Assembly (NCBI GenBank): GCA_905480645.1
Contig: CAJQRC010000009.1
Span: forward strand, 1 to 64,000
Source: an uncultured Tateyamaria sp.
GTDB taxonomy: Bacteria > Pseudomonadota > Alphaproteobacteria > Rhodobacterales > Rhodobacteraceae
Direction of reading: 5' to 3'
Length of the DNA: 64,000 nucleotides
This document shows, in pieces, positions 1-64,000 of the stretch. Positions within the stretch are counted from its first letter, which is position 1. Each line of letters opens with the position of its first letter. The position numbers and the translations under genes were made by a program. The notes beneath the pieces were generated by a model that did not search any database, was not told the origin of the DNA, and saw only the letters and a list, made by a program, of their open reading frames with translations.

Positions 1-1
1 A

Positions 2-250
2 GTTAGCGAAGATCAGCAAAGACCTGAATACGCAGGTATGGGCCTCGGTCTTTTTATTGCCAAAACATTACTAGAAAGATCTGGTGCAGATCTTACGTTT
101 AAAAATGGTAATGGTCCAAGTTTTATAAACTTGGATGTGAAACATTGTGGTGCAATTATCGAAGTCGTTTGGCCTCGTACTAAAATTGACGCCCGCAGAG
201 GGGAAAATTCTATTTCAATAGATCAAAAAAATAAACCAATACAAATCTAA
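2..250 (+). CDS. regB: RegB/PrrB-type redox sensor histidine kinase, C-terminal fragment
   Basis: Only the last 82 codons are in the window; the 5' part lies to the left. The visible residues include the G-box of a histidine-kinase ATP-binding domain (GMGLGLFIAKTLLERSGA), and the wording of this stretch is typical of alphaproteobacterial RegB/PrrB/ActS. In that family the kinase senses redox state at the membrane and phosphorylates the response regulator RegA. The sensor part cannot be seen, so the RegB assignment rests on the tail and on the tsaE neighbour, an arrangement I recall from Rhodobacteraceae. It reads through position 2 in frame without a start codon. Confidence 0.75.
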   Translation, partial: VSEDQQRPEYAGMGLGLFIAKTLLERSGADLTFKNGNGPSFINLDVKHCGAIIEVVWPRTKIDARRGENSISIDQKNKPIQI

Positions 251-256
251 ACGCAT

Positions 257-358
257 ATGAAAACAATGCAGCCCAGTTTTATACTATTCTATGTGTGTTT
301 GATTTTGTCAGCGTGTTATAACCCTGATACATTCAAAATACTTATTTTAAATAACTAA
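257..358 (+). CDS. Possible 33-residue micro-lipoprotein ORF
   Basis: A 33-codon ATG-started frame lies between the RegB-type kinase gene and tsaE. It encodes a lysine near the N-terminus, a hydrophobic run and a lipobox-like LSAC ending at residue 20, leaving only about 14 residues after the cysteine. There is no clear Shine-Dalgarno sequence, and a frame of this length can arise by chance in AT-rich DNA. No family is recognised. Conservation of the frame in relatives would be needed to believe it. Confidence 0.2.
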   Translation: MKTMQPSFILFYVCLILSACYNPDTFKILILNN

Positions 359-379
359 AATTTAACAATCTTATTTTAA

Positions 380-405
380 CCATTTCACTTGCTATGGTGA
401 AATGG
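380..405. other. Perfect 9-bp inverted repeat upstream of tsaE
   Basis: CCATTTCAC (380-388) and GTGAAATGG (397-405) are exact inverted repeats separated by an 8-nt loop, ending 17 nt before the tsaE start. No T-run follows on either strand, so it is not a standard intrinsic terminator. It could be an RNA hairpin in the tsaE leader or a dyad operator. Which one cannot be decided from the sequence. Confidence 0.5.
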
Positions 406-422
406 GACAGTAATTAAGAATT

Positions 423-896
423 ATGACATCTTTTGCCCGAAATATTTATCTTGCAGATAAAAAAGCTACTTCGGAGCTTGGTAAAAATATAGGGCGTCGG
501 CTATCGTCAGGGGACGTCATTTTGCTCAATGGATCTGTAGGTGTAGGAAAAACTCACTTAGCACGCTCACTAATTCAATCCATTCTTACCCAACCCGAAG
601 ACATACCATCTCCAACTTTTACTCTAGTTCAAACATACGAAACGCAGCATGGTGAATTGTGGCATGTAGACCTGTACCGTATTACCTCAGATTTAGAAAT
701 TGATGAGTTAGGTTTATTAGAGGCTTTTGAAACCGCAATCTGTATTGTAGAATGGCCCAACCGGCTGGGCACAAAAATTCCAAAAAAAGCGCTGACTATA
801 GATCTCACCACAAAAGGTGACGCGCGCAATGCGCGCTTAACTTGGACAGAAAGTTACTGGAGGCCTATAATATTAGAAGCAACGCAAAATGGTTGA
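423..896 (+). CDS. tsaE: tRNA t6A biosynthesis ATPase TsaE
   Basis: TsaE is the P-loop ATPase that works with TsaB and TsaD in the cytoplasm to place threonylcarbamoyl on A37 of ANN-decoding tRNAs. The 157-residue protein has a Walker A loop GSVGVGKTH at residues 37-45, then the family motifs SPTFTLV, HVDLYR and a late EWP, and matches the usual family length. It ends 8 nt inside the next gene (amgK), so the two are probably co-transcribed. The pairing with a cell-wall sugar kinase is recurrent in alphaproteobacteria. tsaB and tsaD are not in this window. Confidence 0.95.
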   Translation: MTSFARNIYLADKKATSELGKNIGRRLSSGDVILLNGSVGVGKTHLARSLIQSILTQPEDIPSPTFTLVQTYETQHGELWHVDLYRITSDLEIDELGLLEAFETAICIVEWPNRLGTKIPKKALTIDLTTKGDARNARLTWTESYWRPIILEATQNG

Positions 897-1911
897 CAGG
901 TCCAAACTTATCAATAGTTTTCTGAAAAGGTCACCATGGGCCTTAAGTCAACGTCAAACAATTGCTGGTGACGCATCAAACCGCAGATATGAACGTCTAA
1001 CACTACAGGACGGTACAACTGCAATCTTGATGGACGCACCAACAAATCAAGGCGAAGACACCCGCCCATTTATAGAAATTACCAATTTTTTACGAAATGC
1101 AAATCTATCTGCCCCCAAAATATTGGCTCAAGACCCAATTAATGGATTTTTACTGCTAGAAGATTTAGGTGATGATCTTTTTGCACGCATCGTTTCAACA
1201 AACCCTATAATGGAACGCCTATTATACGAAACAGCCACAGATGTTCTTTTGCACCTCCACGAATATAATCCGCCTCAGTTAAGCAAGTGTGATGCAAAAA
1301 TGATGACACACATGGTATCGGTTGCATTTACTTGGTACCAATTTGGAGTGGTAGGGTACACTGACAGAGCTGCTCAAACCACGTTCCAATCAGCCTTTTA
1401 CAGTGCATTAAAACCATTAAACAAGCGCACCAACGTTATTATTCAACGGGACTATCACTCAGAAAACCTGATCTGGATACCAAACAGATCAGGTATATCT
1501 CGCGTTGGGTTGCTAGATTATCAAGATGCATTGATTGGTCACAGAGCTTACGATTTGGTATCAATCTTACAAGATGCAAGGCGCGATATTTCACTAGATG
1601 TCACTCAAGATATGGTTACTCGGTATATCAATTCTTCTGGTATCCAATATTCAGAATTTATGGTAGACTATGCACTTTTAGGTTTACAAAGAAACTTACG
1701 TATCCTCGGCATTTTTACGCGTTTATCTTTAGCATACGGAAAACCTCATTATGTTGACTTTATTCCAAGGGTATGGAGCCATATTCAAAAAAATCTTACT
1801 CATCCAGTACTACAAGACATTGCTCCAATGATCCACAAAACCCTACCGGAACCAACATCTATCATCCTTCAAGAGCTCAAAGAAAAATGCGCAACAATTC
1901 CCCTGCAATAA
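889..1911 (+). CDS. amgK: N-acetylmuramate/N-acetylglucosamine anomeric kinase AmgK
   Basis: This 340-residue protein has the aminoglycoside-phosphotransferase fold. A catalytic-loop motif (QRDYHSENLIW) lies just past the middle, followed by the metal-binding segment LLDYQDALIGHRAYDLVSIL. Its position directly before a MurU-type nucleotidyltransferase identifies it as AmgK rather than an antibiotic-resistance kinase: in the recycling route described in Pseudomonas, AmgK phosphorylates MurNAc at C1 and MurU makes UDP-MurNAc. It overlaps tsaE by 8 nt and murU by 25 nt, pointing to one operon. Activity on MurNAc is inferred from family and context. Confidence 0.88.
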   Translation: MVDRSKLINSFLKRSPWALSQRQTIAGDASNRRYERLTLQDGTTAILMDAPTNQGEDTRPFIEITNFLRNANLSAPKILAQDPINGFLLLEDLGDDLFARIVSTNPIMERLLYETATDVLLHLHEYNPPQLSKCDAKMMTHMVSVAFTWYQFGVVGYTDRAAQTTFQSAFYSALKPLNKRTNVIIQRDYHSENLIWIPNRSGISRVGLLDYQDALIGHRAYDLVSILQDARRDISLDVTQDMVTRYINSSGIQYSEFMVDYALLGLQRNLRILGIFTRLSLAYGKPHYVDFIPRVWSHIQKNLTHPVLQDIAPMIHKTLPEPTSIILQELKEKCATIPLQ

Positions 1912-2579
1912 TGCTATTCGCTGCCGGTTTTGGAACTCGAATGGGGGCTTTAACTAAAAAGCAACCTAAACCACTAATAAAGGTCGCAGGGCGTCCATTA
2001 ATAGACCATACATTGAAACTTTTTGATGATATCCACGCAAGCAATGTAGTAGTTAACTTACACTATAAAGCGGCAATGCTTGAAGAATACTTGCAAGATA
2101 AGGCAGTTCAAACAATTCATGAATATCCAGAAATATTGGATACCGGTGGCGGATTAAAAAATGCCTTACCCTTATTGGGCTATGAACCAGTAATCACATC
2201 TAACTCTGACGCTGTTTGGGTCGGCCCGAATCCAATAAAACTGTTAATGAAGGCCTGGAACCCCACACGTATGGATGCGCTTTTAATGTGCATACCGACA
2301 AAGCAAGCACACGGGCACAAAGGATCTGGAGACTTTAAAATCGAACCTGATGGGCAGTTAAGTCGCAGAGGAAACAACATCTATGGCGGTTTACAAATCC
2401 TCAAGACTGATCTTTTGCAAACTATCATGAAACCTAGCTTTTCACTCAATATGATCTGGGATCAAATGGCCGCTAATCGTAGTCTTTTTGGTGTAAAATA
2501 CTCTGGTAAATGGTGTGATGTTGGTCATCCTGGTGGCATAACTGCTGCGAAAAATTTGCTGGCTGGTTTTGATGTTTAA
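1887..2579 (+). CDS. murU: N-acetylmuramate-1-phosphate uridylyltransferase MurU
   Basis: MurU converts MurNAc-1-phosphate and UTP to UDP-MurNAc, bypassing de novo synthesis during peptidoglycan recycling. The 230-residue protein opens with the nucleotidyltransferase signature LFAAGFGTRMGALTKKQPKPL, in which the GxGTRM loop and the lysine of KPL bind the nucleotide, and later has the NSDAVW metal-binding region. The reading frame is open further upstream, but ATG 1887 gives the family N-terminus (MRNNSPAIML), and the extra codons before it only shadow amgK. It overlaps amgK by 25 nt and addB by 8 nt. Confidence 0.9.
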   Translation: MRNNSPAIMLFAAGFGTRMGALTKKQPKPLIKVAGRPLIDHTLKLFDDIHASNVVVNLHYKAAMLEEYLQDKAVQTIHEYPEILDTGGGLKNALPLLGYEPVITSNSDAVWVGPNPIKLLMKAWNPTRMDALLMCIPTKQAHGHKGSGDFKIEPDGQLSRRGNNIYGGLQILKTDLLQTIMKPSFSLNMIWDQMAANRSLFGVKYSGKWCDVGHPGGITAAKNLLAGFDV

Positions 2580-5523
2580 GTCAAGCAAAACACCACGTCT
2601 TTATGCTTGCGAACCAGGCATAGATTTTCCAACTGCCGTTCTAACCGGACTAGATAATCGTTTGAAAAATGCACCGCCAGAGGATTGGGCGCGCATTACT
2701 ATTTTGGTTAATACCCAGCGCATGGCCCGACGATTGCGAGAGCTATTCGATTTAGGACCACCCCGGTTTTTACCAAAAATTCAAATGTTAACAGATTTAG
2801 ACAATTTTTTACCAGATGGCCCCTTACCACCCTCAATGTCTGGGTTGAAGCGTAGGCTTGAGTTGGTTTCACTAATTACAAAATTAATCGAATCTCAACC
2901 TGATATTGCTGCACAGTCTTCCTGCTTTGATTTAGCTGATAGTTTAGCCAATTTAATTGACGAAATGCAGGGTGAAGCCGTCACGCCTGAAGATATCGCT
3001 CGTCTCGATATAACAGATCAATCTGGACATTGGGCCCGAACCCAACAATTTATAAGTATCGCCCAAAAATATATCAGTGCTGCGGAAAGCGCTCCTGATC
3101 CAACAGCCCGTCAACGTGAAAATGTTCTAAAATTACAAGCGCATTGGATAAAAAATCCACCACCCCATCCTATTTTATTAGTGGGATCTACTGGGTCACG
3201 CGGTACCACTCAATTATTGATGCAAAACATAGCAACCCTCCCTCAAGGCGCTGTCATATTGCCTGGTTTTGATTTTTCTATGCCCCGCCAAGTATGGAAC
3301 CAAATGATGGGAACATCTACTGGTGAGGATCATCCTCAATTTCGATTTCTTCAACTTACACGCAACCTCAATGTAAGTCCCAGTGATATTGAGCCATGGA
3401 CAGAAGATTTTCCACCGTCTGTCGACAGAAACCGGCTAGTATCTTTAGCATTAAGGCCTGCGCCTGTTACTGACGCTTGGCAGCGTGAGGGCTTGAAACT
3501 GTCAAATCTGTCTGGTGCAACAGAAATGATAACCTTGATTGAGGCTGACACGTTACGTGCTGAGGCAACTTCTATTGCAATGCGATTGCGTCAAGCCGCT
3601 GAGTGTGGTCAAAAAGCAGCCTTGGTTACGCCAGACCGAATGCTCACGAGACAAGTAACGGCAGCATTAGATCGCTGGAATATCATTCCAGATGACAGTG
3701 CCGGGACCCCTCTGCACTTATCTCCACCTGGACGATTTCTGCGCCACACTGCATTACTTTTTAAAAATACCTTGGATGCAGAAGCACTTCTTACTCTTAT
3801 GAAGCATCCCCTTACCCACTCAGGCGGCGCTCGCAATACGCATCAACTCAACACACAACGTCTAGAGTTAAAAATGCGCAAAAGTGGCCTACCATACCCA
3901 GATCACACAAATCTAATTGCTTGTGCCTGCAATTCTGTAAAAACTGATGACACTGAAATAAAAGAATGGGCAACGTGGGCCGCCAATCTTGTTTGCTCCA
4001 AAACTGTTGATGGTAATCTACCTCTCGGAGAGTGGCTTACTCGGCACCTTACTTTATCACAAGAATTAGCCGCTGGTCACTTACCTATTAAAGATAGCGA
4101 TCTGTGGGAAAAACAGGCAGGCCAAGCAACCAAGGCGATCATGGATGACTTACAGGTTCAGGCAGAGTTTGGTGGCAAAATGTCGGCGGGAGATTACGTT
4201 TCAATTATCAATGCAATCCTATCCCAAGGTAAAGTTCGAGACCGCGATGCGCCACATCCAAATATTATGATTTGGGGGACGTTAGAAGCGAGGGTGCAGG
4301 GTGCTGAACTAGTTATACTGGCCAGTCTTAATGATGGAACTTGGCCAGAACCTGTAGAACCTGATCCTTGGTTAAATCGTAAGATGCGCTTAGATGCTGG
4401 CTTACTCCTACCAGAGCGGAGGATTGGCCTTTCTGCCCATGATTTTCAACAGGCTATCGCCGCTCGAGAAGTTTGGCTTACCAGATCAATCCGATCTGAC
4501 GACGCTGAGACCGTTCCTTCTCGATGGATAAACAGATTATCAAATTTACTCTCTGGCCTTGCATCTTTAGGTGGGCCAGAAGCTTGGGCCGATATGAAAA
4601 ATAGAGGCGAAAAATGGTTGACGCTCGCTCGTCAACTTGACGCAAGCCCAGAAAAACAAAAGGCTTTACGTCCATCTCCATGCCCACCAATAGTTACAAG
4701 ACCTAAAAAACTATCGGTTACTGAAATTCAAAATTTAATCCGTGACCCGTATGCTATTTACGCAAAACACTCTTTACGGTTACGACCACTTAAACCTCTG
4801 GTCCAGAGGCCTGATGCCCTCCTACGAGGAGTTTTATCCCATGAAATCATGGAGGTTTTTGTAAAGACTACGCTAGATAACCCAAAGTTAATAACTGTTG
4901 ATAATCTTATGCAGCATGCAAATCACATCCTTAAACGTGATTTCCCATGGCCTGCTGCTCGGATTTTATGGTTAGCGCGTTTTAATCGAGCTGCACAATG
5001 GATTGTAGATACCGAAATAAAAAGGCAGAAAATAGCGTTTCCAACTGCTTTCGAAGATACAGCAAATGGACGTTTAAAATTATCCAGCATCGGAATGATT
5101 ATTGAGGGACGTGCAGATCGCATAGACGTCGACCCTGAAGGACAGGTCCTTATTTACGATTATAAAACTGGGCAACCACCTACAAAAGACCAACAAAAGC
5201 ATTTTGATAAACAGTTGCTAATTGAAGCAGCAATGATTGAGGCCGGTGCATTTGCTACAGTTGGCACGAGAGTGGTGCGTGCAGCTGAATTTATTGGCAT
5301 TGGTTCTAACCCCAAAATCCAGAAAGCAGATATTTTAGATGAACCACCATCTCAAATATTAAAACAGCTCGTGAAACTGCTCAGTTCATATCTAGAAGTA
5401 GACAAAGGATACACTTCACGGCGTGCTTTGTACGAGGATCAGCAATCGCGTGACTACGATCAACTTGCGCGTTTTGGAGAATGGGACGTGACGGACGAGC
5501 CACAAGCTGAGAAATTATTATGA
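2572..5523 (+). CDS. addB: Double-strand break repair protein AddB
   Basis: AddB is the partner subunit of the AddAB helicase-nuclease, which resects double-strand breaks for RecA loading and replaces RecBCD in alphaproteobacteria. At 983 residues it matches the alphaproteobacterial AddB length. The C-terminal RecB-like nuclease is visible around residues 845-880: GRADRIDV, then YDYKTGQP, containing the D-x(n)-D-x-K catalytic residues. I chose ATG 2572; TTG 2569 directly before it is an alternative. It overlaps murU at its 5' end and addA by 4 nt at its 3' end, so the subunits are translationally coupled. Confidence 0.95.
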   Translation: MFKSSKTPRLYACEPGIDFPTAVLTGLDNRLKNAPPEDWARITILVNTQRMARRLRELFDLGPPRFLPKIQMLTDLDNFLPDGPLPPSMSGLKRRLELVSLITKLIESQPDIAAQSSCFDLADSLANLIDEMQGEAVTPEDIARLDITDQSGHWARTQQFISIAQKYISAAESAPDPTARQRENVLKLQAHWIKNPPPHPILLVGSTGSRGTTQLLMQNIATLPQGAVILPGFDFSMPRQVWNQMMGTSTGEDHPQFRFLQLTRNLNVSPSDIEPWTEDFPPSVDRNRLVSLALRPAPVTDAWQREGLKLSNLSGATEMITLIEADTLRAEATSIAMRLRQAAECGQKAALVTPDRMLTRQVTAALDRWNIIPDDSAGTPLHLSPPGRFLRHTALLFKNTLDAEALLTLMKHPLTHSGGARNTHQLNTQRLELKMRKSGLPYPDHTNLIACACNSVKTDDTEIKEWATWAANLVCSKTVDGNLPLGEWLTRHLTLSQELAAGHLPIKDSDLWEKQAGQATKAIMDDLQVQAEFGGKMSAGDYVSIINAILSQGKVRDRDAPHPNIMIWGTLEARVQGAELVILASLNDGTWPEPVEPDPWLNRKMRLDAGLLLPERRIGLSAHDFQQAIAAREVWLTRSIRSDDAETVPSRWINRLSNLLSGLASLGGPEAWADMKNRGEKWLTLARQLDASPEKQKALRPSPCPPIVTRPKKLSVTEIQNLIRDPYAIYAKHSLRLRPLKPLVQRPDALLRGVLSHEIMEVFVKTTLDNPKLITVDNLMQHANHILKRDFPWPAARILWLARFNRAAQWIVDTEIKRQKIAFPTAFEDTANGRLKLSSIGMIIEGRADRIDVDPEGQVLIYDYKTGQPPTKDQQKHFDKQLLIEAAMIEAGAFATVGTRVVRAAEFIGIGSNPKIQKADILDEPPSQILKQLVKLLSSYLEVDKGYTSRRALYEDQQSRDYDQLARFGEWDVTDEPQAEKLL

Positions 5524-8500
5524 ACGTAGTAAACGCAGCAACTCGTCGTCAACAAGAAGCCGCACAGCCAACAGTTTCCACATGGTTATCGGCAAATGCT
5601 GGCTCTGGCAAAACACGTGTTTTGATAGATCGAGTCGCAAGGTTATTACTTGAAGATGTCCAACCACAACACATTCTATGCCTAACTTACACCAAGGCTG
5701 CAGCATCAGAGATGCAAAACCGCCTATTTCAAAGGTTGGGCGCGTGGGTAATGTTAAACGATAATGATTTGTGCACGGCACTGTCAGAATTAGGACTGAA
5801 TCGAACTCCAAATTCTGACGATATGATTCATGCACGCACTCTTTTTGCTCGAGCAATAGAAACCCCCGGTGGATTAAAAATCCAAACAATACACTCCTTC
5901 TGTGCGGCCCTATTACGACGATTTCCATTAGAAGCAGGTGTCAGCCCACAATTTACAGAAATTGAAGATCGTGCAGCTGAGTTATTGCAGGCCGAATTGC
6001 TAGATGAAATGGCAAACAGCCCAGATGCGGAAATAATTAAAGATCTTGCAAAGCAATATACTGGCGAAGATATCCAAAAGCTTACCAAACAAATTATTGC
6101 CTATGATAATATCTTTTCAGATATTTCTATTGATGAGCTTTTAATTCTTTTTAGAGCACAGCCAGGGTTAACCAGAAACCAGATTGTCAATGACACCTTC
6201 CACTCAGACGACGCTAATTTACTCCACACCATTACAGAGGCTCTCGCTCAGGGAACTGCAAACGATATAAAAGCAGCTGCTAAACTGCGTCTTATTAAGA
6301 CTTTAGACTTTGACGCTATACCACAGCTAGCACAATTATTTTTAAACGCATCAGGTCAAAACGCAAACCACCCAAAAATTGGAAAGTTCCCAACTAAAGC
6401 AACCCAAAATACCATTCGCAAACTTATGCCCCAGCTCAACGCTTTAATGGAGCGTATAGCAATTTCTAGATCAGCCCGTATTAACTTATTAGCAGCAGAG
6501 TCCAGTTATATTTTACACCAATTTGCAGGTGCGTTTACCCAAAGATATAAGGTAGCGAAACAATATCGGGGATGGCTGGATTTTGACGATTTAATCCAAA
6601 AAGCGCGACAACTACTTAAAGATGAACAAGTCGCTGCTTGGGTTTTATATCGCTTAGACGGTGGAATTGACCATATTTTAATAGATGAAGCCCAAGATAC
6701 AAGTCCAGCGCAGTGGGATGTAATCCAGAAACTAGCGGAAGAATTTGCTAGTGGAGAAGGTTCACGCATTGGCGTACAGCGAACGATCTTTGTTGTTGGT
6801 GACAAAAAACAATCAATTTATTCTTTTCAGGGTGCTGACCCGAGAGAATTCGACAGGATGGAGGCAGAATTTAACATTAAATTAAAAGAAGCCAAACAGC
6901 ACCTTAACAAAATGACACTTGATTATTCTTTTAGATCATCATCCGTAATTTTAAATCTGGTCGATATGGTCTTCAAAGGAGATACATCTGCCGGATTTCT
7001 AAACAACAACAAACATATTGCATTTCATTCAGACTTACCTGGCCGTATAGATCTTTGGCCACCCGTGGCAAAGCCAGAAAAGGAAACAGAACGAAATTGG
7101 CATGATCCTATTGATCGACGTAGCACAATGCATCACCATCGCGTTTTAGCCAAAGCAATCGCCACTCAAATTAAGGATATGCTTAGTAGTGCGGTGATGA
7201 TACCTGAAGGCTCGTCAGTACGTCCGGTACAGCCGAGAGACTTTTTGATTTTAGTTCAACGCAGATCTGGAATTTTTCCTGATATTATTCAAGCCTGTAA
7301 AGAAATTGAACTCCCAATTGCGGGCGCAGATAGATTGAAGGTTGGAGCAGAAACAGCCGTTCGCGACCTCGGTAAACTGTTATCTTTTCTTGCAACTCCA
7401 GATGACAGCCTAGCGCTTGCAACCATTCTTAGGTCTCCTTTTTTTGAGTGGACTGAGCAGGAATTATTTACCCTTGCCCACCACAGGAAGACAGAACATC
7501 TTTGGGCAGCGCTTAGAAATTTAGATACTGATTACCCGCGAACAGTTTCAGTTTTAAAAGACCTCCGAGCAAATGTAGATTTCCTTCGTCCCTATGAGCT
7601 AATTGAGCGAATGTTAACACGTCATAATGGACGAAAACTGCTTTTAGCACGGCTTGGCGCAGAGGCCGAAGACGGGATCAACGCATTTTTATCACAAGCC
7701 TTATCATATGAACGTGCTAATGTCCCAAGTCTTACAGGCTTCATAACTTGGATGGAAACTGACGATTTGGAGATAAAACGCCAAATCGACAGTGCGTCGA
7801 ATCAAATAAGAGTAATGACAGTTCACGGATCAAAAGGGTTAGAGGCGCCAATTGTTATACTTCCTGAGTGCGGCAAACGCACACTAACAAATCGAGACGA
7901 AATAATACTTATAAATGAAACGCCCGTGTGGCGTATGAAAGCTGGGCAACAACCTGATCGAATGGTTGAAAAATTAGAGGATATGAAAAAAACTCAGCAA
8001 GAAGAGTCATTAAGATTGTTATATGTAGCCCTAACAAGAGCAGAAAAATGGCTTATTATAGCCTCCTCTGGTGAACTCGATAGTAGTGGTAATGATTGGC
8101 ACCAAAAAGTTGCTTTAGGTATGAAAGCAACCGATGCCATTGAATTAATAACGCCTGTCGGACTTGGCCAAAGGTTAGAACATGGCTCCTGGGAACTTTT
8201 CGAGGCAACTATTACTGAAACGGAAACAAAAAGAGATCTAGATCTACCTGATATTTTTAATATCCCTGCTCCCGATGCAAGACCAAATCGATCTATAATA
8301 TCACCTTCTAATTTAGGGGGCAGCAAAGCGCTATCAGGAGATGGCTTAGATGATGAAACTGCAATGGCTTACGGCACACTTGTTCACGAGCTTTTGGAAG
8401 TATTACCAAACTCCCAACCTAATTATTGGACAGAAATAGCATCAAAAATACTAAAAATATCCTCATTAGGTAAGGAACTTAAGATAAAAGCAGAGAAAGA

Positions 8501-8882
8501 GGCGCGGGAAGTACTTGAGACCCAGAATCTAATCCACATCTTTGCACCCACTTCACTAGCTGAAGTCCCCATTTCAGCAGACATTGGTTCTTACAGAATG
8601 CGCGGAATGATTGACAGATTGATTGTTAAAGATGGACATGTTCAAATTATTGATTTTAAAACCAATCGCCAAGTGCCCACTAGCCCAGAACAATGTCCCG
8701 AAGGAGTCCTCCGCCAAATGGGCGCTTATGCCTTAGCTGTTCAAAATATTTATCCAGATCACAAGATAGAAAGCTTTATCCTGTGGACCAAGATCAAGGA
8801 CGTGATGCAACTTCCACATAATATAGTAACAGATGCAATTTCACGTTCACAGTATCTTGACGTTAAGCGCACAGATTCCTAA
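5520..8882 (+). CDS. addA: Double-strand break repair helicase-nuclease AddA
   Basis: AddA is the UvrD/Rep-type 3'-5' helicase and nuclease subunit of AddAB. The 1120-residue protein shows superfamily 1 motifs in order: SANAGSGKTR (I, near residue 25), LTYTKAAASEM (Ia), TIHSFC, ILIDEAQDTSPAQWD (II), VVGDKKQSIYSFQGADP (III), VMTVHGSKGLE (V) and LLYVALTRAEKW (VI). A C-terminal RecB-family nuclease follows with GMIDRLIV and IIDFKTNR. The start overlaps the addB stop as ATGA. No key residue appears to be missing. Confidence 0.96.
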   Translation: MNVVNAATRRQQEAAQPTVSTWLSANAGSGKTRVLIDRVARLLLEDVQPQHILCLTYTKAAASEMQNRLFQRLGAWVMLNDNDLCTALSELGLNRTPNSDDMIHARTLFARAIETPGGLKIQTIHSFCAALLRRFPLEAGVSPQFTEIEDRAAELLQAELLDEMANSPDAEIIKDLAKQYTGEDIQKLTKQIIAYDNIFSDISIDELLILFRAQPGLTRNQIVNDTFHSDDANLLHTITEALAQGTANDIKAAAKLRLIKTLDFDAIPQLAQLFLNASGQNANHPKIGKFPTKATQNTIRKLMPQLNALMERIAISRSARINLLAAESSYILHQFAGAFTQRYKVAKQYRGWLDFDDLIQKARQLLKDEQVAAWVLYRLDGGIDHILIDEAQDTSPAQWDVIQKLAEEFASGEGSRIGVQRTIFVVGDKKQSIYSFQGADPREFDRMEAEFNIKLKEAKQHLNKMTLDYSFRSSSVILNLVDMVFKGDTSAGFLNNNKHIAFHSDLPGRIDLWPPVAKPEKETERNWHDPIDRRSTMHHHRVLAKAIATQIKDMLSSAVMIPEGSSVRPVQPRDFLILVQRRSGIFPDIIQACKEIELPIAGADRLKVGAETAVRDLGKLLSFLATPDDSLALATILRSPFFEWTEQELFTLAHHRKTEHLWAALRNLDTDYPRTVSVLKDLRANVDFLRPYELIERMLTRHNGRKLLLARLGAEAEDGINAFLSQALSYERANVPSLTGFITWMETDDLEIKRQIDSASNQIRVMTVHGSKGLEAPIVILPECGKRTLTNRDEIILINETPVWRMKAGQQPDRMVEKLEDMKKTQQEESLRLLYVALTRAEKWLIIASSGELDSSGNDWHQKVALGMKATDAIELITPVGLGQRLEHGSWELFEATITETETKRDLDLPDIFNIPAPDARPNRSIISPSNLGGSKALSGDGLDDETAMAYGTLVHELLEVLPNSQPNYWTEIASKILKISSLGKELKIKAEKEAREVLETQNLIHIFAPTSLAEVPISADIGSYRMRGMIDRLIVKDGHVQIIDFKTNRQVPTSPEQCPEGVLRQMGAYALAVQNIYPDHKIESFILWTKIKDVMQLPHNIVTDAISRSQYLDVKRTDS

Positions 8883-8917
8883 ACCTTGTATACTAACAGA
8901 ATGTCAGGAGAGATAAG

Positions 8918-9238
8918 ATGGCGACCGTGCCTGTAACAGACGCAAACTTTGACGCCGAGGTCAAAAATTCCGACTTACCTGTAGTTGTAGACTTTTGGGC
9001 TGAATGGTGTGGTCCATGTAAGCAGATTGGACCAGTCCTAGAAGAGCTTTCGGTTGAGATGAGCGGTAAAGTAAAAATCGTTAAAATAAATGTGGACGAA
9101 AATCCTAACTCTCCCGCAGAAATGGGCGTTCGTGGTATTCCAGCCTTATTTTTATTTAAGAATGGTGAAGTTGTTTCCAATCGCGCTGGCGCTGCTCCTA
9201 AAGCAACTCTGCAGAGCTGGATTGAAGAGTCAATTTAA
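8918..9238 (+). CDS. trxA: Thioredoxin TrxA
   Basis: Cytoplasmic thiol-disulfide reductant of 106 residues with the canonical active site WCGPC (in [13 protein letters not shown]) and the cis-proline region RGIPALFLF. An AGGAG ribosome-binding site at 8906-8910 precedes the ATG by 7 nt. It lies 35 nt downstream of addA, an arrangement I recall from Rhodobacteraceae. A TATACT hexamer at 8889-8894 could be a -10 element, but no good -35 lies at normal spacing, so transcription from upstream is equally likely. Confidence 0.96.
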
Positions 9239-9522
9239 AATAATGTAATATGTTTATATCTGTTTAGTTGCCTCCTAAATTTCGTTAAATAATCATTTCT
9301 ATGAGGTGTATTATTGGCCTTAGTCGTTTGCTGCTTTCAAAAATAATACTTTTGATTTCCTACTTATTTTTACAAAATTTAAAGTTGTTCACATACATCA
9401 AATTTAAAAATTCCTTACCCTATCTATATCTGAACTATCATCTTATATTAAATTAACTCTCTACAATGGATAAAAGCTGTAGCCATTACACTGATATAAG
9501 TTCCAGTTTGAGGAGAAAAATT

Positions 9523-10080
9523 ATGCAGCAGTCTGAATTTCCTGGCTGGCACGGCACTACCATAATTGGTGTCAAAAAAGAGGGCGAAGTTGTTATTGCT
9601 GGTGACGGACAGGTTTCATTAGGACAAACTGTAATAAAAGGAACTGCTCGTAAAGTGCGCCGCCTTTCACCTGGCGGTTTTGATATTGTTGCCGGATTTG
9701 CAGGATCAACAGCCGATGCATTTACTCTTTTAGAAAGACTGGAAACCAAGTTGGAGGCGACCCCAGGACAATTAGCTCGCGCAAGCGTCGAATTAGCCAA
9801 AGACTGGCGCACTGATAAATACCTACAAAAACTCGAAGCAATGCTAATTGTTACAGATGGCGTTGATTTATTTGTAATAACGGGGGCTGGAGACGTATTA
9901 GAACCCGAACACAACGTAGCAGCAATTGGGTCCGGTGGAAATTATGCCTTAGCTGCTGCTAGAGGCTTAATTGATAGCGATCGTGACGCAGAAACTGTTG
10001 CACGAGATGCAATGTCTATAGCAGCAAGTATTTGCGTATATACTAATGGAAACCTTACTGTTGAAAAAATCAGTAGATGA
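9523..10080 (+). CDS. hslV: ATP-dependent protease subunit HslV
   Basis: HslV is the threonine-protease chamber of the HslVU (ClpQY) heat-shock protease. An upstream TTG or ATG is possible, but AGGAG at 9511-9515 places the start at ATG 9523, giving 185 residues and the usual alphaproteobacterial N-terminus [11 protein letters not shown]. Removal of that short propeptide would expose Thr12 of TTIIGV as the nucleophile. [10 protein letters not shown] and the late [14 protein letters not shown] are conserved family segments. It overlaps the following membrane-protein gene by 4 nt. The 284-nt upstream gap is AT-rich, and I found no convincing heat-shock promoter in it. Confidence 0.95.
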
Positions 10081-11138
10081 TTGAGAAGACTGATCTTCAA
10101 GCGTCCGTAAGTGCTGGAATTATTACTGAGGCACAAGCTGCATCTCTCAAAGCACTTTCAGACCAACGCCAAGGCGCCCGTAATGACCTAAACCCAAATG
10201 ATGAGCCGTTTGAACTTTTCCGAGGCTTCAATGAAATTTTCATTGTCATCGGTTTTGCAATATTAACGTCAGGCTGGATTGGAGTAATTACTTTTTTTGT
10301 GCTTCGCAGTACAAACATTCAAAATAGTATTTTTATATCAGCGTCCATAGGTGGTGTAATTATCTGGTTACTTTCTGAGTATTTCATTAAAAAACGAAGA
10401 ATGGTCGCACCAGCTATTACGTTATCTATAATGTTTACAGCCAATTCATTTTATGGTTTGGCGGGCGGTTTATCCGAAATATTTATGGTTTTTCAAGGTG
10501 ATAACAGCAGTCTGGTTCTACCTTTGCTTTTAGCTACTATCACCATGTTAATATACTGGTTCCGGTTTAAGGTACCGTTAGTACTTGCTATAGTGGCCAT
10601 CTTATCTTTTGCAGTTGCTATTTTAATTGCTGCACATACAAACGAAGCACCTGATAGCATTCGCGACCTGTTTTTATTATCTGCAAACGGGCCTTTCGCA
10701 CTAATTACTCTAATTATTGGAGTAATTGTTTTCATCATTGCAATGTTATTTGATATGTCTGATCCACATCGTGTAACGCGTCGCGCAGCAAATGGTTTTT
10801 GGTTACATGTTGTTGCTGCACCTGCACTTGTTAACACTGTAGCGCTAACACTGCTTAAACCTGAAAGTATATTGTCTAATTGTCTGTTAATTATTGTTAT
10901 GATCTGTTTTGCAGTAATAGCCATTGTAATTGATCGCAGATCTTTTTTAATAGCAGCTATTGGGTATATTGTCGTATTATCTGCAACAGTATTTGATGAT
11001 GGGAATAAATTTTTTATCGTCTTATTTCTTGGTGCTTTTCTTATCTTTTTAGGAGCACGGTGGGAGATAATCCGTGCTCGATTATTACAATTCTTGCCTA
11101 AATTTATCCCAAAAAATAGGTTACCTCCTTCAATTTAA
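10077..11138 (+). CDS. Polytopic membrane protein between hslV and hslU, DUF2157-like
   Basis: A 353-residue protein: a soluble N-terminal segment of about 60 residues ([18 protein letters not shown], resembling the start of DUF2157 proteins), then roughly ten hydrophobic segments, and a short basic C-terminus ([11 protein letters not shown]). It starts inside the hslV stop codon, so it is translationally coupled to the protease gene. I recall a membrane protein in this slot in other Rhodobacteraceae, but no function is known to me. A role in membrane-protein quality control with HslVU would be speculation based only on location. Confidence 0.8.
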
Positions 11139-11406
11139 GTAAATTTTTAGTGGGCTGATCTACTTTAGCACGAGACAGTTGTGAAGAATACAATAACTAT
11201 AGTTGCCAACATACTGCTTCAAAATTGATATTTACATTGTTCAGATCAAACTAGGAAAGTTATAATTGTAAAGAATAACTATATACTATTTAACTTTGCC
11301 CATCACAGATGAAAAAATCTTATAAATGTTTTCTTTTAATACGGTTGTTTTTTCTTTCATTCTGCATAATTAAGAAACCTCTTTTAAAAACAAGATCGGC
11401 TGTATT

Positions 11407-12714
11407 TTGACTGACCTAACTCCTCGTGAAATAGTCTCTGAACTTGACAGGTTCATTATTGGGCAGGCAGATGCCAAACGCGCCGTTGCAGTTGCTTTAA
11501 GAAGTAGGTGGCGGCGTAAACAGTTAAACGATGATTTGCGTGATGAAGTATTCCCAAAAAATATTTTAATGATTGGCCCTACCGGTGTTGGTAAAACTGA
11601 AATTAGTCGACGCCTTGCTAAATTAGCGAGAGCACCTTTCTTAAAGGTTGAGGCCACTAAATTCACCGAAGTTGGCTATGTTGGGCGCGACGTGGAACAA
11701 ATAATACGTGATCTGGTTGATAGCGCCATTTCTATGACCCGAGATTTAATGCGCGATGAAGTTAAAACCAACGCTAGAACTGCAGCTGAAGAGCGCGTCA
11801 TTGATGTCATTGCTGGTAACGATGCACGAGAGGGTACACGTGAAATGTTTCGAAAGAAGCTTCGCTCTGGTGAATTAGATGACACAATAATCGAATTAGA
11901 CGTAGCAGACACATCCAATCCTTTTCCCACTATGGATATCCCTGGCCAGCCTGGCGGGGGCATGGGAATGATGAATTTGGGCGATTTATTTGGTAAAGCA
12001 ATGGGTGCTCGTACAATTAGAAAACGGTTAACAGTCTCCCAAAGTTATGATGTTTTAATTGGAGAAGAGGCCGATAAACTGTTGGATGACGAAACTGTAA
12101 CTAAAAGTGCTCTTGAATCTGTTCAAGATAATGGAATTGTTTTTCTTGATGAAATTGACAAAGTCTGTGCGCGCTCTGATGCTCGCGGTGGTGATGTTAG
12201 TCGCGAAGGTGTGCAACGAGATCTTTTACCACTTATTGAAGGTACGACAGTTAATACAAAACATGGTCCGGTTAAAACAGATCATATCCTGTTCATTGCA
12301 TCTGGAGCATTTCACATTGCTAAACCATCTGATTTGTTGCCAGAGTTACAAGGTCGGTTACCAATAAGAGTTGAACTAAGAGCCCTCACAGAAGACGATT
12401 TTATTCGAATTCTTACTGAAACTGATAATGCCTTAACCCTACAATATTCATCTTTAATGGCAACTGAAGGTGTTACGATTATCTTTGAACCTGAAGGCAT
12501 TAGAGCTTTAGCTCGCATTGCTGCAGAGGTTAACCAAACTGTTGAAAATATAGGTGCCCGACGCCTTTATACAGTCTTAGAGCGTGTATTTGAAGAACTG
12601 TCTTTTACGGCGCCTGATCGTGATGGAGAATCCATTACTGTTAACACCAAATTTGTAGAGGAACATTTAGGTGAGCTTGCACGATCCACAGATTTAAGCC
12701 GGTATGTACTTTAA
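11407..12714 (+). CDS. hslU: ATP-dependent protease ATPase subunit HslU
   Basis: AAA+ unfoldase that feeds substrates to HslV. The 435-residue protein has Walker [10 protein letters not shown], Walker B VFLDEIDK and the C-terminal sensor-2 region [15 protein letters not shown], and ends in the short hydrophobic tail (SRYVL) that inserts into HslV in this family. The only start that gives the family N-terminus [10 protein letters not shown] is TTG 11407. An in-frame stop lies at 11371-11373, no ATG or GTG lies between, and no clear Shine-Dalgarno is present. It is separated from the preceding gene by 268 nt. Confidence 0.95.
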
Positions 12715-12849
12715 AGTTTTGCATTTAACATGCTGACGGTAAATATTTTATGTTTGAAAATTTCAATATCTACCTTTTGAAATAAACACTAACTTCGATA
12801 TAAATTCTTTTACGTTTAAGAAAATAACGTTCTTTTAGAAAGCCTTCCG

Positions 12850-14091
12850 TTGGTAAATACATTCCAGCCTCGTCTGGTAACATTTTTGAGTCAAAACAGC
12901 CGCTGGCTTGCAGCGGGCGGGTTACTTACGTTTCTATCATCTTTTGGGCAAACATCTTTCATTTCAATCTTTGCTGCCCAAATACAATCCGACTTTAACT
13001 TAACTCATGGAAATTGGGGTGCAATCTACTCAGTTGGAACAGCGGCGTCAGCAGCCGTTATGATTTGGGCAGGTAGCTTAACAGATCATTGGCGAGCCAG
13101 AAGCCTTGGTATCATGGTATTAACGTTATTAGCTGCATCGTGCCTAGCAATGGCCATCAACCCATTAGCAGGTTTATTGCCATTCGTGATATTTGCATTG
13201 CGCCTAACTGGCCAGGGTATGTGTAGTCAAATTGCTGTTGTTTCAATGGCTCGCTGGTTTGTCGCAACAAGGGGAAAAGCATTAGCAATTGCGACACTTG
13301 GATTTTCAATTGGTGAAGCTGTATTGCCAATCACATTTGTTGCTTTGCTAACTATTATACCTTGGCGGTCGCTTTGGATTGTTGCAGCAGTTATCGCAAT
13401 TTTTTCTATTCCTATATTGCTGAAGCTATTGCGTACCGAACGCACTCCTCAGTCAATGGCATCAGATAATCAACATTCTGGTATGCTAGGCCAGCATTGG
13501 GACCGTAAAAGTACATTATTTCATCCATTATTTTGGTTGGTAGTACCTGCGATACTTGGAATATCCGCCTTTAATACCGCCTTTTTCTTCCATCAAGTTT
13601 ATTTTGCTGAAGTTAAAGGGTGGTCTCATCTTGCAATTGTTTCACTTTTCCCAGTTTATACTGTTGTCGGAATTATTGCGATGTTCATATCTGGCATGGC
13701 GTTAGATCGCTTTGGTACCTCCAGATTAATGCCTATTTATCAACTTCCTATGATTTTTGCATTTCTGATTTTTGCAAAATCCACATCATTATTTCAGTTA
13801 AGTGTTGGATTTGTTTTTCTTGCCATTTCAAGTGGAGCGAACTCGACTATACCAACCGCTTTTTGGGCAGAGTTTTTTGGAACACGCTATATCGGATCAA
13901 TCAAAGCAATGGCCACCGCTGTTATGGTGCTGGGGTCTGCTATTGGCCCTGGCTTAACTGGCTTATTAATTGATTTTAAAATAGATATAACTATGCAGTA
14001 TATTGGCGTGGCTGTTTATTTTATAATCGCGAGCCTTCTAGTAACAGTAGGTATTCATCATTCCAAAAAAGACTTACCGAACTTTCTTTAA
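12850..14091 (+). CDS. Major facilitator superfamily permease
   Basis: A 413-residue inner-membrane transporter with about 12 hydrophobic segments. The MFS loop 2-3 motif appears as GSLTDHWRAR near residue 78, and a comparable GMALDRFGTSR follows in the second half. The substrate cannot be read from the sequence. TTG 12850 is used because the first in-frame ATG lies after the first two membrane segments. It converges on the Smr gene, and the two coding regions overlap by 18 nt tail to tail, leaving no room for a separate terminator. Confidence 0.85.
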   Translation: MVNTFQPRLVTFLSQNSRWLAAGGLLTFLSSFGQTSFISIFAAQIQSDFNLTHGNWGAIYSVGTAASAAVMIWAGSLTDHWRARSLGIMVLTLLAASCLAMAINPLAGLLPFVIFALRLTGQGMCSQIAVVSMARWFVATRGKALAIATLGFSIGEAVLPITFVALLTIIPWRSLWIVAAVIAIFSIPILLKLLRTERTPQSMASDNQHSGMLGQHWDRKSTLFHPLFWLVVPAILGISAFNTAFFFHQVYFAEVKGWSHLAIVSLFPVYTVVGIIAMFISGMALDRFGTSRLMPIYQLPMIFAFLIFAKSTSLFQLSVGFVFLAISSGANSTIPTAFWAEFFGTRYIGSIKAMATAVMVLGSAIGPGLTGLLIDFKIDITMQYIGVAVYFIIASLLVTVGIHHSKKDLPNFL

Positions 14092-14664
14092 ATAAACGTA
14101 ATATGCGCCACCACCTCCGTGACGAACATGGGCCTGCGTTACCTGCAATATAGCCAAAGACAAAGGGGGATTGTTAAGCCACTGAGGCACTTGGTGACGT
14201 AATACGCCAATCCTTACAGGTATTGGACCTCCATCATCACGCTGCTTACCTTTGCCTGTCACAACTAGAACCAATCTTTTGCCTTGGCTCTGCGCGCTTA
14301 AAATGAATCTTGTAAGAACAGGGTGTGCACGCTCCAATGTCATCCCATGTAAATCAATTTTTCCTTCTGGACGAAGTTTACCCCGCATCAACCTCGCATA
14401 TGCTTTACGGTCCATGCTAATTTTTCTACCAGCTACCTGTTCACTCACAGACATTGCAAGATCAAGATGAACAAGTTGCTTGTTTACGAGCCCTGAAAAG
14501 GTTTTTGGAACAAAATCAACCTTTGGTTTTTCAAGGTTGGATATTTTTATTGGCGTTACAAAGTTATCTGATTTGACTAGTTTATTAAAACGTATTTGAT
14601 CAGTTTTTTCAGTTGCTTTACGCCAGAGTTCTTCTTCATCTGGACGTAATCTTCGGCGCCTCAT
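14074..14664 (-). CDS. Smr-domain protein (MutS2 C-terminal-like)
   Basis: A 196-residue protein with a charged N-terminus (MRRRRLRPDEEELWRKATE) and a C-terminal Smr domain, recognised by IDLHGMTLERA, VVTGKG and the terminal HGGGGAYYVYLK. Stand-alone Smr proteins are nicking nucleases or RNA-binding factors, sometimes in ribosome rescue; which applies here is unknown. Its start overlaps the mltA stop by 4 nt. The mltA-smr pair next to a Tim44-like gene near the replication origin is an order I recall from Rhodobacterales. Confidence 0.88.
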   Translation of the reverse strand: MRRRRLRPDEEELWRKATEKTDQIRFNKLVKSDNFVTPIKISNLEKPKVDFVPKTFSGLVNKQLVHLDLAMSVSEQVAGRKISMDRKAYARLMRGKLRPEGKIDLHGMTLERAHPVLTRFILSAQSQGKRLVLVVTGKGKQRDDGGPIPVRIGVLRHQVPQWLNNPPLSLAILQVTQAHVRHGGGGAYYVYLKKVR

Positions 14665-15719
14665 ATCGCACCATCAGGAAGTAAAGCATATGCTTGTTGA
14701 ATTGGCATCAATACCATCATTTTTCCTGTATCACGTAATTTTCCTGCAGCCATACCAGCAACATCACCAGTACCATAAAAAATATCTGCGCGCTGCGCTC
14801 CTTTAACCGCAGATCCAGTATCTTGGGCTATCATCAAACTTCTAAGTGGATTTTCACCATCTTTTTCAATCCATACTGGAGCACCAAGCGGTACAAATTT
14901 AGGATCAACTGCCACAGTACGCATTTTTGTAATCGATCTATTCATTGCACCCCGAGGGCCACGTTCTGGCGCAAGATCATTTATTTCTCTAAAAAAAACA
15001 TATGATGGGCTATGATACAATAACTCTTTACCTTTAATAGGGTTACGCCGTACCCAATTCTTAATAACCTGAGCACTAACTTGATGAGGCTCATATACAC
15101 CACGTTTTACTAACTCCGTACCAATAGAACGGTAATCATGGCCATTAGCACCGGCATAACCAACTCGTAAGGTTTGGCCGCTAGGTAATCGAATACGCCC
15201 AGAGCCTTGAATTTGTAAAAAGAACAATTCAACTGGATCATCAACCCAAGCTATTTCAAGATTACGACCATTCATGACATTAGTTTCAAGAATTTGTCGT
15301 CGAGAAAACCAAGGGCGCGATATGAGAGCCTCTTTAGGCAGTGCATATACTGGATAACGATAACTACTGGTTTCAGTTAAAGAACCCTTTAACTCAGGTT
15401 CAAAATAGCCTGTAAATAGTGGTATTTTACCATCTTCAATTAGAACTGGTCGAAAAAACAGTTCAAAAAAGACCTTAGCTTCCGGTTTATCTTTTGCTAG
15501 TTTACAAAGTACTTCCCAAATCGGCTCAGCCATATCACTGCAAGTATTTAGAAAAGCTGCCAAGGCAGCCGCATGGTTATCCTGTTTCCACCCGTCGAGA
15601 GTTGTGTAGTCCATAACTGTATATTTTATTTCGGCTTCAGCATATTGAATCATAAAGCCGATTATACAAAGGACACTAAGACTTTTCTGGACTATGCGTC
15701 TGTAGACACCAACAACCAA
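14661..15719 (-). CDS. mltA: Membrane-bound lytic transglycosylase MltA
   Basis: MltA cleaves the MurNAc-GlcNAc bond of peptidoglycan with anhydro-MurNAc formation. The 352-residue protein has an N-terminal hydrophobic signal (KSLSVLCIIGFMIQYAEA), a central MltA barrel with LFTGYFEPEL and FFLQIQGSGRI, and a C-terminal 3D domain with IAQDTGSAVKGAQRADIFYG. No lipobox is evident, so it may be periplasmic rather than outer-membrane anchored. The TTG start at 15719 lies 28 nt inside the Tim44-like gene and is uncertain. It is one end of a tight minus-strand cluster. Confidence 0.9.
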   Translation of the reverse strand: MVVGVYRRIVQKSLSVLCIIGFMIQYAEAEIKYTVMDYTTLDGWKQDNHAAALAAFLNTCSDMAEPIWEVLCKLAKDKPEAKVFFELFFRPVLIEDGKIPLFTGYFEPELKGSLTETSSYRYPVYALPKEALISRPWFSRRQILETNVMNGRNLEIAWVDDPVELFFLQIQGSGRIRLPSGQTLRVGYAGANGHDYRSIGTELVKRGVYEPHQVSAQVIKNWVRRNPIKGKELLYHSPSYVFFREINDLAPERGPRGAMNRSITKMRTVAVDPKFVPLGAPVWIEKDGENPLRSLMIAQDTGSAVKGAQRADIFYGTGDVAGMAAGKLRDTGKMMVLMPIQQAYALLPDGAI

Positions 15720-16351
15720 TTTGGGTTATCTGCCCCCATAATGCGTACAAAAGACCAGGTATCTTTTTGTTTTTTCACTTTGGTTGGGCCCCCCTCAACG
15801 ATATTTCCTTCCTGGTCCCATACTGTTAAATTCAATTCTGCAGCAAACCTGATTGTTAACTCGGCTTCATTAGTAGCCTTATTAAAGGTTGCGTCTAAGA
15901 GCTTAGTTTCGCTCACTCCAATAAATACAGCTTCAATTTTGAGGCCTTGATCTTCTCGAGCAGCCACTCCATTAACAAAAGACTCATAAATATCTTCCGA
16001 TAATAACGGTTGAATTTCTGAAAGGTTTCCTTGTTCAAATCCCATAACAATCATTTCGTAGGCACCGCGTGCACCCTGCAGGAAATCAGTAACATCAAAC
16101 GAAGTTTCAATACGTTTCATTGATGTCAAAGCTTGTGCTGCTTTGCTGTCTTCAGGTACATGGTCAATGATATCTAAATCAGGACCTCCTTCGATAACCT
16201 CTAACTCAGGTTTAATTTGGCTATTAGGCTCTAATTTAGGAAGTTGCGGTTTTTCAAATCCGTCCCGTGACCCTAACACATTTTTTAATCTTAAGATTAA
16301 AAAAATAGCTATTCCGGCTAGGACTAATAACTGAATCAGCGGAGAGTTCAT
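15692..16351 (-). CDS. Tim44/TimA-like membrane-anchored protein
   Basis: A 219-residue protein with an N-terminal membrane anchor (SPLIQLLVLAGIAIFLILRL), a variable linker rich in E, P and Q, and a C-terminal Tim44-type domain with FLQGARGAYEMIV and the ending of the form KVKKQKDTWSFVR. Mitochondrial Tim44 tethers Hsp70 to the import channel; the bacterial relatives have been proposed as inner-membrane adaptors, but their role is not settled. It is divergent from fxsA and overlaps mltA. Confidence 0.85.
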   Translation of the reverse strand: MNSPLIQLLVLAGIAIFLILRLKNVLGSRDGFEKPQLPKLEPNSQIKPELEVIEGGPDLDIIDHVPEDSKAAQALTSMKRIETSFDVTDFLQGARGAYEMIVMGFEQGNLSEIQPLLSEDIYESFVNGVAAREDQGLKIEAVFIGVSETKLLDATFNKATNEAELTIRFAAELNLTVWDQEGNIVEGGPTKVKKQKDTWSFVRIMGADNPNWLLVSTDA

Positions 16352-16467
16352 TTTTACCTCATTAAGCGCGCTTGGGTAGCGTGACCCTATAAGTTAATCT
16401 ATGTAGGGGGTAGGTCAGGCCAAGTCCACCACAGCTCTGAAAAGAATGACAAGAGAGGATATCGTCT

Positions 16468-16944
16468 ATGTGGTTATTTATAGCATTTATTGCTATTCCA
16501 TTAATCGAAATTGTTCTTTTTATCCAAGTTGGTGGAGCGATAGGCTTACCGTCAACTTTATTAATAGTGATTTTTACTGCTATTTTAGGTACTTTCCTAC
16601 TAAAAAATCAAGGCTCTCAGGCATTTTCGCGTATTACATCGTCATTCCAAAAACTAACTGACCCAAGTGAGGCACTTGCTAATGGGGCAATGATTATTTT
16701 TGCAGGTGCACTTTTACTTACACCTGGTTTCCTCACTGATATAATTGGACTTTCTTTGCTAATACCTTATGTCCGATTAATGGTCTTTAAATGGGTCAGA
16801 TCTCGACTAAACATTAACAAATTCACATCAAACCAAAATAGAAACCCACACAACAATCAAGAAAATGTAATAGATGGCGAATATTTTGATGTTTCACAGG
16901 AAAAGGGAGGAAACAAAAATCCGTCAGGTTGGACTAAGGATTGA
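16468..16944 (+). CDS. fxsA: FxsA family membrane protein
   Basis: A 158-residue inner-membrane protein with three to four hydrophobic segments and the family sequence PLIEIVLFIQVGGAIG near the start and LLTPGFLTDIIGLSLLIP in the middle, followed by a basic, Asn-rich cytoplasmic tail. In E. coli FxsA suppresses F-exclusion of phage T7; its normal role is unclear. It is divergent from the Tim44-like gene and lies 61 nt before secB, so the two may share a promoter in the 16352-16467 gap. Confidence 0.9.
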   Translation: MWLFIAFIAIPLIEIVLFIQVGGAIGLPSTLLIVIFTAILGTFLLKNQGSQAFSRITSSFQKLTDPSEALANGAMIIFAGALLLTPGFLTDIIGLSLLIPYVRLMVFKWVRSRLNINKFTSNQNRNPHNNQENVIDGEYFDVSQEKGGNKNPSGWTKD

Positions 16945-17005
16945 GACCCGTTAATCAAGGTGTTACGAGATACCCAAATTTGATGATCTCTTGGAGTATT
17001 ATAAA

Positions 17006-17494
17006 TTGGCAAAAGAAGAAAAAACTACGCCTCCAGCACCGCAAATGCGCGTTCTAGGTCAATTCATTCGCGATATGTCATTTGAGAATATAATGGCACA
17101 AAAAGGTGGTGCGCCAGAAATGCAGCCTGATGTTCAGGTGCAAGTGAATCTTGACGCAAAAAAAAGATCACAGGAAAACCAGTTTGAATCATCAATAAAA
17201 CTTAACGTAACGTCTAAAGATAAAGAAAGCGGTTCCGTTTTATTTGTTTTAGAGATTGATTATGTTGGTATGTTTTTCATTGATAACATTCCAGATGCTC
17301 AAATGCATCCATTCTTATTAATTGAATGTCCTAGAATGATTTTTCCATTTCTCAGGCGGGTGGTTAGCGATATAACTAGAGATGGTGGATTTCCACCACT
17401 CAACCTAGAAAATATCGACTTTGTATCCTTATATCGCAATGAAATTAATAAAAGGCAGGCAGAAGATGCGCCAGCCGATAAAACTTTAAATTAA
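17006..17494 (+). CDS. secB: Protein-export chaperone SecB
   Basis: SecB keeps precursor proteins unfolded and hands them to SecA. TTG 17006 is chosen because GGAG at 16993-16996 lies 9 nt before it and it gives the usual MAKEEK N-terminus. An upstream TTG at 16991 would add five residues but overlaps that ribosome-binding site. The 162-residue protein carries the family core QMRVLGQFIRDMSFEN, the CPRMIFPFLRRVVSDITRDGGFPP segment and a short acidic tail. A strong hairpin follows the stop, ending this unit. Confidence 0.95.
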   Translation: MAKEEKTTPPAPQMRVLGQFIRDMSFENIMAQKGGAPEMQPDVQVQVNLDAKKRSQENQFESSIKLNVTSKDKESGSVLFVLEIDYVGMFFIDNIPDAQMHPFLLIECPRMIFPFLRRVVSDITRDGGFPPLNLENIDFVSLYRNEINKRQAEDAPADKTLN

Positions 17495-17508
17495 ATGTTC
17501 GTATTATT

Positions 17509-17540
17509 ACTCGGTAGCTGGGCTACCGAGTTTATTATTT
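17509..17540 (+). terminator. Intrinsic terminator after secB
   Basis: ACTCGGTAGC (17509-17518) and GCTACCGAGT (17522-17531) form a perfect 10-bp stem with a 3-nt loop, followed by the T-rich run TTATTATTT. It lies between the convergent secB and dnaQ genes. The hairpin could serve both strands, but the T-rich tail favours the plus-strand direction. Confidence 0.85.
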
Positions 17541-18218
17541 CCAAAGTGTAGTATTGCCAAGTTTGCGGATAAATTCCTCGTGTGCTTTTTTTTCTATATC
17601 AGAGATTCTAGATCTTAATGGCAAAGAACGCTCAGGTAAGGTCCAATCTGATTCTGGATGCAACCCGGTTGATTGATTAAAGGCTGTGGATAAAGCAAAG
17701 TCAGGTTGTCTTCCTCCTATTAGTTCCAAGTAAACCTCGGCAAGAATTTCGCTATCCAGGAGAGCACCGTGCAATGTTCTCGAAGAATTATCTATTGCAA
17801 AACGACGACATAATGCATCTAACGAAGCAGGAGAACCAGGAAAACGCCGTCGAGCAATATCCAAAGTATCGATTGCTTGATCTTTAGGCAGCTGAGGCAG
17901 ATTTATAGACGCTAGCTCAGCATTTAAAAATTTCATATCAAATGCAGCATTATGAATTATTAGCTTAGTATCACCAATAAAATTTAAGAATTTATTTGCA
18001 ATTTCAGCAAACTTTGGCTTTCCACGAAGAAAATCGCTACTAAGGCCATGAACATCAAAAGCTTCTTGTGGTATATCCCGTTGAGGATCTATGTATTCAT
18101 GGAAAACATTTTCTGTAGGTACATGACGCACAAGTTCAATAGCTCCAATCTCAACTATTTTATGTCCTGAAAAAGGATCTAAACCTGTAGTTTCCGTATC
18201 TAAAACGATTTCACGCAT
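17535..18218 (-). CDS. dnaQ: DNA polymerase III epsilon subunit (3'-5' proofreading exonuclease)
   Basis: The proofreading exonuclease of the replicative polymerase. The 227-residue protein has the DEDDh exonuclease motifs: VLDTETTGLDP at the N-terminus (Exo I), IIHNAAFDMKFLN (Exo II) and LHGALLDSEILAEVYL (Exo III, with the catalytic His and Asp). It overlaps the start of coaE by 8 nt in a minus-strand operon with coaE, aroE and maf; the same cluster flanks the Caulobacter origin. Confidence 0.95.
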   Translation of the reverse strand: MREIVLDTETTGLDPFSGHKIVEIGAIELVRHVPTENVFHEYIDPQRDIPQEAFDVHGLSSDFLRGKPKFAEIANKFLNFIGDTKLIIHNAAFDMKFLNAELASINLPQLPKDQAIDTLDIARRRFPGSPASLDALCRRFAIDNSSRTLHGALLDSEILAEVYLELIGGRQPDFALSTAFNQSTGLHPESDWTLPERSLPLRSRISDIEKKAHEEFIRKLGNTTLWK

Positions 18219-18804
18219 TTTTTATTTTTTTCCTAATTTCTTTTAATATTTCTTGTGCTTGGATTTGAGCATGAACGATAGTATCGGTCTTTATTGTATA
18301 ATCTGCTAATTCACATTTAGTTGTATTGAGCATTTGATTATCAAGAATGATAAGAAATTCTGAATGCGAAAGATTGCCTCTATTTAAAACACGGTCTTTC
18401 TGAATATCAGTTGATACGTACACACAGACAGTCGCATCCAATAGTGTTTCTGCGTTTTTTTCAAATAACAGAGGTATATCTAAAACAATTATATCTGACT
18501 TTGATTTTTCGATGGATATTTTTCGATCTTCAAAGACTAAAGGATGAATTACAGCTTCGATTTGAGAAAGAGCATTTGTGTCATTCGCTATAATACTTTT
18601 TAAAACGGAGCGTGAAACTTCACCATCAATAATCGCTTCTGGAAAAATAGCGGCTATCGGTGCAACACCAGCGCCTGCAGAAGAATATAACCGATGAACT
18701 GCTTCATCTGCGTCCCATAAATCACAACCTAAATTTACAAAAATTTGCGCCGTGGTGGATTTACCCATTCCGATTGACCCTGTTAAACCAAGTTTAAAAG
18801 TCAT
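18211..18804 (-). CDS. coaE: Dephospho-CoA kinase
   Basis: CoaE phosphorylates the 3'-hydroxyl of dephospho-CoA in the last step of CoA synthesis. The 197-residue protein has the P-loop LTGSIGMGKST, the substrate motif WDADEAVHRLY, and VLDIPLLFE, all typical of the family. It overlaps aroE upstream by 4 nt and dnaQ downstream by 8 nt, so the four genes from maf to dnaQ are probably one transcript. Confidence 0.96.
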   Translation of the reverse strand: MTFKLGLTGSIGMGKSTTAQIFVNLGCDLWDADEAVHRLYSSAGAGVAPIAAIFPEAIIDGEVSRSVLKSIIANDTNALSQIEAVIHPLVFEDRKISIEKSKSDIIVLDIPLLFEKNAETLLDATVCVYVSTDIQKDRVLNRGNLSHSEFLIILDNQMLNTTKCELADYTIKTDTIVHAQIQAQEILKEIRKKIKNA

Positions 18805-19631
18805 TGTAATGCTATAGCACGGGTATCGTTATCTACTGTCGGCCGTAATCCAAACCATCGTTCAAATCCTGGAACGGCTTGGTGCAATAACATTCCCAAC
18901 CCATCGATTGTAACGCAACCAATCTGTCTAGCAGTTGTAAGTAAGTCTGTCTCTAATGGAGTGTAAACAAGATCTGTCACAATTGTATTTATGGATAGCC
19001 CATCTAACGGTATCCGCATTTCCTTTTTTCCAACCATTCCAAGAGCAGTGGTATTTACAACTAAGGCAGAACCTTCAAGAATATTACCTGCTTGAACCCA
19101 GTCGATAACTTTCACTCGGTTTCCGAAATTTTCAGCAAGACTTTCTGCTCTAATTTTAGTTCTATTTGTTAACAAAATCTCTGGCACTCCAGAATCAAGC
19201 AAGGAAGAAATTACAGCCCTTGCTGCGCCACCAGCACCCAAAACGGTTGCAGGCCCAGCCGAGGGATTCCAGTTTGGTGCACCACTTTTTAAATTCTCTA
19301 AAAAGCCATATCCGTCTGTATTATCAGCATGAATCTTGCCATCTTTACGGAAAATTAATGTATTAGCTGCACCAATTAAAGTGGCCCTATCTGTAACTAA
19401 ATCAGCTAATTCAAGCACAGTCTCTTTATGAGGAATTGTGATGTTAACTCCAACAAAACCAGCTTTAGGCAGAACTTTCAATACTTCTTTCAAATTTGAA
19501 GTATTCACATCCATTGGTATATATGCCCCAGCTATATTATATTTTTTAAGCCAATACCCATGAATTTCTGGAGATTTACTATGCGCAATCGGTGTTCCAA
19601 TAACACCCGCAAGTGGGATTTTATTTGTCAT
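18801..19631 (-). CDS. aroE: Shikimate dehydrogenase
   Basis: AroE reduces 3-dehydroshikimate to shikimate with NADPH in the aromatic amino-acid pathway. The 276-residue protein has the substrate-binding HSKSPEIHGYWL, the catalytic-lysine region NITIPHKE, the dinucleotide-binding GAGGAARAV and the late GLGMLLHQAVPGFERWFG. It begins 9 nt after the maf stop and overlaps coaE by 4 nt. Confidence 0.96.
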   Translation of the reverse strand: MTNKIPLAGVIGTPIAHSKSPEIHGYWLKKYNIAGAYIPMDVNTSNLKEVLKVLPKAGFVGVNITIPHKETVLELADLVTDRATLIGAANTLIFRKDGKIHADNTDGYGFLENLKSGAPNWNPSAGPATVLGAGGAARAVISSLLDSGVPEILLTNRTKIRAESLAENFGNRVKVIDWVQAGNILEGSALVVNTTALGMVGKKEMRIPLDGLSINTIVTDLVYTPLETDLLTTARQIGCVTIDGLGMLLHQAVPGFERWFGLRPTVDNDTRAIALQ

Positions 19632-19640
19632 AATTTTAAA

Positions 19641-20240
19641 CTACCCTTCGATTACACCGCGTAATGTCAAGAACGCTAATAATTCTAAAAGTGGTAAACC
19701 AAGAACATGGAAATAGTCTCCTTCCACGCTGCGAAAAAGCCGAACACCTTCAGCCTCTAACTGATATCCACCAACACAGTTTTTTATTTGATCCCAGTTT
19801 CGATCGATATATTTGTCAATGTACGATGCTGATACATCGCGCATTCTCAAACGCACATGCCCGATGTGGCGCCATATTGGACGATTTTCATGATAAACAA
19901 CTGCCGCAGAAAATAAATCGTGTTGTTTTTTGCGCATATTTAGCAACTGCTGCTGTGCGTTTTTACGATCGCTTGGCTTAGATAATAACGAGCCTTCAAA
20001 AGATAGAACCTGATCACACCCAATAACCATTGATTTCGGGTACTTATTAGCTACCTTACGTGCTTTAAAATCGGCTAAAGTGTCTGCGATATCTCGGGGT
20101 GAATTATGATTGGCTATCATTGTTTCTTTAACAATATCTTCATCAACTCGAGCTTTAATTATTTCAAACTCAAGGCCAGAATTGCTCAATAGATCTGCTC
20201 GAGTTTTTGAACTGGAAGCCAGTATAAGCGAAATAGACAT
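19641..20240 (-). CDS. maf: Maf-family nucleoside triphosphate pyrophosphatase
   Basis: House-cleaning pyrophosphatase acting on modified or non-canonical nucleotides, historically linked to septum formation. The 199-residue protein has the family start [14 protein letters not shown], the [10 protein letters not shown] active-site region and the [14 protein letters not shown]-terminus. The Glu-rich motif of other Maf proteins appears as VDEDIVKE. I chose ATG at 20240 because an AGAG sequence lies 8 nt before it; a second ATG at 20246 would add two residues. The start abuts the candidate replication origin. Confidence 0.92.
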
Positions 20241-20248
20241 GTGCATAA
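20240..20248 (-). promoter_or_regulatory. DnaA box matching TTATNCACA
   Basis: On the minus strand the sequence is TTATGCACA, an exact fit to the relaxed E. coli consensus. It abuts the maf start codon at the left edge of the candidate origin. A 9-mer can occur by chance; its position is what gives it weight. Confidence 0.5.
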
Positions 20249-20546
20249 CTCTGTAAATCTATAGGGAGTATTTTTAATATATCAGCGATAAAACAGTTTT
20301 TCTTTCAAACCTACGGTAAAAATGATTGTTACAGGTACTTTTACTTATATTACTCCTAGCTGTATAAGGATAAACGTATCGCAAGGGATAACTAATTAAT
20401 ACAAGTTAATGAACATTTTTATCCCATGTTTAGATATAAATAAATTTTTTAACTTACTGATATTTATATAAAATTTTTCTTTTTACACTTACTATAATTT
20501 TTTATGGATATTAATAAACATAATGATAAGTATAAGGAAAACCATT

Positions 20547-20555
20547 TAATCCACA
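20547..20555 (+). promoter_or_regulatory. Near-consensus DnaA box TAATCCACA
   Basis: TAATCCACA differs by one base from TTATCCACA and by one from the TGATCCACA type reported in Caulobacter. It lies at the right edge of the AT-rich core of the candidate origin, 82 nt before the hemJ start. Confidence 0.5.
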
Positions 20556-20636
20556 GAAGATGGCAACACTACTAAATCATCATCTTTTCTATCTTCTTTA
20601 TTTATTATTTAAGTGAGAGATAAAAAGGACGGATGC

Positions 20637-21086
20637 ATGTATGATTTTATCATTTATTTATATCCATGGATTAAAGCATTTCATATAATGTCTGTAATAG
20701 CTTGGATGGCTGCCTTATTTTATTTGCCGCGTTTATTTGTCTACCACGCAGAACAAGTCGGTTTAAAAGGTGAAACCCATCAACTATTTCAAACAATGGA
20801 ATATAGATTATTAAAAATAATAATGAACCCTGCGATGCTCGCAACATGGATACTTGGACTATGTCTAGCTATCATCCCTGGTATAGTTGATTGGGGCGCT
20901 ATATGGCCGTGGACAAAGCTTTTTAGCATACTGAGCATGACTGCATTTCATGGATGGCTAGCTGGCCAGCGTAAAATGTTTGCTAATGGTGGACCAATTA
21001 AAACTGGGCGAAATTATCGCGTAATGAATGAAGTTCCAACATTATTAATGGTCATTATCGTTTTATCCGCAGTAGTAAAATTTTGA
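20637..21086 (+). CDS. hemJ: Protoporphyrinogen IX oxidase HemJ
   Basis: HemJ oxidises protoporphyrinogen IX to protoporphyrin IX in bacteria lacking HemG and HemY. The 149-residue membrane protein has four to five hydrophobic segments, His16 in FHIMSVIAWMA and His37 in LPRLFVYHAE (conserved in the family), and FHGWLAGQRKMF. The start is ATG 20637, preceded by AGGA at 20626-20629; an upstream GTG would add eight unlikely residues. It is the first gene on the right side of the candidate origin. hemE, which often precedes it in relatives, is absent here. Confidence 0.92.
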   Translation: MYDFIIYLYPWIKAFHIMSVIAWMAALFYLPRLFVYHAEQVGLKGETHQLFQTMEYRLLKIIMNPAMLATWILGLCLAIIPGIVDWGAIWPWTKLFSILSMTAFHGWLAGQRKMFANGGPIKTGRNYRVMNEVPTLLMVIIVLSAVVKF

Positions 21087-21090
21087 AACA

Positions 21091-21119
21091 TTGACTTGTT
21101 TGGGTTGTCGCCTTATGGA
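21091..21119 (+). promoter_or_regulatory. Possible rho promoter
   Basis: TTGACT at 21091-21096 and TATGGA at 21114-21119 are separated by 17 nt and lie in the hemJ-rho gap. The -35 matches five of six consensus bases, but the -10 only three of six, so this is weak. Confidence 0.25.
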
Positions 21120-21124
21120 CCTAA

Positions 21125-21194
21125 ATGCACCCTGTTCAGGGAAATTGCATATAGCTTTTATGTTTTAACTAACTAGAAATTACCTGATTCAGGG
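21125..21194 (+). promoter_or_regulatory. Two related inverted repeats in the rho leader
   Basis: CCCTGTTCAGGG at 21130-21141 is a perfect inverted repeat, further flanked by ATGCA (21125) and TGCAT (ending 21150). CCTGATTCAGG at 21183-21193 is a second, very similar one. The second overlaps AGGG at 21191-21194, the likely ribosome-binding site of rho. This arrangement could allow translational or termination control of rho; rho autoregulation is known in E. coli, but this mechanism is inferred. Confidence 0.4.
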
Positions 21195-21201
21195 TGATTG
21201 A

Positions 21202-22485
21202 GTGAGTATTACTATGACAACAGAACGCCTTGCACTTGCCGAGTTAAAAGCAAATAGTCCTAAAGACCTTTTAAATATGGCAGAAGAACTGGAAATTGAA
21301 AACGCTTCCACCATGCGAAAAGGTGAGATGATGTTTCAAATTTTGCGTGAACGCGCAGATGAAGGTTGGGAAGTATCTGGAGATGGCGTTTTAGAAGTAT
21401 TACAGGATGGATTTGGCTTTCTTCGCTCTCCAGAAGCGAATTACCTACCTGGTCCTGATGATATTTATGTTTCTCCTGAAATGATCCGTCAGTATTCTCT
21501 GCGTACAGGAGATACGATTGAAGGTGTTATCAAAGCCCCAGATGATGCGGAACGTTATTTTGCATTAACTAATGCTACTCGAATTAATTTTGAAGACCCG
21601 ATAAAAGTTAAACATAAAATAGCATTTGATAATCTGACACCATTGTATCCAGATGAAAGAATGACAATGGAAACAGATGACCCGGCGACTAAAGACAGGT
21701 CTGCCAGAATTATAGATCTGGTATCCCCTATTGGTAAAGGCCAAAGATCTTTGATAGTGGCTCCACCCCGAACTGGTAAAACAGTTTTACTTCAAAATAT
21801 TGCTTCTAGTATCGCAAAAAACCATCCAGAATGTTATTTAATTGTTTTGTTAATTGATGAGCGACCAGAAGAAGTTACAGACATGCAACGATCTGTTAAC
21901 GGTGAAGTTGTAAGTTCAACGTTTGATGAGCCTGCTACGAGGCATGTAGCAGTTTCTGAAATGGTGATCGAAAAGGCAAAACGCCTTGTTGAACATAAAC
22001 GAGATGTAGTAATATTGTTGGATTCAATAACAAGACTTGGTAGAGCTTTTAATACTGTGGTTCCTTCATCAGGTAAAGTATTGACTGGCGGTGTAGATGC
22101 AAACGCGCTTCAACGTCCAAAACGATTTTTTGGGGCAGCACGAAATATCGAAGAAGGTGGTTCACTTACAATTATTGCGACTGCTCTTATCGATACTGGT
22201 AGCCGCATGGACGAAGTTATCTTCGAAGAATTTAAAGGCACAGGCAATTCTGAAATTGTTTTAGATCGTAAAATAGCAGATAAGCGTGTTTTCCCAGCAA
22301 TTGACATTTTAAAATCTGGTACAAGAAAAGAAGATCTTTTAGTTGATAAAGTAGATTTAGCAAAAACTTTTGTTCTTCGTCGTATTTTGAATCCAATGGG
22401 CACTACTGATGCCATTGAATTTTTAATATCCAAGTTAAAACAAACTAAAACAAATTCTGATTTCTTCGATTCTATGAACACCTAA
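21202..22485 (+). CDS. rho: Transcription termination factor Rho
   Basis: Hexameric RNA helicase that ends transcription of untranslated RNA. The 427-residue protein has the N-terminal helix bundle ([13 protein letters not shown]), the cold-shock RNA-binding fold with [22 protein letters not shown], Walker [11 protein letters not shown], Walker [12 protein letters not shown] and the Q-loop region [24 protein letters not shown] 21202 is chosen because AGGG at 21191-21194 lies 7 nt upstream. ATG 21214 would give 423 residues, the usual alphaproteobacterial length, and remains possible. Confidence 0.96.
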
Positions 22486-22508
22486 CCCGAGTTGAGAGGT
22501 TTGGCGGA

Positions 22509-23792
22509 ATGGATACAATATTTGCTCTTGCAACGGCGCAAGGCAAGGCTGGTGTGGCAATTATTAGGATTTCTGGTCCACAAGCATTTATTGCAGCCGA
22601 AATTTTATGTCACTCGGTACCACCTAATCAGGGTCCAAAACTAAAAACACTAGTTGATGAGAACGGTTTAGTTTTAGACCGTGCTTTGGTTCTTAGTTTT
22701 TCTGGTCCTAAAAGTTTTACCGGAGAAGATACTGTTGAATTTCATCTACATGGCAGTACTGCAGTAATTTCTATAGTTTTAAAAACTCTTGGATCAGGTG
22801 TGGCAAGGCTTGCAGAACCAGGAGAATTTACGCGCAGAGCGCTAGATAATAATAAGTTGGATTTAGCCCAAGTTGAAGGTTTGGCTGATTTAATTGAAGC
22901 TGAAACTGAGGTCCAACGGCGACAAGCTCTCCGGGGTATGGTTGGTGATTTGGGTAAACATATCGAAGAGTGGCGTAAAAAGCTAATTCGCTCAGCGGCT
23001 CTTATCGAAGCAACTATTGATTTTTCTGATGAAGATGTCCCAGTGGATGTAAGTGTTGAGGTTATACATTTATTAGGAGAAGTTGAAGCAGGGTTAACGC
23101 TTCAATTAAAAGGTTTTTCGGTCGCTGAACGTATACGTACTGGATTTGAAGTTGCTATAATTGGCTCGCCCAACACTGGAAAATCAACTTTATTAAATGC
23201 ATTGGCTTGCCGAGAGGCGGCTATAACATCAGAGTACGCTGGAACAACTAGGGATATCATTGAAGTTCGTATGGATTTAAATGGTGTACCTGTTACATTA
23301 CTTGATACTGCGGGTTTACGTCAGGCAATGGATGAAATTGAAATTATTGGAATAAATCGAGCTATATCACGTGCTAAACAGGCTGACTTACGGATATTCT
23401 TAAAAGAACCAGATGAGATTTTACCTCTTTTGGCTTTATCAGATGATATTATTTTGGCACCAAAAGCAGATTTAAGAAACGATGATTTACCGTCTGTTTC
23501 AGGAATAACTGGTGAAGGATTATCAAATCTTACGGCTGAAATTTCAGAAAAATTAAAATCACGTATCGCATTAGCAGGGTTAGTAACTCATGAAAGACAT
23601 AACACCGCAATAAAAGAGTCTTTGATTAAGCTTGTAGCTGCGAAACAGCATATTAGCCTCGGACCCGACCATTATGATATTACTGCTGAAGAGATTCGAT
23701 CGGCAGTTCGGTGTCTAGAAGTAATTATTGGGCGAGTAGATGTAGAAAACCTACTTGATGAGATTTTTTCTAGCTTTTGCCTAGGCAAGTGA
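22509..23792 (+). CDS. mnmE: tRNA uridine-5-carboxymethylaminomethyl modification GTPase MnmE
   Basis: With MnmG it makes the cmnm5 modification on wobble uridine of certain tRNAs. The 427-residue protein has the folate-binding N-terminal domain ([20 protein letters not shown]), a G domain with G1 [23 protein letters not shown] and a K-A-D specificity motif, and the C-terminal FCLGK carrying the conserved Cys. It starts 23 nt after rho and ends only 4 nt before mnmG. Confidence 0.95.
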
Positions 23793-23796
23793 TGGA

Positions 23797-25665
23797 GTGT
23801 TTCACGTGAAACAATTTGATGTTGTTGTTATCGGTGGTGGTCATGCGGGATGTGAGGCGGCTCATGTGTCCGCGCGAATGAACACTTCGACTGCTCTTAT
23901 TACGATGAAGCGTGAAGGTATCGGTGTTATGTCATGTAATCCCGCTATTGGTGGTTTGGGTAAGGGACATCTTGTTCGGGAAATAGACGCACTTGATGGT
24001 TTAATGGGACGCGTTGCAGATGCATCCGGAATTCAATTTAGGTTATTAAATCGACGGAAAGGTCCTGCGGTACAAGGGCCGCGAACACAGGCCGATCGTA
24101 CAGAATATCAACGTACAATGCAAAAAATAATAGAAAAAACACAAAACTTAACTGTAGTAATTGGTGAAGTCGTTGATTTTATAATGGTTGGTAATAGAGT
24201 TGCCGGTGTGAAACTTTGCGATGGTTCTGAAATTTATTCGAAAATTGTTATTTTGACCACAGGAACATTTCTCCGGGGCGTTGTTCACATAGGAGATAGC
24301 TCTTACTCTGGTGGCCGTATGGGCGATAAAGCCGCATTTTTGCTAGCTGAACGTATTGATAGCTTTTGTCTTCCTTTAGGGCGGTTGAAAACAGGAACAC
24401 CACCTCGATTAGATAGTCAGACGATCGCGTGGGAACAGTTAGAGTTTCAAGCTGCAGACAAAGACCCTACTTTATTTTCTTTTATGTCGAGCAAACCAGC
24501 GCTTCCCCAAGTAAACTGTGGAATTACTCATACAAACCCCCAAACCCATGATATTATTCGGAAAAACCTTGAATTATCAGCAATGTACGGTGGACATATT
24601 GAAGGAGTTGGACCTAGATATTGTCCTTCTATTGAGGATAAAATTATTCGTTTCTCAGATAAAAGCTCGCACCAAATATTCTTAGAACCTGAAGGATTGA
24701 CCGACCGTACTGTTTATCCAAACGGGATTTCTACGTCATTACCTCAAAGCGTCCAGGTTGAATATGTACAATCTATATCGGGACTGGAGAAAGCAAAGAT
24801 ACTACAGCCGGGATATGCAATTGAGTATGATTACGTTGATCCTCGAGCTCTAAATGGAGATCTTAGTCTTTGCGATGTGCCTGGTTTATTTTTTGCAGGT
24901 CAAATCAACGGCACAACCGGCTATGAAGAGGCTGCAGCGCAAGGTCTTGTTGCCGGTCTTAATGCGGCGCGTTCAATTAAAGGTGAAGAGCCAGTCTTAT
25001 TTCAGCGGGATAATAGCTATATTGGCGTAATGATTGATGATTTAACAACGCGTGGCGTAACAGAGCCTTACCGCATGTTTACATCGCGTGCTGAGTTTAG
25101 GCTGTCGTTAAGAGCAGATAATGCAGATCAACGACTTACAGATATGGGTGTTGAAATTGGATGTGTAGGGGAAAAACGGCAAAAATCATACTATTATAAA
25201 AAAGAACAGCTAAATATCGGGCGTAGGCTGCTACTGGGTACACTTTATACACCAAAGGTTATTTCCGATGCTGGGATCTCCATTAATCAGGATGGGACAA
25301 AAAGATCAGCCTTTCAGCTCTTATCCTTTCCAGACGTTACATTTGACAATATAAAAAATCTTGATCCCTCACTAGTGGTTGTTTCAAAGGATATTGCCGA
25401 ACAGTTGTCAAAAGACGCACTTTACTCAAATTATATCGATCGGCAAAAAAAAGATGTTGAAAAATTAAAAAGAGATGAAAAGCATAAAATCCCACGAAAT
25501 TTTATTTATGCAGAGATTTCTGGATTAAGCGCTGAACTGATGGGTAAGCTGGAGTTAGTTCGCCCATCTAATCTTTCTCAAGCAAGTAGGATCGATGGTA
25601 TGACGCCGGCTGGACTGGCCCTTATTCTGGGTCGTATTCGTTTTTTAGAAAAGAAATCAGCGTGA
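23797..25665 (+). CDS. mnmG: tRNA uridine-5-carboxymethylaminomethyl modification enzyme MnmG (GidA)
   Basis: FAD-dependent partner of MnmE. The 622-residue protein has the Rossmann [10 protein letters not shown] near the start, the family signatures [11 protein letters not shown] and [24 protein letters not shown], and the C-terminal MnmE-binding helical domain. The GTG start at 23797 is unusual in that codons 1-6 contain a complete parS site, so the N-terminus reads MFHVKQ. The gene overlaps rsmG by 4 nt. Confidence 0.96.
23798..23813. other. parS site (perfect 16-bp palindrome) inside the mnmG start
   Basis: TGTTTCACGTGAAACA is an exact match to the ParB-binding palindrome TGTTNCACGTGAAACA. 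It overlaps the GTG start codon of mnmG (23797-23799) and encodes F-H-V-K-Q. ParB loads here as a CTP-dependent clamp in the general model. It is about 2.5 kb from parA and 3.4 kb from the candidate origin. Confidence 0.93.
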
Positions 25666-26279
25666 TAGAAGTGCCTACTTGGTTTTTACAGGATGTTTCA
25701 CGTGAAACATTGGATAAATTATGCGTATATAAAAAGCTTTTGAAAAAATGGACCAAAAAAATAAATCTTATATCTAGGTCTACATATGACCATATCGCAG
25801 ATCGTCATATTTGGGACTCAGCTCAAATTTTTGAACATATTGAAGGGAGGTGGGTTGACTTAGGAAGTGGAGGTGGGCTGCCAGGTGTGGTCCTTGCAAT
25901 TTTAGCTGATGGTAAAAAAAAGCCCTTAAATATTGTTCTAATAGAAAGTGACATACGAAAAGCAACTTTCTTGAGGACATGTAGTACTAAGCTAGAAGTT
26001 CCACTGAAAGTTATTTCGCAAAGAATAGATTGTATTGAGCCTCTGAATGCTGAAATTATATCAGCACGGGCTTTAACGAATTTGAATAATTTGATTGAGT
26101 TAGCAGAAATGCACTTAACACCAGGAGGAGCTAGCCTCTTTATGAAGGGTGCTAAATGGCAACAAGAACTTGAGGAGGCACGTCGTAATTGGCAGTTTTC
26201 TTGTGATGTGAAGCCTAGCTTGACTAATCCTGACGCGGCTATTTTGAGAATAAAGGATATCCGTCGTGTTGGACACTAA
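25662..26279 (+). CDS. rsmG: 16S rRNA (guanine527-N7)-methyltransferase RsmG (GidB)
   Basis: SAM-dependent methyltransferase modifying G527 of 16S rRNA. The 205-residue protein has the N-terminal VSRETLDKL, the SAM-binding loop [17 protein letters not shown], the [13 protein letters not shown] region and the late [14 protein letters not shown] 25662 overlaps the mnmG stop. The VSRET codons are a second parS site. The parA start lies 14 nt inside its 3' end. Confidence 0.94.
25694..25709. other. parS site inside the rsmG coding sequence
   Basis: A second exact TGTTTCACGTGAAACA, here encoding V-S-R-E-T of RsmG near its N-terminus. Two identical palindromes 1.9 kb apart, close to parAB, are expected for a chromosomal centromere cluster. 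Confidence 0.93.
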
Positions 26280-27060
26280 TTGCCTATCTGAGCCAAAAAT
26301 CATTTCTATTACAAATCAAAAAGGTGGAGTTGGTAAAACAACAACAACTGTGAATTTGGCAGCAGCTTTAGCGGAAAAAAAATACTCTGTGCTGGTGATT
26401 GATCTTGATCCACAAGGAAGTGCGTCGACAGGCTTAGGGATCGATATGGACGCTCGATCCTTTACTACATATGACTTACTTATTGATAATATTGACTTAA
26501 ATGATATTATTTTAAAAACGAATTTTATCAATATATCTATTATACCAGCAACTGTAGATTTAAGCTCAGCTGATATTGATTTAATTTCAAATGAGCGACG
26601 CAGCTTTTTACTTCATGATGCGTTACGTCAGCACAAAATGAAAAATTTTAACTTTGACTATATCCTTATTGATTGTCCGCCATCTCTAAATTTACTGACC
26701 ATCAATGCCATGATAGCGTCACACTCTGTATTGATTCCACTTCAAAGTGAGTTTTTTGCTTTGGAAGGCCTTTCTCAGTTGATGCTCACAATCCGCGAAG
26801 TCCGTCAGATTGGAAACCCTGATTTGCGTATAGCAGGTATAGTTCTGACGATGTATGATGCTCGCAACAATTTATCCTTACAAGTTGAAGAAGATGCGCG
26901 AAATAATTTAGGTGATCTCGTGTTTAAAACCTGTATACCGCGTAATGTTCGCGTTAGTGAATCGCCATCTTTTGCGATGCCTGTTTTGAGTTATGATACA
27001 ACTTCAAAAGGCGCTAACGCATACCGAGAATTAGCAGTTGAATTAATTGAACAAAACTGA
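26266..27060 (+). CDS. parA: Chromosome-partitioning ATPase ParA
   Basis: ParA is a DNA-binding ATPase whose gradient pulls ParB-parS complexes during segregation. The 264-residue protein has the deviant Walker A KGGVGKTTTTVNLAAAL, VIDLDPQGSASTGLG and the Walker B region YILIDCPPSLNLLTINAM. GTG 26266 follows AAGGA by 8 nt and overlaps rsmG by 14 nt; the adjacent TTG 26269 is an alternative. The gene is coupled to parB, which starts 17 nt after its stop. Confidence 0.96.
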   Translation: MLDTNCLSEPKIISITNQKGGVGKTTTTVNLAAALAEKKYSVLVIDLDPQGSASTGLGIDMDARSFTTYDLLIDNIDLNDIILKTNFINISIIPATVDLSSADIDLISNERRSFLLHDALRQHKMKNFNFDYILIDCPPSLNLLTINAMIASHSVLIPLQSEFFALEGLSQLMLTIREVRQIGNPDLRIAGIVLTMYDARNNLSLQVEEDARNNLGDLVFKTCIPRNVRVSESPSFAMPVLSYDTTSKGANAYRELAVELIEQN

Positions 27061-27077
27061 GCAAGAAAGTTTAACTA

Positions 27078-27962
27078 ATGGTGAGTAGCGATAAAAAACG
27101 TGGGCTGGGACGTGGCTTATCTGCTTTGATGGCGGATGTTAACGAACCAAAGACAAATGAAATTATTAAATCTTTAGATCAAACAGTTGCTATTGAACGT
27201 ATCCGTCCGAATCCCAATCAGCCTCGTAAAAATTTTGAAAGTAACTCTTTAGATGATCTAGTTGCGTCAATTAAAGAAAAAGGTGTTTTGCAGCCGTTAA
27301 TTGTACGCACAGTGGGTAATAATTTTGAAATTGTGGCTGGTGAACGCCGTTGGCGCGCTGCGCAAAAAGCTCAAATTCACAAATTGCCAGTTATTATTAG
27401 AAACTTTACGGATGCAGAGGTTCTTGAAGTAGCTATTATAGAGAACATTCAACGGGCAGACTTAAATCCAATTGAGGAAGCCGCTAGTTTTAGACAATTA
27501 ATGGAACGTTTTGGCCATACTCAAGAAATGTTGGCAGAAGCACTAGGGAAAAGTCGTAGTTATATTGCAAATTTGCTGCGATTATTAAACTTACCTAAAG
27601 CTATTCAAGAATACGTATTGAGAGGTGATTTAAGCGCAGGTCATGCCCGCGCTTTAATAACAATTGAAAAACCAGAAATTATCGTAAAAAAGATAATAGA
27701 AGATGGATTGTCTGTTAGACAGACCGAAGCCTTAGTCAGAAAGCTTTCTTTAGGTGCAGACGAAGGAAAGCCAAATAAAGAAATTGTGAGAAGGCGTAGT
27801 GAGAAAGACGCCGATACACGCGCACTTGAAAGTGATTTATCGGCTGCTTTAGGTTTAAAAGTGTCATTGTCTTTTGATACAAACGGACAGACGGGACAAT
27901 TAAAACTTCGTTATAATTCATTGGATCAATTAGACGACTTGTGCCGAAAGCTTAGTATTTAA
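27078..27962 (+). CDS. parB: Chromosome-partitioning protein ParB
   Basis: CTP-binding centromere protein. The 294-residue protein has the ParA-contacting N-terminus (KRGLGRGLSALMADV), the CTPase box with NQPRKNF and VAGERRWRAAQKA, the helix-turn-helix EMLAEALGKSRSYIANLLRLLNLP that reads parS, and a C-terminal dimer domain. Its targets are probably the two sites at 23798 and 25694. It converges on hemW with a 4-nt overlap of stop codons. Confidence 0.96.
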   Translation: MVSSDKKRGLGRGLSALMADVNEPKTNEIIKSLDQTVAIERIRPNPNQPRKNFESNSLDDLVASIKEKGVLQPLIVRTVGNNFEIVAGERRWRAAQKAQIHKLPVIIRNFTDAEVLEVAIIENIQRADLNPIEEAASFRQLMERFGHTQEMLAEALGKSRSYIANLLRLLNLPKAIQEYVLRGDLSAGHARALITIEKPEIIVKKIIEDGLSVRQTEALVRKLSLGADEGKPNKEIVRRRSEKDADTRALESDLSAALGLKVSLSFDTNGQTGQLKLRYNSLDQLDDLCRKLSI

Positions 27963-29104
27963 ACTTCCAAAAGGGTCCTTAAAATACTATTTAAGACGTT
28001 AAATCCTTGCTTTGTTGTGGAAATTATCCCGTTTCTGTCTTGTATAAAATTAAGATCTATTAAATCTGCAATTCTATTTTGATTGAGTGGATACCCCGAT
28101 AGATTGGAATATCGGTTTTTATTTATACCCTCTCTGAGGCGCAAGCCCATTAACAAAAACTCACTTGCCTGCTCTTTCCCGGTAAGTAATTCTCGTGTTT
28201 CTCGAGAAGTGTTTGAAAGCCACTCAGAAGGTATTAATTTTTGCTCCACGGCCAGCCTTGTGCCATTTATTGTAATACGGCCATGCGCTCCAGGTCCAAT
28301 TCCAATGTAGTCACCATACCTCCAGTATACGAGGTTATGGCGTGATTCATTTCCATCCGTTGCATGGTTAGATACTTCATATCGATTGATATAATTTGCC
28401 TCACAGATGTCCTGTGTCAGTTGATACATATCAGCAGATAAATCTTCGCTGGGAAGACCTGTTAATTTTCCCGCTTGGTATCGATCTCCAAACGCAGTCC
28501 CAGCTTCAATAGTCAGTTGATAAAGTGATACGTGATCTAGTCCTAACGTTAAAGCATTTGTGAGTTCTGCTTCCCAGTCTGCCAGCGATTGATTTTGTCG
28601 ACCATACATCAAATCAAAACTTACACGACTGAATTTTTTTCTAGCAATATCAAATGCTTGAAGACCTTCTTGCGCAGTATGTAGTCGCCCTAAGGCGCGT
28701 AAGTCAGGATCATTTAAAGCTTGAATACCCATTGATATTCGGTTCACTCCTGCAATTTGAAAATCTGAAAATTTAGAAGCTTCAACTGAGGTTGGGTTAG
28801 CTTCAAGCGTAACCTCAATATCATTTGCTATAGGCCAAATTTCATGGACTACATCTAAAATATCACCTACTGTTTGTGGCTCCATTAAACTTGGTGTTCC
28901 ACCGCCAAAAAATACTGATTGTAAAACTCTGCCAGTCGTTTCTTGGCCAACTCTCCTGATTTCGCCTATAAACTCTTTCCGCCATTTATCATGGTCAATA
29001 GATTTCGTGACGTGGCTGTTAAAATCACAATAAGGGCATTTGGCTGCGCAAAAAGGCCAATGTACGTACAGACCAAAGCCGCCTGCTTGCCAGTCCTCAG
29101 CCAA
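27959..29104 (-). CDS. hemW: Heme chaperone HemW, radical SAM
   Basis: Radical SAM protein related to oxygen-independent coproporphyrinogen oxidase; the HemW branch binds and transfers heme. The 381-residue protein has LYVHWPFCAAKCPYCDFNSH with the CxxxCxxC cluster ligands, FFGGGTPSLM, and EANPTSVE. The strict coproporphyrinogen-oxidase N-terminal CxC feature is not seen, which favours HemW. I chose TTG 29104, giving MAEDWQAGG and a CAGG sequence just upstream; TTG 29116 would add four residues. It overlaps rdgB. Confidence 0.9.
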   Translation of the reverse strand: MAEDWQAGGFGLYVHWPFCAAKCPYCDFNSHVTKSIDHDKWRKEFIGEIRRVGQETTGRVLQSVFFGGGTPSLMEPQTVGDILDVVHEIWPIANDIEVTLEANPTSVEASKFSDFQIAGVNRISMGIQALNDPDLRALGRLHTAQEGLQAFDIARKKFSRVSFDLMYGRQNQSLADWEAELTNALTLGLDHVSLYQLTIEAGTAFGDRYQAGKLTGLPSEDLSADMYQLTQDICEANYINRYEVSNHATDGNESRHNLVYWRYGDYIGIGPGAHGRITINGTRLAVEQKLIPSEWLSNTSRETRELLTGKEQASEFLLMGLRLREGINKNRYSNLSGYPLNQNRIADLIDLNFIQDRNGIISTTKQGFNVLNSILRTLLEV

Positions 29105-29708
29105 AACAGCCTGCAATCAATTTTTTGAAACTGTCCGCTCTATGGCTGATAGAGTTTTTCTCATCAGGAGTCATTTCTGCAAATGTGCGATTATGGCCGA
29201 TTGGTTGGAACATTGGGTCATATCCATGACCGAGTGCACCGCGAACTGGCCAAACTAAAGTGCCTTCCACAGTACCTTCGAAAACTTCTTCATGATCGTC
29301 TGGCCACGCTAATACGAGTGTTGAACAAAAACGCGCTAAGCGTGGATGTGTTGCATTGATTGCTTCTAATTCGACGTGAGTACGCTCCATAGCCATTAAA
29401 AAATTTCTTCCGTTAGGTGTCTCCGCCCAATCTGCAGTATAAACGCCTGGATTGCCGTTAAGTGCAGCAACTTCGATACCGGAATCATCAGATAGAGCAG
29501 GCATGCCAGAGGCTTTTACTGCTGCGAGAGCTTTTATTCGTGCATTCCCTACAAAAGTGTTTTCTGTTTCTTCAGGTTCTGGAAGATTTATTTCTGCTGC
29601 TCCTACAACTTTTATATTGAAGGGTGCAAAAAGCTGGACCATCTCTTCCAATTTACCAGAGTTATGCGTCGCTATAAGGATTTGGTCACCAGTAAAACGG
29701 CGTGTCAT
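29097..29708 (-). CDS. rdgB: XTP/dITP diphosphatase RdgB (HAM1)
   Basis: Removes non-canonical purine nucleoside triphosphates from the pool. The 203-residue protein has the family start [14 protein letters not shown], the catalytic [23 protein letters not shown] region, and the late [19 protein letters not shown]. Overlaps of 4 nt with rph and 8 nt with hemW suggest a single minus-strand transcript rph-rdgB-hemW. Confidence 0.95.
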
Positions 29709-30418
29709 TTCAAAGCTGCTGTTTGCGCAGCTACTAATTCTCCAACACCTTTTTCTGCTAAATCAATTAGTTGGTTCATCTGGTCTCGTGAGAATGTAGA
29801 ACCTTCAGCACTCATTTGGACTTCAATCTGCTGGCCATTGCCTAACATAATAAAGTTACCATCTACGCCAGCCTCACTATCTTCTGGATAGTCAAGATCA
29901 AGCACAGGTTGACCAGCATAAATGCCGCAACTGATTGCAGCGACAGGTGAAATTAAAGGATCGCTTAGAATGTTGCCTGATTTCATAAGTTTATTTACGG
30001 CTAAGCGTAGGGCTAGCCAGCCTCCAGTAATTGAAGCACAGCGTGTGCCGCCGTCAGCTTGTATGACATCACAATCTATTGTGATCTGTCGCTCACCAAG
30101 AGCAACACGGTCTACACCAGCACGTAGTGACCGTCCAATTAAACGTTGAATCTCTACTGTTCTGCCACCTTGTTTACCTGATGTAGCTTCACGACGCATC
30201 CTGGTATTGGTAGCCCGTGGTAGCATGCCATACTCGGCAGTGACCCAACCTAAACCAGACCCTTTGATGAATGGAGGGACACGGTCCTCAACTGTCGCTG
30301 TGCACAAAACATGTGTATCGCCAATTTTTATCAGGGCAGATCCTTCAGCATGTTTTGTGAAGTCAGTTTCAATTGAAACTGATCGCATCTCACTTAATTG
30401 TCTTCCAGAAGGGCGCAT
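29705..30418 (-). CDS. rph: Ribonuclease PH
   Basis: Phosphorolytic exonuclease that trims tRNA 3' ends. The 237-residue protein starts [12 protein letters not shown] and has [28 protein letters not shown], the phosphate-binding [32 protein letters not shown] and a C-terminal helix, all typical. It is divergent from hrcA across a 96-nt gap. Confidence 0.96.
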
Positions 30419-30514
30419 GTTCTAATCCTTTTATTGTTATGTTTGGATACAGGTCGTATGGGTAATCTTGCAACCCCAGTTGACCTTTGAATTTTTGGGC
30501 TTTTAGTAGACCTG

Positions 30515-31585
30515 ATGAGTGACACGCAGAAATTATTAGATGAAATGAATGATAGATCACGGGAAGTATTCCGTCGTGTGGTTGAAGGATACCTGTCATC
30601 TGGTGATCCGATGGGTTCTCGGACGCTGACTCGCGATTTTAGTGAAAGTGTTAGCGCAGCCACAATTCGCAATGTTATGCAAGATCTTGAGCTTATGGGC
30701 CTGTTGGATAGTCCGCATATTAGTGCGGGTCGAATTCCCACTCAACAAGGCTTGCGGATGTTTGTTGATGGTTTGCTAGAAGTTGGGATACCAGACGAAT
30801 CTGACCGAGAAAAAATTGATGCCACCTTGAGTTCAAACGAACGGGATGTTGCTGGACTGTTGGATCGAGTTGGTTCTGCACTTTCTGGTGTGACACAGGG
30901 CGCTTCACTTGTTTTAACTCCAAAATACGAAGCACCCATCAAGCATCTTGAGTTTGTCTCGTTGGGTCTTGATCAGTCACTTGTGGTACTAGTGTTTGCT
31001 GATGGCCATGTTGAAAATCGCCTTTTTCAACCACCTCCGGGTCAAACTCCATCTTCTATGCGTGAAGCTGCTAATTTTCTAAATGCAATTATAGAAGGGC
31101 GTACGCTAACTGAAGTTCGTTCTATTGTCCAAACCGAGATAGCGGAGCGTCGCCAAGAAATAGATTCTCTTTCTCACGCTTTAGTTAAAAGTGGTTTAGC
31201 ATCTTGGGAAGGTGAAGGTGAAACACCAGAACGCCTGATTGTTCGCGGTCGCGCAAACTTGTTAAATAGTTCTGTAGAATCAGAGGACTTGGACCTAATC
31301 CGGAATTTGTTTGATGACTTGGAACGTAAGCGTGATATCGCTGAATTCCTCAATTTGACCGAAGAAGGTGATGGAGTTCGCATTTTTATTGGCTCTGAGA
31401 ACAAACTTTTTTCACTTTCGGGTTCATCTTTGGTAGTTTCACCTTATATGAACGCTGATCGTAAGATTATTGGTGCGGTTGGCGTTATTGGGCCCACGCG
31501 GCTTAATTATGGGCGAATTGTTCCAATTGTTGATTATACCGCCCAGTTGGTTGGGCGAATGCTGACTGACCGCAGTGAAAGGTAA
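30515..31585 (+). CDS. hrcA: Heat-inducible transcription repressor HrcA
   Basis: HrcA represses chaperone genes by binding CIRCE operators. The 356-residue protein has an N-terminal winged helix with VEGYLSSGDPMGSRTLTRDF and SAATIRNVMQDLELMGLLDSPHISAGRIPT, and a GAF-like C-terminal domain ending with the family-type VIGPTRLNYGRIVPIVDY. No CIRCE-like inverted repeat (TTAGCACTC-N9-GAGTGCTAA) was seen in front of it or of grpE, so its targets are likely elsewhere. grpE follows after 3 nt. Confidence 0.95.
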   Translation: MSDTQKLLDEMNDRSREVFRRVVEGYLSSGDPMGSRTLTRDFSESVSAATIRNVMQDLELMGLLDSPHISAGRIPTQQGLRMFVDGLLEVGIPDESDREKIDATLSSNERDVAGLLDRVGSALSGVTQGASLVLTPKYEAPIKHLEFVSLGLDQSLVVLVFADGHVENRLFQPPPGQTPSSMREAANFLNAIIEGRTLTEVRSIVQTEIAERRQEIDSLSHALVKSGLASWEGEGETPERLIVRGRANLLNSSVESEDLDLIRNLFDDLERKRDIAEFLNLTEEGDGVRIFIGSENKLFSLSGSSLVVSPYMNADRKIIGAVGVIGPTRLNYGRIVPIVDYTAQLVGRMLTDRSER

Positions 31586-31588
31586 AAA

Positions 31589-32152
31589 ATGGCCGAGCCT
31601 AGAAATGATGATTTTCTTGACGATATTGATGTTGCTGTAGATGAAGAGTTTGCAGGCGATATTGAAGAAATTGACGATGAAGCCCTTGAATTAGACGAAC
31701 TACGCGCAGAACGTGATCAGTTCAGAGACCGCTTCATGCGAGCGCTTGCAGATGCGGAAAATGCGCGTAAAAGATCAGATAAAGACCGGCGTGAAGCAGA
31801 AAATTATGGTGGCTCGAAATTGGCCCGCGATATGCTTCCAATTTATGACAATATGAAACGCGCTCTTGAGACAGCATCTGAAGAACAACGTGAATTAGCA
31901 GGTCCATTAATTGAAGGCGTTGAGCTAACAATGCGTGAATTGCTTAATGTTTTTAATAAACATGGAATAGAACTTATTTTGCCTGAAGTTGGTGATCGTT
32001 TTGACCCGCAGAATCATCAAGCTATGTTTGAAGCACCCGTCGAAGGGACAAAAGCTGGTGATATTATTCAAGTTGCCGCTGAAGGATTCATGTTACATGA
32101 TCGGTTGTTGCGCCCGGCACAAGTTGGAGTGTCTTCGTCTCCGTCCAATTAA
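31589..32152 (+). CDS. grpE: Nucleotide exchange factor GrpE
   Basis: Nucleotide-exchange factor for DnaK. The 187-residue protein has an acidic N-terminus, a long helix with LRAERDQFRDRFMRALADAENARKRSDKDR, and the C-terminal beta domain with FDPQNHQAMFEAPVEG and GFMLHDRLLRPAQVGVS. It is coupled to hrcA. The dnaK and dnaJ genes are not in the window. Confidence 0.96.
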   Translation: MAEPRNDDFLDDIDVAVDEEFAGDIEEIDDEALELDELRAERDQFRDRFMRALADAENARKRSDKDRREAENYGGSKLARDMLPIYDNMKRALETASEEQRELAGPLIEGVELTMRELLNVFNKHGIELILPEVGDRFDPQNHQAMFEAPVEGTKAGDIIQVAAEGFMLHDRLLRPAQVGVSSSPSN

Positions 32153-32184
32153 AATATACAGATAGTTATCAGTAAAAAATGTGG

Positions 32185-34815
32185 TCAGAGCTTGGTCGCA
32201 TTTTTTAATTTATAAATAAGATCTAGAGCTTCACGTGGTGATAGCTCGTCTGGATGGATTTCTTCGAGTATTTGAAGTGCTGGTGGTGGCGCGTATTTTG
32301 CTGGTGGAGGAGTCGCATTGACTGAAAAAAGTGGGAGGTCATCAATAAGTTTTTTGTCAGTAACACTCCCCTGTCTTTCACCTGATTCAAGAGCCTCAAG
32401 TACGACGCGCGCACGCGCTATCACAGAGGGTGGTAAGCCTGCTAGTTGAGCAACTTGAACTCCGTAAGATCGATCTGCAGCACCGCGTTTCACTTCATGG
32501 AGGAAAACAACCGTACCATCCCATTCCTTGACCGTAACGGTTGCATTTTCAACACTAATTAGTTTTCCCGCTAGAGCAGTCATTTCATGATAATGTGTGG
32601 CAAAAAGTGCCCGGGACCTGTTTACATCGTGTAAGTGTTCAAGCGTTGCCCATGCAATCGATAACCCATCATAAGTTGCCGTACCACGGCCGATTTCGTC
32701 AAGGATAACGAGAGCTCGATCATCAGCTTGATTTAAAATAGCTGCAGTTTCGATCATTTCGACCATAAATGTTGAGCGTCCTCTTGCTAAGTCGTCCGAG
32801 GCTCCAACGCGACTGAAAATTTGGCTGACTAATCCAATATGTGCTGATTTTGCGGGAACGTAGCTACCCATCTGAGCTAAGATTGCAATCAATGCATTTT
32901 GCCGCAAAAAGGTAGATTTGCCAGCCATATTTGGCCCAGTTAAAAGCCAAATAGCGGTATCTTTCTCAACAGATAGGTCACAATCGTTTGCAATGAATGC
33001 GCCGCTACCTTGTTGGTGTAATGACCTTTCAACAACTGGATGGCGCCCACCAGAAATTTCAAATGTTCGTGATGAATCCAGCTTTGGTTTGCACCAACTG
33101 TTTGTTATGGCCAGTTGTGCCAGCGATGTAGCCAAATCAATTTCTGCCAGTGCTCGTGCTGTTATGGATATTTCTGCTGCAAGTTCAGATACTTGAATCC
33201 TTAGTTCTTCATAAAGATGTTTTTCAATATCTAGTGCGCGGCCGCCAGCGGTTAAAATTTTTGTTTCTAATTTAGAAAGCTCAACAGTTGTGAACCTAGT
33301 TTGATTAGCGGTAGTCTGGCGATGGATAAAAACGTCACTAAACTCAGTTGAAAACATTTTTTCTGAATGTGTGGCTGTAACCTCAATGAAATAGCCAAGA
33401 ACATTGTTATGTTTAATCTTAAGTGACTGAATACCGGTTTGTTTGGCATAATCTTTTTGATATTGCGCTATTATGGATCTACCTTCATCTCGTAATTGTC
33501 TAGCCTCATCAAGTTCAGCATCTCTTCCTATTGCGATAAATCCACCATCTCTAACAAATAGTGGGGGTTCCTCCACGAGACTGGTTTCTAATTGTTCAAT
33601 TAGAGAGCCGGGAATAATTAGATTGGATTTAGCGTTTTCGATTAATTTTGGTAGATTCGAAGGCGCTTCTTCATTCAAGCACTGTGCTTGAATTAATCCG
33701 TTACGAATAGCAACGAGATCTCTTGGGCCACCTCGATCAAGGGATAATCTTGATAAAGCTCGATTTATATCAGGTACGTTGCGCAATCTTAAACGTGTTT
33801 TTTCTGTATAGGTATTATTGTTGAAACAATACTCAATGGCATCTGTTCTCTCATAAATCGTTTCTAAAACGCGGGAAGGTGATGAAAGTCTTGCTTCAAG
33901 AAGGCGAGCGCCTGCGGCGGTTATTGTTTGATCTAATACAGCCAATAAAGATCCGCTTCGTCCGCCAGATAATGCGGATGTTAACTCGAGGTTTCGCCGT
34001 GTAGCCGCATCAATCTGAACCGTTTTGGTGTGTGTCTCCTGTTGTGGGGGACGTAAAAGAGGAAGATTCCCTTTCTGTGTTATTTCGAGATATTCGATTA
34101 TAGACCCCATTGCGCCAATTTCGGCTCGATTGAAGGTCCCATGTCCGTCCATAGTAGAAACTTTGAATAATCTACATAACCGCTCATTACCGCCGGTACT
34201 GTCGAAGGCCGCGCGTCCAATCGAAGTTAGAGGAATTCCAAAATCTTCAACAGTGGGTCTTAGGTCTGGTTCTAGACTGTCAGGGATGATTAGTTCAGAG
34301 GGCGCTAATCTGGCCAGCTCAGGTCCAAGCATGATCTTATCAATGGCCATTGTTCGAAATTCACCGGTGGATATATCAACCCAAGCCAGAGCACATCCAT
34401 TCCGTACTTCAGTAAATGCGGCAAGAAAGTTATGACTTCGTGCTTCAAGAAGCGAATCTTCCGTTAGTGTTCCGGGTGTAACCAACCGGACAACAGCTCG
34501 ATTAACTACAGATTTATGGCCACGCTTCTTTGCTTCTTTTGGGCTTTCCATTTGTTCACAAATAGCAACACGAAATCCTTTACGTATAAGTGTTAGTAAA
34601 TATCCTTCAGCTGAGTGAAAAGGAACACCACACATTGGGATATCACTACCATCATGTTTACCACGTTTTGTTAGAGCAATATCAAGAGCTTCTGCCGCAG
34701 CTATAGCATCTTCAAAGAACATTTCATAAAAGTCACCCATTCTATAAAATAACAGGTCGCCTTTATGGGCTGCTTTGATATCTAGATATTGCGCCATCAT
34801 TGGAGTGATTGGCAT
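32185..34815 (-). CDS. mutS: DNA mismatch repair protein MutS
   Basis: Mismatch sensor of post-replicative repair. The 876-residue protein has the N-terminal mismatch-binding FYRMGDFYEMFFEDA (Phe-x-Glu motif), the ATPase P-loop LLTGPNMAGKSTFLRQ, Walker B VILDEIGRGTATYDGLSIAWA and FATHYHEMTAL. The C-terminal short helix ends in SPREALDLIYKLK, the tetramerisation-type tail. It converges on grpE with 32 nt between and is divergent from the malic enzyme gene. Confidence 0.97.
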   Translation of the reverse strand: MPITPMMAQYLDIKAAHKGDLLFYRMGDFYEMFFEDAIAAAEALDIALTKRGKHDGSDIPMCGVPFHSAEGYLLTLIRKGFRVAICEQMESPKEAKKRGHKSVVNRAVVRLVTPGTLTEDSLLEARSHNFLAAFTEVRNGCALAWVDISTGEFRTMAIDKIMLGPELARLAPSELIIPDSLEPDLRPTVEDFGIPLTSIGRAAFDSTGGNERLCRLFKVSTMDGHGTFNRAEIGAMGSIIEYLEITQKGNLPLLRPPQQETHTKTVQIDAATRRNLELTSALSGGRSGSLLAVLDQTITAAGARLLEARLSSPSRVLETIYERTDAIEYCFNNNTYTEKTRLRLRNVPDINRALSRLSLDRGGPRDLVAIRNGLIQAQCLNEEAPSNLPKLIENAKSNLIIPGSLIEQLETSLVEEPPLFVRDGGFIAIGRDAELDEARQLRDEGRSIIAQYQKDYAKQTGIQSLKIKHNNVLGYFIEVTATHSEKMFSTEFSDVFIHRQTTANQTRFTTVELSKLETKILTAGGRALDIEKHLYEELRIQVSELAAEISITARALAEIDLATSLAQLAITNSWCKPKLDSSRTFEISGGRHPVVERSLHQQGSGAFIANDCDLSVEKDTAIWLLTGPNMAGKSTFLRQNALIAILAQMGSYVPAKSAHIGLVSQIFSRVGASDDLARGRSTFMVEMIETAAILNQADDRALVILDEIGRGTATYDGLSIAWATLEHLHDVNRSRALFATHYHEMTALAGKLISVENATVTVKEWDGTVVFLHEVKRGAADRSYGVQVAQLAGLPPSVIARARVVLEALESGERQGSVTDKKLIDDLPLFSVNATPPPAKYAPPPALQILEEIHPDELSPREALDLIYKLKNATKL

Positions 34816-34937
34816 GAATGCTCCCGTGTTAGTTATTTGACCTTACAAACCCGCGAAAGAGAGTAAGAGGCAAAGTCGATTGAGACGAGTGTTGCACTGA
34901 GTTAAACCAATAGAATGCAAGATAGGAAACCCGCGGA

Positions 34938-37193
34938 ATGAATAAATCAAAGTTTACGTCGGAAGAGGCGCTTGTGTTTCATATGGAGCCGACGCCAGGC
35001 AAATTTGAAATAATGGCTACAGTGCCTATGACAACACAGAGAGATTTAAGTCTTGCATATTCACCGGGTGTTGCTGTTCCCTGTGAAGCGATCGCAAAAA
35101 ACCCTGAACTTGCATATGATTATACTAATAAAGGAAATCTCGTTGCAGTAATCTCCAACGGGACGGCTGTTTTGGGTCTTGGTAACCTTGGTGCCCTAGG
35201 ATCCAAACCAGTGATGGAAGGTAAAGCCGTCTTGTTCAAGCGTTTTGCTGATGTCAATTCAATTGATATTGAATTAGACACTGACGATTCTGATGCTTTT
35301 TGCCAAGCCGTAAAGCTTATGGGTCCAACGTTTGGCGGTGTTAACCTCGAGGACATCAAAGCTCCAGAATGTTTCATTATTGAGCAGCGGCTGAAAGAGG
35401 AAATGGATATTCCAGTCTTTCATGATGATCAGCATGGGACAGCAGTGATTTGTGCGGCAGGTCTGATCAATGCGTTACATCTCTCAGGTAAAAAAATTGA
35501 AGATGTAAAGATTGTTGTGAATGGTGCGGGTGCTGCTGGGATTGCTTGCATTGAGTTACTTAAAACTATGGGTGCACAGTATGGTAATTGTATTTTATGT
35601 GATACAAAGGGCGTAATTTATCAAGGTCGTACGGAAGGAATGAACCAGTGGAAATCTGCGCATGCCGTCAAAACTGATTTACGGAGTCTCAAAGAGGCAA
35701 TGCATGGTGCGGACGTATTCTTAGGAGTTTCAGTCAAAGGTGCAGTAACACAAGAAATGGTTAAAAACATGGCTGATAACCCGGTCATTTTTGCAATGGC
35801 TAACCCTGATCCAGAAATCACACCAGAGGAAGCTCAAGAAATACGTAAAGATGCAACTGTTGCAACTGGACGCAGTGATTATCCTAACCAAGTTAATAAT
35901 GTTTTGGGTTTCCCCTATTTGTTTCGTGGTGCCTTAGATATCCATGCACGCGCAATTAATGATGAAATGAAGATAGCTTGTGCACATGCATTGGCTGCAT
36001 TGGCTAGAGAAGATGTGCCTGATGAAGTAGCACTGGCATATGGTAAAAATTTAAGTTTTGGGCGTGATTACATTATTCCTACACCTTTTGATCCACGCTT
36101 GATTTATCGAATTCCACCGGCTGTTGCTCGAGCAGGTATGGATACTGGAGTAGCTCGTAGGCCTATAATTGATATGGAAAGTTATGAATTAAGCTTAAAA
36201 TCACGGATGGACCCAACTGCAAGTATTTTATCTGGTATAAATGCACGTGCTCGAGCGGCTCAGGCTCGTATGATTTTTGCAGAGGGAGACGATCCTCGTG
36301 TGTTGCGTGCAGCAGTTATGTATCAACGTTCTGGTTTTGGAACAGCGCTTGTTGTTGGTCGCGCTGACGATATTAAATCTAAACTGGAAGTAGCAGGTTT
36401 GGGCGATGCGGCGCGTGAGTTGGAAATAGTAAATGCTGCGAATACACCTTATCTCGAAAGTTATAAAAAGTTTTTGTATGAAAGGCTACAGCGGCGTGGC
36501 TTTGATAGTTCAGATGTGCATCGTTTGTCAGCACGCGACCGACACGTTTTTTCAGCGTTAATGCTAGCTCATGAACATGGGGATGGTTTGGTTACAGGAG
36601 CCACACGCAAGTCTGCTCATATTCTGGACCGCATAAACCATGTCTTTGACGCAAGCGCAGAAAGTAAAGCTGCTGGTATCACGGCCTTATTGCATAATGG
36701 CCGAATTGTATTTGTTGCAGACACGCTTGTGCATGAATGGCCTAACGAAGAGGATCTTGCGGATATTGCGGATCAAGCAGCGACTGTTGCCAAAAATATG
36801 GGTCTTGAACCGCGTGTTGCATTCGTTAGCTTTTCAACCTTTGGATATCCCGTCTCAGAACGGGCGGAAAAAATGCATCAAGCGGCGGTTGTACTTGATA
36901 AGCGAGGTGTTGATTTTGAATATGAGGGAGAGATGACTGTTGATGTTGCGCTCAATCCAAAAGCCCAACAAGCCTATCCGTTTTCTCGTCTTACAGGACC
37001 CGCCAATATTTTAGTCGTCCCTGCACGTCATTCAGCCAGCATATCTGTAAAGCTTATGCAGGAAATGGGAGGCGCGACTGTAATAGGTCCAATCCTTGCG
37101 GGCGTTGGTGGATCAATCCAGATTTGCTCATCAAACTCAACAGCTAATGATATTTTGAATATGGCTATGTTAGCGGCCTGTAAGGTGGGCTAA
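34938..37193 (+). CDS. maeB: NADP-dependent malic enzyme with C-terminal phosphotransacetylase-like domain
   Basis: Decarboxylates malate to pyruvate with NADP. The 751-residue protein has an N-terminal malic enzyme domain (to about residue 430) with YSPGVAVPCEAI, PVFHDDQHGTAVI and the dinucleotide motif NGAGAAGIACIELL, followed by a phosphate acetyltransferase-like domain with GVGGSIQICSSNSTANDI at the end. In this two-domain class the PTA part is regulatory and binds acetyl-CoA. It is preceded by a 122-nt gap holding its promoter and followed by decayed DNA. Confidence 0.95.
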   Translation: MNKSKFTSEEALVFHMEPTPGKFEIMATVPMTTQRDLSLAYSPGVAVPCEAIAKNPELAYDYTNKGNLVAVISNGTAVLGLGNLGALGSKPVMEGKAVLFKRFADVNSIDIELDTDDSDAFCQAVKLMGPTFGGVNLEDIKAPECFIIEQRLKEEMDIPVFHDDQHGTAVICAAGLINALHLSGKKIEDVKIVVNGAGAAGIACIELLKTMGAQYGNCILCDTKGVIYQGRTEGMNQWKSAHAVKTDLRSLKEAMHGADVFLGVSVKGAVTQEMVKNMADNPVIFAMANPDPEITPEEAQEIRKDATVATGRSDYPNQVNNVLGFPYLFRGALDIHARAINDEMKIACAHALAALAREDVPDEVALAYGKNLSFGRDYIIPTPFDPRLIYRIPPAVARAGMDTGVARRPIIDMESYELSLKSRMDPTASILSGINARARAAQARMIFAEGDDPRVLRAAVMYQRSGFGTALVVGRADDIKSKLEVAGLGDAARELEIVNAANTPYLESYKKFLYERLQRRGFDSSDVHRLSARDRHVFSALMLAHEHGDGLVTGATRKSAHILDRINHVFDASAESKAAGITALLHNGRIVFVADTLVHEWPNEEDLADIADQAATVAKNMGLEPRVAFVSFSTFGYPVSERAEKMHQAAVVLDKRGVDFEYEGEMTVDVALNPKAQQAYPFSRLTGPANILVVPARHSASISVKLMQEMGGATVIGPILAGVGGSIQICSSNSTANDILNMAMLAACKVG

Positions 37194-37262
37194 TGGCGGT
37201 TTGGAATTTAGGATAAATCAATATTGATAATGCATATTGTGTTTTCCACTTTCCTGTAAACG

Positions 37263-37727
37263 ATGAAACGCTCTGTGCTTTGGAATACCGTCGAGGGTCG
37301 GGATGGAAAGGGATCTAATAAGTCTGTTGCCATTGTTCGAGTGGCTTCCCGTGCGACATATATTGGGGCGGTTAGTCGTTTAGTAGAATATGGCGTAGAT
37401 ATGATCCAAATTAAGGGTTATCAAATGAAATGGCGGGTTACGCCTACACTTTGATTGCAAAAAATGGTGTAAATCAAATTATAATATTCTGTAGCACAAA
37501 TTTAACGATTGCAGAGTATGTCATTGGGGCTGCTTTATCGATGGCGAATTCTGGAGGCGCTCTGGTGATGCTTTTGCAGGCTTTTTAGTTCGAGCTTAGA
37601 TCGTGGGCTACCTATGCTTCAGTCGATACGGTTAACAATGGAGGCAGGAGCTCTAATGGTCACACGTTTGGGTACAGCGGATGTAATACCCGATTTCAAA
37701 GAAGTAGAGGACGCACTGTTAAATTAA
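37263..37727 (+). pseudogene. Decayed region with the C-terminus of a PfkB-family sugar kinase
   Basis: From 37593 to 37727 one frame reads SLDRGLPMLQSI, then AGALMVTRLGTADVIPDF and EVEDALLN before a stop, which resembles the last helices of PfkB carbohydrate kinases. Just before, in another frame (37561-37596), SGDAFAGFLVRA matches the GAGDAF signature of the family. The two pieces need at least one frameshift to join. Upstream, open stretches at 37263-37454 and 37430-37588 are also in different frames and I do not recognise them. No intact gene fits 37194-37723. The stop of the fragment overlaps the convergent msrA stop. Confidence 0.5.
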
Positions 37728-38383
37728 TTGCCTGAAAATGGTGCGTCAGTTCCCCATAACTCTTTCACACGAGCATCTCGACCGCATGCTTTACGGTATG
37801 CTTTATATGCACTTGCTTTTGTTTTTGGGCCAAAGCGCGTCAGGACAATCCTTTTTTGTTTATAATAATTTTGATGACCAGCATCAGCGGGATAGAAATC
37901 AGATGCCAATAAAACTGGTGTGATAACTTTTGTTCCAAGCTCATTTTGAGCCTCTGTTTTTGCTAAGTTGGCGGTACTAACCTGTGTTGGTGTAGCAAAA
38001 ATAGCAGTGGTATATGACTGGCCTCGATCACAAAACTGACCACCTGCATCAGTTGGATCTATAGATCTGAAAAACATGTTAAGAAGCTTATCTAATGAAA
38101 CAATATTTGGATTGAATTTAATCTGTACAGCCTCAATGTGACCCGTTCCTCCTTTTACAACTTGTTTGTAAGTTGGATTTTTAACCGAACCGCCAGTAAA
38201 ACCAGGCGTGGCTTCAACGACGCCGTTGACTTTCTCAAAGTCAGCTTCAACACACCAGAAACAACCTCCAGCTACAGTTAGAGTTTCCAAGCTCTGAGCC
38301 CGTAAAAATTGAGTCTGCAGCATGAGGCCAATGGCGACTGAAATGCTCATGAAGACTATTTTATAAATACGAACGCAAGTCAT
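37724..38383 (-). CDS. msrA: Peptide methionine-S-sulfoxide reductase MsrA, exported form
   Basis: Repairs methionine-S-sulfoxide in proteins. The 219-residue protein has the catalytic GGCFWCVEADFEKVNGV (Cys41, Cys44), the GYTGG-equivalent PGFTGG and the late AGHQNYYKQK. The first 30 residues (IVFMSISVAIGLMLQTQFLRAQS) look like a cleavable signal peptide, so it probably acts in the periplasm rather than the cytoplasm. It is convergent with the PfkB-kinase remnant. Confidence 0.92.
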   Translation of the reverse strand: MTCVRIYKIVFMSISVAIGLMLQTQFLRAQSLETLTVAGGCFWCVEADFEKVNGVVEATPGFTGGSVKNPTYKQVVKGGTGHIEAVQIKFNPNIVSLDKLLNMFFRSIDPTDAGGQFCDRGQSYTTAIFATPTQVSTANLAKTEAQNELGTKVITPVLLASDFYPADAGHQNYYKQKRIVLTRFGPKTKASAYKAYRKACGRDARVKELWGTDAPFSGN

Positions 38384-38503
38384 GAAAAACTCCTTTTACC
38401 TTATCGTCTTACAATTTTTACCGTTACTCAAGTAACAGCATTGCGAGGTCGCGTTTGTGTGAATTGCCATTTACGAAATTGAACTCGCGACGTAAAAACC
38501 CCC

Positions 38504-39208
38504 ATGACACGTCGAATTGCAATGTGGTCTGGGCCGCGAAATCTTTCAACCGCCATGATGTATAGTTTTGGAGCGCGTAATGATTGCTATGTTGTAGATG
38601 AACCTTTTTACGCGGCTTATTTAGCTGCAACCGGTCTAAATCATCCATTACGAAATCAGGTTATTAACTCGCAGGATACAGTGCCGACTAAAGTAGTGGA
38701 ATCCTTATTTTCTCCAGTTTTGAAACCCCTTTTTTATCAAAAACATATGGCTCATCATATAACAGCTGGCTGGCCAATGTACTGGACTAAAAGAGTGATT
38801 AATGTATTTCTAATTCGCCATCCTGCGCGGGTTATTGCTAGTTATGCAAAAAAACGCGAAAGTTTGATTATTGAGGATATCGGACTTATTCAACAAGTGA
38901 GAATTTTTGAAATGGTTGAATCGCCAATTGTAATTGATTCGAGTGATATCCGCCGCGATCCAAGCGGTATGTTGCAGAAACTGTGTCATCGTATTGGTGT
39001 TGAGTGGGACGAAAAGATGTTGGGTTGGCCTAAAGGGGGTCACTCAGCAGATGGCATATGGGCGGCCCATTGGTATGGTTCTGTTCATCAATCTCAAGGA
39101 TTTGAGGGAGAAGAGGGTATTCTTCCAGAGTTGACTGAGGATTATGAAAAAATCAAAAATGACGCGATGCCCTACTACGAAACACTCGCTGCACACAGAA
39201 TTATTTGA
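38504..39208 (+). CDS. Sulfotransferase-like protein
   Basis: A 234-residue protein with an N-terminal loop [18 protein letters not shown] in the position of the PAPS-binding P-loop, and [17 protein letters not shown], which resembles the 3'-phosphate-binding motif of sulfotransferases. The substrate is unknown, and such proteins are often annotated only as sulfotransferase-like. It stands alone: divergent from msrA and convergent with argG with an 8-nt overlap. Confidence 0.7.
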
Positions 39209-40418
39209 TACGACGATTTCGTGCAGCGATTAATTTTAAACGAAGTGCATTGAGCTGTATAAAACCTGCAGCATCTTTTTGATCATAAGCGCCAGCATCG
39301 TCCTCAAATGTTACATGTGCTTCAGAATAAAGGCTGTGATCTGACCAACGACCGACGGTACGAGCGAGACCTTTATAAAGTTTGATACGGACGGTTCCAG
39401 AAACATGACACTGGCTGTGATCTATAAGTGCTTGCAGCATTTCACGTTCAGGCGAAAACCAGAAACCGTTATAAATAAGCTCGGCATAGCGTGGCATCAA
39501 TTCATCCTTAAGATGCGCAGCGCCTCGGTCCAGTGTTATTTGCTCAATACCACGGTGAGCTTCAAGCAATATGGTACCACCGGGAGTTTCGTAAATTCCT
39601 CGCGATTTCATACCAACAAATCGGCCTTCAACTAAGTCAAGACGGCCAATTCCATGTTTTCCACCAAGTTCATTTAACTTGGTTAAAATGGTAGCTGGTG
39701 ACATTGGTTCGCTATTAATTGTAACGGCATCACCCTTCAGGAAACCGATTTCAACGTATTCTGGTTTATCTGGTGCATCTTCGGGTGAAACAGTACGTTG
39801 ATAAACGTAATCTGGTGCATCTGCGGCCGGGTCTTCTAAAACCTTACCTTCAGATGATGTATGTAGTAGGTTTGCATCAACGCTGAACGGCGCCTCACCT
39901 CGTTTGTCTTTTGCGATCGGTATTTGGTTTTTTTCTGCAAAGTCGATTAGCTTAGTTCGACTTGATAAATCCCATTCACGCCAGGGTGCAATTACCTTGA
40001 TATCTGGGTTAAGAGCATATGCCGCTAATTCAAAGCGAACTTGGTCGTTTCCTTTTCCTGTGGCGCCATGCGCTATGGCATCTGCGCCTTCGTTTGCTGC
40101 AATTTCCACAAGGCGTTTAGAAATTAGTGGTCGCGCAATGGAGGTTCCTAGCAAATAAAGCCCTTCATAAAGGGCGTTGGCGCGAAACATTGGAAATACA
40201 AAATTGCGGACAAATTCTTCGCGGAGATCTTCGATATATATCGAAGATGCACCCATCATTTCTGCTTTTAAACGAGCGGACTCCAGCTCTTCGCCTTGGC
40301 CGAGGTCTGCAGTAAAGGTTACTACCTCACATCCATATTCTGTTTGAAGCCATTTTAGAATTATTGAGGTATCGAGACCACCTGAATAAGCCAGCACAAC
40401 TTTTTTTGGCGCGTTCAT
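39201..40418 (-). CDS. argG: Argininosuccinate synthase
   Basis: Joins citrulline and aspartate with ATP in arginine synthesis. The 405-residue protein has the ATP-pyrophosphatase loop [18 protein letters not shown] at the start, [14 protein letters not shown], and the citrulline-binding [17 protein letters not shown] region. Length and ends match the family. It is divergent from ilvA. Confidence 0.97.
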
Positions 40419-40532
40419 TTCGTATTTTCCTTTAAATATTCAGATGCCGATACCGTTTTTGTGACATAGGGGCAAGATTGACCGAAACAGATGGTCCCGT
40501 TAGGTCGGGAGATGAGTAAAAAAGGTGGTAGT

Positions 40533-41759
40533 ATGAGCTTTCAAGATGACGCACGTGTCGGAACGCATGCAATGCGCAGTGTTTTTCCAGCAACGCCCCT
40601 TCTGCGGAATGATTTACTGTCAGATCGCTATGATGCGGAAATTTGGCTAAAGCGAGAAGATTTAAGCCCAGTCCGATCCTACAAACTACGTGGAGCTTTC
40701 AATGCGATGCGTAAAGTTACAAAACCTGGTGCTATTTTTGTTTGTGCAAGCGCTGGAAACCACGCGCAGGGCGTTGCTTTTATGTGTCGTTATTTTGAAG
40801 TACAGGGAGTTGTTTTCATGCCTGTGACGACACCTGAACAAAAAATTATGAAAACAAAAATGTTTGGTGGTTCCAGTGTTGAAATAAAGCTGACAGGTGA
40901 TTATTTTGATGACACTCTGGCATCCGCACAGACCTATTGTGCAGACGTTGGAGCATATTTCCTATCACCATTTGATGATGATGACGTCATAGTGGGACAA
41001 GCCTCTGTTGCTGTTGAAATAGAGGAGCAATTGGGACGGATTCCAGATCGAATTATCTTGCCCGTAGGTGGAGGCGGACTGTCAGCTGGTACACGCAGTT
41101 ATTTTGGCAAGACAACAGAATACACTTTTGTTGAACCCAGTGGTGCAACTTCGTTAGGGGAGGCAATTAAAGCAGGAAAACCTGTTGATGTATCTCCCAT
41201 AAATACTTTTGTGGATGGTGCGGCAGTCGCCAAAGTCGGGCAGCGACCATTTTTCTGTCTGTCGGATGTAAATTCAAAAGATATCCTTTCGATTCCCGAA
41301 GATCGTATTTGTAATACCATTATAGAATTATTGAATGTTGAAGGTATTGTTTTAGAGCCAGCAGGTGCTCTTTCAATTGAGGCACTTTCAGATGTAGTAC
41401 ATTTGATTAAGGATAAGACCGTAGTGTGTATTGCATCTGGCGGAAATTTTGATTTTGAGCGTTTGCCGGAAGTAAAAGAGCGCGCACAGAGATATTCGGG
41501 AGTAAAAAAATATTTTTTGCTGCGAATGCCGCAGAGACCTGGTGCCCTTAAAGATTTTTTGAACATCTTGGGCCCGAACGATGATATCGCTCGTTTTGAA
41601 TATCTTAAAAAATCAGCCCGTAATTTTGGATCAGTGTTAATTGGTATCGAAACAACGCATCCAGATAACTTTGCTCGACTTCTGAGTGAGCTAGACGATG
41701 CTGGTTTCACCTATACTGATATAACAGAAGATGAAACACTGGCTCAGTTTGTGATTTGA
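40533..41759 (+). CDS. ilvA: Threonine ammonia-lyase IlvA
   Basis: PLP enzyme that deaminates threonine to 2-oxobutanoate for isoleucine synthesis. The 408-residue protein has the PLP lysine in SYKLRGAFNAM, ASAGNHAQGVAF, the phosphate-binding GGGGLSAGT, and a C-terminal ACT-like domain starting YFLLRMPQRPGALKDFL that usually mediates isoleucine feedback. ATG 40533 gives MSFQDDARVG and follows AAGGTGG by 4 nt; ATG 40512 or an earlier start would add residues not usual in the family. Confidence 0.93.
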   Translation: MSFQDDARVGTHAMRSVFPATPLLRNDLLSDRYDAEIWLKREDLSPVRSYKLRGAFNAMRKVTKPGAIFVCASAGNHAQGVAFMCRYFEVQGVVFMPVTTPEQKIMKTKMFGGSSVEIKLTGDYFDDTLASAQTYCADVGAYFLSPFDDDDVIVGQASVAVEIEEQLGRIPDRIILPVGGGGLSAGTRSYFGKTTEYTFVEPSGATSLGEAIKAGKPVDVSPINTFVDGAAVAKVGQRPFFCLSDVNSKDILSIPEDRICNTIIELLNVEGIVLEPAGALSIEALSDVVHLIKDKTVVCIASGGNFDFERLPEVKERAQRYSGVKKYFLLRMPQRPGALKDFLNILGPNDDIARFEYLKKSARNFGSVLIGIETTHPDNFARLLSELDDAGFTYTDITEDETLAQFVI

Positions 41760-41807
41760 AAAAGTGATTTAAGGCGTGGGAATCATTTTTTAAACATATC
41801 GTCTGGA

Positions 41808-42254
41808 TCAGAATTTACTGACAATATGTATATCGACAAACAGTCTATCGCCATCATTTTGTAATTTTTTTAGAGCATCCTCACGTGAGAGCCATACGCA
41901 TGTATGATCAGTCTCAGTGGGCTCTGATACCTGCATGGTTGGGCGTGCAATATATATATGGCATAATTTTTCAGCCCACAGATCGTATTCTGGCATGTAG
42001 ATAAAACGGCGATAAGCGCCAAGCTTTCTTGGACGCGCTATGTGCCATCCGGTTTCTTCAAACACTTCTCGATGTAAAGCATGCAATGGGTTTTCGCCAG
42101 GATCAATCCCACCACCGGGTAATTGAATTTCTGGTTCTGGGTTGGCTTGATGGGTCAGAAGTAATTGGTGTTCCAGAGGTAAAATGGCATAAGTGCCGGG
42201 TCGCATTATGTACTTCTGCCCAGTGATCGGTCTATCACCAAAACGACGGATCAT
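41808..42254 (-). CDS. Nudix hydrolase
   Basis: A 148-residue protein with a complete Nudix box GGGIDPGENPLHALH followed by REVFEETGW (GX5EX7REUXEEXGU). The N-terminus (RPITGQKYIMRPGTYAILP) and the rest suggest a small housekeeping pyrophosphatase, but the substrate cannot be read. It is divergent from hslO across a 79-nt gap. Confidence 0.88.
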   Translation of the reverse strand: MIRRFGDRPITGQKYIMRPGTYAILPLEHQLLLTHQANPEPEIQLPGGGIDPGENPLHALHREVFEETGWHIARPRKLGAYRRFIYMPEYDLWAEKLCHIYIARPTMQVSEPTETDHTCVWLSREDALKKLQNDGDRLFVDIHIVSKF

Positions 42255-42333
42255 GCGTTACCTCTTTCAGTTTTTGTTAGTGGACCTATATAACTGCGCG
42301 ATATGCCAAGCACTGGCTGTAAAGGAAACCCCA

Positions 42334-43320
42334 ATGACACACGGATCACAATTTAAATGGGATGACACTGTTTTACCTTTCCAACTAGATAGTTCTGATA
42401 TCCGTGGTCGTGTGGCACGTCTTGATGGTGTGTTGGATGGAATTTTAAGACAACACAATTATCCACCGCAGGTTGAAGCTTTAGTGGCAGAGATGGCGTT
42501 GCTTACAGCAATGATCGGCCAAACTATAAAGTTACGTTGGAAGCTGTCACTTCAGGTGCAGTCTAAAGGTGCGGTAAGGATGATCGCTACAGACTATTAT
42601 GGCCCAGAAAAGGAAGGTGATATGGCCCGTATCCGAGGCTATGCAACTTACGATGCAGAACGATTAACAAATGAAAAACCATTTGATCAAATCGGTGAAG
42701 GTTATTTTGCAATTTTAATTGACCAAGGCCGAGGTATGAAGCCTTACCAAGGTATTACGCCATTATCTGGTAGCTCTCTATCCGCCTGCGCTGAAGCGTA
42801 TTTCGCACAATCTGAACAGTTGCCTACAAGGTTTCAACTGAGTTTTGGTAAATCAACAGAACCTGGAATTGCAGAACATTGGCGGGCTGGTGGCGTAATG
42901 CTCCAACATATGCCCAAATCTTCCCCTCTTACGTCATCTGGGGAGGGTACTGGCAACTTATTGTCTGCAGATGAATTATTGGATGGTGACGCCTCTGAAA
43001 ACTGGGACCGTATCAACATATTGTTAAACACTGTCGAGCACCTTGAACTGATTGGGCCACAGCTTTCTCCAATTGATCTACTCTTCCGTTTATTTCATGA
43101 AGAATTACCACGAATTTTTGATAAACAGGCAGTGCGATTTGGCTGCACTTGTTCGGAGAACCGTGTACGACAAAGTCTTTCGATATATTCAGCTAAAGAT
43201 ATTTCAACGATGACTACAGATGAAGGTAGGGTTACGGCAGATTGTCAGTTTTGTGGAGCACATTATGATCTTGACCCAAAATCTGTTGGCTTTGAACCAG
43301 AGATAAATTCGAGTGAATGA
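42334..43320 (+). CDS. hslO: Redox-regulated chaperone Hsp33
   Basis: Holdase activated by oxidation of its zinc-bound cysteines. The 328-residue protein has a C-terminal zinc center FGCTCS, then DCQFCGAHY (CxC and CxxC ligands). Start ATG 42334 follows AAGGA at 42322-42326 by 7 nt and gives MTHGSQFKWDDTVLPFQLD, a family-like N-terminus; the frame is open upstream but those codons lie over the Nudix gene. It overlaps the next Nudix gene by 8 nt. Confidence 0.94.
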   Translation: MTHGSQFKWDDTVLPFQLDSSDIRGRVARLDGVLDGILRQHNYPPQVEALVAEMALLTAMIGQTIKLRWKLSLQVQSKGAVRMIATDYYGPEKEGDMARIRGYATYDAERLTNEKPFDQIGEGYFAILIDQGRGMKPYQGITPLSGSSLSACAEAYFAQSEQLPTRFQLSFGKSTEPGIAEHWRAGGVMLQHMPKSSPLTSSGEGTGNLLSADELLDGDASENWDRINILLNTVEHLELIGPQLSPIDLLFRLFHEELPRIFDKQAVRFGCTCSENRVRQSLSIYSAKDISTMTTDEGRVTADCQFCGAHYDLDPKSVGFEPEINSSE

Positions 43321-43912
43321 ACTTTTATCATCTACTCGTGAGGCCCTTACAAAAACTGGTAATGAGTCTTCTGATTTTGACTTAAATAAAAATGTTGTTT
43401 TGCCGAAAGATCGGAAATTGCGCCCAGCGGCAGTTTTAGCTCCCATTATTTTAGGTCAAAATGGGTATGATTTAATTTTGACCAAAAGATCATCTGCGCT
43501 AAAACATCATCCAGGGCAAATCGCATTTCCTGGTGGAAAGAAAGAAAAAACAGATGTGGACTTGATTGATACTGCCTTGCGCGAGGCGCATGAGGAAATC
43601 GGTATACCCAGGGTTTACACAGAAGTGCTTGGTACTTTTGCCTCTCATGAAACTATTACCGGATTTACGGTAACCCCTGTTGTGGCACTGGTAAAACAGG
43701 AATTCGAATTCCAGGTTGATACTGGTGAGGTGGCAGAAGCCTTTCGAGTTCCACTTTCACATGTTTTAGAAACCAGTAATTATGTGATAGAATCTCGTTT
43801 GTGGCGAGGTCAGCGCAGATATTACTACGTGGTGCCTTATGGTCCCTATTACATTTGGGGCGCAACCGCGCGTATACTTAGGGCATGGACAGACCTAATA
43901 AATTTGAACTGA
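43313..43912 (+). CDS. CoA pyrophosphatase (NudL/YeaB-type Nudix hydrolase)
   Basis: A 199-residue protein with the NudL signature LTKRSSALKHHPGQIAFPGG leading into the Nudix box GGKKEKTD and REAHEEIGI. In characterised members this hydrolyses CoA to phosphopantetheine and 3',5'-ADP. GTG 43313 overlaps the hslO stop. The 3' end overlaps the cca gene by 28 nt, so hslO-nudix-cca are probably one unit. Confidence 0.9.
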   Translation: MNELLSSTREALTKTGNESSDFDLNKNVVLPKDRKLRPAAVLAPIILGQNGYDLILTKRSSALKHHPGQIAFPGGKKEKTDVDLIDTALREAHEEIGIPRVYTEVLGTFASHETITGFTVTPVVALVKQEFEFQVDTGEVAEAFRVPLSHVLETSNYVIESRLWRGQRRYYYVVPYGPYYIWGATARILRAWTDLINLN

Positions 43913-45063
43913 GCCCTCAGACTGGCTTTCTTTGTGATCCGGCAGGGCAGGAATTGTTTGAACTGCTAGAAAGTTCTGGGCACCAAATATTTTTTGTTGG
44001 TGGATGCGTGCGCAATGCTGTCATGGGACTTGGTCAATCAGACATTGATGTTTCCACAAGTGCTGAACCGCAAGAGGTTATCAAATTAGCCAAGCTTAAA
44101 GGTATGCGAGTCATCCCGACTGGGATAGATTATGGGACGGTTACTCTTATTGTGCAGGGCAAGTCATTTGAAATTACTACTTTTCGAAAGGATGTTGCTA
44201 CTGATGGTCGACGTGCGGTTGTTGAGTTTTCAGCAGACATAGCAGAGGATGCGGCACGTCGTGATTTTACTATGAATGCCCTTTATGTTGACCGTCATGG
44301 AGTGTTGCATGACCCACTTGGCGGACTATCAGATGCACTCGAGCGGCGTGTGCGCTTTATTCAAGATCCTGATCAGCGGATTCGGGAAGATTATCTGAGA
44401 ATTCTGCGGTTTTTTCGTTTTAGTGCATATTATGCTGATGATATCGATTGTAATGGTTGGGATTCAGAATCGTTAACTGCTATTGCTTCGAATTTAGATG
44501 GTTTGGAAAAACTTTCTATGGAACGCGTTGGTGCCGAGACGTTAAATTTGTTGTCAGCGCCTGATCCAGTGCAGTCTTTGGCGGTTATGGAAACAGTTGG
44601 AGTACTGCAGCGAATTTTACCAGGCGCTAAGGCTGACTTTGTGGGTCCATTTGTGCACTTGGAAACGATGATGGGTGCCCAACCAGACCCAATCGCTCGA
44701 TTAGCTGCTCTTGGTGGCTTTGAATTGGACAAGCACCTTCGATTGTCTCGATCCCAGAATAAAAAATTAAAAGAAATTTCTGAATACAGTGTTTCAACTC
44801 TAGGCCCAAAAGCTATTGGATATTTATGTGGTCCAGGAAAGGGATTAAGTACTCTAATGTTACGCGCCGTTATGTCGGACCAATCGCTATCAATAGATGC
44901 AAATTATCTTATAGAAGAAGGGTCACTTGCAACGTTTCCTATCTTTGCAAGTGATTTGCCCAGTTTGAGTGGACCGTCACTAGGGCAACGCTTAAAACTC
45001 TTAAAGTCTACTTGGCTTGCCACAGAGCTCAAGAAATCAAAAGAAGAGTTGTTGAAACAGTGA
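43885..45063 (+). CDS. cca: CCA tRNA nucleotidyltransferase / poly(A) polymerase family
   Basis: Adds or repairs the CCA end of tRNA. The 392-residue protein has the nucleotidyltransferase motif FVGGCVRNAVMGLGQSDIDVST with the paired Asp residues, GIDYGTVTLI, RRDFTMNALYVD and the RIREDYLRILRFFRF motif. It could be annotated as poly(A) polymerase in some pipelines; with no other CCA enzyme in view, CCA addition is the safer call. It is followed by a 153-nt gap with no gene. Confidence 0.9.
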   Translation: MDRPNKFELSPQTGFLCDPAGQELFELLESSGHQIFFVGGCVRNAVMGLGQSDIDVSTSAEPQEVIKLAKLKGMRVIPTGIDYGTVTLIVQGKSFEITTFRKDVATDGRRAVVEFSADIAEDAARRDFTMNALYVDRHGVLHDPLGGLSDALERRVRFIQDPDQRIREDYLRILRFFRFSAYYADDIDCNGWDSESLTAIASNLDGLEKLSMERVGAETLNLLSAPDPVQSLAVMETVGVLQRILPGAKADFVGPFVHLETMMGAQPDPIARLAALGGFELDKHLRLSRSQNKKLKEISEYSVSTLGPKAIGYLCGPGKGLSTLMLRAVMSDQSLSIDANYLIEEGSLATFPIFASDLPSLSGPSLGQRLKLLKSTWLATELKKSKEELLKQ

Positions 45064-45216
45064 TTTTTTGGTCTAAATACTACCAATAAATAACATAGGC
45101 CGTTCTGTGTTTTTTTGCCACCACGTTTACGTAATCCCTGGTAGTTCTTTTTATAACGTTTGGATAAGTCTACTCATAGTAGTGTGTATTTTCACTTCAG
45201 CTAAACGGTTCTTATA

Positions 45217-47055
45217 ATGTTTAAGATTTTCGAATCTCTAGTCGATCCTTATACCGATTATGCAGATGACAACACGCCACCTACCACACTCTGGCAGTTC
45301 TTTTTTGCGTACTCTCAACCTTTTATTCGTGTCTTTGTACTAGCTGCAATTATGTCGATTGTTGTGGCAGCAATTGAGGTTGGATTAATATATTATTTAG
45401 GAAGAACTGTTGATTTATTGGAGAAATCACCGACTAAACTCTGGGAGGATCACGGGACTGAGATTATATTTGTTGCATTATTTGTTCTTTTTGTGCGCCC
45501 ATTTCTGCAAATGTTAAATGTGCTTTTATTGAATAATTCAATTTTACCTAATTTTGGGACATTAATTCGATGGAGGGCTCATAAACACGTCCTCCGGCAG
45601 TCAGTTGGTTGGTTTGAAAATGATTTTGCTGGTCGCATAGCCAACCGTATTATGCAGACACCGCCAGCCGCCGGTGAGGTTGTCTTTCAAGTATTTGATG
45701 CAATTTCGTTCTCTATAGCTTATCTGATTGGGGCTGCTGTGTTGTTGAGCTTAGCTGACCCTCGCTTACTTTTACCAATGGTCATCTGGTTTGTACTTTA
45801 TGCTTTCTTGATTGCTTGGACGGTCAAGAGAGTCGGGCCAGCCTCGCATGCCGCATCAGATGCTCGGTCAAGTGTAACTGGACGTGTTGTAGATGCATAT
45901 TCAAATATCCATTCAGTTAAAATGTTTGCACACCATAATTTAGAGTTGGATTATGCAAAGGAAGCCATCGATCATACCCGTGATACTTTTATGGCCGAAA
46001 TGCGGCTATATACTATTATGGATGTTATACTCGTTGCTTTGAATGGTTTTCTTATAGTTGGTGTGGTTGGTTGGGCTGTCGTTTTATGGGCGCAAGGAGT
46101 GGCAAGCGTTGGTGTTGTTGCTGCTGCTACTGCTTTAACTTTACGTCTGAATGCAATGACTGGCTGGATCATGTGGGCTTTAACGACTTTTTTCCGACAG
46201 CTAGGTGTTGTTGCTGAGGGAATGGAAACAATTGCCCAGCCTATCAAATTGGTGGATGTACCGAATGCAAAGCCCTTGCGGTTAGAAAAAGGCTCTCTCA
46301 CTTTACATTCACTCACTCACCATTACGGTCGGAAAAGCGGTGGATTGAATTCGATAAATTCATTTATTCAATCAGGTGAAAAAGTAGGTTTGATTGGGCG
46401 GTCAGGTGCTGGTAAGTCAACGTTAGTGAAGCTGTTGTTGCGCTTTTATGATCCTGATTCTGGGCGTATTGAAATTGATGGGCAGGACATAGCAAACGTT
46501 ACACAAGATAGCCTTCGCTTAAATATTGGTATGGTACAGCAGGATAGTTCGCTTCTGCATAGGTCCGTTCGTGCAAATATTCTTTATGGACGTCCTGACG
46601 CAAATGAAGAAGATATAATTGAGGCAGCTAAACAGGCACGGGCACATGATTTTATTTTAGATCTTGTCGATCCACAGGGGCGCACTGGATATGATGCTCA
46701 GGTTGGTGAGCGTGGTATTAAATTGTCAGGCGGCCAACGTCAGCGGGTTACGCTTGCACGTGTTATTTTGAAAAATGCCCCAATTCTGGTATTGGATGAA
46801 GCAACCAGTGCTCTCGACAGTGAGGTTGAGGATGCCATTCAAGATACACTTTATCAGATGATGGAGGGTAAAACGGTTATTGCTATCGCGCATCGATTGT
46901 CCACTATTGCTGCAATGGACCGTATTCTTGTTTTAGATAATGGTAAAATTGTGGAAGATGGTCCTCACAGTGCGCTTTTACAAAATAAAGGACTATATGC
47001 AGAGTTGTGGAACCGGCAATCTGGCGGGTTTTTAACAACTGGTGCCGTTGAGTGA
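45217..47055 (+). CDS. ABC transporter, fused permease/ATPase (exporter half 1)
   Basis: A 612-residue type I exporter half. The N-terminal part carries about six membrane segments; the C-terminal ATPase has Walker A GRSGAGKSTLVKLLL, signature LSGGQRQRVTLARV, Walker B ILVLDEATSALDSEVE and the switch histidine in IAIAHRLST. It starts 154 nt after cca. The next gene is a paralog overlapping by 4 nt, so the two likely form a heterodimer. The substrate is unknown. Confidence 0.9.
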   Translation: MFKIFESLVDPYTDYADDNTPPTTLWQFFFAYSQPFIRVFVLAAIMSIVVAAIEVGLIYYLGRTVDLLEKSPTKLWEDHGTEIIFVALFVLFVRPFLQMLNVLLLNNSILPNFGTLIRWRAHKHVLRQSVGWFENDFAGRIANRIMQTPPAAGEVVFQVFDAISFSIAYLIGAAVLLSLADPRLLLPMVIWFVLYAFLIAWTVKRVGPASHAASDARSSVTGRVVDAYSNIHSVKMFAHHNLELDYAKEAIDHTRDTFMAEMRLYTIMDVILVALNGFLIVGVVGWAVVLWAQGVASVGVVAAATALTLRLNAMTGWIMWALTTFFRQLGVVAEGMETIAQPIKLVDVPNAKPLRLEKGSLTLHSLTHHYGRKSGGLNSINSFIQSGEKVGLIGRSGAGKSTLVKLLLRFYDPDSGRIEIDGQDIANVTQDSLRLNIGMVQQDSSLLHRSVRANILYGRPDANEEDIIEAAKQARAHDFILDLVDPQGRTGYDAQVGERGIKLSGGQRQRVTLARVILKNAPILVLDEATSALDSEVEDAIQDTLYQMMEGKTVIAIAHRLSTIAAMDRILVLDNGKIVEDGPHSALLQNKGLYAELWNRQSGGFLTTGAVE

Positions 47056-48884
47056 ATATTTCTAATTGGATAGATGCATTTCGTCATGCAGACGGCCCGC
47101 CACCGCAAACGCTCTGGGCCTTTATGCGATGGTGTTTGTCGGGTGCATGGCCTGCTTTATGGCTCGCCGCATTTTTTTCTGCGGCTGCTGGTGCTCTTGA
47201 GGCAGGTACAGCCCTAATTCTCGGTCGCGTTATAGATGCGACTGTTACACTTGGTCCTGACGGATTTTTTGCAGTTGAAAATATTGGTTTGATTTTCGGC
47301 TCGGTAGCTTTTTTTCTAATTGCCAGACCAGTCCTTTTTGGTCTCTCCTCTGGGTCTAACTCGATAATTGTGATGCCAAATGTGAACCCACTGGTTTTAT
47401 CACGCCTTAATCGCTGGACACTTGGTCAAGCAGTCACTTTTTTTGATGACGATTTTGCTGGCCGTATAGCACAAAAACAAATGCAGGCATCGCGAGCTGT
47501 TACAGATGTTGTATCAGAGTTTATCAATGTTGTAGCGTTTGCTTTGGCGTCACTTTTGGGCTCTGTGCTTTTACTTTTGACAATTGATTGGCGTGTCGCT
47601 GCTGGATTTGCGGTGTGGTTGATTGCATACTTTTCTCTTATTCGATGGTTTTTGCCGCGCATTCGAAAACGCTCTGCCACACGGGCAGCGGCGCGAGCGA
47701 TGGTGTCCGGTCAGGTAGTTGATACAATAACAAATATAAAGACTGTAAAGCTCTTTGCCCATGATGATCATGAAGATCAGGCGGCGTTAAATGCAATGGA
47801 GGTGTTTCGTTCCACTGCTATAAGTTTTGGCGTTTTGTCGGCGTATTTTCGATTAGCGTTGATGACTTTGGCTGGATTATTACCAGTATTATTGCTGGGT
47901 GGCACAATTGTGATTTGGCAGGTAGATCAAGCCTCACCTGGAGATATTGTTGCATCTGGTGCAATTGCTATAAGAATTGCTCAAATGACAGGGTGGGTCA
48001 GCTTTACGCTGATGACTATCTATGCAAACATTGGTGAAGTTGAAGATGGTATGCGTACTCTTACACCAAGAACGCGTTTGGAAGATATTGCTAATGCAGA
48101 ACCTTTAAAACGGGTTTGTGGCGATATAAAGTTTGACGCATTAGGTTTTAGCTATGGGCGTAAGACTGGTGGGCTTGATACTGTTTCCTTACATATTATG
48201 CCAGGAGAAAAAATTGGGATTGTAGGTGCTTCTGGGGCTGGAAAATCAACCTTGGTGAATTTGCTTTTACGTCTTTATGAACCGGAGAAAGGTCGCATTT
48301 TAATTGACGATGAAGATATTGCATTCGCTGTTCAAGACAGTTTGCGGCGGTCGATTGGTGTGGTGACACAAGAAACAGCTATGTTTAACCGGTCAGTACG
48401 TGAAAATATACTCTATGGTCGTCCGGATGCTACAGAGGAAGAAATAATTGCATCCGCACGAAAAGCTGAGGCTGAAAATTTTATACTCGAGATGCAGGAT
48501 CATCGAGGGCGCAAAGGATATGACGCTCATTTGGGAGAGCGTGGCGTAAAACTATCTGGAGGTCAGCGGCAGCGTATCGCTTTAGCTCGCGCTATTATCA
48601 AGGATGCCCCAATATTAGTTTTGGATGAAGCAACCAGTGCTCTTGATAGTGAGGTTGAGGCATCAATTCAAACAGCTTTAAACCGGGTGATGGATGGTAA
48701 AACTGTTCTTGCTATTGCGCACCGCCTTTCCACGTTAACCAAAATGGACCGCATTATCGTGATGGATGCTGGTCGTATTTTTGAAGAAGGCAGCCACGAG
48801 GACTTACTTGCAAGAAATGGGCTCTATGCAAAATACTGGCAGCGGCAGTCAGGTGGTTTTATTAGGACGGAGGCTGCCGAATAG
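47052..48884 (+). CDS. ABC transporter, fused permease/ATPase (exporter half 2)
   Basis: A 610-residue partner of the preceding exporter half, same layout, with GASGAGKSTLVNLLL, LSGGQRQRIALARA, VLDEATSALDSEVEA and LAIAHRLST. The catalytic glutamate after Walker B is present in both halves, so neither site looks degenerate. GTG 47052 overlaps the previous stop. The pair upstream of an rRNA-type methyltransferase is an order I recall from Rhodobacteraceae. Confidence 0.9.
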   Translation: MNISNWIDAFRHADGPPPQTLWAFMRWCLSGAWPALWLAAFFSAAAGALEAGTALILGRVIDATVTLGPDGFFAVENIGLIFGSVAFFLIARPVLFGLSSGSNSIIVMPNVNPLVLSRLNRWTLGQAVTFFDDDFAGRIAQKQMQASRAVTDVVSEFINVVAFALASLLGSVLLLLTIDWRVAAGFAVWLIAYFSLIRWFLPRIRKRSATRAAARAMVSGQVVDTITNIKTVKLFAHDDHEDQAALNAMEVFRSTAISFGVLSAYFRLALMTLAGLLPVLLLGGTIVIWQVDQASPGDIVASGAIAIRIAQMTGWVSFTLMTIYANIGEVEDGMRTLTPRTRLEDIANAEPLKRVCGDIKFDALGFSYGRKTGGLDTVSLHIMPGEKIGIVGASGAGKSTLVNLLLRLYEPEKGRILIDDEDIAFAVQDSLRRSIGVVTQETAMFNRSVRENILYGRPDATEEEIIASARKAEAENFILEMQDHRGRKGYDAHLGERGVKLSGGQRQRIALARAIIKDAPILVLDEATSALDSEVEASIQTALNRVMDGKTVLAIAHRLSTLTKMDRIIVMDAGRIFEEGSHEDLLARNGLYAKYWQRQSGGFIRTEAAE

Positions 48885-48923
48885 TGCTTTTGTTTAGGGG
48901 CATGTCCTTGTAGTCCAAATCAT

Positions 48924-50141
48924 ATGACTACTGTAAAAATTGAACGTTTGGGTCAACAGGGTGATGGCGTAGCGCAAGGGCCGCTGTATGTGCCATTGAC
49001 GCTTCCTGGTGAAACAGTAAGCGGAACGCTTGAAGGTGATAATCTTTATGATGTTCGGATTGAAGTCTCTTCAGATCAACGCGTTTCGGCACCGTGTCCA
49101 CATTTCAGGTCTTGCGGGGGGTGCCAACTACAGCATGCTAATGATAAATTTATCGAAGATTTTAAAAATAATATTATAACTACGGCGTTGGATTTACAGG
49201 GATTGAAAACATATGTTCGCCCAATATTAACATCACCAGACCGGTCACGTAGACGTGCAAGCTATTCTGCTCGCCGAACAAAAAAAGCCGCTATGGTTGG
49301 TTTTCATGGTCGCAAATCAGAAACTATTTTACCTGTTCCGTTTTGTATACTTTTAAAACCTGAGTTGATTGATGCTCAGCCTGTAGCTGAAGCATTGGCC
49401 ATTGTGGGTGCGAGCCGTAAAATTGCGCTGACTGTAAAAGTCACGAGCAGCATGGAGGGTTTGGACGTTGCTGTAATTAAAGGAAAGCCGCTAGACGGTC
49501 CGTTAAGGATTTCACTAGCAGCACTTTGTGAAAAATATAGACTGGCGAGGCTCACTTGGGATGACGAATTGATTGGAATGCGTCATCCACCAATACAATC
49601 TATGGGTAAAGCACTAGTTGCTCCGCCGCCTGGAGCATTTTTGCAGGCAACTGAACATGGTCAGAAAGTCTTGACTGATCTGGTTAGAGAGATAGTTGGT
49701 GATTCAAAAATAATCGCAGATCTATTTGCAGGATGTGGGACTTTTGCTTTGCCTTTGTCTGAAAACGCAGAGGTATTCGCTTTCGAAAGTGTTCCTGATA
49801 TGGTTAAAGCTCTTGATGTTGGGTGGCGGCAAACTGCAGGCCTGAAGCGATTAGTTTCGGAAGTGCGTGATCTTTTTAAACGCCCGCTTCTACCGGATGA
49901 ACTATCGCGCTTTGGTGCTGTAGTGATTGATCCACCACGTGTGGGCGCTGCTGCCCAGATTGCTGAATTAGCGCAATCACGTGTTAAAATTATTGCACAT
50001 GTATCGTGTAATCCTCAAACCTTTGCGCGTGATGCTAGGGTTTTGTGTGATGCCGGTTATATATTGGACTGGGTTCAACCACTGGATCAGTTCCGGTGGT
50101 CATCTCACGTTGAGCTCGTTGGTGCATTTCGGCTTGCTTAG
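48924..50141 (+). CDS. RNA 5-methyluridine methyltransferase, RlmD/TrmA family
   Basis: SAM-dependent m5U methyltransferase for 23S rRNA or tRNA. The 405-residue protein has an N-terminal TRAM domain (KIERLGQQGDGVAQGP), an Fe-S ligand set CPHFRSCGGCQLQH plus a later Cys, LFAGCGTFALPL as the SAM-binding loop, and VSCNPQTFARD with the catalytic cysteine. The exact target (U1939, U747 or tRNA U54) cannot be assigned from sequence alone. Confidence 0.9.
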   Translation: MTTVKIERLGQQGDGVAQGPLYVPLTLPGETVSGTLEGDNLYDVRIEVSSDQRVSAPCPHFRSCGGCQLQHANDKFIEDFKNNIITTALDLQGLKTYVRPILTSPDRSRRRASYSARRTKKAAMVGFHGRKSETILPVPFCILLKPELIDAQPVAEALAIVGASRKIALTVKVTSSMEGLDVAVIKGKPLDGPLRISLAALCEKYRLARLTWDDELIGMRHPPIQSMGKALVAPPPGAFLQATEHGQKVLTDLVREIVGDSKIIADLFAGCGTFALPLSENAEVFAFESVPDMVKALDVGWRQTAGLKRLVSEVRDLFKRPLLPDELSRFGAVVIDPPRVGAAAQIAELAQSRVKIIAHVSCNPQTFARDARVLCDAGYILDWVQPLDQFRWSSHVELVGAFRLA

Positions 50142-50163
50142 GCACCTGTCTAAAGGATTTTTA

Positions 50164-50931
50164 ATGTTAAATCGTCGTAAGTTAACTGCTTTTCTAGAAA
50201 GTCCAATGGCCACTGTTACCATCATGATAGTTATTATCGTGAACGCAATCGTGTTGGGTTTGGAGACCTCAAGCCGTGCTATGGGTTTTATGGGTCCTAT
50301 TATCGTTTTAATCGATGAAATTTGCCTGGGAATCTTTGTAATTGAAATTATTTTAAAACTTATAGCTTACAGATTAAAATTCTTTCGCAATGGATGGAAC
50401 TTCTTTGATTTTATAGTTGTAAGTGTTGCATTGATACCTGAATCTGGCGGGTTAGCAGTTCTCCGAGCTTTACGTATATTACGTATTTTGCGTGTCATCT
50501 CTGTAGCACCAAGCCTTCGTCGTGTGGTTGAAGGTTTTGTAACGGCGCTTCCGGGAATGGGAAGCGTGTTTTTATTGATGGCATTAATTTTTTACATTGG
50601 ATCTGTTATGGCGACTAGTCTTTTTGGAAGCGCTTTTCCAATTTGGTTTGGAAATCTTGGCCTTAGCGCATATTCACTTTTTCAGATTATGACTTTGGAG
50701 TCCTGGTCAATGGGCATAGTCCGACCTGTAATGGAGGTTTATCCTTATGCATGGATGTTCTTTGTACCTTTCATAATGGTTACTACTTTTGCAGTTGTGA
50801 ACTTGTTAGTTGGTCTTATCGTAAACTCAATGCAAGACGCTCATGCTCAAGAGTCAAATGCGGCTACTGACAGCTATCGTGATGAAGTTCTTCAGCGCCT
50901 TGATGCTATTGAGTCCCGTCTGCCTAAATAA
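50164..50931 (+). CDS. Voltage-gated sodium channel, NaChBac/NavAb family
   Basis: A 255-residue single-domain ion channel. S1-S4 form the voltage sensor; S4 reads AVLRALRILRILRVIS with Arg101, 104, 107 and 110 spaced every third residue. The pore loop has TLESWSMGIVRPVMEVYPYAW, with the filter TLESWSM at 177-183 and Glu179, like NavAb and NavMs; channels with this filter conduct Na+ as homotetramers. The C-terminus ends in a short heptad-like helix (DEVLQRLDAIESRL). The start at 50164 follows AAGGA by 6 nt; the open frame extends upstream but covers the methyltransferase gene. Confidence 0.93.
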   Translation: MLNRRKLTAFLESPMATVTIMIVIIVNAIVLGLETSSRAMGFMGPIIVLIDEICLGIFVIEIILKLIAYRLKFFRNGWNFFDFIVVSVALIPESGGLAVLRALRILRILRVISVAPSLRRVVEGFVTALPGMGSVFLLMALIFYIGSVMATSLFGSAFPIWFGNLGLSAYSLFQIMTLESWSMGIVRPVMEVYPYAWMFFVPFIMVTTFAVVNLLVGLIVNSMQDAHAQESNAATDSYRDEVLQRLDAIESRLPK

Positions 50932-51078
50932 AATAAAAGGTTATTTTTCTGGCTGATCAAATAAATTTGGTGGTAACAGTACATATAAAAGTCGGAGCTT
51001 GAATGTTTTTCTTGCTGCCCTTGGTGTAAGTCTTTATTTAATCAATTTTTGTAAAATAAAATTCTAATCGAGAAAAAT

Positions 51079-51651
51079 ATGATCAAAGCCCTCCCGTATT
51101 TATTATTTTTAGTTTCTTTTTTCGCAATTGTTGGCTGTACAGCAACATCAAACTATGATGAAAAAAATATAGATCGGCTTGCTTTTGAAATAGAGCAGCT
51201 TGGGCCTTCTGTCAGTGCTGAGGAGGCTAGAAGGGCGTCGTATATTGCTCATACATACTCGCTCCAGCTAGCGAAGGAATATAATGTAACCACTTCGGCA
51301 ATGGCACATAATCAACTGGTTGTTCATGGCTTACGCAAACGTGGTTATTGTAATCATTATACTGCAGATCTTAGTAAGCGTTTAAAGCAAGAAGATTTTC
51401 GTACCCTTACTGTGCACTGGGCCGTTTCGCCACCGGCTCCATTACGTATTATTCATCATTCGGTTATAATTAGCCCTCGAGGTGGAACAATAGATGATGG
51501 AATACTCCTTGATCCTTGGCGGAACAGTGGTGTTCTTTTTTACTCAAAACCACAAGATGATGAGCGCTATGACTGGCGGACCCGTGCGGAGGTCAGAGAA
51601 CAATTATTGCTGGACGCTGAAGCCCGCGACGCAAGGTTTTCATCTGATTAG
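51079..51651 (+). CDS. Conserved-type lipoprotein with a possible Cys-His-Asp triad
   Basis: A 190-residue protein with a signal peptide and a lipobox-like AIVGC placing Cys20 as the lipidated residue. Downstream are RGYCNHYTADL (Cys91), IIHHSVIISPRGG (His126/127) and GILLDPWRNSG (Asp145), spaced and ordered as in papain/transglutaminase-like folds. I do not recognise the family. It sits at the head of a block of envelope genes (two L,D-transpeptidase-fold proteins and a CAP protein), which fits a cell-wall or envelope role, but this is inference. Confidence 0.7.
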   Translation: MIKALPYLLFLVSFFAIVGCTATSNYDEKNIDRLAFEIEQLGPSVSAEEARRASYIAHTYSLQLAKEYNVTTSAMAHNQLVVHGLRKRGYCNHYTADLSKRLKQEDFRTLTVHWAVSPPAPLRIIHHSVIISPRGGTIDDGILLDPWRNSGVLFYSKPQDDERYDWRTRAEVREQLLLDAEARDARFSSD

Positions 51652-51836
51652 GCTTCACCAAATTGAAAGAATTTTTCACGTTTTTGTTTATTGCTGACTT
51701 TTTGAAAAATATTCTTACTGTGCTTTTTTTGCATGAAACCGTTTATTTCAATACATCGGAGTGATAACTTATATACTTGTTTTCAAATTAAGTGCTAGTT
51801 GAATACAAAAAAATAAAAAATACGAGGCAGTGTGTA

Positions 51837-52337
51837 TTGAAACGCAGAAATATTATTATAGGAGCGGCCGCTGCATTAGCTCTCGGCGCATGCTCAAAAA
51901 AATCAAAGTTTAAAGCTTATAAAGGACCAAGCGTAACTTATATCATCGTGAATAAGAAAGCCCGGGAAATTCTGTTGATTAGTGGAAACAGAGTTATCAA
52001 GAAATATGATATTGAGCTCGGATTTTCACCAGTTGGTGACAAGCGCTACGAGGGAGATGGTAAAACGCCAGAAGGATATTACAGGATCAATCGGCGTAAC
52101 CCAAACAGTAAATTTCATCTATCATTAGGTATTTCTTACCCAAATTCTCGTGATTTGGCGGAAGCAAGAGCGGCAGGTAAAAGCCCTGGTGGTAATATAT
52201 TTATCCATGGTGAATCCCGTACAACCAAGAGCAAGACTGATGATTGGACTTGGGGATGTATCGCAATGAAAGATAGTGAAATTGAAGAAGTGTACGCGAT
52301 GGTTAGAACTGGGACACCAATTAAAATTAATCCTTAA
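51837..52337 (+). CDS. L,D-transpeptidase-fold (YkuD) lipoprotein
   Basis: A 166-residue protein with basic N-terminus, LALGAC lipobox (Cys19) and a YkuD domain. The catalytic His124 lies in FIHGESR and Cys141 in TWGCIAMKDSEIEEVY. The usual S/T-x-G-C wording is replaced by T-W-G-C. TTG 51837 follows GAGG at 51824-51827 by 9 nt. L,D-transpeptidases cross-link peptidoglycan or attach proteins to it; small anchored members may have other roles. It converges on the CAP-domain gene with a 4-nt overlap. Confidence 0.85.
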   Translation: MKRRNIIIGAAAALALGACSKKSKFKAYKGPSVTYIIVNKKAREILLISGNRVIKKYDIELGFSPVGDKRYEGDGKTPEGYYRINRRNPNSKFHLSLGISYPNSRDLAEARAAGKSPGGNIFIHGESRTTKSKTDDWTWGCIAMKDSEIEEVYAMVRTGTPIKINP

Positions 52338-52957
52338 GGATTAATTATATCGACCTCAATAAGAATTTCTTCTTCTAAAGGATTATCCACTTCAGGCGGA
52401 ACAAGCCGAGTTGCTGTTGGGTTAGCACTTGGAATGCGCGGCATAACTGTGGGGTCACCTAGGATCATCGTCCACCAAATTCTACCCTTTCTTTCTTGGT
52501 ACCAAGAAAACCCTAAATCTTGGGCATTTGATGTCAGAACTATGCGACGGGTGTCTATCTGGGACATCCATGCATCAAGCGTTTCTAATTCAGTTTCATA
52601 AGATTCCGAAATTAATTCTCCTGAAAGTGTTCCGAAGTAACCAGCACGGGCAATACGAACTATAGGAGAAGAACCATCAGAACCAAAGTGCCATGGCCGA
52701 TTTTGATCCGACATGTCACGAGAATGGCTCGCTGCTGCGGCACTTAATTGTGGGTTTAGATTAAGTGGTGCTATACCTTCATTCATACGAAAAGAATTAA
52801 CTGCGTCTAGCATGCGAAGCTGTATTTTTTCAGTATTTCCAGCGCGTATCCGGTAAACTTTGTTTGAGGAAACTCCAGGAAAGCTAATGGGTGCATTTGA
52901 TGAAGTGCAGCCAGTAAGTGCTAAAATTGTGACAAAAATAAAATGACTTATACGCAT
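52334..52957 (-). CDS. CAP-domain (SCP/PR-1-like) lipoprotein
   Basis: A 207-residue protein with signal peptide and lipobox LALTGC (Cys17), then a CAP domain: LDAVNSFRMNEGIAPLNLNPQLSAAAASHSRDM and a W-H-F segment, with GELISESY and WMSQIDTRR following. The C-terminal 30 residues are proline/glutamate-rich. CAP proteins are widespread secreted proteins of varied function; the bacterial role is generally unknown. It is divergent from the second transpeptidase-fold gene. Confidence 0.85.
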   Translation of the reverse strand: MRISHFIFVTILALTGCTSSNAPISFPGVSSNKVYRIRAGNTEKIQLRMLDAVNSFRMNEGIAPLNLNPQLSAAAASHSRDMSDQNRPWHFGSDGSSPIVRIARAGYFGTLSGELISESYETELETLDAWMSQIDTRRIVLTSNAQDLGFSWYQERKGRIWWTMILGDPTVMPRIPSANPTATRLVPPEVDNPLEEEILIEVDIINP

Positions 52958-53125
52958 GTTATTGGATTCGCTGTATCTATTGTTTGTCTTTCGATAGCGC
53001 GTTGTTTAAGATTTTACAAACGAACACCGCATGTGGACGTTTGATAACGTCTCTTTGATTTGTGACTGATGCTTTCTGGCAATATAAATCAATCAAGAAC
53101 TGGAATTATCTGGGAGAAACATAAG

Positions 53126-53719
53126 ATGTTCAAGAAAACAACATTGAAGCCAAGCCGTCGTGAGTTTGTAGGTGGAGCGGTTGCAATGCTTTGCACACCA
53201 GCGATTGCACAGGACGTCCCAGCTGGTCAGGCGTCTCGTGATTATTCTGAAATAGTGGAACGTAACATGTCGGGCTTTCGTGGCGCGTCGTGGGAGCCTT
53301 ACTTTAGTGATCTTAAAAACGGTGCAATCCTTGTCGATACAGAAAGCCGTTGTGTACATTATTGGAGCGAAGACCAGTCCGTGTACAAACTCTATCCTTC
53401 AAGCGTTCCTTTGACAGATGCAATGACCCGTCGTGGTCGGACAAGTGTGACTCAAAAAGTTGAAGGACCAAGTTGGAGCCCAACGCCTAATATGCTTAAG
53501 CGCAATCCTGAGTGGCCAAGTTACATCGGGCCTGGATCAGACAATCCATTGGGGTCACATGCTTTATATCTAGGCTGGAAATATTACCGAATTCATGGTA
53601 CTCATGACACGCGTAAGATTGGACGTAGATCATCAAATGGCTGTATTGGCCTATATAATGAGCATATAGCTGATTTGTTCAATCTTACCAAAGTCGGAAC
53701 GCAGGTTCTTCTAATTTAA
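53126..53719 (+). CDS. L,D-transpeptidase with twin-arginine signal
   Basis: A 197-residue YkuD-type protein. The N-terminus has SRREFVGGAVAMLCTPAIAQ, a twin-arginine signal motif (Arg11-Arg12), and the C-terminal catalytic core is YRIHGTHDTR (His157) and SSNGCIGLYNEHIADLF (Cys173). The start at 53126 follows GGGAG at 53112-53116 by 9 nt. It is probably exported folded by Tat and acts on peptidoglycan or a murein-associated substrate. Confidence 0.88.
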   Translation: MFKKTTLKPSRREFVGGAVAMLCTPAIAQDVPAGQASRDYSEIVERNMSGFRGASWEPYFSDLKNGAILVDTESRCVHYWSEDQSVYKLYPSSVPLTDAMTRRGRTSVTQKVEGPSWSPTPNMLKRNPEWPSYIGPGSDNPLGSHALYLGWKYYRIHGTHDTRKIGRRSSNGCIGLYNEHIADLFNLTKVGTQVLLI

Positions 53720-53721
53720 GA

Positions 53722-53757
53722 TTAATTGGTCAATTAAAAATTTTTTAATTTTTTTTA
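53722..53757 (+). terminator. Possible AT-only terminator after the second transpeptidase gene
   Basis: TTAATTG and CAATTAA (53722-53737) form an inverted repeat with a 2-nt loop, followed by A and T runs ending in eight Ts. The stem is weak and AT-only, so this is tentative; it may also separate hemH from the transpeptidase gene. Confidence 0.3.
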
Positions 53758-53840
53758 GAACTGTTTATCAATGCAGATGGTGTAGCGGACATAATTGATA
53801 TAGCAAAAATCTTGCTTTAAACCTCTATTAGGGTTGCTAT

Positions 53841-54902
53841 TCAGTCAAGCCACCCTTTGACGTTTTCTTCTATCACCGCACTAAGAGCGTCAATATGAGC
53901 GGGATCAGAGTTTAAACAGGGGATGTATGTAAAACTCTGCCCACCTGCTTCCTCAAAGCTTTCTTTGATTTCTTCGTTAATTTCTTCCAGTGTTTCGATG
54001 CAATCAGCAGAAAAAGCAGGCGCGCATACAGCTATGTTCTTTTTTCCTTGTTCTGCCAGTCGTGCAACTTCTTCAACTGTGTACGGTTGAAGCCATTCTT
54101 CAGGTCCAAACTTAGACTGGAACGTAGTTTTAATTTCCGTATCTTTCCACCCTAAGCGCTCTTTTAAAAGCCTTGTCGTTTTCTGACACTGACAGTGGTA
54201 TGGGTCACCTTCCATCAAGTAACGTATGGGCACCCCGTGATAACTGCAAACAAGGATGTCGGGGCGAACTTCGATCTTAGCGTACGCGGTTTCAATCGAC
54301 TGGGCTAATGCCTCTATGTATGTGGGGTGGCTATAATATGGTTCGACCGTTCTTGTAGTCGGTTGCCATTTCTCCAGCATCAGGGCCCGAAAGAATTCAT
54401 CATTCGCTGTCGCTGATGTTGCGCCAGCGTAATGTGGATAAAGCGGGAAAAAAAGAATTTTTTGGCAGCCTGCTTCAGCCATTGCCCTAACTTTGGATTT
54501 GGTTGAAGGGTTTCCATAGCGCATACAAAAATCCACCATTACTTGATCGCCATAGCGTTCTTTCATGGCAATTTTGATTTTGGCTGTTTGCGCCTTTGTG
54601 ATTGTCATTAACGGGCTTTCGCCATCATCATGATTCCAAATGGATTTATATGCTGCACCAGATGAAAATGGGCGTTTTGTAAGAATTATTAATTGCAATA
54701 GTGGTTGCCAAATCCACGGGCTGTAGTCGATGACGCGCCTGTCTGACAGAAACTCATTTAAATATCTACGCATTGACCAATAATCATAATTATCTGGCGT
54801 ACCAAGATTTGACAAAAGAATACCAACGCGCGCAGTTGGTATTATCGGGTGATCCTCGGGTGCGTTTTCCGTGCGTGTCGCCGTTTGTCCAATATCTAGC
54901 AT
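53841..54902 (-). CDS. hemH: Ferrochelatase
   Basis: Inserts Fe2+ into protoporphyrin IX, the last step of heme synthesis; with HemJ in this window it handles the end of the pathway. The 353-residue protein has the start LLSNLGTPDNYDYWSMRRYLNEFL, the catalytic-His region SYHGVPIRYLMEGDPYHCQCQKTT, and FSADCIETLEEI near the end. It is separated from the methyltransferase upstream by 55 nt and is probably co-transcribed with it. Confidence 0.95.
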   Translation of the reverse strand: MLDIGQTATRTENAPEDHPIIPTARVGILLSNLGTPDNYDYWSMRRYLNEFLSDRRVIDYSPWIWQPLLQLIILTKRPFSSGAAYKSIWNHDDGESPLMTITKAQTAKIKIAMKERYGDQVMVDFCMRYGNPSTKSKVRAMAEAGCQKILFFPLYPHYAGATSATANDEFFRALMLEKWQPTTRTVEPYYSHPTYIEALAQSIETAYAKIEVRPDILVCSYHGVPIRYLMEGDPYHCQCQKTTRLLKERLGWKDTEIKTTFQSKFGPEEWLQPYTVEEVARLAEQGKKNIAVCAPAFSADCIETLEEINEEIKESFEEAGGQSFTYIPCLNSDPAHIDALSAVIEENVKGWLD

Positions 54903-54957
54903 TTTGAGCCGTTTCTTTTTTCACTATAGGCGTCAGATAAACGGTTTTGGTCTCAGG

Positions 54958-55806
54958 TCAATCAGACAGCGACTTTTCATTTGTTCCCAAAGCGTCAGAA
55001 AGCCTTGATAAAGCAGATCCGGGTCGCAGTGGTTTTTGCTGATTTTCCGAGGGAGCCCAGCCTGTCAGCACAACTAATTCGAAAGTTGCAGTAATACCGC
55101 CTTGCTTGGCTGGATAATTTTCCATGTATAGTTTTGCAGCCAAATTAATTACGGTACTTCGCGTAATATTCCGCAAGCGTGCATTCATTACATTTGTTTC
55201 ACCCATGCCGCGTAGGTCCCGCATAAGGTGCCACATATCTTTATATATAGCTTTAATTGGAACAGTATCCGCAACGGGTAAAGCCAAACCTGCGCGTTGC
55301 AACAATCCACCGAGGTCTCGTACTTCTGCCATGGGTATAACTCGTGGTGATAGCCCTCCTGTTAAAGTACTTTCTGCCTGTGCGAGACAAGAGCGAAGCT
55401 CATGTAGAGTTTGCCCGCCCAATGTCACTGCCAATAGTAGACCATCCGGTTCTAATGCGCGTCGGCACTGAATCAATTGGCCGACTGTATCATTTGACCA
55501 GTGCAATCCGAGGCTGTGAATTACCAAATCATACTTTCCCACTGGTAAGGGCAGAGCCTCTTTTTCGTCAATTACAATGGTACTGTCTTCACAATCTGCC
55601 CAAATTTTTGGAAAGGCAGCCACAATTGCAGTTGATTTAAAAAGTTTGTTAACTGACTGCGCGCGTTCGAGAGTTTCTTCTTTTGCTGCGTGTTGTAAGA
55701 ATAGGCTATCCGATCTAGCTCTTTCGCGATTTCGTTTTAAAGCTTGAATATCGGTAATTGTATTAAATTGGCTCATTGGGGATGTGTATAATTTACGTTC
55801 AGGCAT
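54958..55806 (-). CDS. SAM-dependent methyltransferase, NDUFAF5/BioC-like
   Basis: A 282-residue protein resembling the mitochondrial complex I assembly factor NDUFAF5 and BioC. ALKRNRERARSDSLFLQHAA at the start and YDLVIHSLGLHWSNDTVGQLIQCRRALEPDG in the middle are the recognisable parts. Its substrate is not certain; mitochondrial NDUFAF5 hydroxylates an arginine of NDUFS7. The start at 55806 follows AAGG by about 11 nt; ATG 55776 would give the more usual N-terminus of 272 residues. Confidence 0.75.
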   Translation of the reverse strand: MPERKLYTSPMSQFNTITDIQALKRNRERARSDSLFLQHAAKEETLERAQSVNKLFKSTAIVAAFPKIWADCEDSTIVIDEKEALPLPVGKYDLVIHSLGLHWSNDTVGQLIQCRRALEPDGLLLAVTLGGQTLHELRSCLAQAESTLTGGLSPRVIPMAEVRDLGGLLQRAGLALPVADTVPIKAIYKDMWHLMRDLRGMGETNVMNARLRNITRSTVINLAAKLYMENYPAKQGGITATFELVVLTGWAPSENQQKPLRPGSALSRLSDALGTNEKSLSD

Positions 55807-56086
55807 TACAAATAGACCTTTTTAAGTGATCGTAATTGAGTTCATACGCTGACTGCGCTGATCCTTAAATTATGATTCCGGTTGGGAATTTTTTAAATGA
55901 GAAGGCATTAAAATACGCCTGATGATGTCCTTAGATCAATATGTTGTTTTATTTTTTTGTTGTTTGGACAATCAGTCGCGTTTGAAACCTGTCGTGTGGT
56001 GTATGAAGTGTGCTAACTTCATCACGAAGAGTGGTTTGAGACACTTTAATATTTTGCAAAGAATAAAAACCAAAAGGATTCGCATT

Positions 56087-56344
56087 ATGACTTCGGTAGA
56101 GGTTTATACATCACCCCTGTGCGGTTTTTGTCATGCGGCTAAACGCTTGCTTAAACAAAAGGGCATCTCATTTTCTGAGGTTGACGTGCTACAAGATCCA
56201 AGCCGCAAGGCAGAAATGGTTTTGCGTGCGAATGGTCGCCAGACAGTCCCACAGATTTTTATAGGCGAGAAACATGTTGGAGGTTGTGACGACCTATTTG
56301 CTTTAGAGCATGCCGGCGAACTTAATAGCTTGTTAGCTGCATGA
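56087..56344 (+). CDS. grxC: Glutaredoxin GrxC
   Basis: Small thiol-disulfide oxidoreductase using glutathione. The 85-residue protein has the active site CGFC in VYTSPLCGFCHAAKRLLKQKG and the TVPQIFIGEKHVGGCDDL loop. ATG 56087 follows AAAAGGA by about 8 nt; an open frame extends to 55922, but its extra codons lack any Grx features. The 55807-56086 stretch before it holds no gene I can support. It overlaps the next gene by 4 nt. Confidence 0.94.
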   Translation: MTSVEVYTSPLCGFCHAAKRLLKQKGISFSEVDVLQDPSRKAEMVLRANGRQTVPQIFIGEKHVGGCDDLFALEHAGELNSLLAA

Positions 56345-57174
56345 TGAAGGCAGCGATACTACAGCTCAGCGTATCTGATGATCCGGTTATAAATTTGCCG
56401 ACAACACTTACATTCGTGCGGGATGCTGTGGATATGGGTGCTGAGTTTGTACTGACGCCTGAAGTAACAAACTGTCTCAGTACAAGTCGGGCTCAACAAA
56501 ACAAAGTTCTGTGCCATGAAGAGAATGACCCTTCATTGATAGGACTGTGTCAGATCGCGTCCGAGTTGAAAATTCACCTTTTGATCGGTTCGCTTGCGCT
56601 AAAAACACATGATCCGGATGGACGTTTCGCTAATCGGTCATTCTTAATTGATCCAGATGGCGAAATCCTTGCTCGGTATGATAAAATCCACATGTTTGAT
56701 GTAGCTATTTCAGAGACAGAGACATGGTTTGAGTCGGAAGGGTATCGGCCGGGCAGTAAGGCAGTCTTGGCTAAAACCAACTTTGCGTCAATTGGAATGG
56801 CTATATGTTATGATATGCGTTTTCCTAGATTGGCAGATGCACTGGTCAATGCGGGCGCTCAAATTTTAACATTTCCAGCTGCATTTTCACCGGAAACAGG
56901 CGCAGCTCACTGGCATAGTTTGTTGCGTGCTCGCGCGATAGAGGCAGGAGCTTGGGTATTGGCTCCGGCTCAAACAGGTACTCATCAAGGTGTTTCTGAA
57001 AAGAAAAGATCAACTTATGGCCACAGTCTTGTTATCAGTCCTTGGGGTGAGGTTATCCTTGATGCAGGGATTGAACCAGGTGCTTATCTGTTTGATTTGG
57101 ACTTGGATAAGGTGGCTGAGGCCCGGCGCCGTGTTCCTTCGCGGGAAAATGCACGAGATTTTGAAGGCCCTTAA
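56341..57174 (+). CDS. Nitrilase-superfamily amidase (deaminated glutathione amidase-like)
   Basis: A 277-residue carbon-nitrogen hydrolase with the Glu-Lys-Cys triad in FVLTPEVTN, ARYDKIHMFDV and MAICYDMRFPRL. The close match to YbeM/NIT1-type sequences suggests repair of deaminated glutathione, and the glutaredoxin neighbour fits, but activity is inferred. The start overlaps the grxC stop. Confidence 0.85.
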   Translation: MMKAAILQLSVSDDPVINLPTTLTFVRDAVDMGAEFVLTPEVTNCLSTSRAQQNKVLCHEENDPSLIGLCQIASELKIHLLIGSLALKTHDPDGRFANRSFLIDPDGEILARYDKIHMFDVAISETETWFESEGYRPGSKAVLAKTNFASIGMAICYDMRFPRLADALVNAGAQILTFPAAFSPETGAAHWHSLLRARAIEAGAWVLAPAQTGTHQGVSEKKRSTYGHSLVISPWGEVILDAGIEPGAYLFDLDLDKVAEARRRVPSRENARDFEGP

Positions 57175-57179
57175 GGAAG

Positions 57180-57632
57180 ATGAGTACAAATAATAACACA
57201 CTCGCAATTTCATTGTTTAGTGAAATTCTGGCAGCAGACCAAATGGTTCGTAGCCGGCTTAGCCGAGTCTTACCTAAGGGTATGGAAATTTCTCATTTTT
57301 CAGTTTTAAATCATTTAACTTGGCACAATGGCGAAAGGAGCCCGGCGCAACTGGCTGAGACCTTTAATTTAACTCGTGGTGCAATGACTAATACTCTCGC
57401 GCGATTGGAATGGGCGGGGTATGTTCATATTCGGCCTGATTGGGATGATGCTCGTCGAAAAATGGTAGCTATTAGTCCAGCAGGACAACGTGCTCGAGAG
57501 CAAGCACTTAATTCTTTTGCTCCACTGGTATCAGATGTCATTGAACAATTAGGAGAAGAGAGTGTCCGCGCAACACTCCCCATTTTACGCCAATTAAGGA
57601 TGCAGTTAAGTCTCAAGACTAAGCCGGATTAA
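57180..57632 (+). CDS. MarR-family transcriptional regulator
   Basis: A 150-residue winged-helix protein. The recognition region includes [49 protein letters not shown], with the MarR wing pattern DxRxKxV near the end of the domain. It lies 5 nt after the amidase gene and converges on ubiG with a 14-nt overlap. The ligand and target are unknown. Confidence 0.88.
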
Positions 57633-58365
57633 GGCTGGTAGTAACGTAATTCACACTCATATCCCTGTCGGACAGTTTCCAGTCCCAGGTGAGTGGGTTA
57701 AATACAAAGCCCCGTTTGTCTACAGGGTTCAGTCCGGCGCGTCCCATAAGGTCAAACAATTCATCTGGTGTAATGAATTTTGACCAATCATGAGTTCCTT
57801 TTGGTAGCCAACGCATTATGTGCTCCGCTCCAACAATAGCCATCATAAAAGATTTGGTATTACGATTAATCGTTGAGCATATGTGTAGACCACCTGGTTT
57901 TAAAAGATTCTTGCAAGCTGTAAGATATGCAAGAGGATCGGCTACATGTTCAACGACTTCCATATTTAAAACTGCATCAAATTTTTCACCTGTAGCTGCC
58001 ATATCTTCTGCCGTCGTATACCGGTAATCAATTGTTAAGCCTGATTGCTCTGCATGTACTTTTGCAACAGGGATGTTCCGTTCTGCAGCATCAGCACCAA
58101 CAACGTCAGCACCAAGGCGGGCCATTGGCTCAGCTAGTAACCCACCACCGCAGCCAATATCGAGAATTCGCAAGTCTGCAAATGGTAAATGTGTTTTCAA
58201 ATCCCGATTAAATTCAGCAGAGATTTGGCTTGTTATATAGTCTAGGCGGCACGGGTTCAGCATGTGTAAAGGCTTAAATTTTCCGTTTGGATCCCACCAT
58301 TCTGCTGCCATTGCCTGGAATTTTGCAATTTCAGCTAGGTCGACGGTTGTTTGATGCGGTTGCAT
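57619..58365 (-). CDS. ubiG: Ubiquinone biosynthesis O-methyltransferase UbiG
   Basis: Catalyses both O-methylations in ubiquinone synthesis. The 248-residue protein has [25 protein letters not shown] at the start and the SAM-binding [29 protein letters not shown], then EVVEHVADP and [10 protein letters not shown]. It is divergent from pip across a 48-nt gap. Confidence 0.94.
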
Positions 58366-58413
58366 TTTTTTCTCCGTATGCTCAAGTGCTTTTAAACCTT
58401 ATGTAGGTAAATA

Positions 58414-59385
58414 ATGGACAAACACAGTGATCAAAAGCGCGCGGTACAATATCTTTATCCGCCAATCGACCCCTATGATCAGCAGATTTTGGACGTGGGC
58501 CAAGGTCATCGTATTTATGTTGAGCAGTGCGGTAGCCCTGAAGGTGTGCCTGTTGTAGTGTTACATGGTGGCCCAGGCGGTGGATGTAGTCCCGCGATGC
58601 GTCGCTATTTTGATCCTGAGTATTATCGAATTATTCTGTTTGATCAGCGTGGCTGTGGCCGCTCACGACCGCATGCCTCAGTAACGAACAACACAACATG
58701 GCATTTAGTTGAAGATATAGAACTGATTCGCAATTCACTAGATATAGATGCATGGATTGTCTTTGGTGGGAGCTGGGGAGCTACTCTTGCACTTATCTAT
58801 GCTGAAGAACATCCATCGAGTGTGATCCAGTTAGTTTTGCGTGGCGTTTTTTTAATGATGCAGTCTGAACTTGATTGGTTTTATGGGGGTGGAGCTGGGA
58901 AATTCTGGCCAGAGGTTTGGGAACGTTTTGAAGGACTAATCCCTAAAGATGAGCGTGACGATTTAATAGCTGCCTATCACCGACGTTTATTTTCTGGAGA
59001 TTTGGCGCTTGAGACCCGATTCGCGCGTTCTTGGTCTTCATGGGAAAATGCACTTGCTTCAATTTATTCTACGGGCACTGGTGGCGAACCGTCTGGCGAA
59101 TATGCTCGGGCTTTTGCACGCCTTGAAAACCACTATTTTACGAATTTTGGATTTTTACAATTTGACGGTCAAATTTTGGCACGGACTGAACGTATTAAGC
59201 ATATTCCAGGAGTAATAGTGCAGGGCCGTTATGACATGATATGCCCACCTTACTCAGCGTATGCATTGGCTAAAGCCTGGCCGGCGGGTGAACTTAAAAT
59301 GGTCCGAAACGCAGGTCATGCCTTGTCTGAGCCTGGAATTTCGGCTGAACTGGTCCGTAGTATGGATAGGATTGCAGGTAAATGA
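58414..59385 (+). CDS. pip: Prolyl aminopeptidase
   Basis: Alpha/beta hydrolase that removes N-terminal proline. The 323-residue protein has VVLHGGPGGGCSPAMRRYFDPEYYRIILFDQRGCGRS, the nucleophile loop FGGSWGATLAL, the acidic residue in GRYDMICPP and the His in NAGHALSEPG. It overlaps the next gene by 4 nt. Confidence 0.94.
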   Translation: MDKHSDQKRAVQYLYPPIDPYDQQILDVGQGHRIYVEQCGSPEGVPVVVLHGGPGGGCSPAMRRYFDPEYYRIILFDQRGCGRSRPHASVTNNTTWHLVEDIELIRNSLDIDAWIVFGGSWGATLALIYAEEHPSSVIQLVLRGVFLMMQSELDWFYGGGAGKFWPEVWERFEGLIPKDERDDLIAAYHRRLFSGDLALETRFARSWSSWENALASIYSTGTGGEPSGEYARAFARLENHYFTNFGFLQFDGQILARTERIKHIPGVIVQGRYDMICPPYSAYALAKAWPAGELKMVRNAGHALSEPGISAELVRSMDRIAGK

Positions 59386-60158
59386 CCCGTTTAGATCGTC
59401 GCGCTCTGTTTGCGTCCGGTGCAGCTGCTGCGCTTCTGGCAGCAACAGGTGTGTCGGCTTCACCAAAGCGTGGAGGCCGGTTACGAGCGGCTTTATCTAG
59501 GGCTCTTTTTGACCAGGCGACCAACGCTACGTTATATGAAAACCTGACCGAAATTGGTGCAGATGGAACTGTTCGTGGTGAATTGGCAACTGCATGGGCG
59601 TCTGAAAATGATGCGCGTGTCTGGCGATTTAATTTGCGTAAAGATGTTTTTTTCCATGATGGTACACGATTTGATACATCCCAAGTGCGTCTACCGTTTG
59701 CTCTGAAAAAATTAGGCTCCCATACTTTACAAATTACACTTGATGCGCCTAACCCCAATTTACCGTATCTGCTTGCACATCCAGGTTTTGAGCTGCGCAC
59801 TGATGATGGTATCGGAACAGGCATGTATCAAGTTAAGAAACTTGAGGCAGGAAGGCACTTCATTGGAGTGCGGGTTGCAGATCACTGGAAAGCACTGCGT
59901 GCAGGATGGTTTGATAGTGTTGAGTTTGTTCAGTTTAGCGACAGTAGTATTCGTGCTGAAGCTCTAAGAGATGGAATGGTCGATGTGGCTGATATTAGTC
60001 AACTAGATGGTTATACAGATTATTGCGATTATTTACCCTTACCAGATGGGCAGACAGTGACGTTTATTTTGAGCCAAGCTGTCTCATTACCTTCAAACGT
60101 TGGAAAAGCATGGCCATTAGATAACCTGCGCATGGCAGAACGGTGGTGGATTGCCTGA
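59382..60158 (+). CDS. Short solute-binding protein of the family 5 (oligopeptide-type) group
   Basis: A 258-residue protein with a twin-arginine-like start (LDRRALFASGAAAALLAA) and segments AALSRALFDQATNATLYENLTEI and ATAWASENDARVWRFNLRKDVFFHDGTRFDTSQV, which belong to the first lobe of SBP family 5. Full-length members are about 500 residues, so this is half-size, but its end (NLRMAERWWIA) looks natural rather than cut. No transporter genes accompany it, so its partner is unknown. It is coupled to pip. Confidence 0.75.
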   Translation: MTRLDRRALFASGAAAALLAATGVSASPKRGGRLRAALSRALFDQATNATLYENLTEIGADGTVRGELATAWASENDARVWRFNLRKDVFFHDGTRFDTSQVRLPFALKKLGSHTLQITLDAPNPNLPYLLAHPGFELRTDDGIGTGMYQVKKLEAGRHFIGVRVADHWKALRAGWFDSVEFVQFSDSSIRAEALRDGMVDVADISQLDGYTDYCDYLPLPDGQTVTFILSQAVSLPSNVGKAWPLDNLRMAERWWIA

Positions 60159-60173
60159 GGGGTTGCGGTTCTA

Positions 60174-60234
60174 GGTGGACATGAGTATACGATTCTGAAA
60201 ATCGGCTCGTTGGGTTCCAAACCAACGTACCACC
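60174..60234 (+). ncRNA. Possible structured leader RNA upstream of rimP
   Basis: GGTGG (60174-60178) pairs with CCACC (60230-60234), enclosing a hairpin CGATT-CTGAA-AATCG (60190-60204) and a longer one CGTTGG-GTTCCAAA-CCAACG (60208-60227). It resembles a small cloverleaf, but the T-loop is one base too long and no plausible anticodon is present, so it is not a normal tRNA. It ends just before a strong terminator and the rimP-nusA-infB operon, suggesting a leader or small RNA; I know no family for it. Confidence 0.4.
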
Positions 60235-60243
60235 GGAAAAATA

Positions 60244-60267
60244 AACGGGCCGTGAGCCCGTTTTTTT
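60244..60267 (+). terminator. Intrinsic terminator between the solute-binding gene and rimP
   Basis: AACGGGC (60244-60250) and GCCCGTT (60256-60262) form a stem extended by an A-T pair, with a 5-nt loop and seven Ts (60261-60267). It lies 25 nt before the rimP start, so it either ends upstream transcription or acts as an attenuator of the rimP operon. Confidence 0.85.
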
Positions 60268-60291
60268 GTGCCAACAGCACGTGTAGGAATT

Positions 60292-60900
60292 ATGAATAAC
60301 GACCTGATTGCCAAAGCCGCTATCGACCGTCGCATGGCCGAGATTATCACTCCGGTGATAGAGGATCTTGGCTATGAACTCGTACGTATCCGGCTAATGA
60401 GTGGAAAAGAATCCATTCTGCAGATTATGGCTGACAAACCGGAGGGTGGTATTGAGGTTGATGATTGCGCTTTGATATCGACGGCTGTCAGCGCTATTTT
60501 GGATGTGGAAGATTTGATTTTAGATTCTTATACACTTGAAGTTTCTAGTCCTGGTATTGACCGCCCTTTGACCCGTATTAAAGATTTTGACAACTTCGAG
60601 GGTTATGAGGCGAAGCTTGAAACAGATGAACTGATCGATGGTCGTCGCCGTTTCAAGGGCATGCTGGCAGGTACTGAGGGTGATGAGGTGTTAATTAATT
60701 TAACCGAGGGTACAGTTGGACTAAAGTTTGACTGGCTGAGTGATGCTAAATTGGTTTTGACGGACGACTTGATTAAGGAAATGTTACGCCAACGCAAAGT
60801 AGTTGGTGTACTCAAAGAATCTGATTTTGATGAAATATCTGAAGATGCGTCTGAAAGCGCAGTAATAAATGAGACCGAAGAGTCTAAGGAGAACAGCTGA
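60292..60900 (+). CDS. rimP: Ribosome maturation factor RimP
   Basis: Needed for 30S subunit maturation. The 202-residue protein has [45 protein letters not shown] and [23 protein letters not shown], both family landmarks, then an acidic C-terminal tail. The start is ATG 60292, with AGGAA at 60285-60289; the frame is open further up but those codons overlap the terminator. It ends one base into nusA. Confidence 0.94.
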
Positions 60901-62522
60901 TGGCTATTACATCTGCAAACCAGCTTGAGCTTTTACAAACTGCTGAGGCGGTTGCTCGTGAAAAGATGATTGACCCGGGTTTGGTTATTGAGGCGATGGA
61001 AGAATCTCTCGCACGGGCGGCAAAGTCCCGTTACGGCGCTGAGATGGATATCCGTGTGGCCATTGACCGTAAAACTGGTAAAGCAACGTTTACACGCGTG
61101 CGCACAGTTGTTGATGAAGAAGAGCTTGAAAACTACCAAGCTGAATTTACCGTTGAGCAGGCTAAACAGTATATGGAAGAGCCTGCTATTGGTGATACTT
61201 TTGTTGAAGAAGTTCCGCCCGTCGAAATGGGCCGTATCGCGGCACAATCTGCCAAACAGGTTATTTTACAAAAAGTAAGAGAAGCCGAACGTGACCGTCA
61301 ATATGAAGAATTTAAAGACCGCGCAGGCACCATTATCAACGCACTAGTTAAGCGCGAGGAGTATGGCAATGTTATTGTAGATGTGGGCGCAGGCGAAGCA
61401 ATTTTACGTCGTAATGAGAAAATTGGTCGGGAATCCTATCGCCCTAATGACCGCATTCGGTGTTATATTAAGGACGTTCGTCGTGAACAGCGTGGCCCTC
61501 AGATTTTCCTGAGCCGAACGGCTCCGGAATTTATGGCTGAGCTATTTAAAATGGAAGTGCCTGAAGTTTATGAGGGCATCATCGAAATTAAAGCCGTTGC
61601 CCGTGATCCGGGCTCTCGTGCTAAAATTGCTGTAATCTCCTATGATAGTTCTATTGATCCCGTCGGCGCATGTGTTGGTATGCGGGGTAGTCGAGTTCAA
61701 GCTGTGGTTAATGAACTTCAGGGTGAAAAGATTGACATCATTCCATGGAATGAGGATCAGCCTACCTTCCTTGTGAACGCATTACAGCCTGCAGAAGTCT
61801 CTAAAGTTGTTCTGGACGAAGAAGCAGGAAAGATTGAAGTTGTTGTACCAGAAGAACAGCTCAGCCTTGCAATTGGCCGTCGTGGACAAAATGTGCGCCT
61901 TGCCAGTCAGCTGACTGCTCTGGATATAGATATTATGACAGAAGCTGATGAATCAGCTCGACGTCAGGCTGAATTTGAAGTTCGCACCAAATTGTTCATG
62001 GATAACTTGGATCTGGATGAATTTTTTGCGCAGCTATTGGTGTCTGAAGGTTTCACAAATCTTGAAGAGGTCGCTTACGTAGAGCGTGATGAGCTTTTGG
62101 TTATCGATGGAGTTGATGAAGGCACGGCGGAAGAACTGCAGGCCCGCGCCCGTGATGTTTTGGAAGCTGCCGCAAAAACTGCTTTGGCGAATGCGCGTGC
62201 TCTTGGTTCGGAAGATAGTCTTATTGAGTTTGACGGTTTGACGCCTCAAATGATTGAAGCATTGGCAAAAGATGACGTTAAAACGTTGGAAGATTTTGCG
62301 ACTTGCGCTGATTGGGAACTTGCTGGCGGGTGGACAACAGTTGACGGTGAACGCCACAAAGATGACGGAGTGCTAGAACCATTTGACGTTTCATTGGAAG
62401 AAGCTCAGCACTTGGTAATGACAGCACGTGTTCTTTTAGGCTGGGTGGATCCAGCAGAATTGGAAGCCAATAATGAAGAAGAGGAACTAGACGTGAGCAC
62501 TACTGAGGGGTCTGAGGTCTGA
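60900..62522 (+). CDS. nusA: Transcription termination/antitermination factor NusA
   Basis: Elongation factor that modulates pausing, termination and antitermination. The 540-residue protein has the N-terminal RNA polymerase-binding domain, an S1 domain (NVIVDVGAGEAILRRNEKIGRES), two KH domains with DPVGACVGMRGSRVQAVVNEL and LAIGRRGQNVRLASQLT, and C-terminal acidic repeats ending DVSTTEGSEV. Start and stop of rimP/nusA overlap by one base. Confidence 0.96.
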   Translation: MAITSANQLELLQTAEAVAREKMIDPGLVIEAMEESLARAAKSRYGAEMDIRVAIDRKTGKATFTRVRTVVDEEELENYQAEFTVEQAKQYMEEPAIGDTFVEEVPPVEMGRIAAQSAKQVILQKVREAERDRQYEEFKDRAGTIINALVKREEYGNVIVDVGAGEAILRRNEKIGRESYRPNDRIRCYIKDVRREQRGPQIFLSRTAPEFMAELFKMEVPEVYEGIIEIKAVARDPGSRAKIAVISYDSSIDPVGACVGMRGSRVQAVVNELQGEKIDIIPWNEDQPTFLVNALQPAEVSKVVLDEEAGKIEVVVPEEQLSLAIGRRGQNVRLASQLTALDIDIMTEADESARRQAEFEVRTKLFMDNLDLDEFFAQLLVSEGFTNLEEVAYVERDELLVIDGVDEGTAEELQARARDVLEAAAKTALANARALGSEDSLIEFDGLTPQMIEALAKDDVKTLEDFATCADWELAGGWTTVDGERHKDDGVLEPFDVSLEEAQHLVMTARVLLGWVDPAELEANNEEEELDVSTTEGSEV

Positions 62523-62545
62523 TTCTCAGGCCTTGAGGCAAACTC

Positions 62546-63166
62546 ATGGGACGCGGTGGCTCCATTAAAGATCGGTCAGATGGACCTAAACGCAAATGTA
62601 TTGCGACAAATGAGTTGCATCTAAAAGATATTTTGATTCGTTTTGTTGTGGGTCCTGATGACCAAATTGTCCCCGATATAGCCGGTAAACTTCCGGGACG
62701 AGGGATTTATGTGTTGGCGCTTCGCTCTGCACTTGAAACAGCGGTAGAAAAAAAACTGTTTGGACGTGCGGCAAAGAAACCCGTGACGGTATCAAACGAT
62801 TTGGTTAACGAAGTGGAACGGCAATTAGCCCGGCGCGTGGTTGATTTGATTGCCTTATCAAGAAAATCTGGCAAAGCTGTGGCTGGTTATGAAAAAGTTA
62901 AGGGCTGGCTTCAAATGGAAGAAGCTCAAGTCCTTGTTCAAGCGGTGGATGGATCGGGGCGTGGCAAGTCTAAGCTTAGTACTCCGCATTACGGAAGTTA
63001 CATCGGATTTTTAACATCTGATGAGTTGGGCTTGGCGTTTGGTCGTCAAACTGTGATACACGGTGCTCTAGCCTCTGGCGGACTCACGCAACGTGTTGTA
63101 GAGGAAGCCAACCGTTTACGCGGTGTGCGCGAAAATGAAGGCGGCAGCGGTCGCTTGGAAGGATAG
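62546..63166 (+). CDS. YlxR (DUF448) RNA-binding protein with L7Ae-like domain
   Basis: A 206-residue protein of two parts: an N-terminal YlxR/DUF448 domain with PKRKCIATNELH, GRGIYVLALRSALETAV, and a C-terminal L7Ae/YlxQ-type domain with RVVDLIALSRKSGKAVAGYEKVKGWL. These proteins bind RNA and accompany nusA and infB; the domain fusion is common in alphaproteobacteria. It lies 23 nt after nusA and 9 nt before infB. Confidence 0.9.
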   Translation: MGRGGSIKDRSDGPKRKCIATNELHLKDILIRFVVGPDDQIVPDIAGKLPGRGIYVLALRSALETAVEKKLFGRAAKKPVTVSNDLVNEVERQLARRVVDLIALSRKSGKAVAGYEKVKGWLQMEEAQVLVQAVDGSGRGKSKLSTPHYGSYIGFLTSDELGLAFGRQTVIHGALASGGLTQRVVEEANRLRGVRENEGGSGRLEG

Positions 63167-63175
63167 ACGAGCTTT

Positions 63176-64000
63176 ATGAGCGATACAGACGGTAAAAAAA
63201 CATTAGGTCTGCGCGGTGGTGCGCGGCCAGGCAACGTAAAACAAAGTTTTAGCCACGGGCGGACTAAGAATGTTGTTGTCGAAACGAAACGCAAACGGGT
63301 TGTTGTACCCAAGGCAGGGGCTCCTAAGGCCACTGGAACTGGTAAAGCATCTGGTGGAGATCCAAGTCGCCGCCCTGCCGGTATCTCTGATGCAGAAATG
63401 GATCGGCGCCTTAAGGCTGTTCAGGCTGCCAAGTCACGCGAAGCTGAAGAATCGGTAAAGCGTGCAGCGGAGGAAAAAATCCGTGAAGAGGACAGAGAGC
63501 GGCGTCGGGCAGAAATAGAGGTCAAGGAACGCGCAGAACAAGAACGCCTTGAAACGGTTCGTATCAAAGAAGAAGAAGAAGCGCGTAAACTTGCTGAACA
63601 AACTGCTGCGGCACAAGCAGCTGCAGAAGTTACAATCACAAAGCCAGCGCCTCGACAACAAACTCAGGCCCCTTCAGCAGCACCGCGTAAAAATGAGCGG
63701 GAGCAAACGCAACGGCCGAAAAATCGTAGTGATGATAGTCGCCGTGCGGGTAAACTGACTCTTTCTGAAGCAACAGGGGGTGGTGCTGGACGTCACCGCT
63801 CTATGGCGTCAATGAAGCGTAAGCAGGAGCGTGCGCGTCAAAAAGCCATGGGAGGTTCTATTGAGCGTGAGAAGGTCGTTAGAACCGTTAATTTGCCTGA
63901 GGCAATAATCGTTTCAGAGCTTGCCAACCGGATGTCAGAGCGTGTGGGTGACGTTGTTAAGTCACTTATGCAAATGGGCTTGATGCTTACACAAAATGAA
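63176..64000 (+). CDS. infB: Translation initiation factor IF-2, N-terminal part
   Basis: The first 275 codons of infB; the gene runs off the right edge without a stop. The start ATG 63176 gives MSDTDGKKTLGLRGGARPGNVKQSF, a typical alphaproteobacterial IF-2 N-terminus. A long Glu/Arg/Lys/Ala-rich helical stretch follows, then VVRTVNLPEAIIVSELANRM, the start of the conserved N-terminal domain. The GTPase domain is outside the window. Confidence 0.95.
   Translation, partial: MSDTDGKKTLGLRGGARPGNVKQSFSHGRTKNVVVETKRKRVVVPKAGAPKATGTGKASGGDPSRRPAGISDAEMDRRLKAVQAAKSREAEESVKRAAEEKIREEDRERRRAEIEVKERAEQERLETVRIKEEEEARKLAEQTAAAQAAAEVTITKPAPRQQTQAPSAAPRKNEREQTQRPKNRSDDSRRAGKLTLSEATGGGAGRHRSMASMKRKQERARQKAMGGSIEREKVVRTVNLPEAIIVSELANRMSERVGDVVKSLMQMGLMLTQNE

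Follow-up and report, generated by a model that had tools for sequence, protein, structure and literature searches.

The 396-bp gap between the divergent genes maf and hemJ is, with little doubt, the chromosomal origin of replication (oriC) of an uncultured Tateyamaria sp., as an earlier note on this DNA had proposed. The minimum of the GC skew, the synteny, the registers of the DnaA boxes, an IHF-like site, and the neighbouring parABS genes all agree, which supports this reading, and relatives separate the gap from the dnaA locus. The window—the whole stretch of 64,000 nucleotides analysed—is part of contig C9 (70,370 bases) in a 67-contig genome of 3.07 Mb, and comparison of hemJ places its closest relatives in Tateyamaria, Rhodobacteraceae. 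GC content is 44% over 1.25 Mb of the host genome and 42% in the window (1–64000), and that of a relative of the same genus (G003) is 57–65% across 20 sampled pieces; 19 genomes of the genus span 4.1–5.6 Mb, as compared with 3.07 Mb in the host. The host thus represents an AT-shifted, reduced lineage, on which a literature search for Tateyamaria and low GC returned nothing of use. The gap and the genes at its borders are:

19641..20246, minus strand: maf (nucleotide pyrophosphatase; TIGR00172 above cut-off)
20241..20636, no strand: putative oriC, 396-bp gap between divergent maf and hemJ, 25.5% GC
20637..21086, plus strand: hemJ (protoporphyrinogen oxidase; TIGR00701 just above cut-off)

Translation of maf probably starts at the ATG at 20240, as in relatives, and not at 20246. 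The gap had been called gene-free, and its longest frame encodes 36 amino acids, leaving aside the maf and hemJ ends as well as a 48-amino-acid frame entering from maf. It had also been called very AT-rich: at about 25% GC it is the most AT-rich 388-bp place of the window, stretches equally rich starting solely at 20219–20342, and its minimum of 24% is the lowest 388-bp value in the 1.25 Mb sampled of the host genome. The criteria for an alphaproteobacterial oriC in the available excerpts of PMC1914354 include an intergenic length of 200–1000 bp, into which the 396 bp fall, and a raised AT content, here represented by the window's lowest GC value.

In 75 of 80 related loci, divergent maf and hemJ genes flank a gap of 324–434 bp. 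Within the reach of the contigs, almost every one of these loci also has dnaQ-coaE-aroE on one flank and rho-mnmE-mnmG on the opposite flank. Common boundary genes are a further criterion in the excerpts of PMC1914354, and the maf/hemJ pair is common to these 75 family loci. The sample consists of the best 80 of 257 loci and is thus biased towards near relatives; its sequences, being related, are not independent. Counts of gaps refer to 76 (the window plus 75 related gaps), loci L081, L090, L105, L106, and L111 being omitted since they have no maf match; counts of skew refer to the 69 loci with full flanks, 11 of the 80 being shorter; loci L003–L032, many of which duplicate the same genomes, are excluded throughout. 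The gap alignment of relatives, to which the comparison was confined, contains conserved blocks. As a side observation, locus L049 carries a Roseobacter-type origin region on a contig labelled as a Nitrospira MAG, probably a binning error.

In Caulobacter, maf presumably lies beside COG1806. The host carries hemE on contig C10, and a search of its genome for COG1806/PF03618 found nothing; the gap thus has the Caulobacter neighbourhood without the Caulobacter boundary genes. The statement that the gap sits where Caulobacter has its origin therefore holds for the wider neighbourhood and fails for the borders, given that the origins of Caulobacter (Cori) and Rickettsia both lie between hemE and COG1806 (PMC1914354, in excerpt).

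Within the gap, five registers of DnaA boxes were recognized in the alignment, of which the window keeps the outer two, b1 and b5. These and the other elements of the gap are:

20240..20248, minus strand: DnaA box b1, TTATGCACA, exact; shares one base with the probable maf start codon
20350..20373, no strand: conserved block TTACTCC...AAGGATAA; keeps 11 of the 11 columns conserved among relatives
20384..20392, minus strand: register b2, decayed DnaA box (alignment)
20406..20415, plus strand: register b3, decayed DnaA box (alignment)
20434..20474, no strand: candidate unwinding site 1, weakest duplex of the window's gap in the nearest-neighbour profile
20450..20462, minus strand: putative IHF site TATCAGTAAGTTA, exact match to WATCARNNNNTTR
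20523..20531, minus strand: register b4, decayed DnaA box (alignment), weak in relatives too
20547..20555, plus strand: DnaA box b5, TAATCCACA, one mismatch; conserved off-consensus site
20569..20588, plus strand: element CTACTAAATCATCATCTTTT, conserved beside b5
20572..20612, no strand: candidate unwinding site 2, T-rich tract beside b5 on the hemJ side

Both boxes announced for the gap are present, b1 as its only exact box and b5 with one mismatch; the overlap of b1 with the start codon follows from the probable start at 20240. The alignment across relatives that had been suggested as a check bears them out. Boxes with at most one mismatch occupy registers b1 to b5 in 15, 6, 14, 8, and 15 of the 16 Tateyamaria-group gaps including the window (opposite-strand controls 0, 1, 0, 2, and 0) and in 48, 18, 43, 32, and 51 of all 76 gaps (controls 0, 4, 2, 8, and 3), the register windows having been picked after the alignment was viewed. 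Judged by box counts against these controls across the 76 gaps, b2 and b4 are the least certain registers. Exact boxes occur in 41 of the 76 gaps, where 1.2 are expected. Mere abundance of boxes in the window was rejected as proof of an origin: it contains 54 boxes with at most one mismatch, below the shuffle mean of 76.8, and two such boxes within 410 bp are found at 5.1% of its positions. When boxes with up to two mismatches are counted, the 14 in the gap are equalled at 0.46% of window positions.

The mismatch in b5 is a conserved feature and not a mark of decay, since relatives keep it. The form TAATCCACA is found in 14 of 16 Tateyamaria-group gaps and in 14 of 14 Roseobacter/Sulfitobacter-type gaps (a group likewise chosen after viewing the alignment), and exact TTATNCACA in none of these 30; among all 76 gaps the counts are 35 and 1. 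The perfect-box form of b5 would read TTATCCACA; b5 may be a weak DnaA site. The Caulobacter G-box TGATCCACA also departs from consensus at position 2, which is A and not G in b5; in the excerpts seen of PMC4285127 and PMC4468827, the G-box is a moderate-affinity site, and mutations raising DnaA affinity can lower replication. No paper describing the b5 pattern was found in the literature searched, and a search by the letters TAATCCACA gave, judging by titles, no replication-origin paper among the matches listed.

The putative IHF site matches exactly the sequence WATCARNNNNTTR, which we take to be the IHF consensus. It also fits the form WATCAN5WTR given in the text of PMC1914354, as excerpted. 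Together with b1, which is exact, and b5, which is off-consensus and conserved, this exact motif supplies the DnaA and IHF sites that the same source lists for an origin. The strict motif lies in register in 15 of 76 gaps (shuffles predict 0.2), and a relaxed form, WWWCARNNNNTTR, picked after the alignment had been viewed, in 51 of 76 (0.6 expected, largest shuffle value 2, plus-strand control 4). The host genome has three matches to genes of the HU/IHF family. The best-kept block of the gap, 20350–20373, forms an imperfect inverted repeat, TTACTCCT...AAGGATAA; to our knowledge, no familiar type of site accounts for it.

On the hemJ side, b5 together with CTACTAAATCATCATCTTTT occurs once in the host genome. 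ATCATC is found in the part adjoining b5 in 52 of 76 gaps (5.7 expected), and a box followed by CTAC and ATCATC in 31 of 76 (absent from all 20 shuffle sets). As a class-wide motif this strict pattern was discarded: it occurs in 6 of 289 class genomes including the host, the five others being counted by pattern, irrespective of location in the genome, and three further genomes of the same family in that sample lack it. The 40 bp of weakest duplex are found towards hemJ in 46 gaps and centrally in the other 30, including that of the window. The arrangement recalls the basal unwinding system (BUS; Pelliciari 2021), in which a DnaA box is joined by a GC cluster and DnaA-trios and whose rule, in the excerpts of PMC8287927, specifies a box with at most two mismatches, a spacer of 0–16 bp, and at least three NAN DnaA-trios: b5 is followed at 13 bp by CTACTA and then by a repeated triplet and a T-rich tract. 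It differs in that b5 has two trios at spacer 13, whereas the run of four begins at spacer 20, beyond the limit of 16. Elsewhere in the gap the rule fits formally twice, at a weak box near 20503 and where b1 runs into the maf coding sequence, but shuffled gaps fit it in 12–26 of 76 cases, and these two fits are therefore not counted as evidence. Although 73 of 76 gaps score in the formal scan, as compared with 12–26 in the ten shuffle sets, the scan was rejected as evidence, a share of its matches being b1 running into maf, where the NTN triplets arise from the hydrophobic codons of that gene. The window's longest NTN run before hemJ is 4 (shuffle mean 3.98).

The parABS genes lie beyond hemJ:

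23798..23813, no strand: parS, exact 16-mer at the start of mnmG, 3.4 kb from the gap centre
25694..25709, no strand: parS, exact 16-mer in rsmG, 5.3 kb from the gap centre
26266..27060, plus strand: parA-type ATPase (ParA-family matches and position beside parB)
27078..27962, plus strand: parB (TIGR00180 above cut-off)

Both parS sites, at the distances first reported, are exact copies of what we take to be the 16-mer consensus; the 25 matches listed for the parA-type frame all fall below curated cut-offs.

The cumulative GC skew of the window reaches its minimum at 20,596, within the gap, with a skew of -0.026 to the left and +0.099 to the right, a contrast matched by 0 of 2000 block permutations. 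The cumulative keto and AT curves have their extremes at 8,979 and 10,198, about 10 kb off, which counts against a perfectly clean signal. Of the family loci, 67 of 69 show the higher skew towards hemJ, and in 52 the sign itself changes. A shift in skew is also among the criteria excerpted from PMC1914354 and is seen here, less cleanly in the relative G015. When eleven contigs of the host were sampled whole or in part (1.25 Mb with C9, 41% of the genome), the best change point was a negative-to-positive change of sign in C9 only. A positive-to-negative switch near 58 kb of contig C2 is a candidate for the terminus side.

We hold the alternative that the origin adjoins dnaA, or sits at another cluster of DnaA boxes, to be very improbable. 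The host genome contains dnaA on contig C3, where the cumulative skew has its minimum at 21,037, about 2 kb from the gene, with a fall and rise of 294 and 2740 as compared with 242 and 2112 at the gap; this similar minimum rules out reading the host skew as a single origin-type switch, and host-genome skew alone cannot separate the gap from dnaA. The distance between dnaA and hemJ is 47 to 216 kb in four relatives, and coarse skew therefore cannot exclude an origin at dnaA; by the same token, the C3 minimum may belong to the same origin arm. Fine skew was examined in three of these four (G003, G015, and G022, leaving out G032). Twenty pieces along the 3.86-Mb contig of G003 place the change from negative to positive skew at 3.20–3.40 Mb, an interval in which hemJ (3.301 Mb) as well as dnaA (3.254 Mb) is located and which called for a closer look; pieces at 0.4 and 3.0 Mb in G003 and at 0–0.38 Mb in G022 have the wrong sign or hardly any. 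Over 200 kb of G003 (same genus), the minimum falls 1.2 kb from the start of hemJ, and dnaA is 48 kb away from it; over 279 kb of G022 (same family), the distances are 1.6 kb to hemJ and 83 kb to dnaA. Over 200 kb of G015 (same genus), the minimum is 88 kb distant from hemJ and 39 kb distant from dnaA in a near-flat stretch, and a clear run of negative skew ends at hemJ. Cumulative skew, put forward earlier as a check over the whole chromosome, favours the gap in the window and at hemJ in G003 and G022, and is qualified by C3 and G015. What argues further against dnaA is that in all three relatives boxes with at most one mismatch cluster most densely at the gap (450 bp there contain 4, 5, and 6 of them, the runner-up clusters within the 200–279 kb 2, 2, and 3), and that the 15–25 kb stretch of C3 around dnaA has neither an exact box nor a 388-bp stretch below 37.6% GC. 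The gap is also the 388 bp of lowest GC in G003 and G015, not in G022. Pairs of exact boxes within about 600 bp do occur on C4, C10, C31, C48, C61, and C62, but the 400-bp stretches at these six pairs have 35–46% GC, and the C10 pair was rejected as an origin because it falls inside a 526-amino-acid frame that by eye resembles an ABC-transporter ATPase.

No more credible is the view that the gap is only a regulatory region shared by maf and hemJ, on which DnaA acts as a transcription factor, with the origin elsewhere nearby. The two genes do diverge, b1 abuts the maf start, and many of the 101 exact boxes in the host genome are presumably not origins. Such a region would, however, have to coincide with the window's GC-skew minimum and its most AT-rich place, with the higher skew on the hemJ side in family loci, with an IHF-like site in conserved register, and with the densest box cluster in the three relatives. 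It is just as improbable that the gap is a former origin, decayed in the AT-shifted lineage and now weak or replaced. Boxes b2–b4 have been lost, and of 137 columns conserved in the 15 other Tateyamaria-group gaps the window keeps 106, whereas four relatives in the same test keep 120/135, 123/136, 120/134, and 121/136; the losses include b2–b3 (9 of 15 kept) and the stretch preceding b5. Yet b1 (19 of 23), the block 20350–20373, and the stretch from b5 to the ATC element (47 of 58) are largely kept, the IHF-like site is exact, and the skew minimum still falls within the gap.

Taking the gap as oriC, we infer a course of initiation from the layout of its sites. DnaA would bind the outer sites b1 and b5, and IHF would bend the DNA at 20450–20462 and thereby bring the two halves together. 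The bending would let DnaA fill weak inner sites, whereupon DnaA may open an adjacent AT-rich tract, either 20572–20612 beside b5 or 20434–20474. ParB bound at parS would then segregate the new origins.

The likeness to Cori of Caulobacter crescentus comprises the AT-rich gap, the DnaA boxes, and one IHF site (excerpts of PMC1914354, PMC4468827, and PMC4285127); here, in contrast, no CtrA site is present and the boundaries are not hemE/COG1806. As noted at the outset of this work, no standard site exists: exact TTAA-N7-TTAA is absent from the gap, and its four one-mismatch sites equal the 4.0 expected by chance. Across the 76 gaps the motif occurs in nine (1.0 expected), six of which are Roseobacter; in those loci (L048, L050, L051, L052, L070, and L107) this CtrA-like palindrome stands at a fixed place about 22 bp from the maf start. 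A general link to CtrA was dismissed, the strict box-plus-CtrA pattern occurring in 1 of 295 family genomes (294 genera). According to the excerpts of PMC8116508, those Rhodobacterales that have been studied can do without ctrA, although an effect on replication is reported for some. GANTC, the CcrM target, is rarer than in shuffles (2.4 per gap versus 4.0 over 76 gaps; 0 versus 2.1 in the window's gap).

For 101 Rhodobacteraceae strains, oriC was placed by Ori-Finder, with criteria including closeness to parAB and the GC-disparity minimum (Kopejtka 2019, PMC6699656, in excerpt). The gap shares with these origins the nearness to parAB, the GC-disparity minimum, and a local GC minimum. The excerpts describe no anatomy at the level of single sites, and the main text of that paper mentions neither maf nor hemE; the box registers and the IHF-like site were worked out here. 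The gap is an ordinary origin for its family, little described, and new as a member; the detail that stands out is the conserved imperfect b5 with its neighbouring element. With more doubt than belief, we suggest that the Roseobacter group possesses a variant unwinding module—off-consensus TAATCCACA plus an ATC-repeat/T-rich tract outside BUS spacing—and that the AT-shifted Tateyamaria lineage might have pared its origin down to the outer pair of boxes, a single IHF site, and this module, which would be a natural minimal origin. In the parts of the literature examined, marine roseobacter origins are usually placed by software and not dissected, and the map of registers, IHF-like site, and off-consensus box offers direct targets for mutation. 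The AT-shifted lineage reveals which parts of an origin survive strong mutation pressure. Should b5 be tuned, these origins would have weak DnaA sites in common with that of Caulobacter, here without CtrA.
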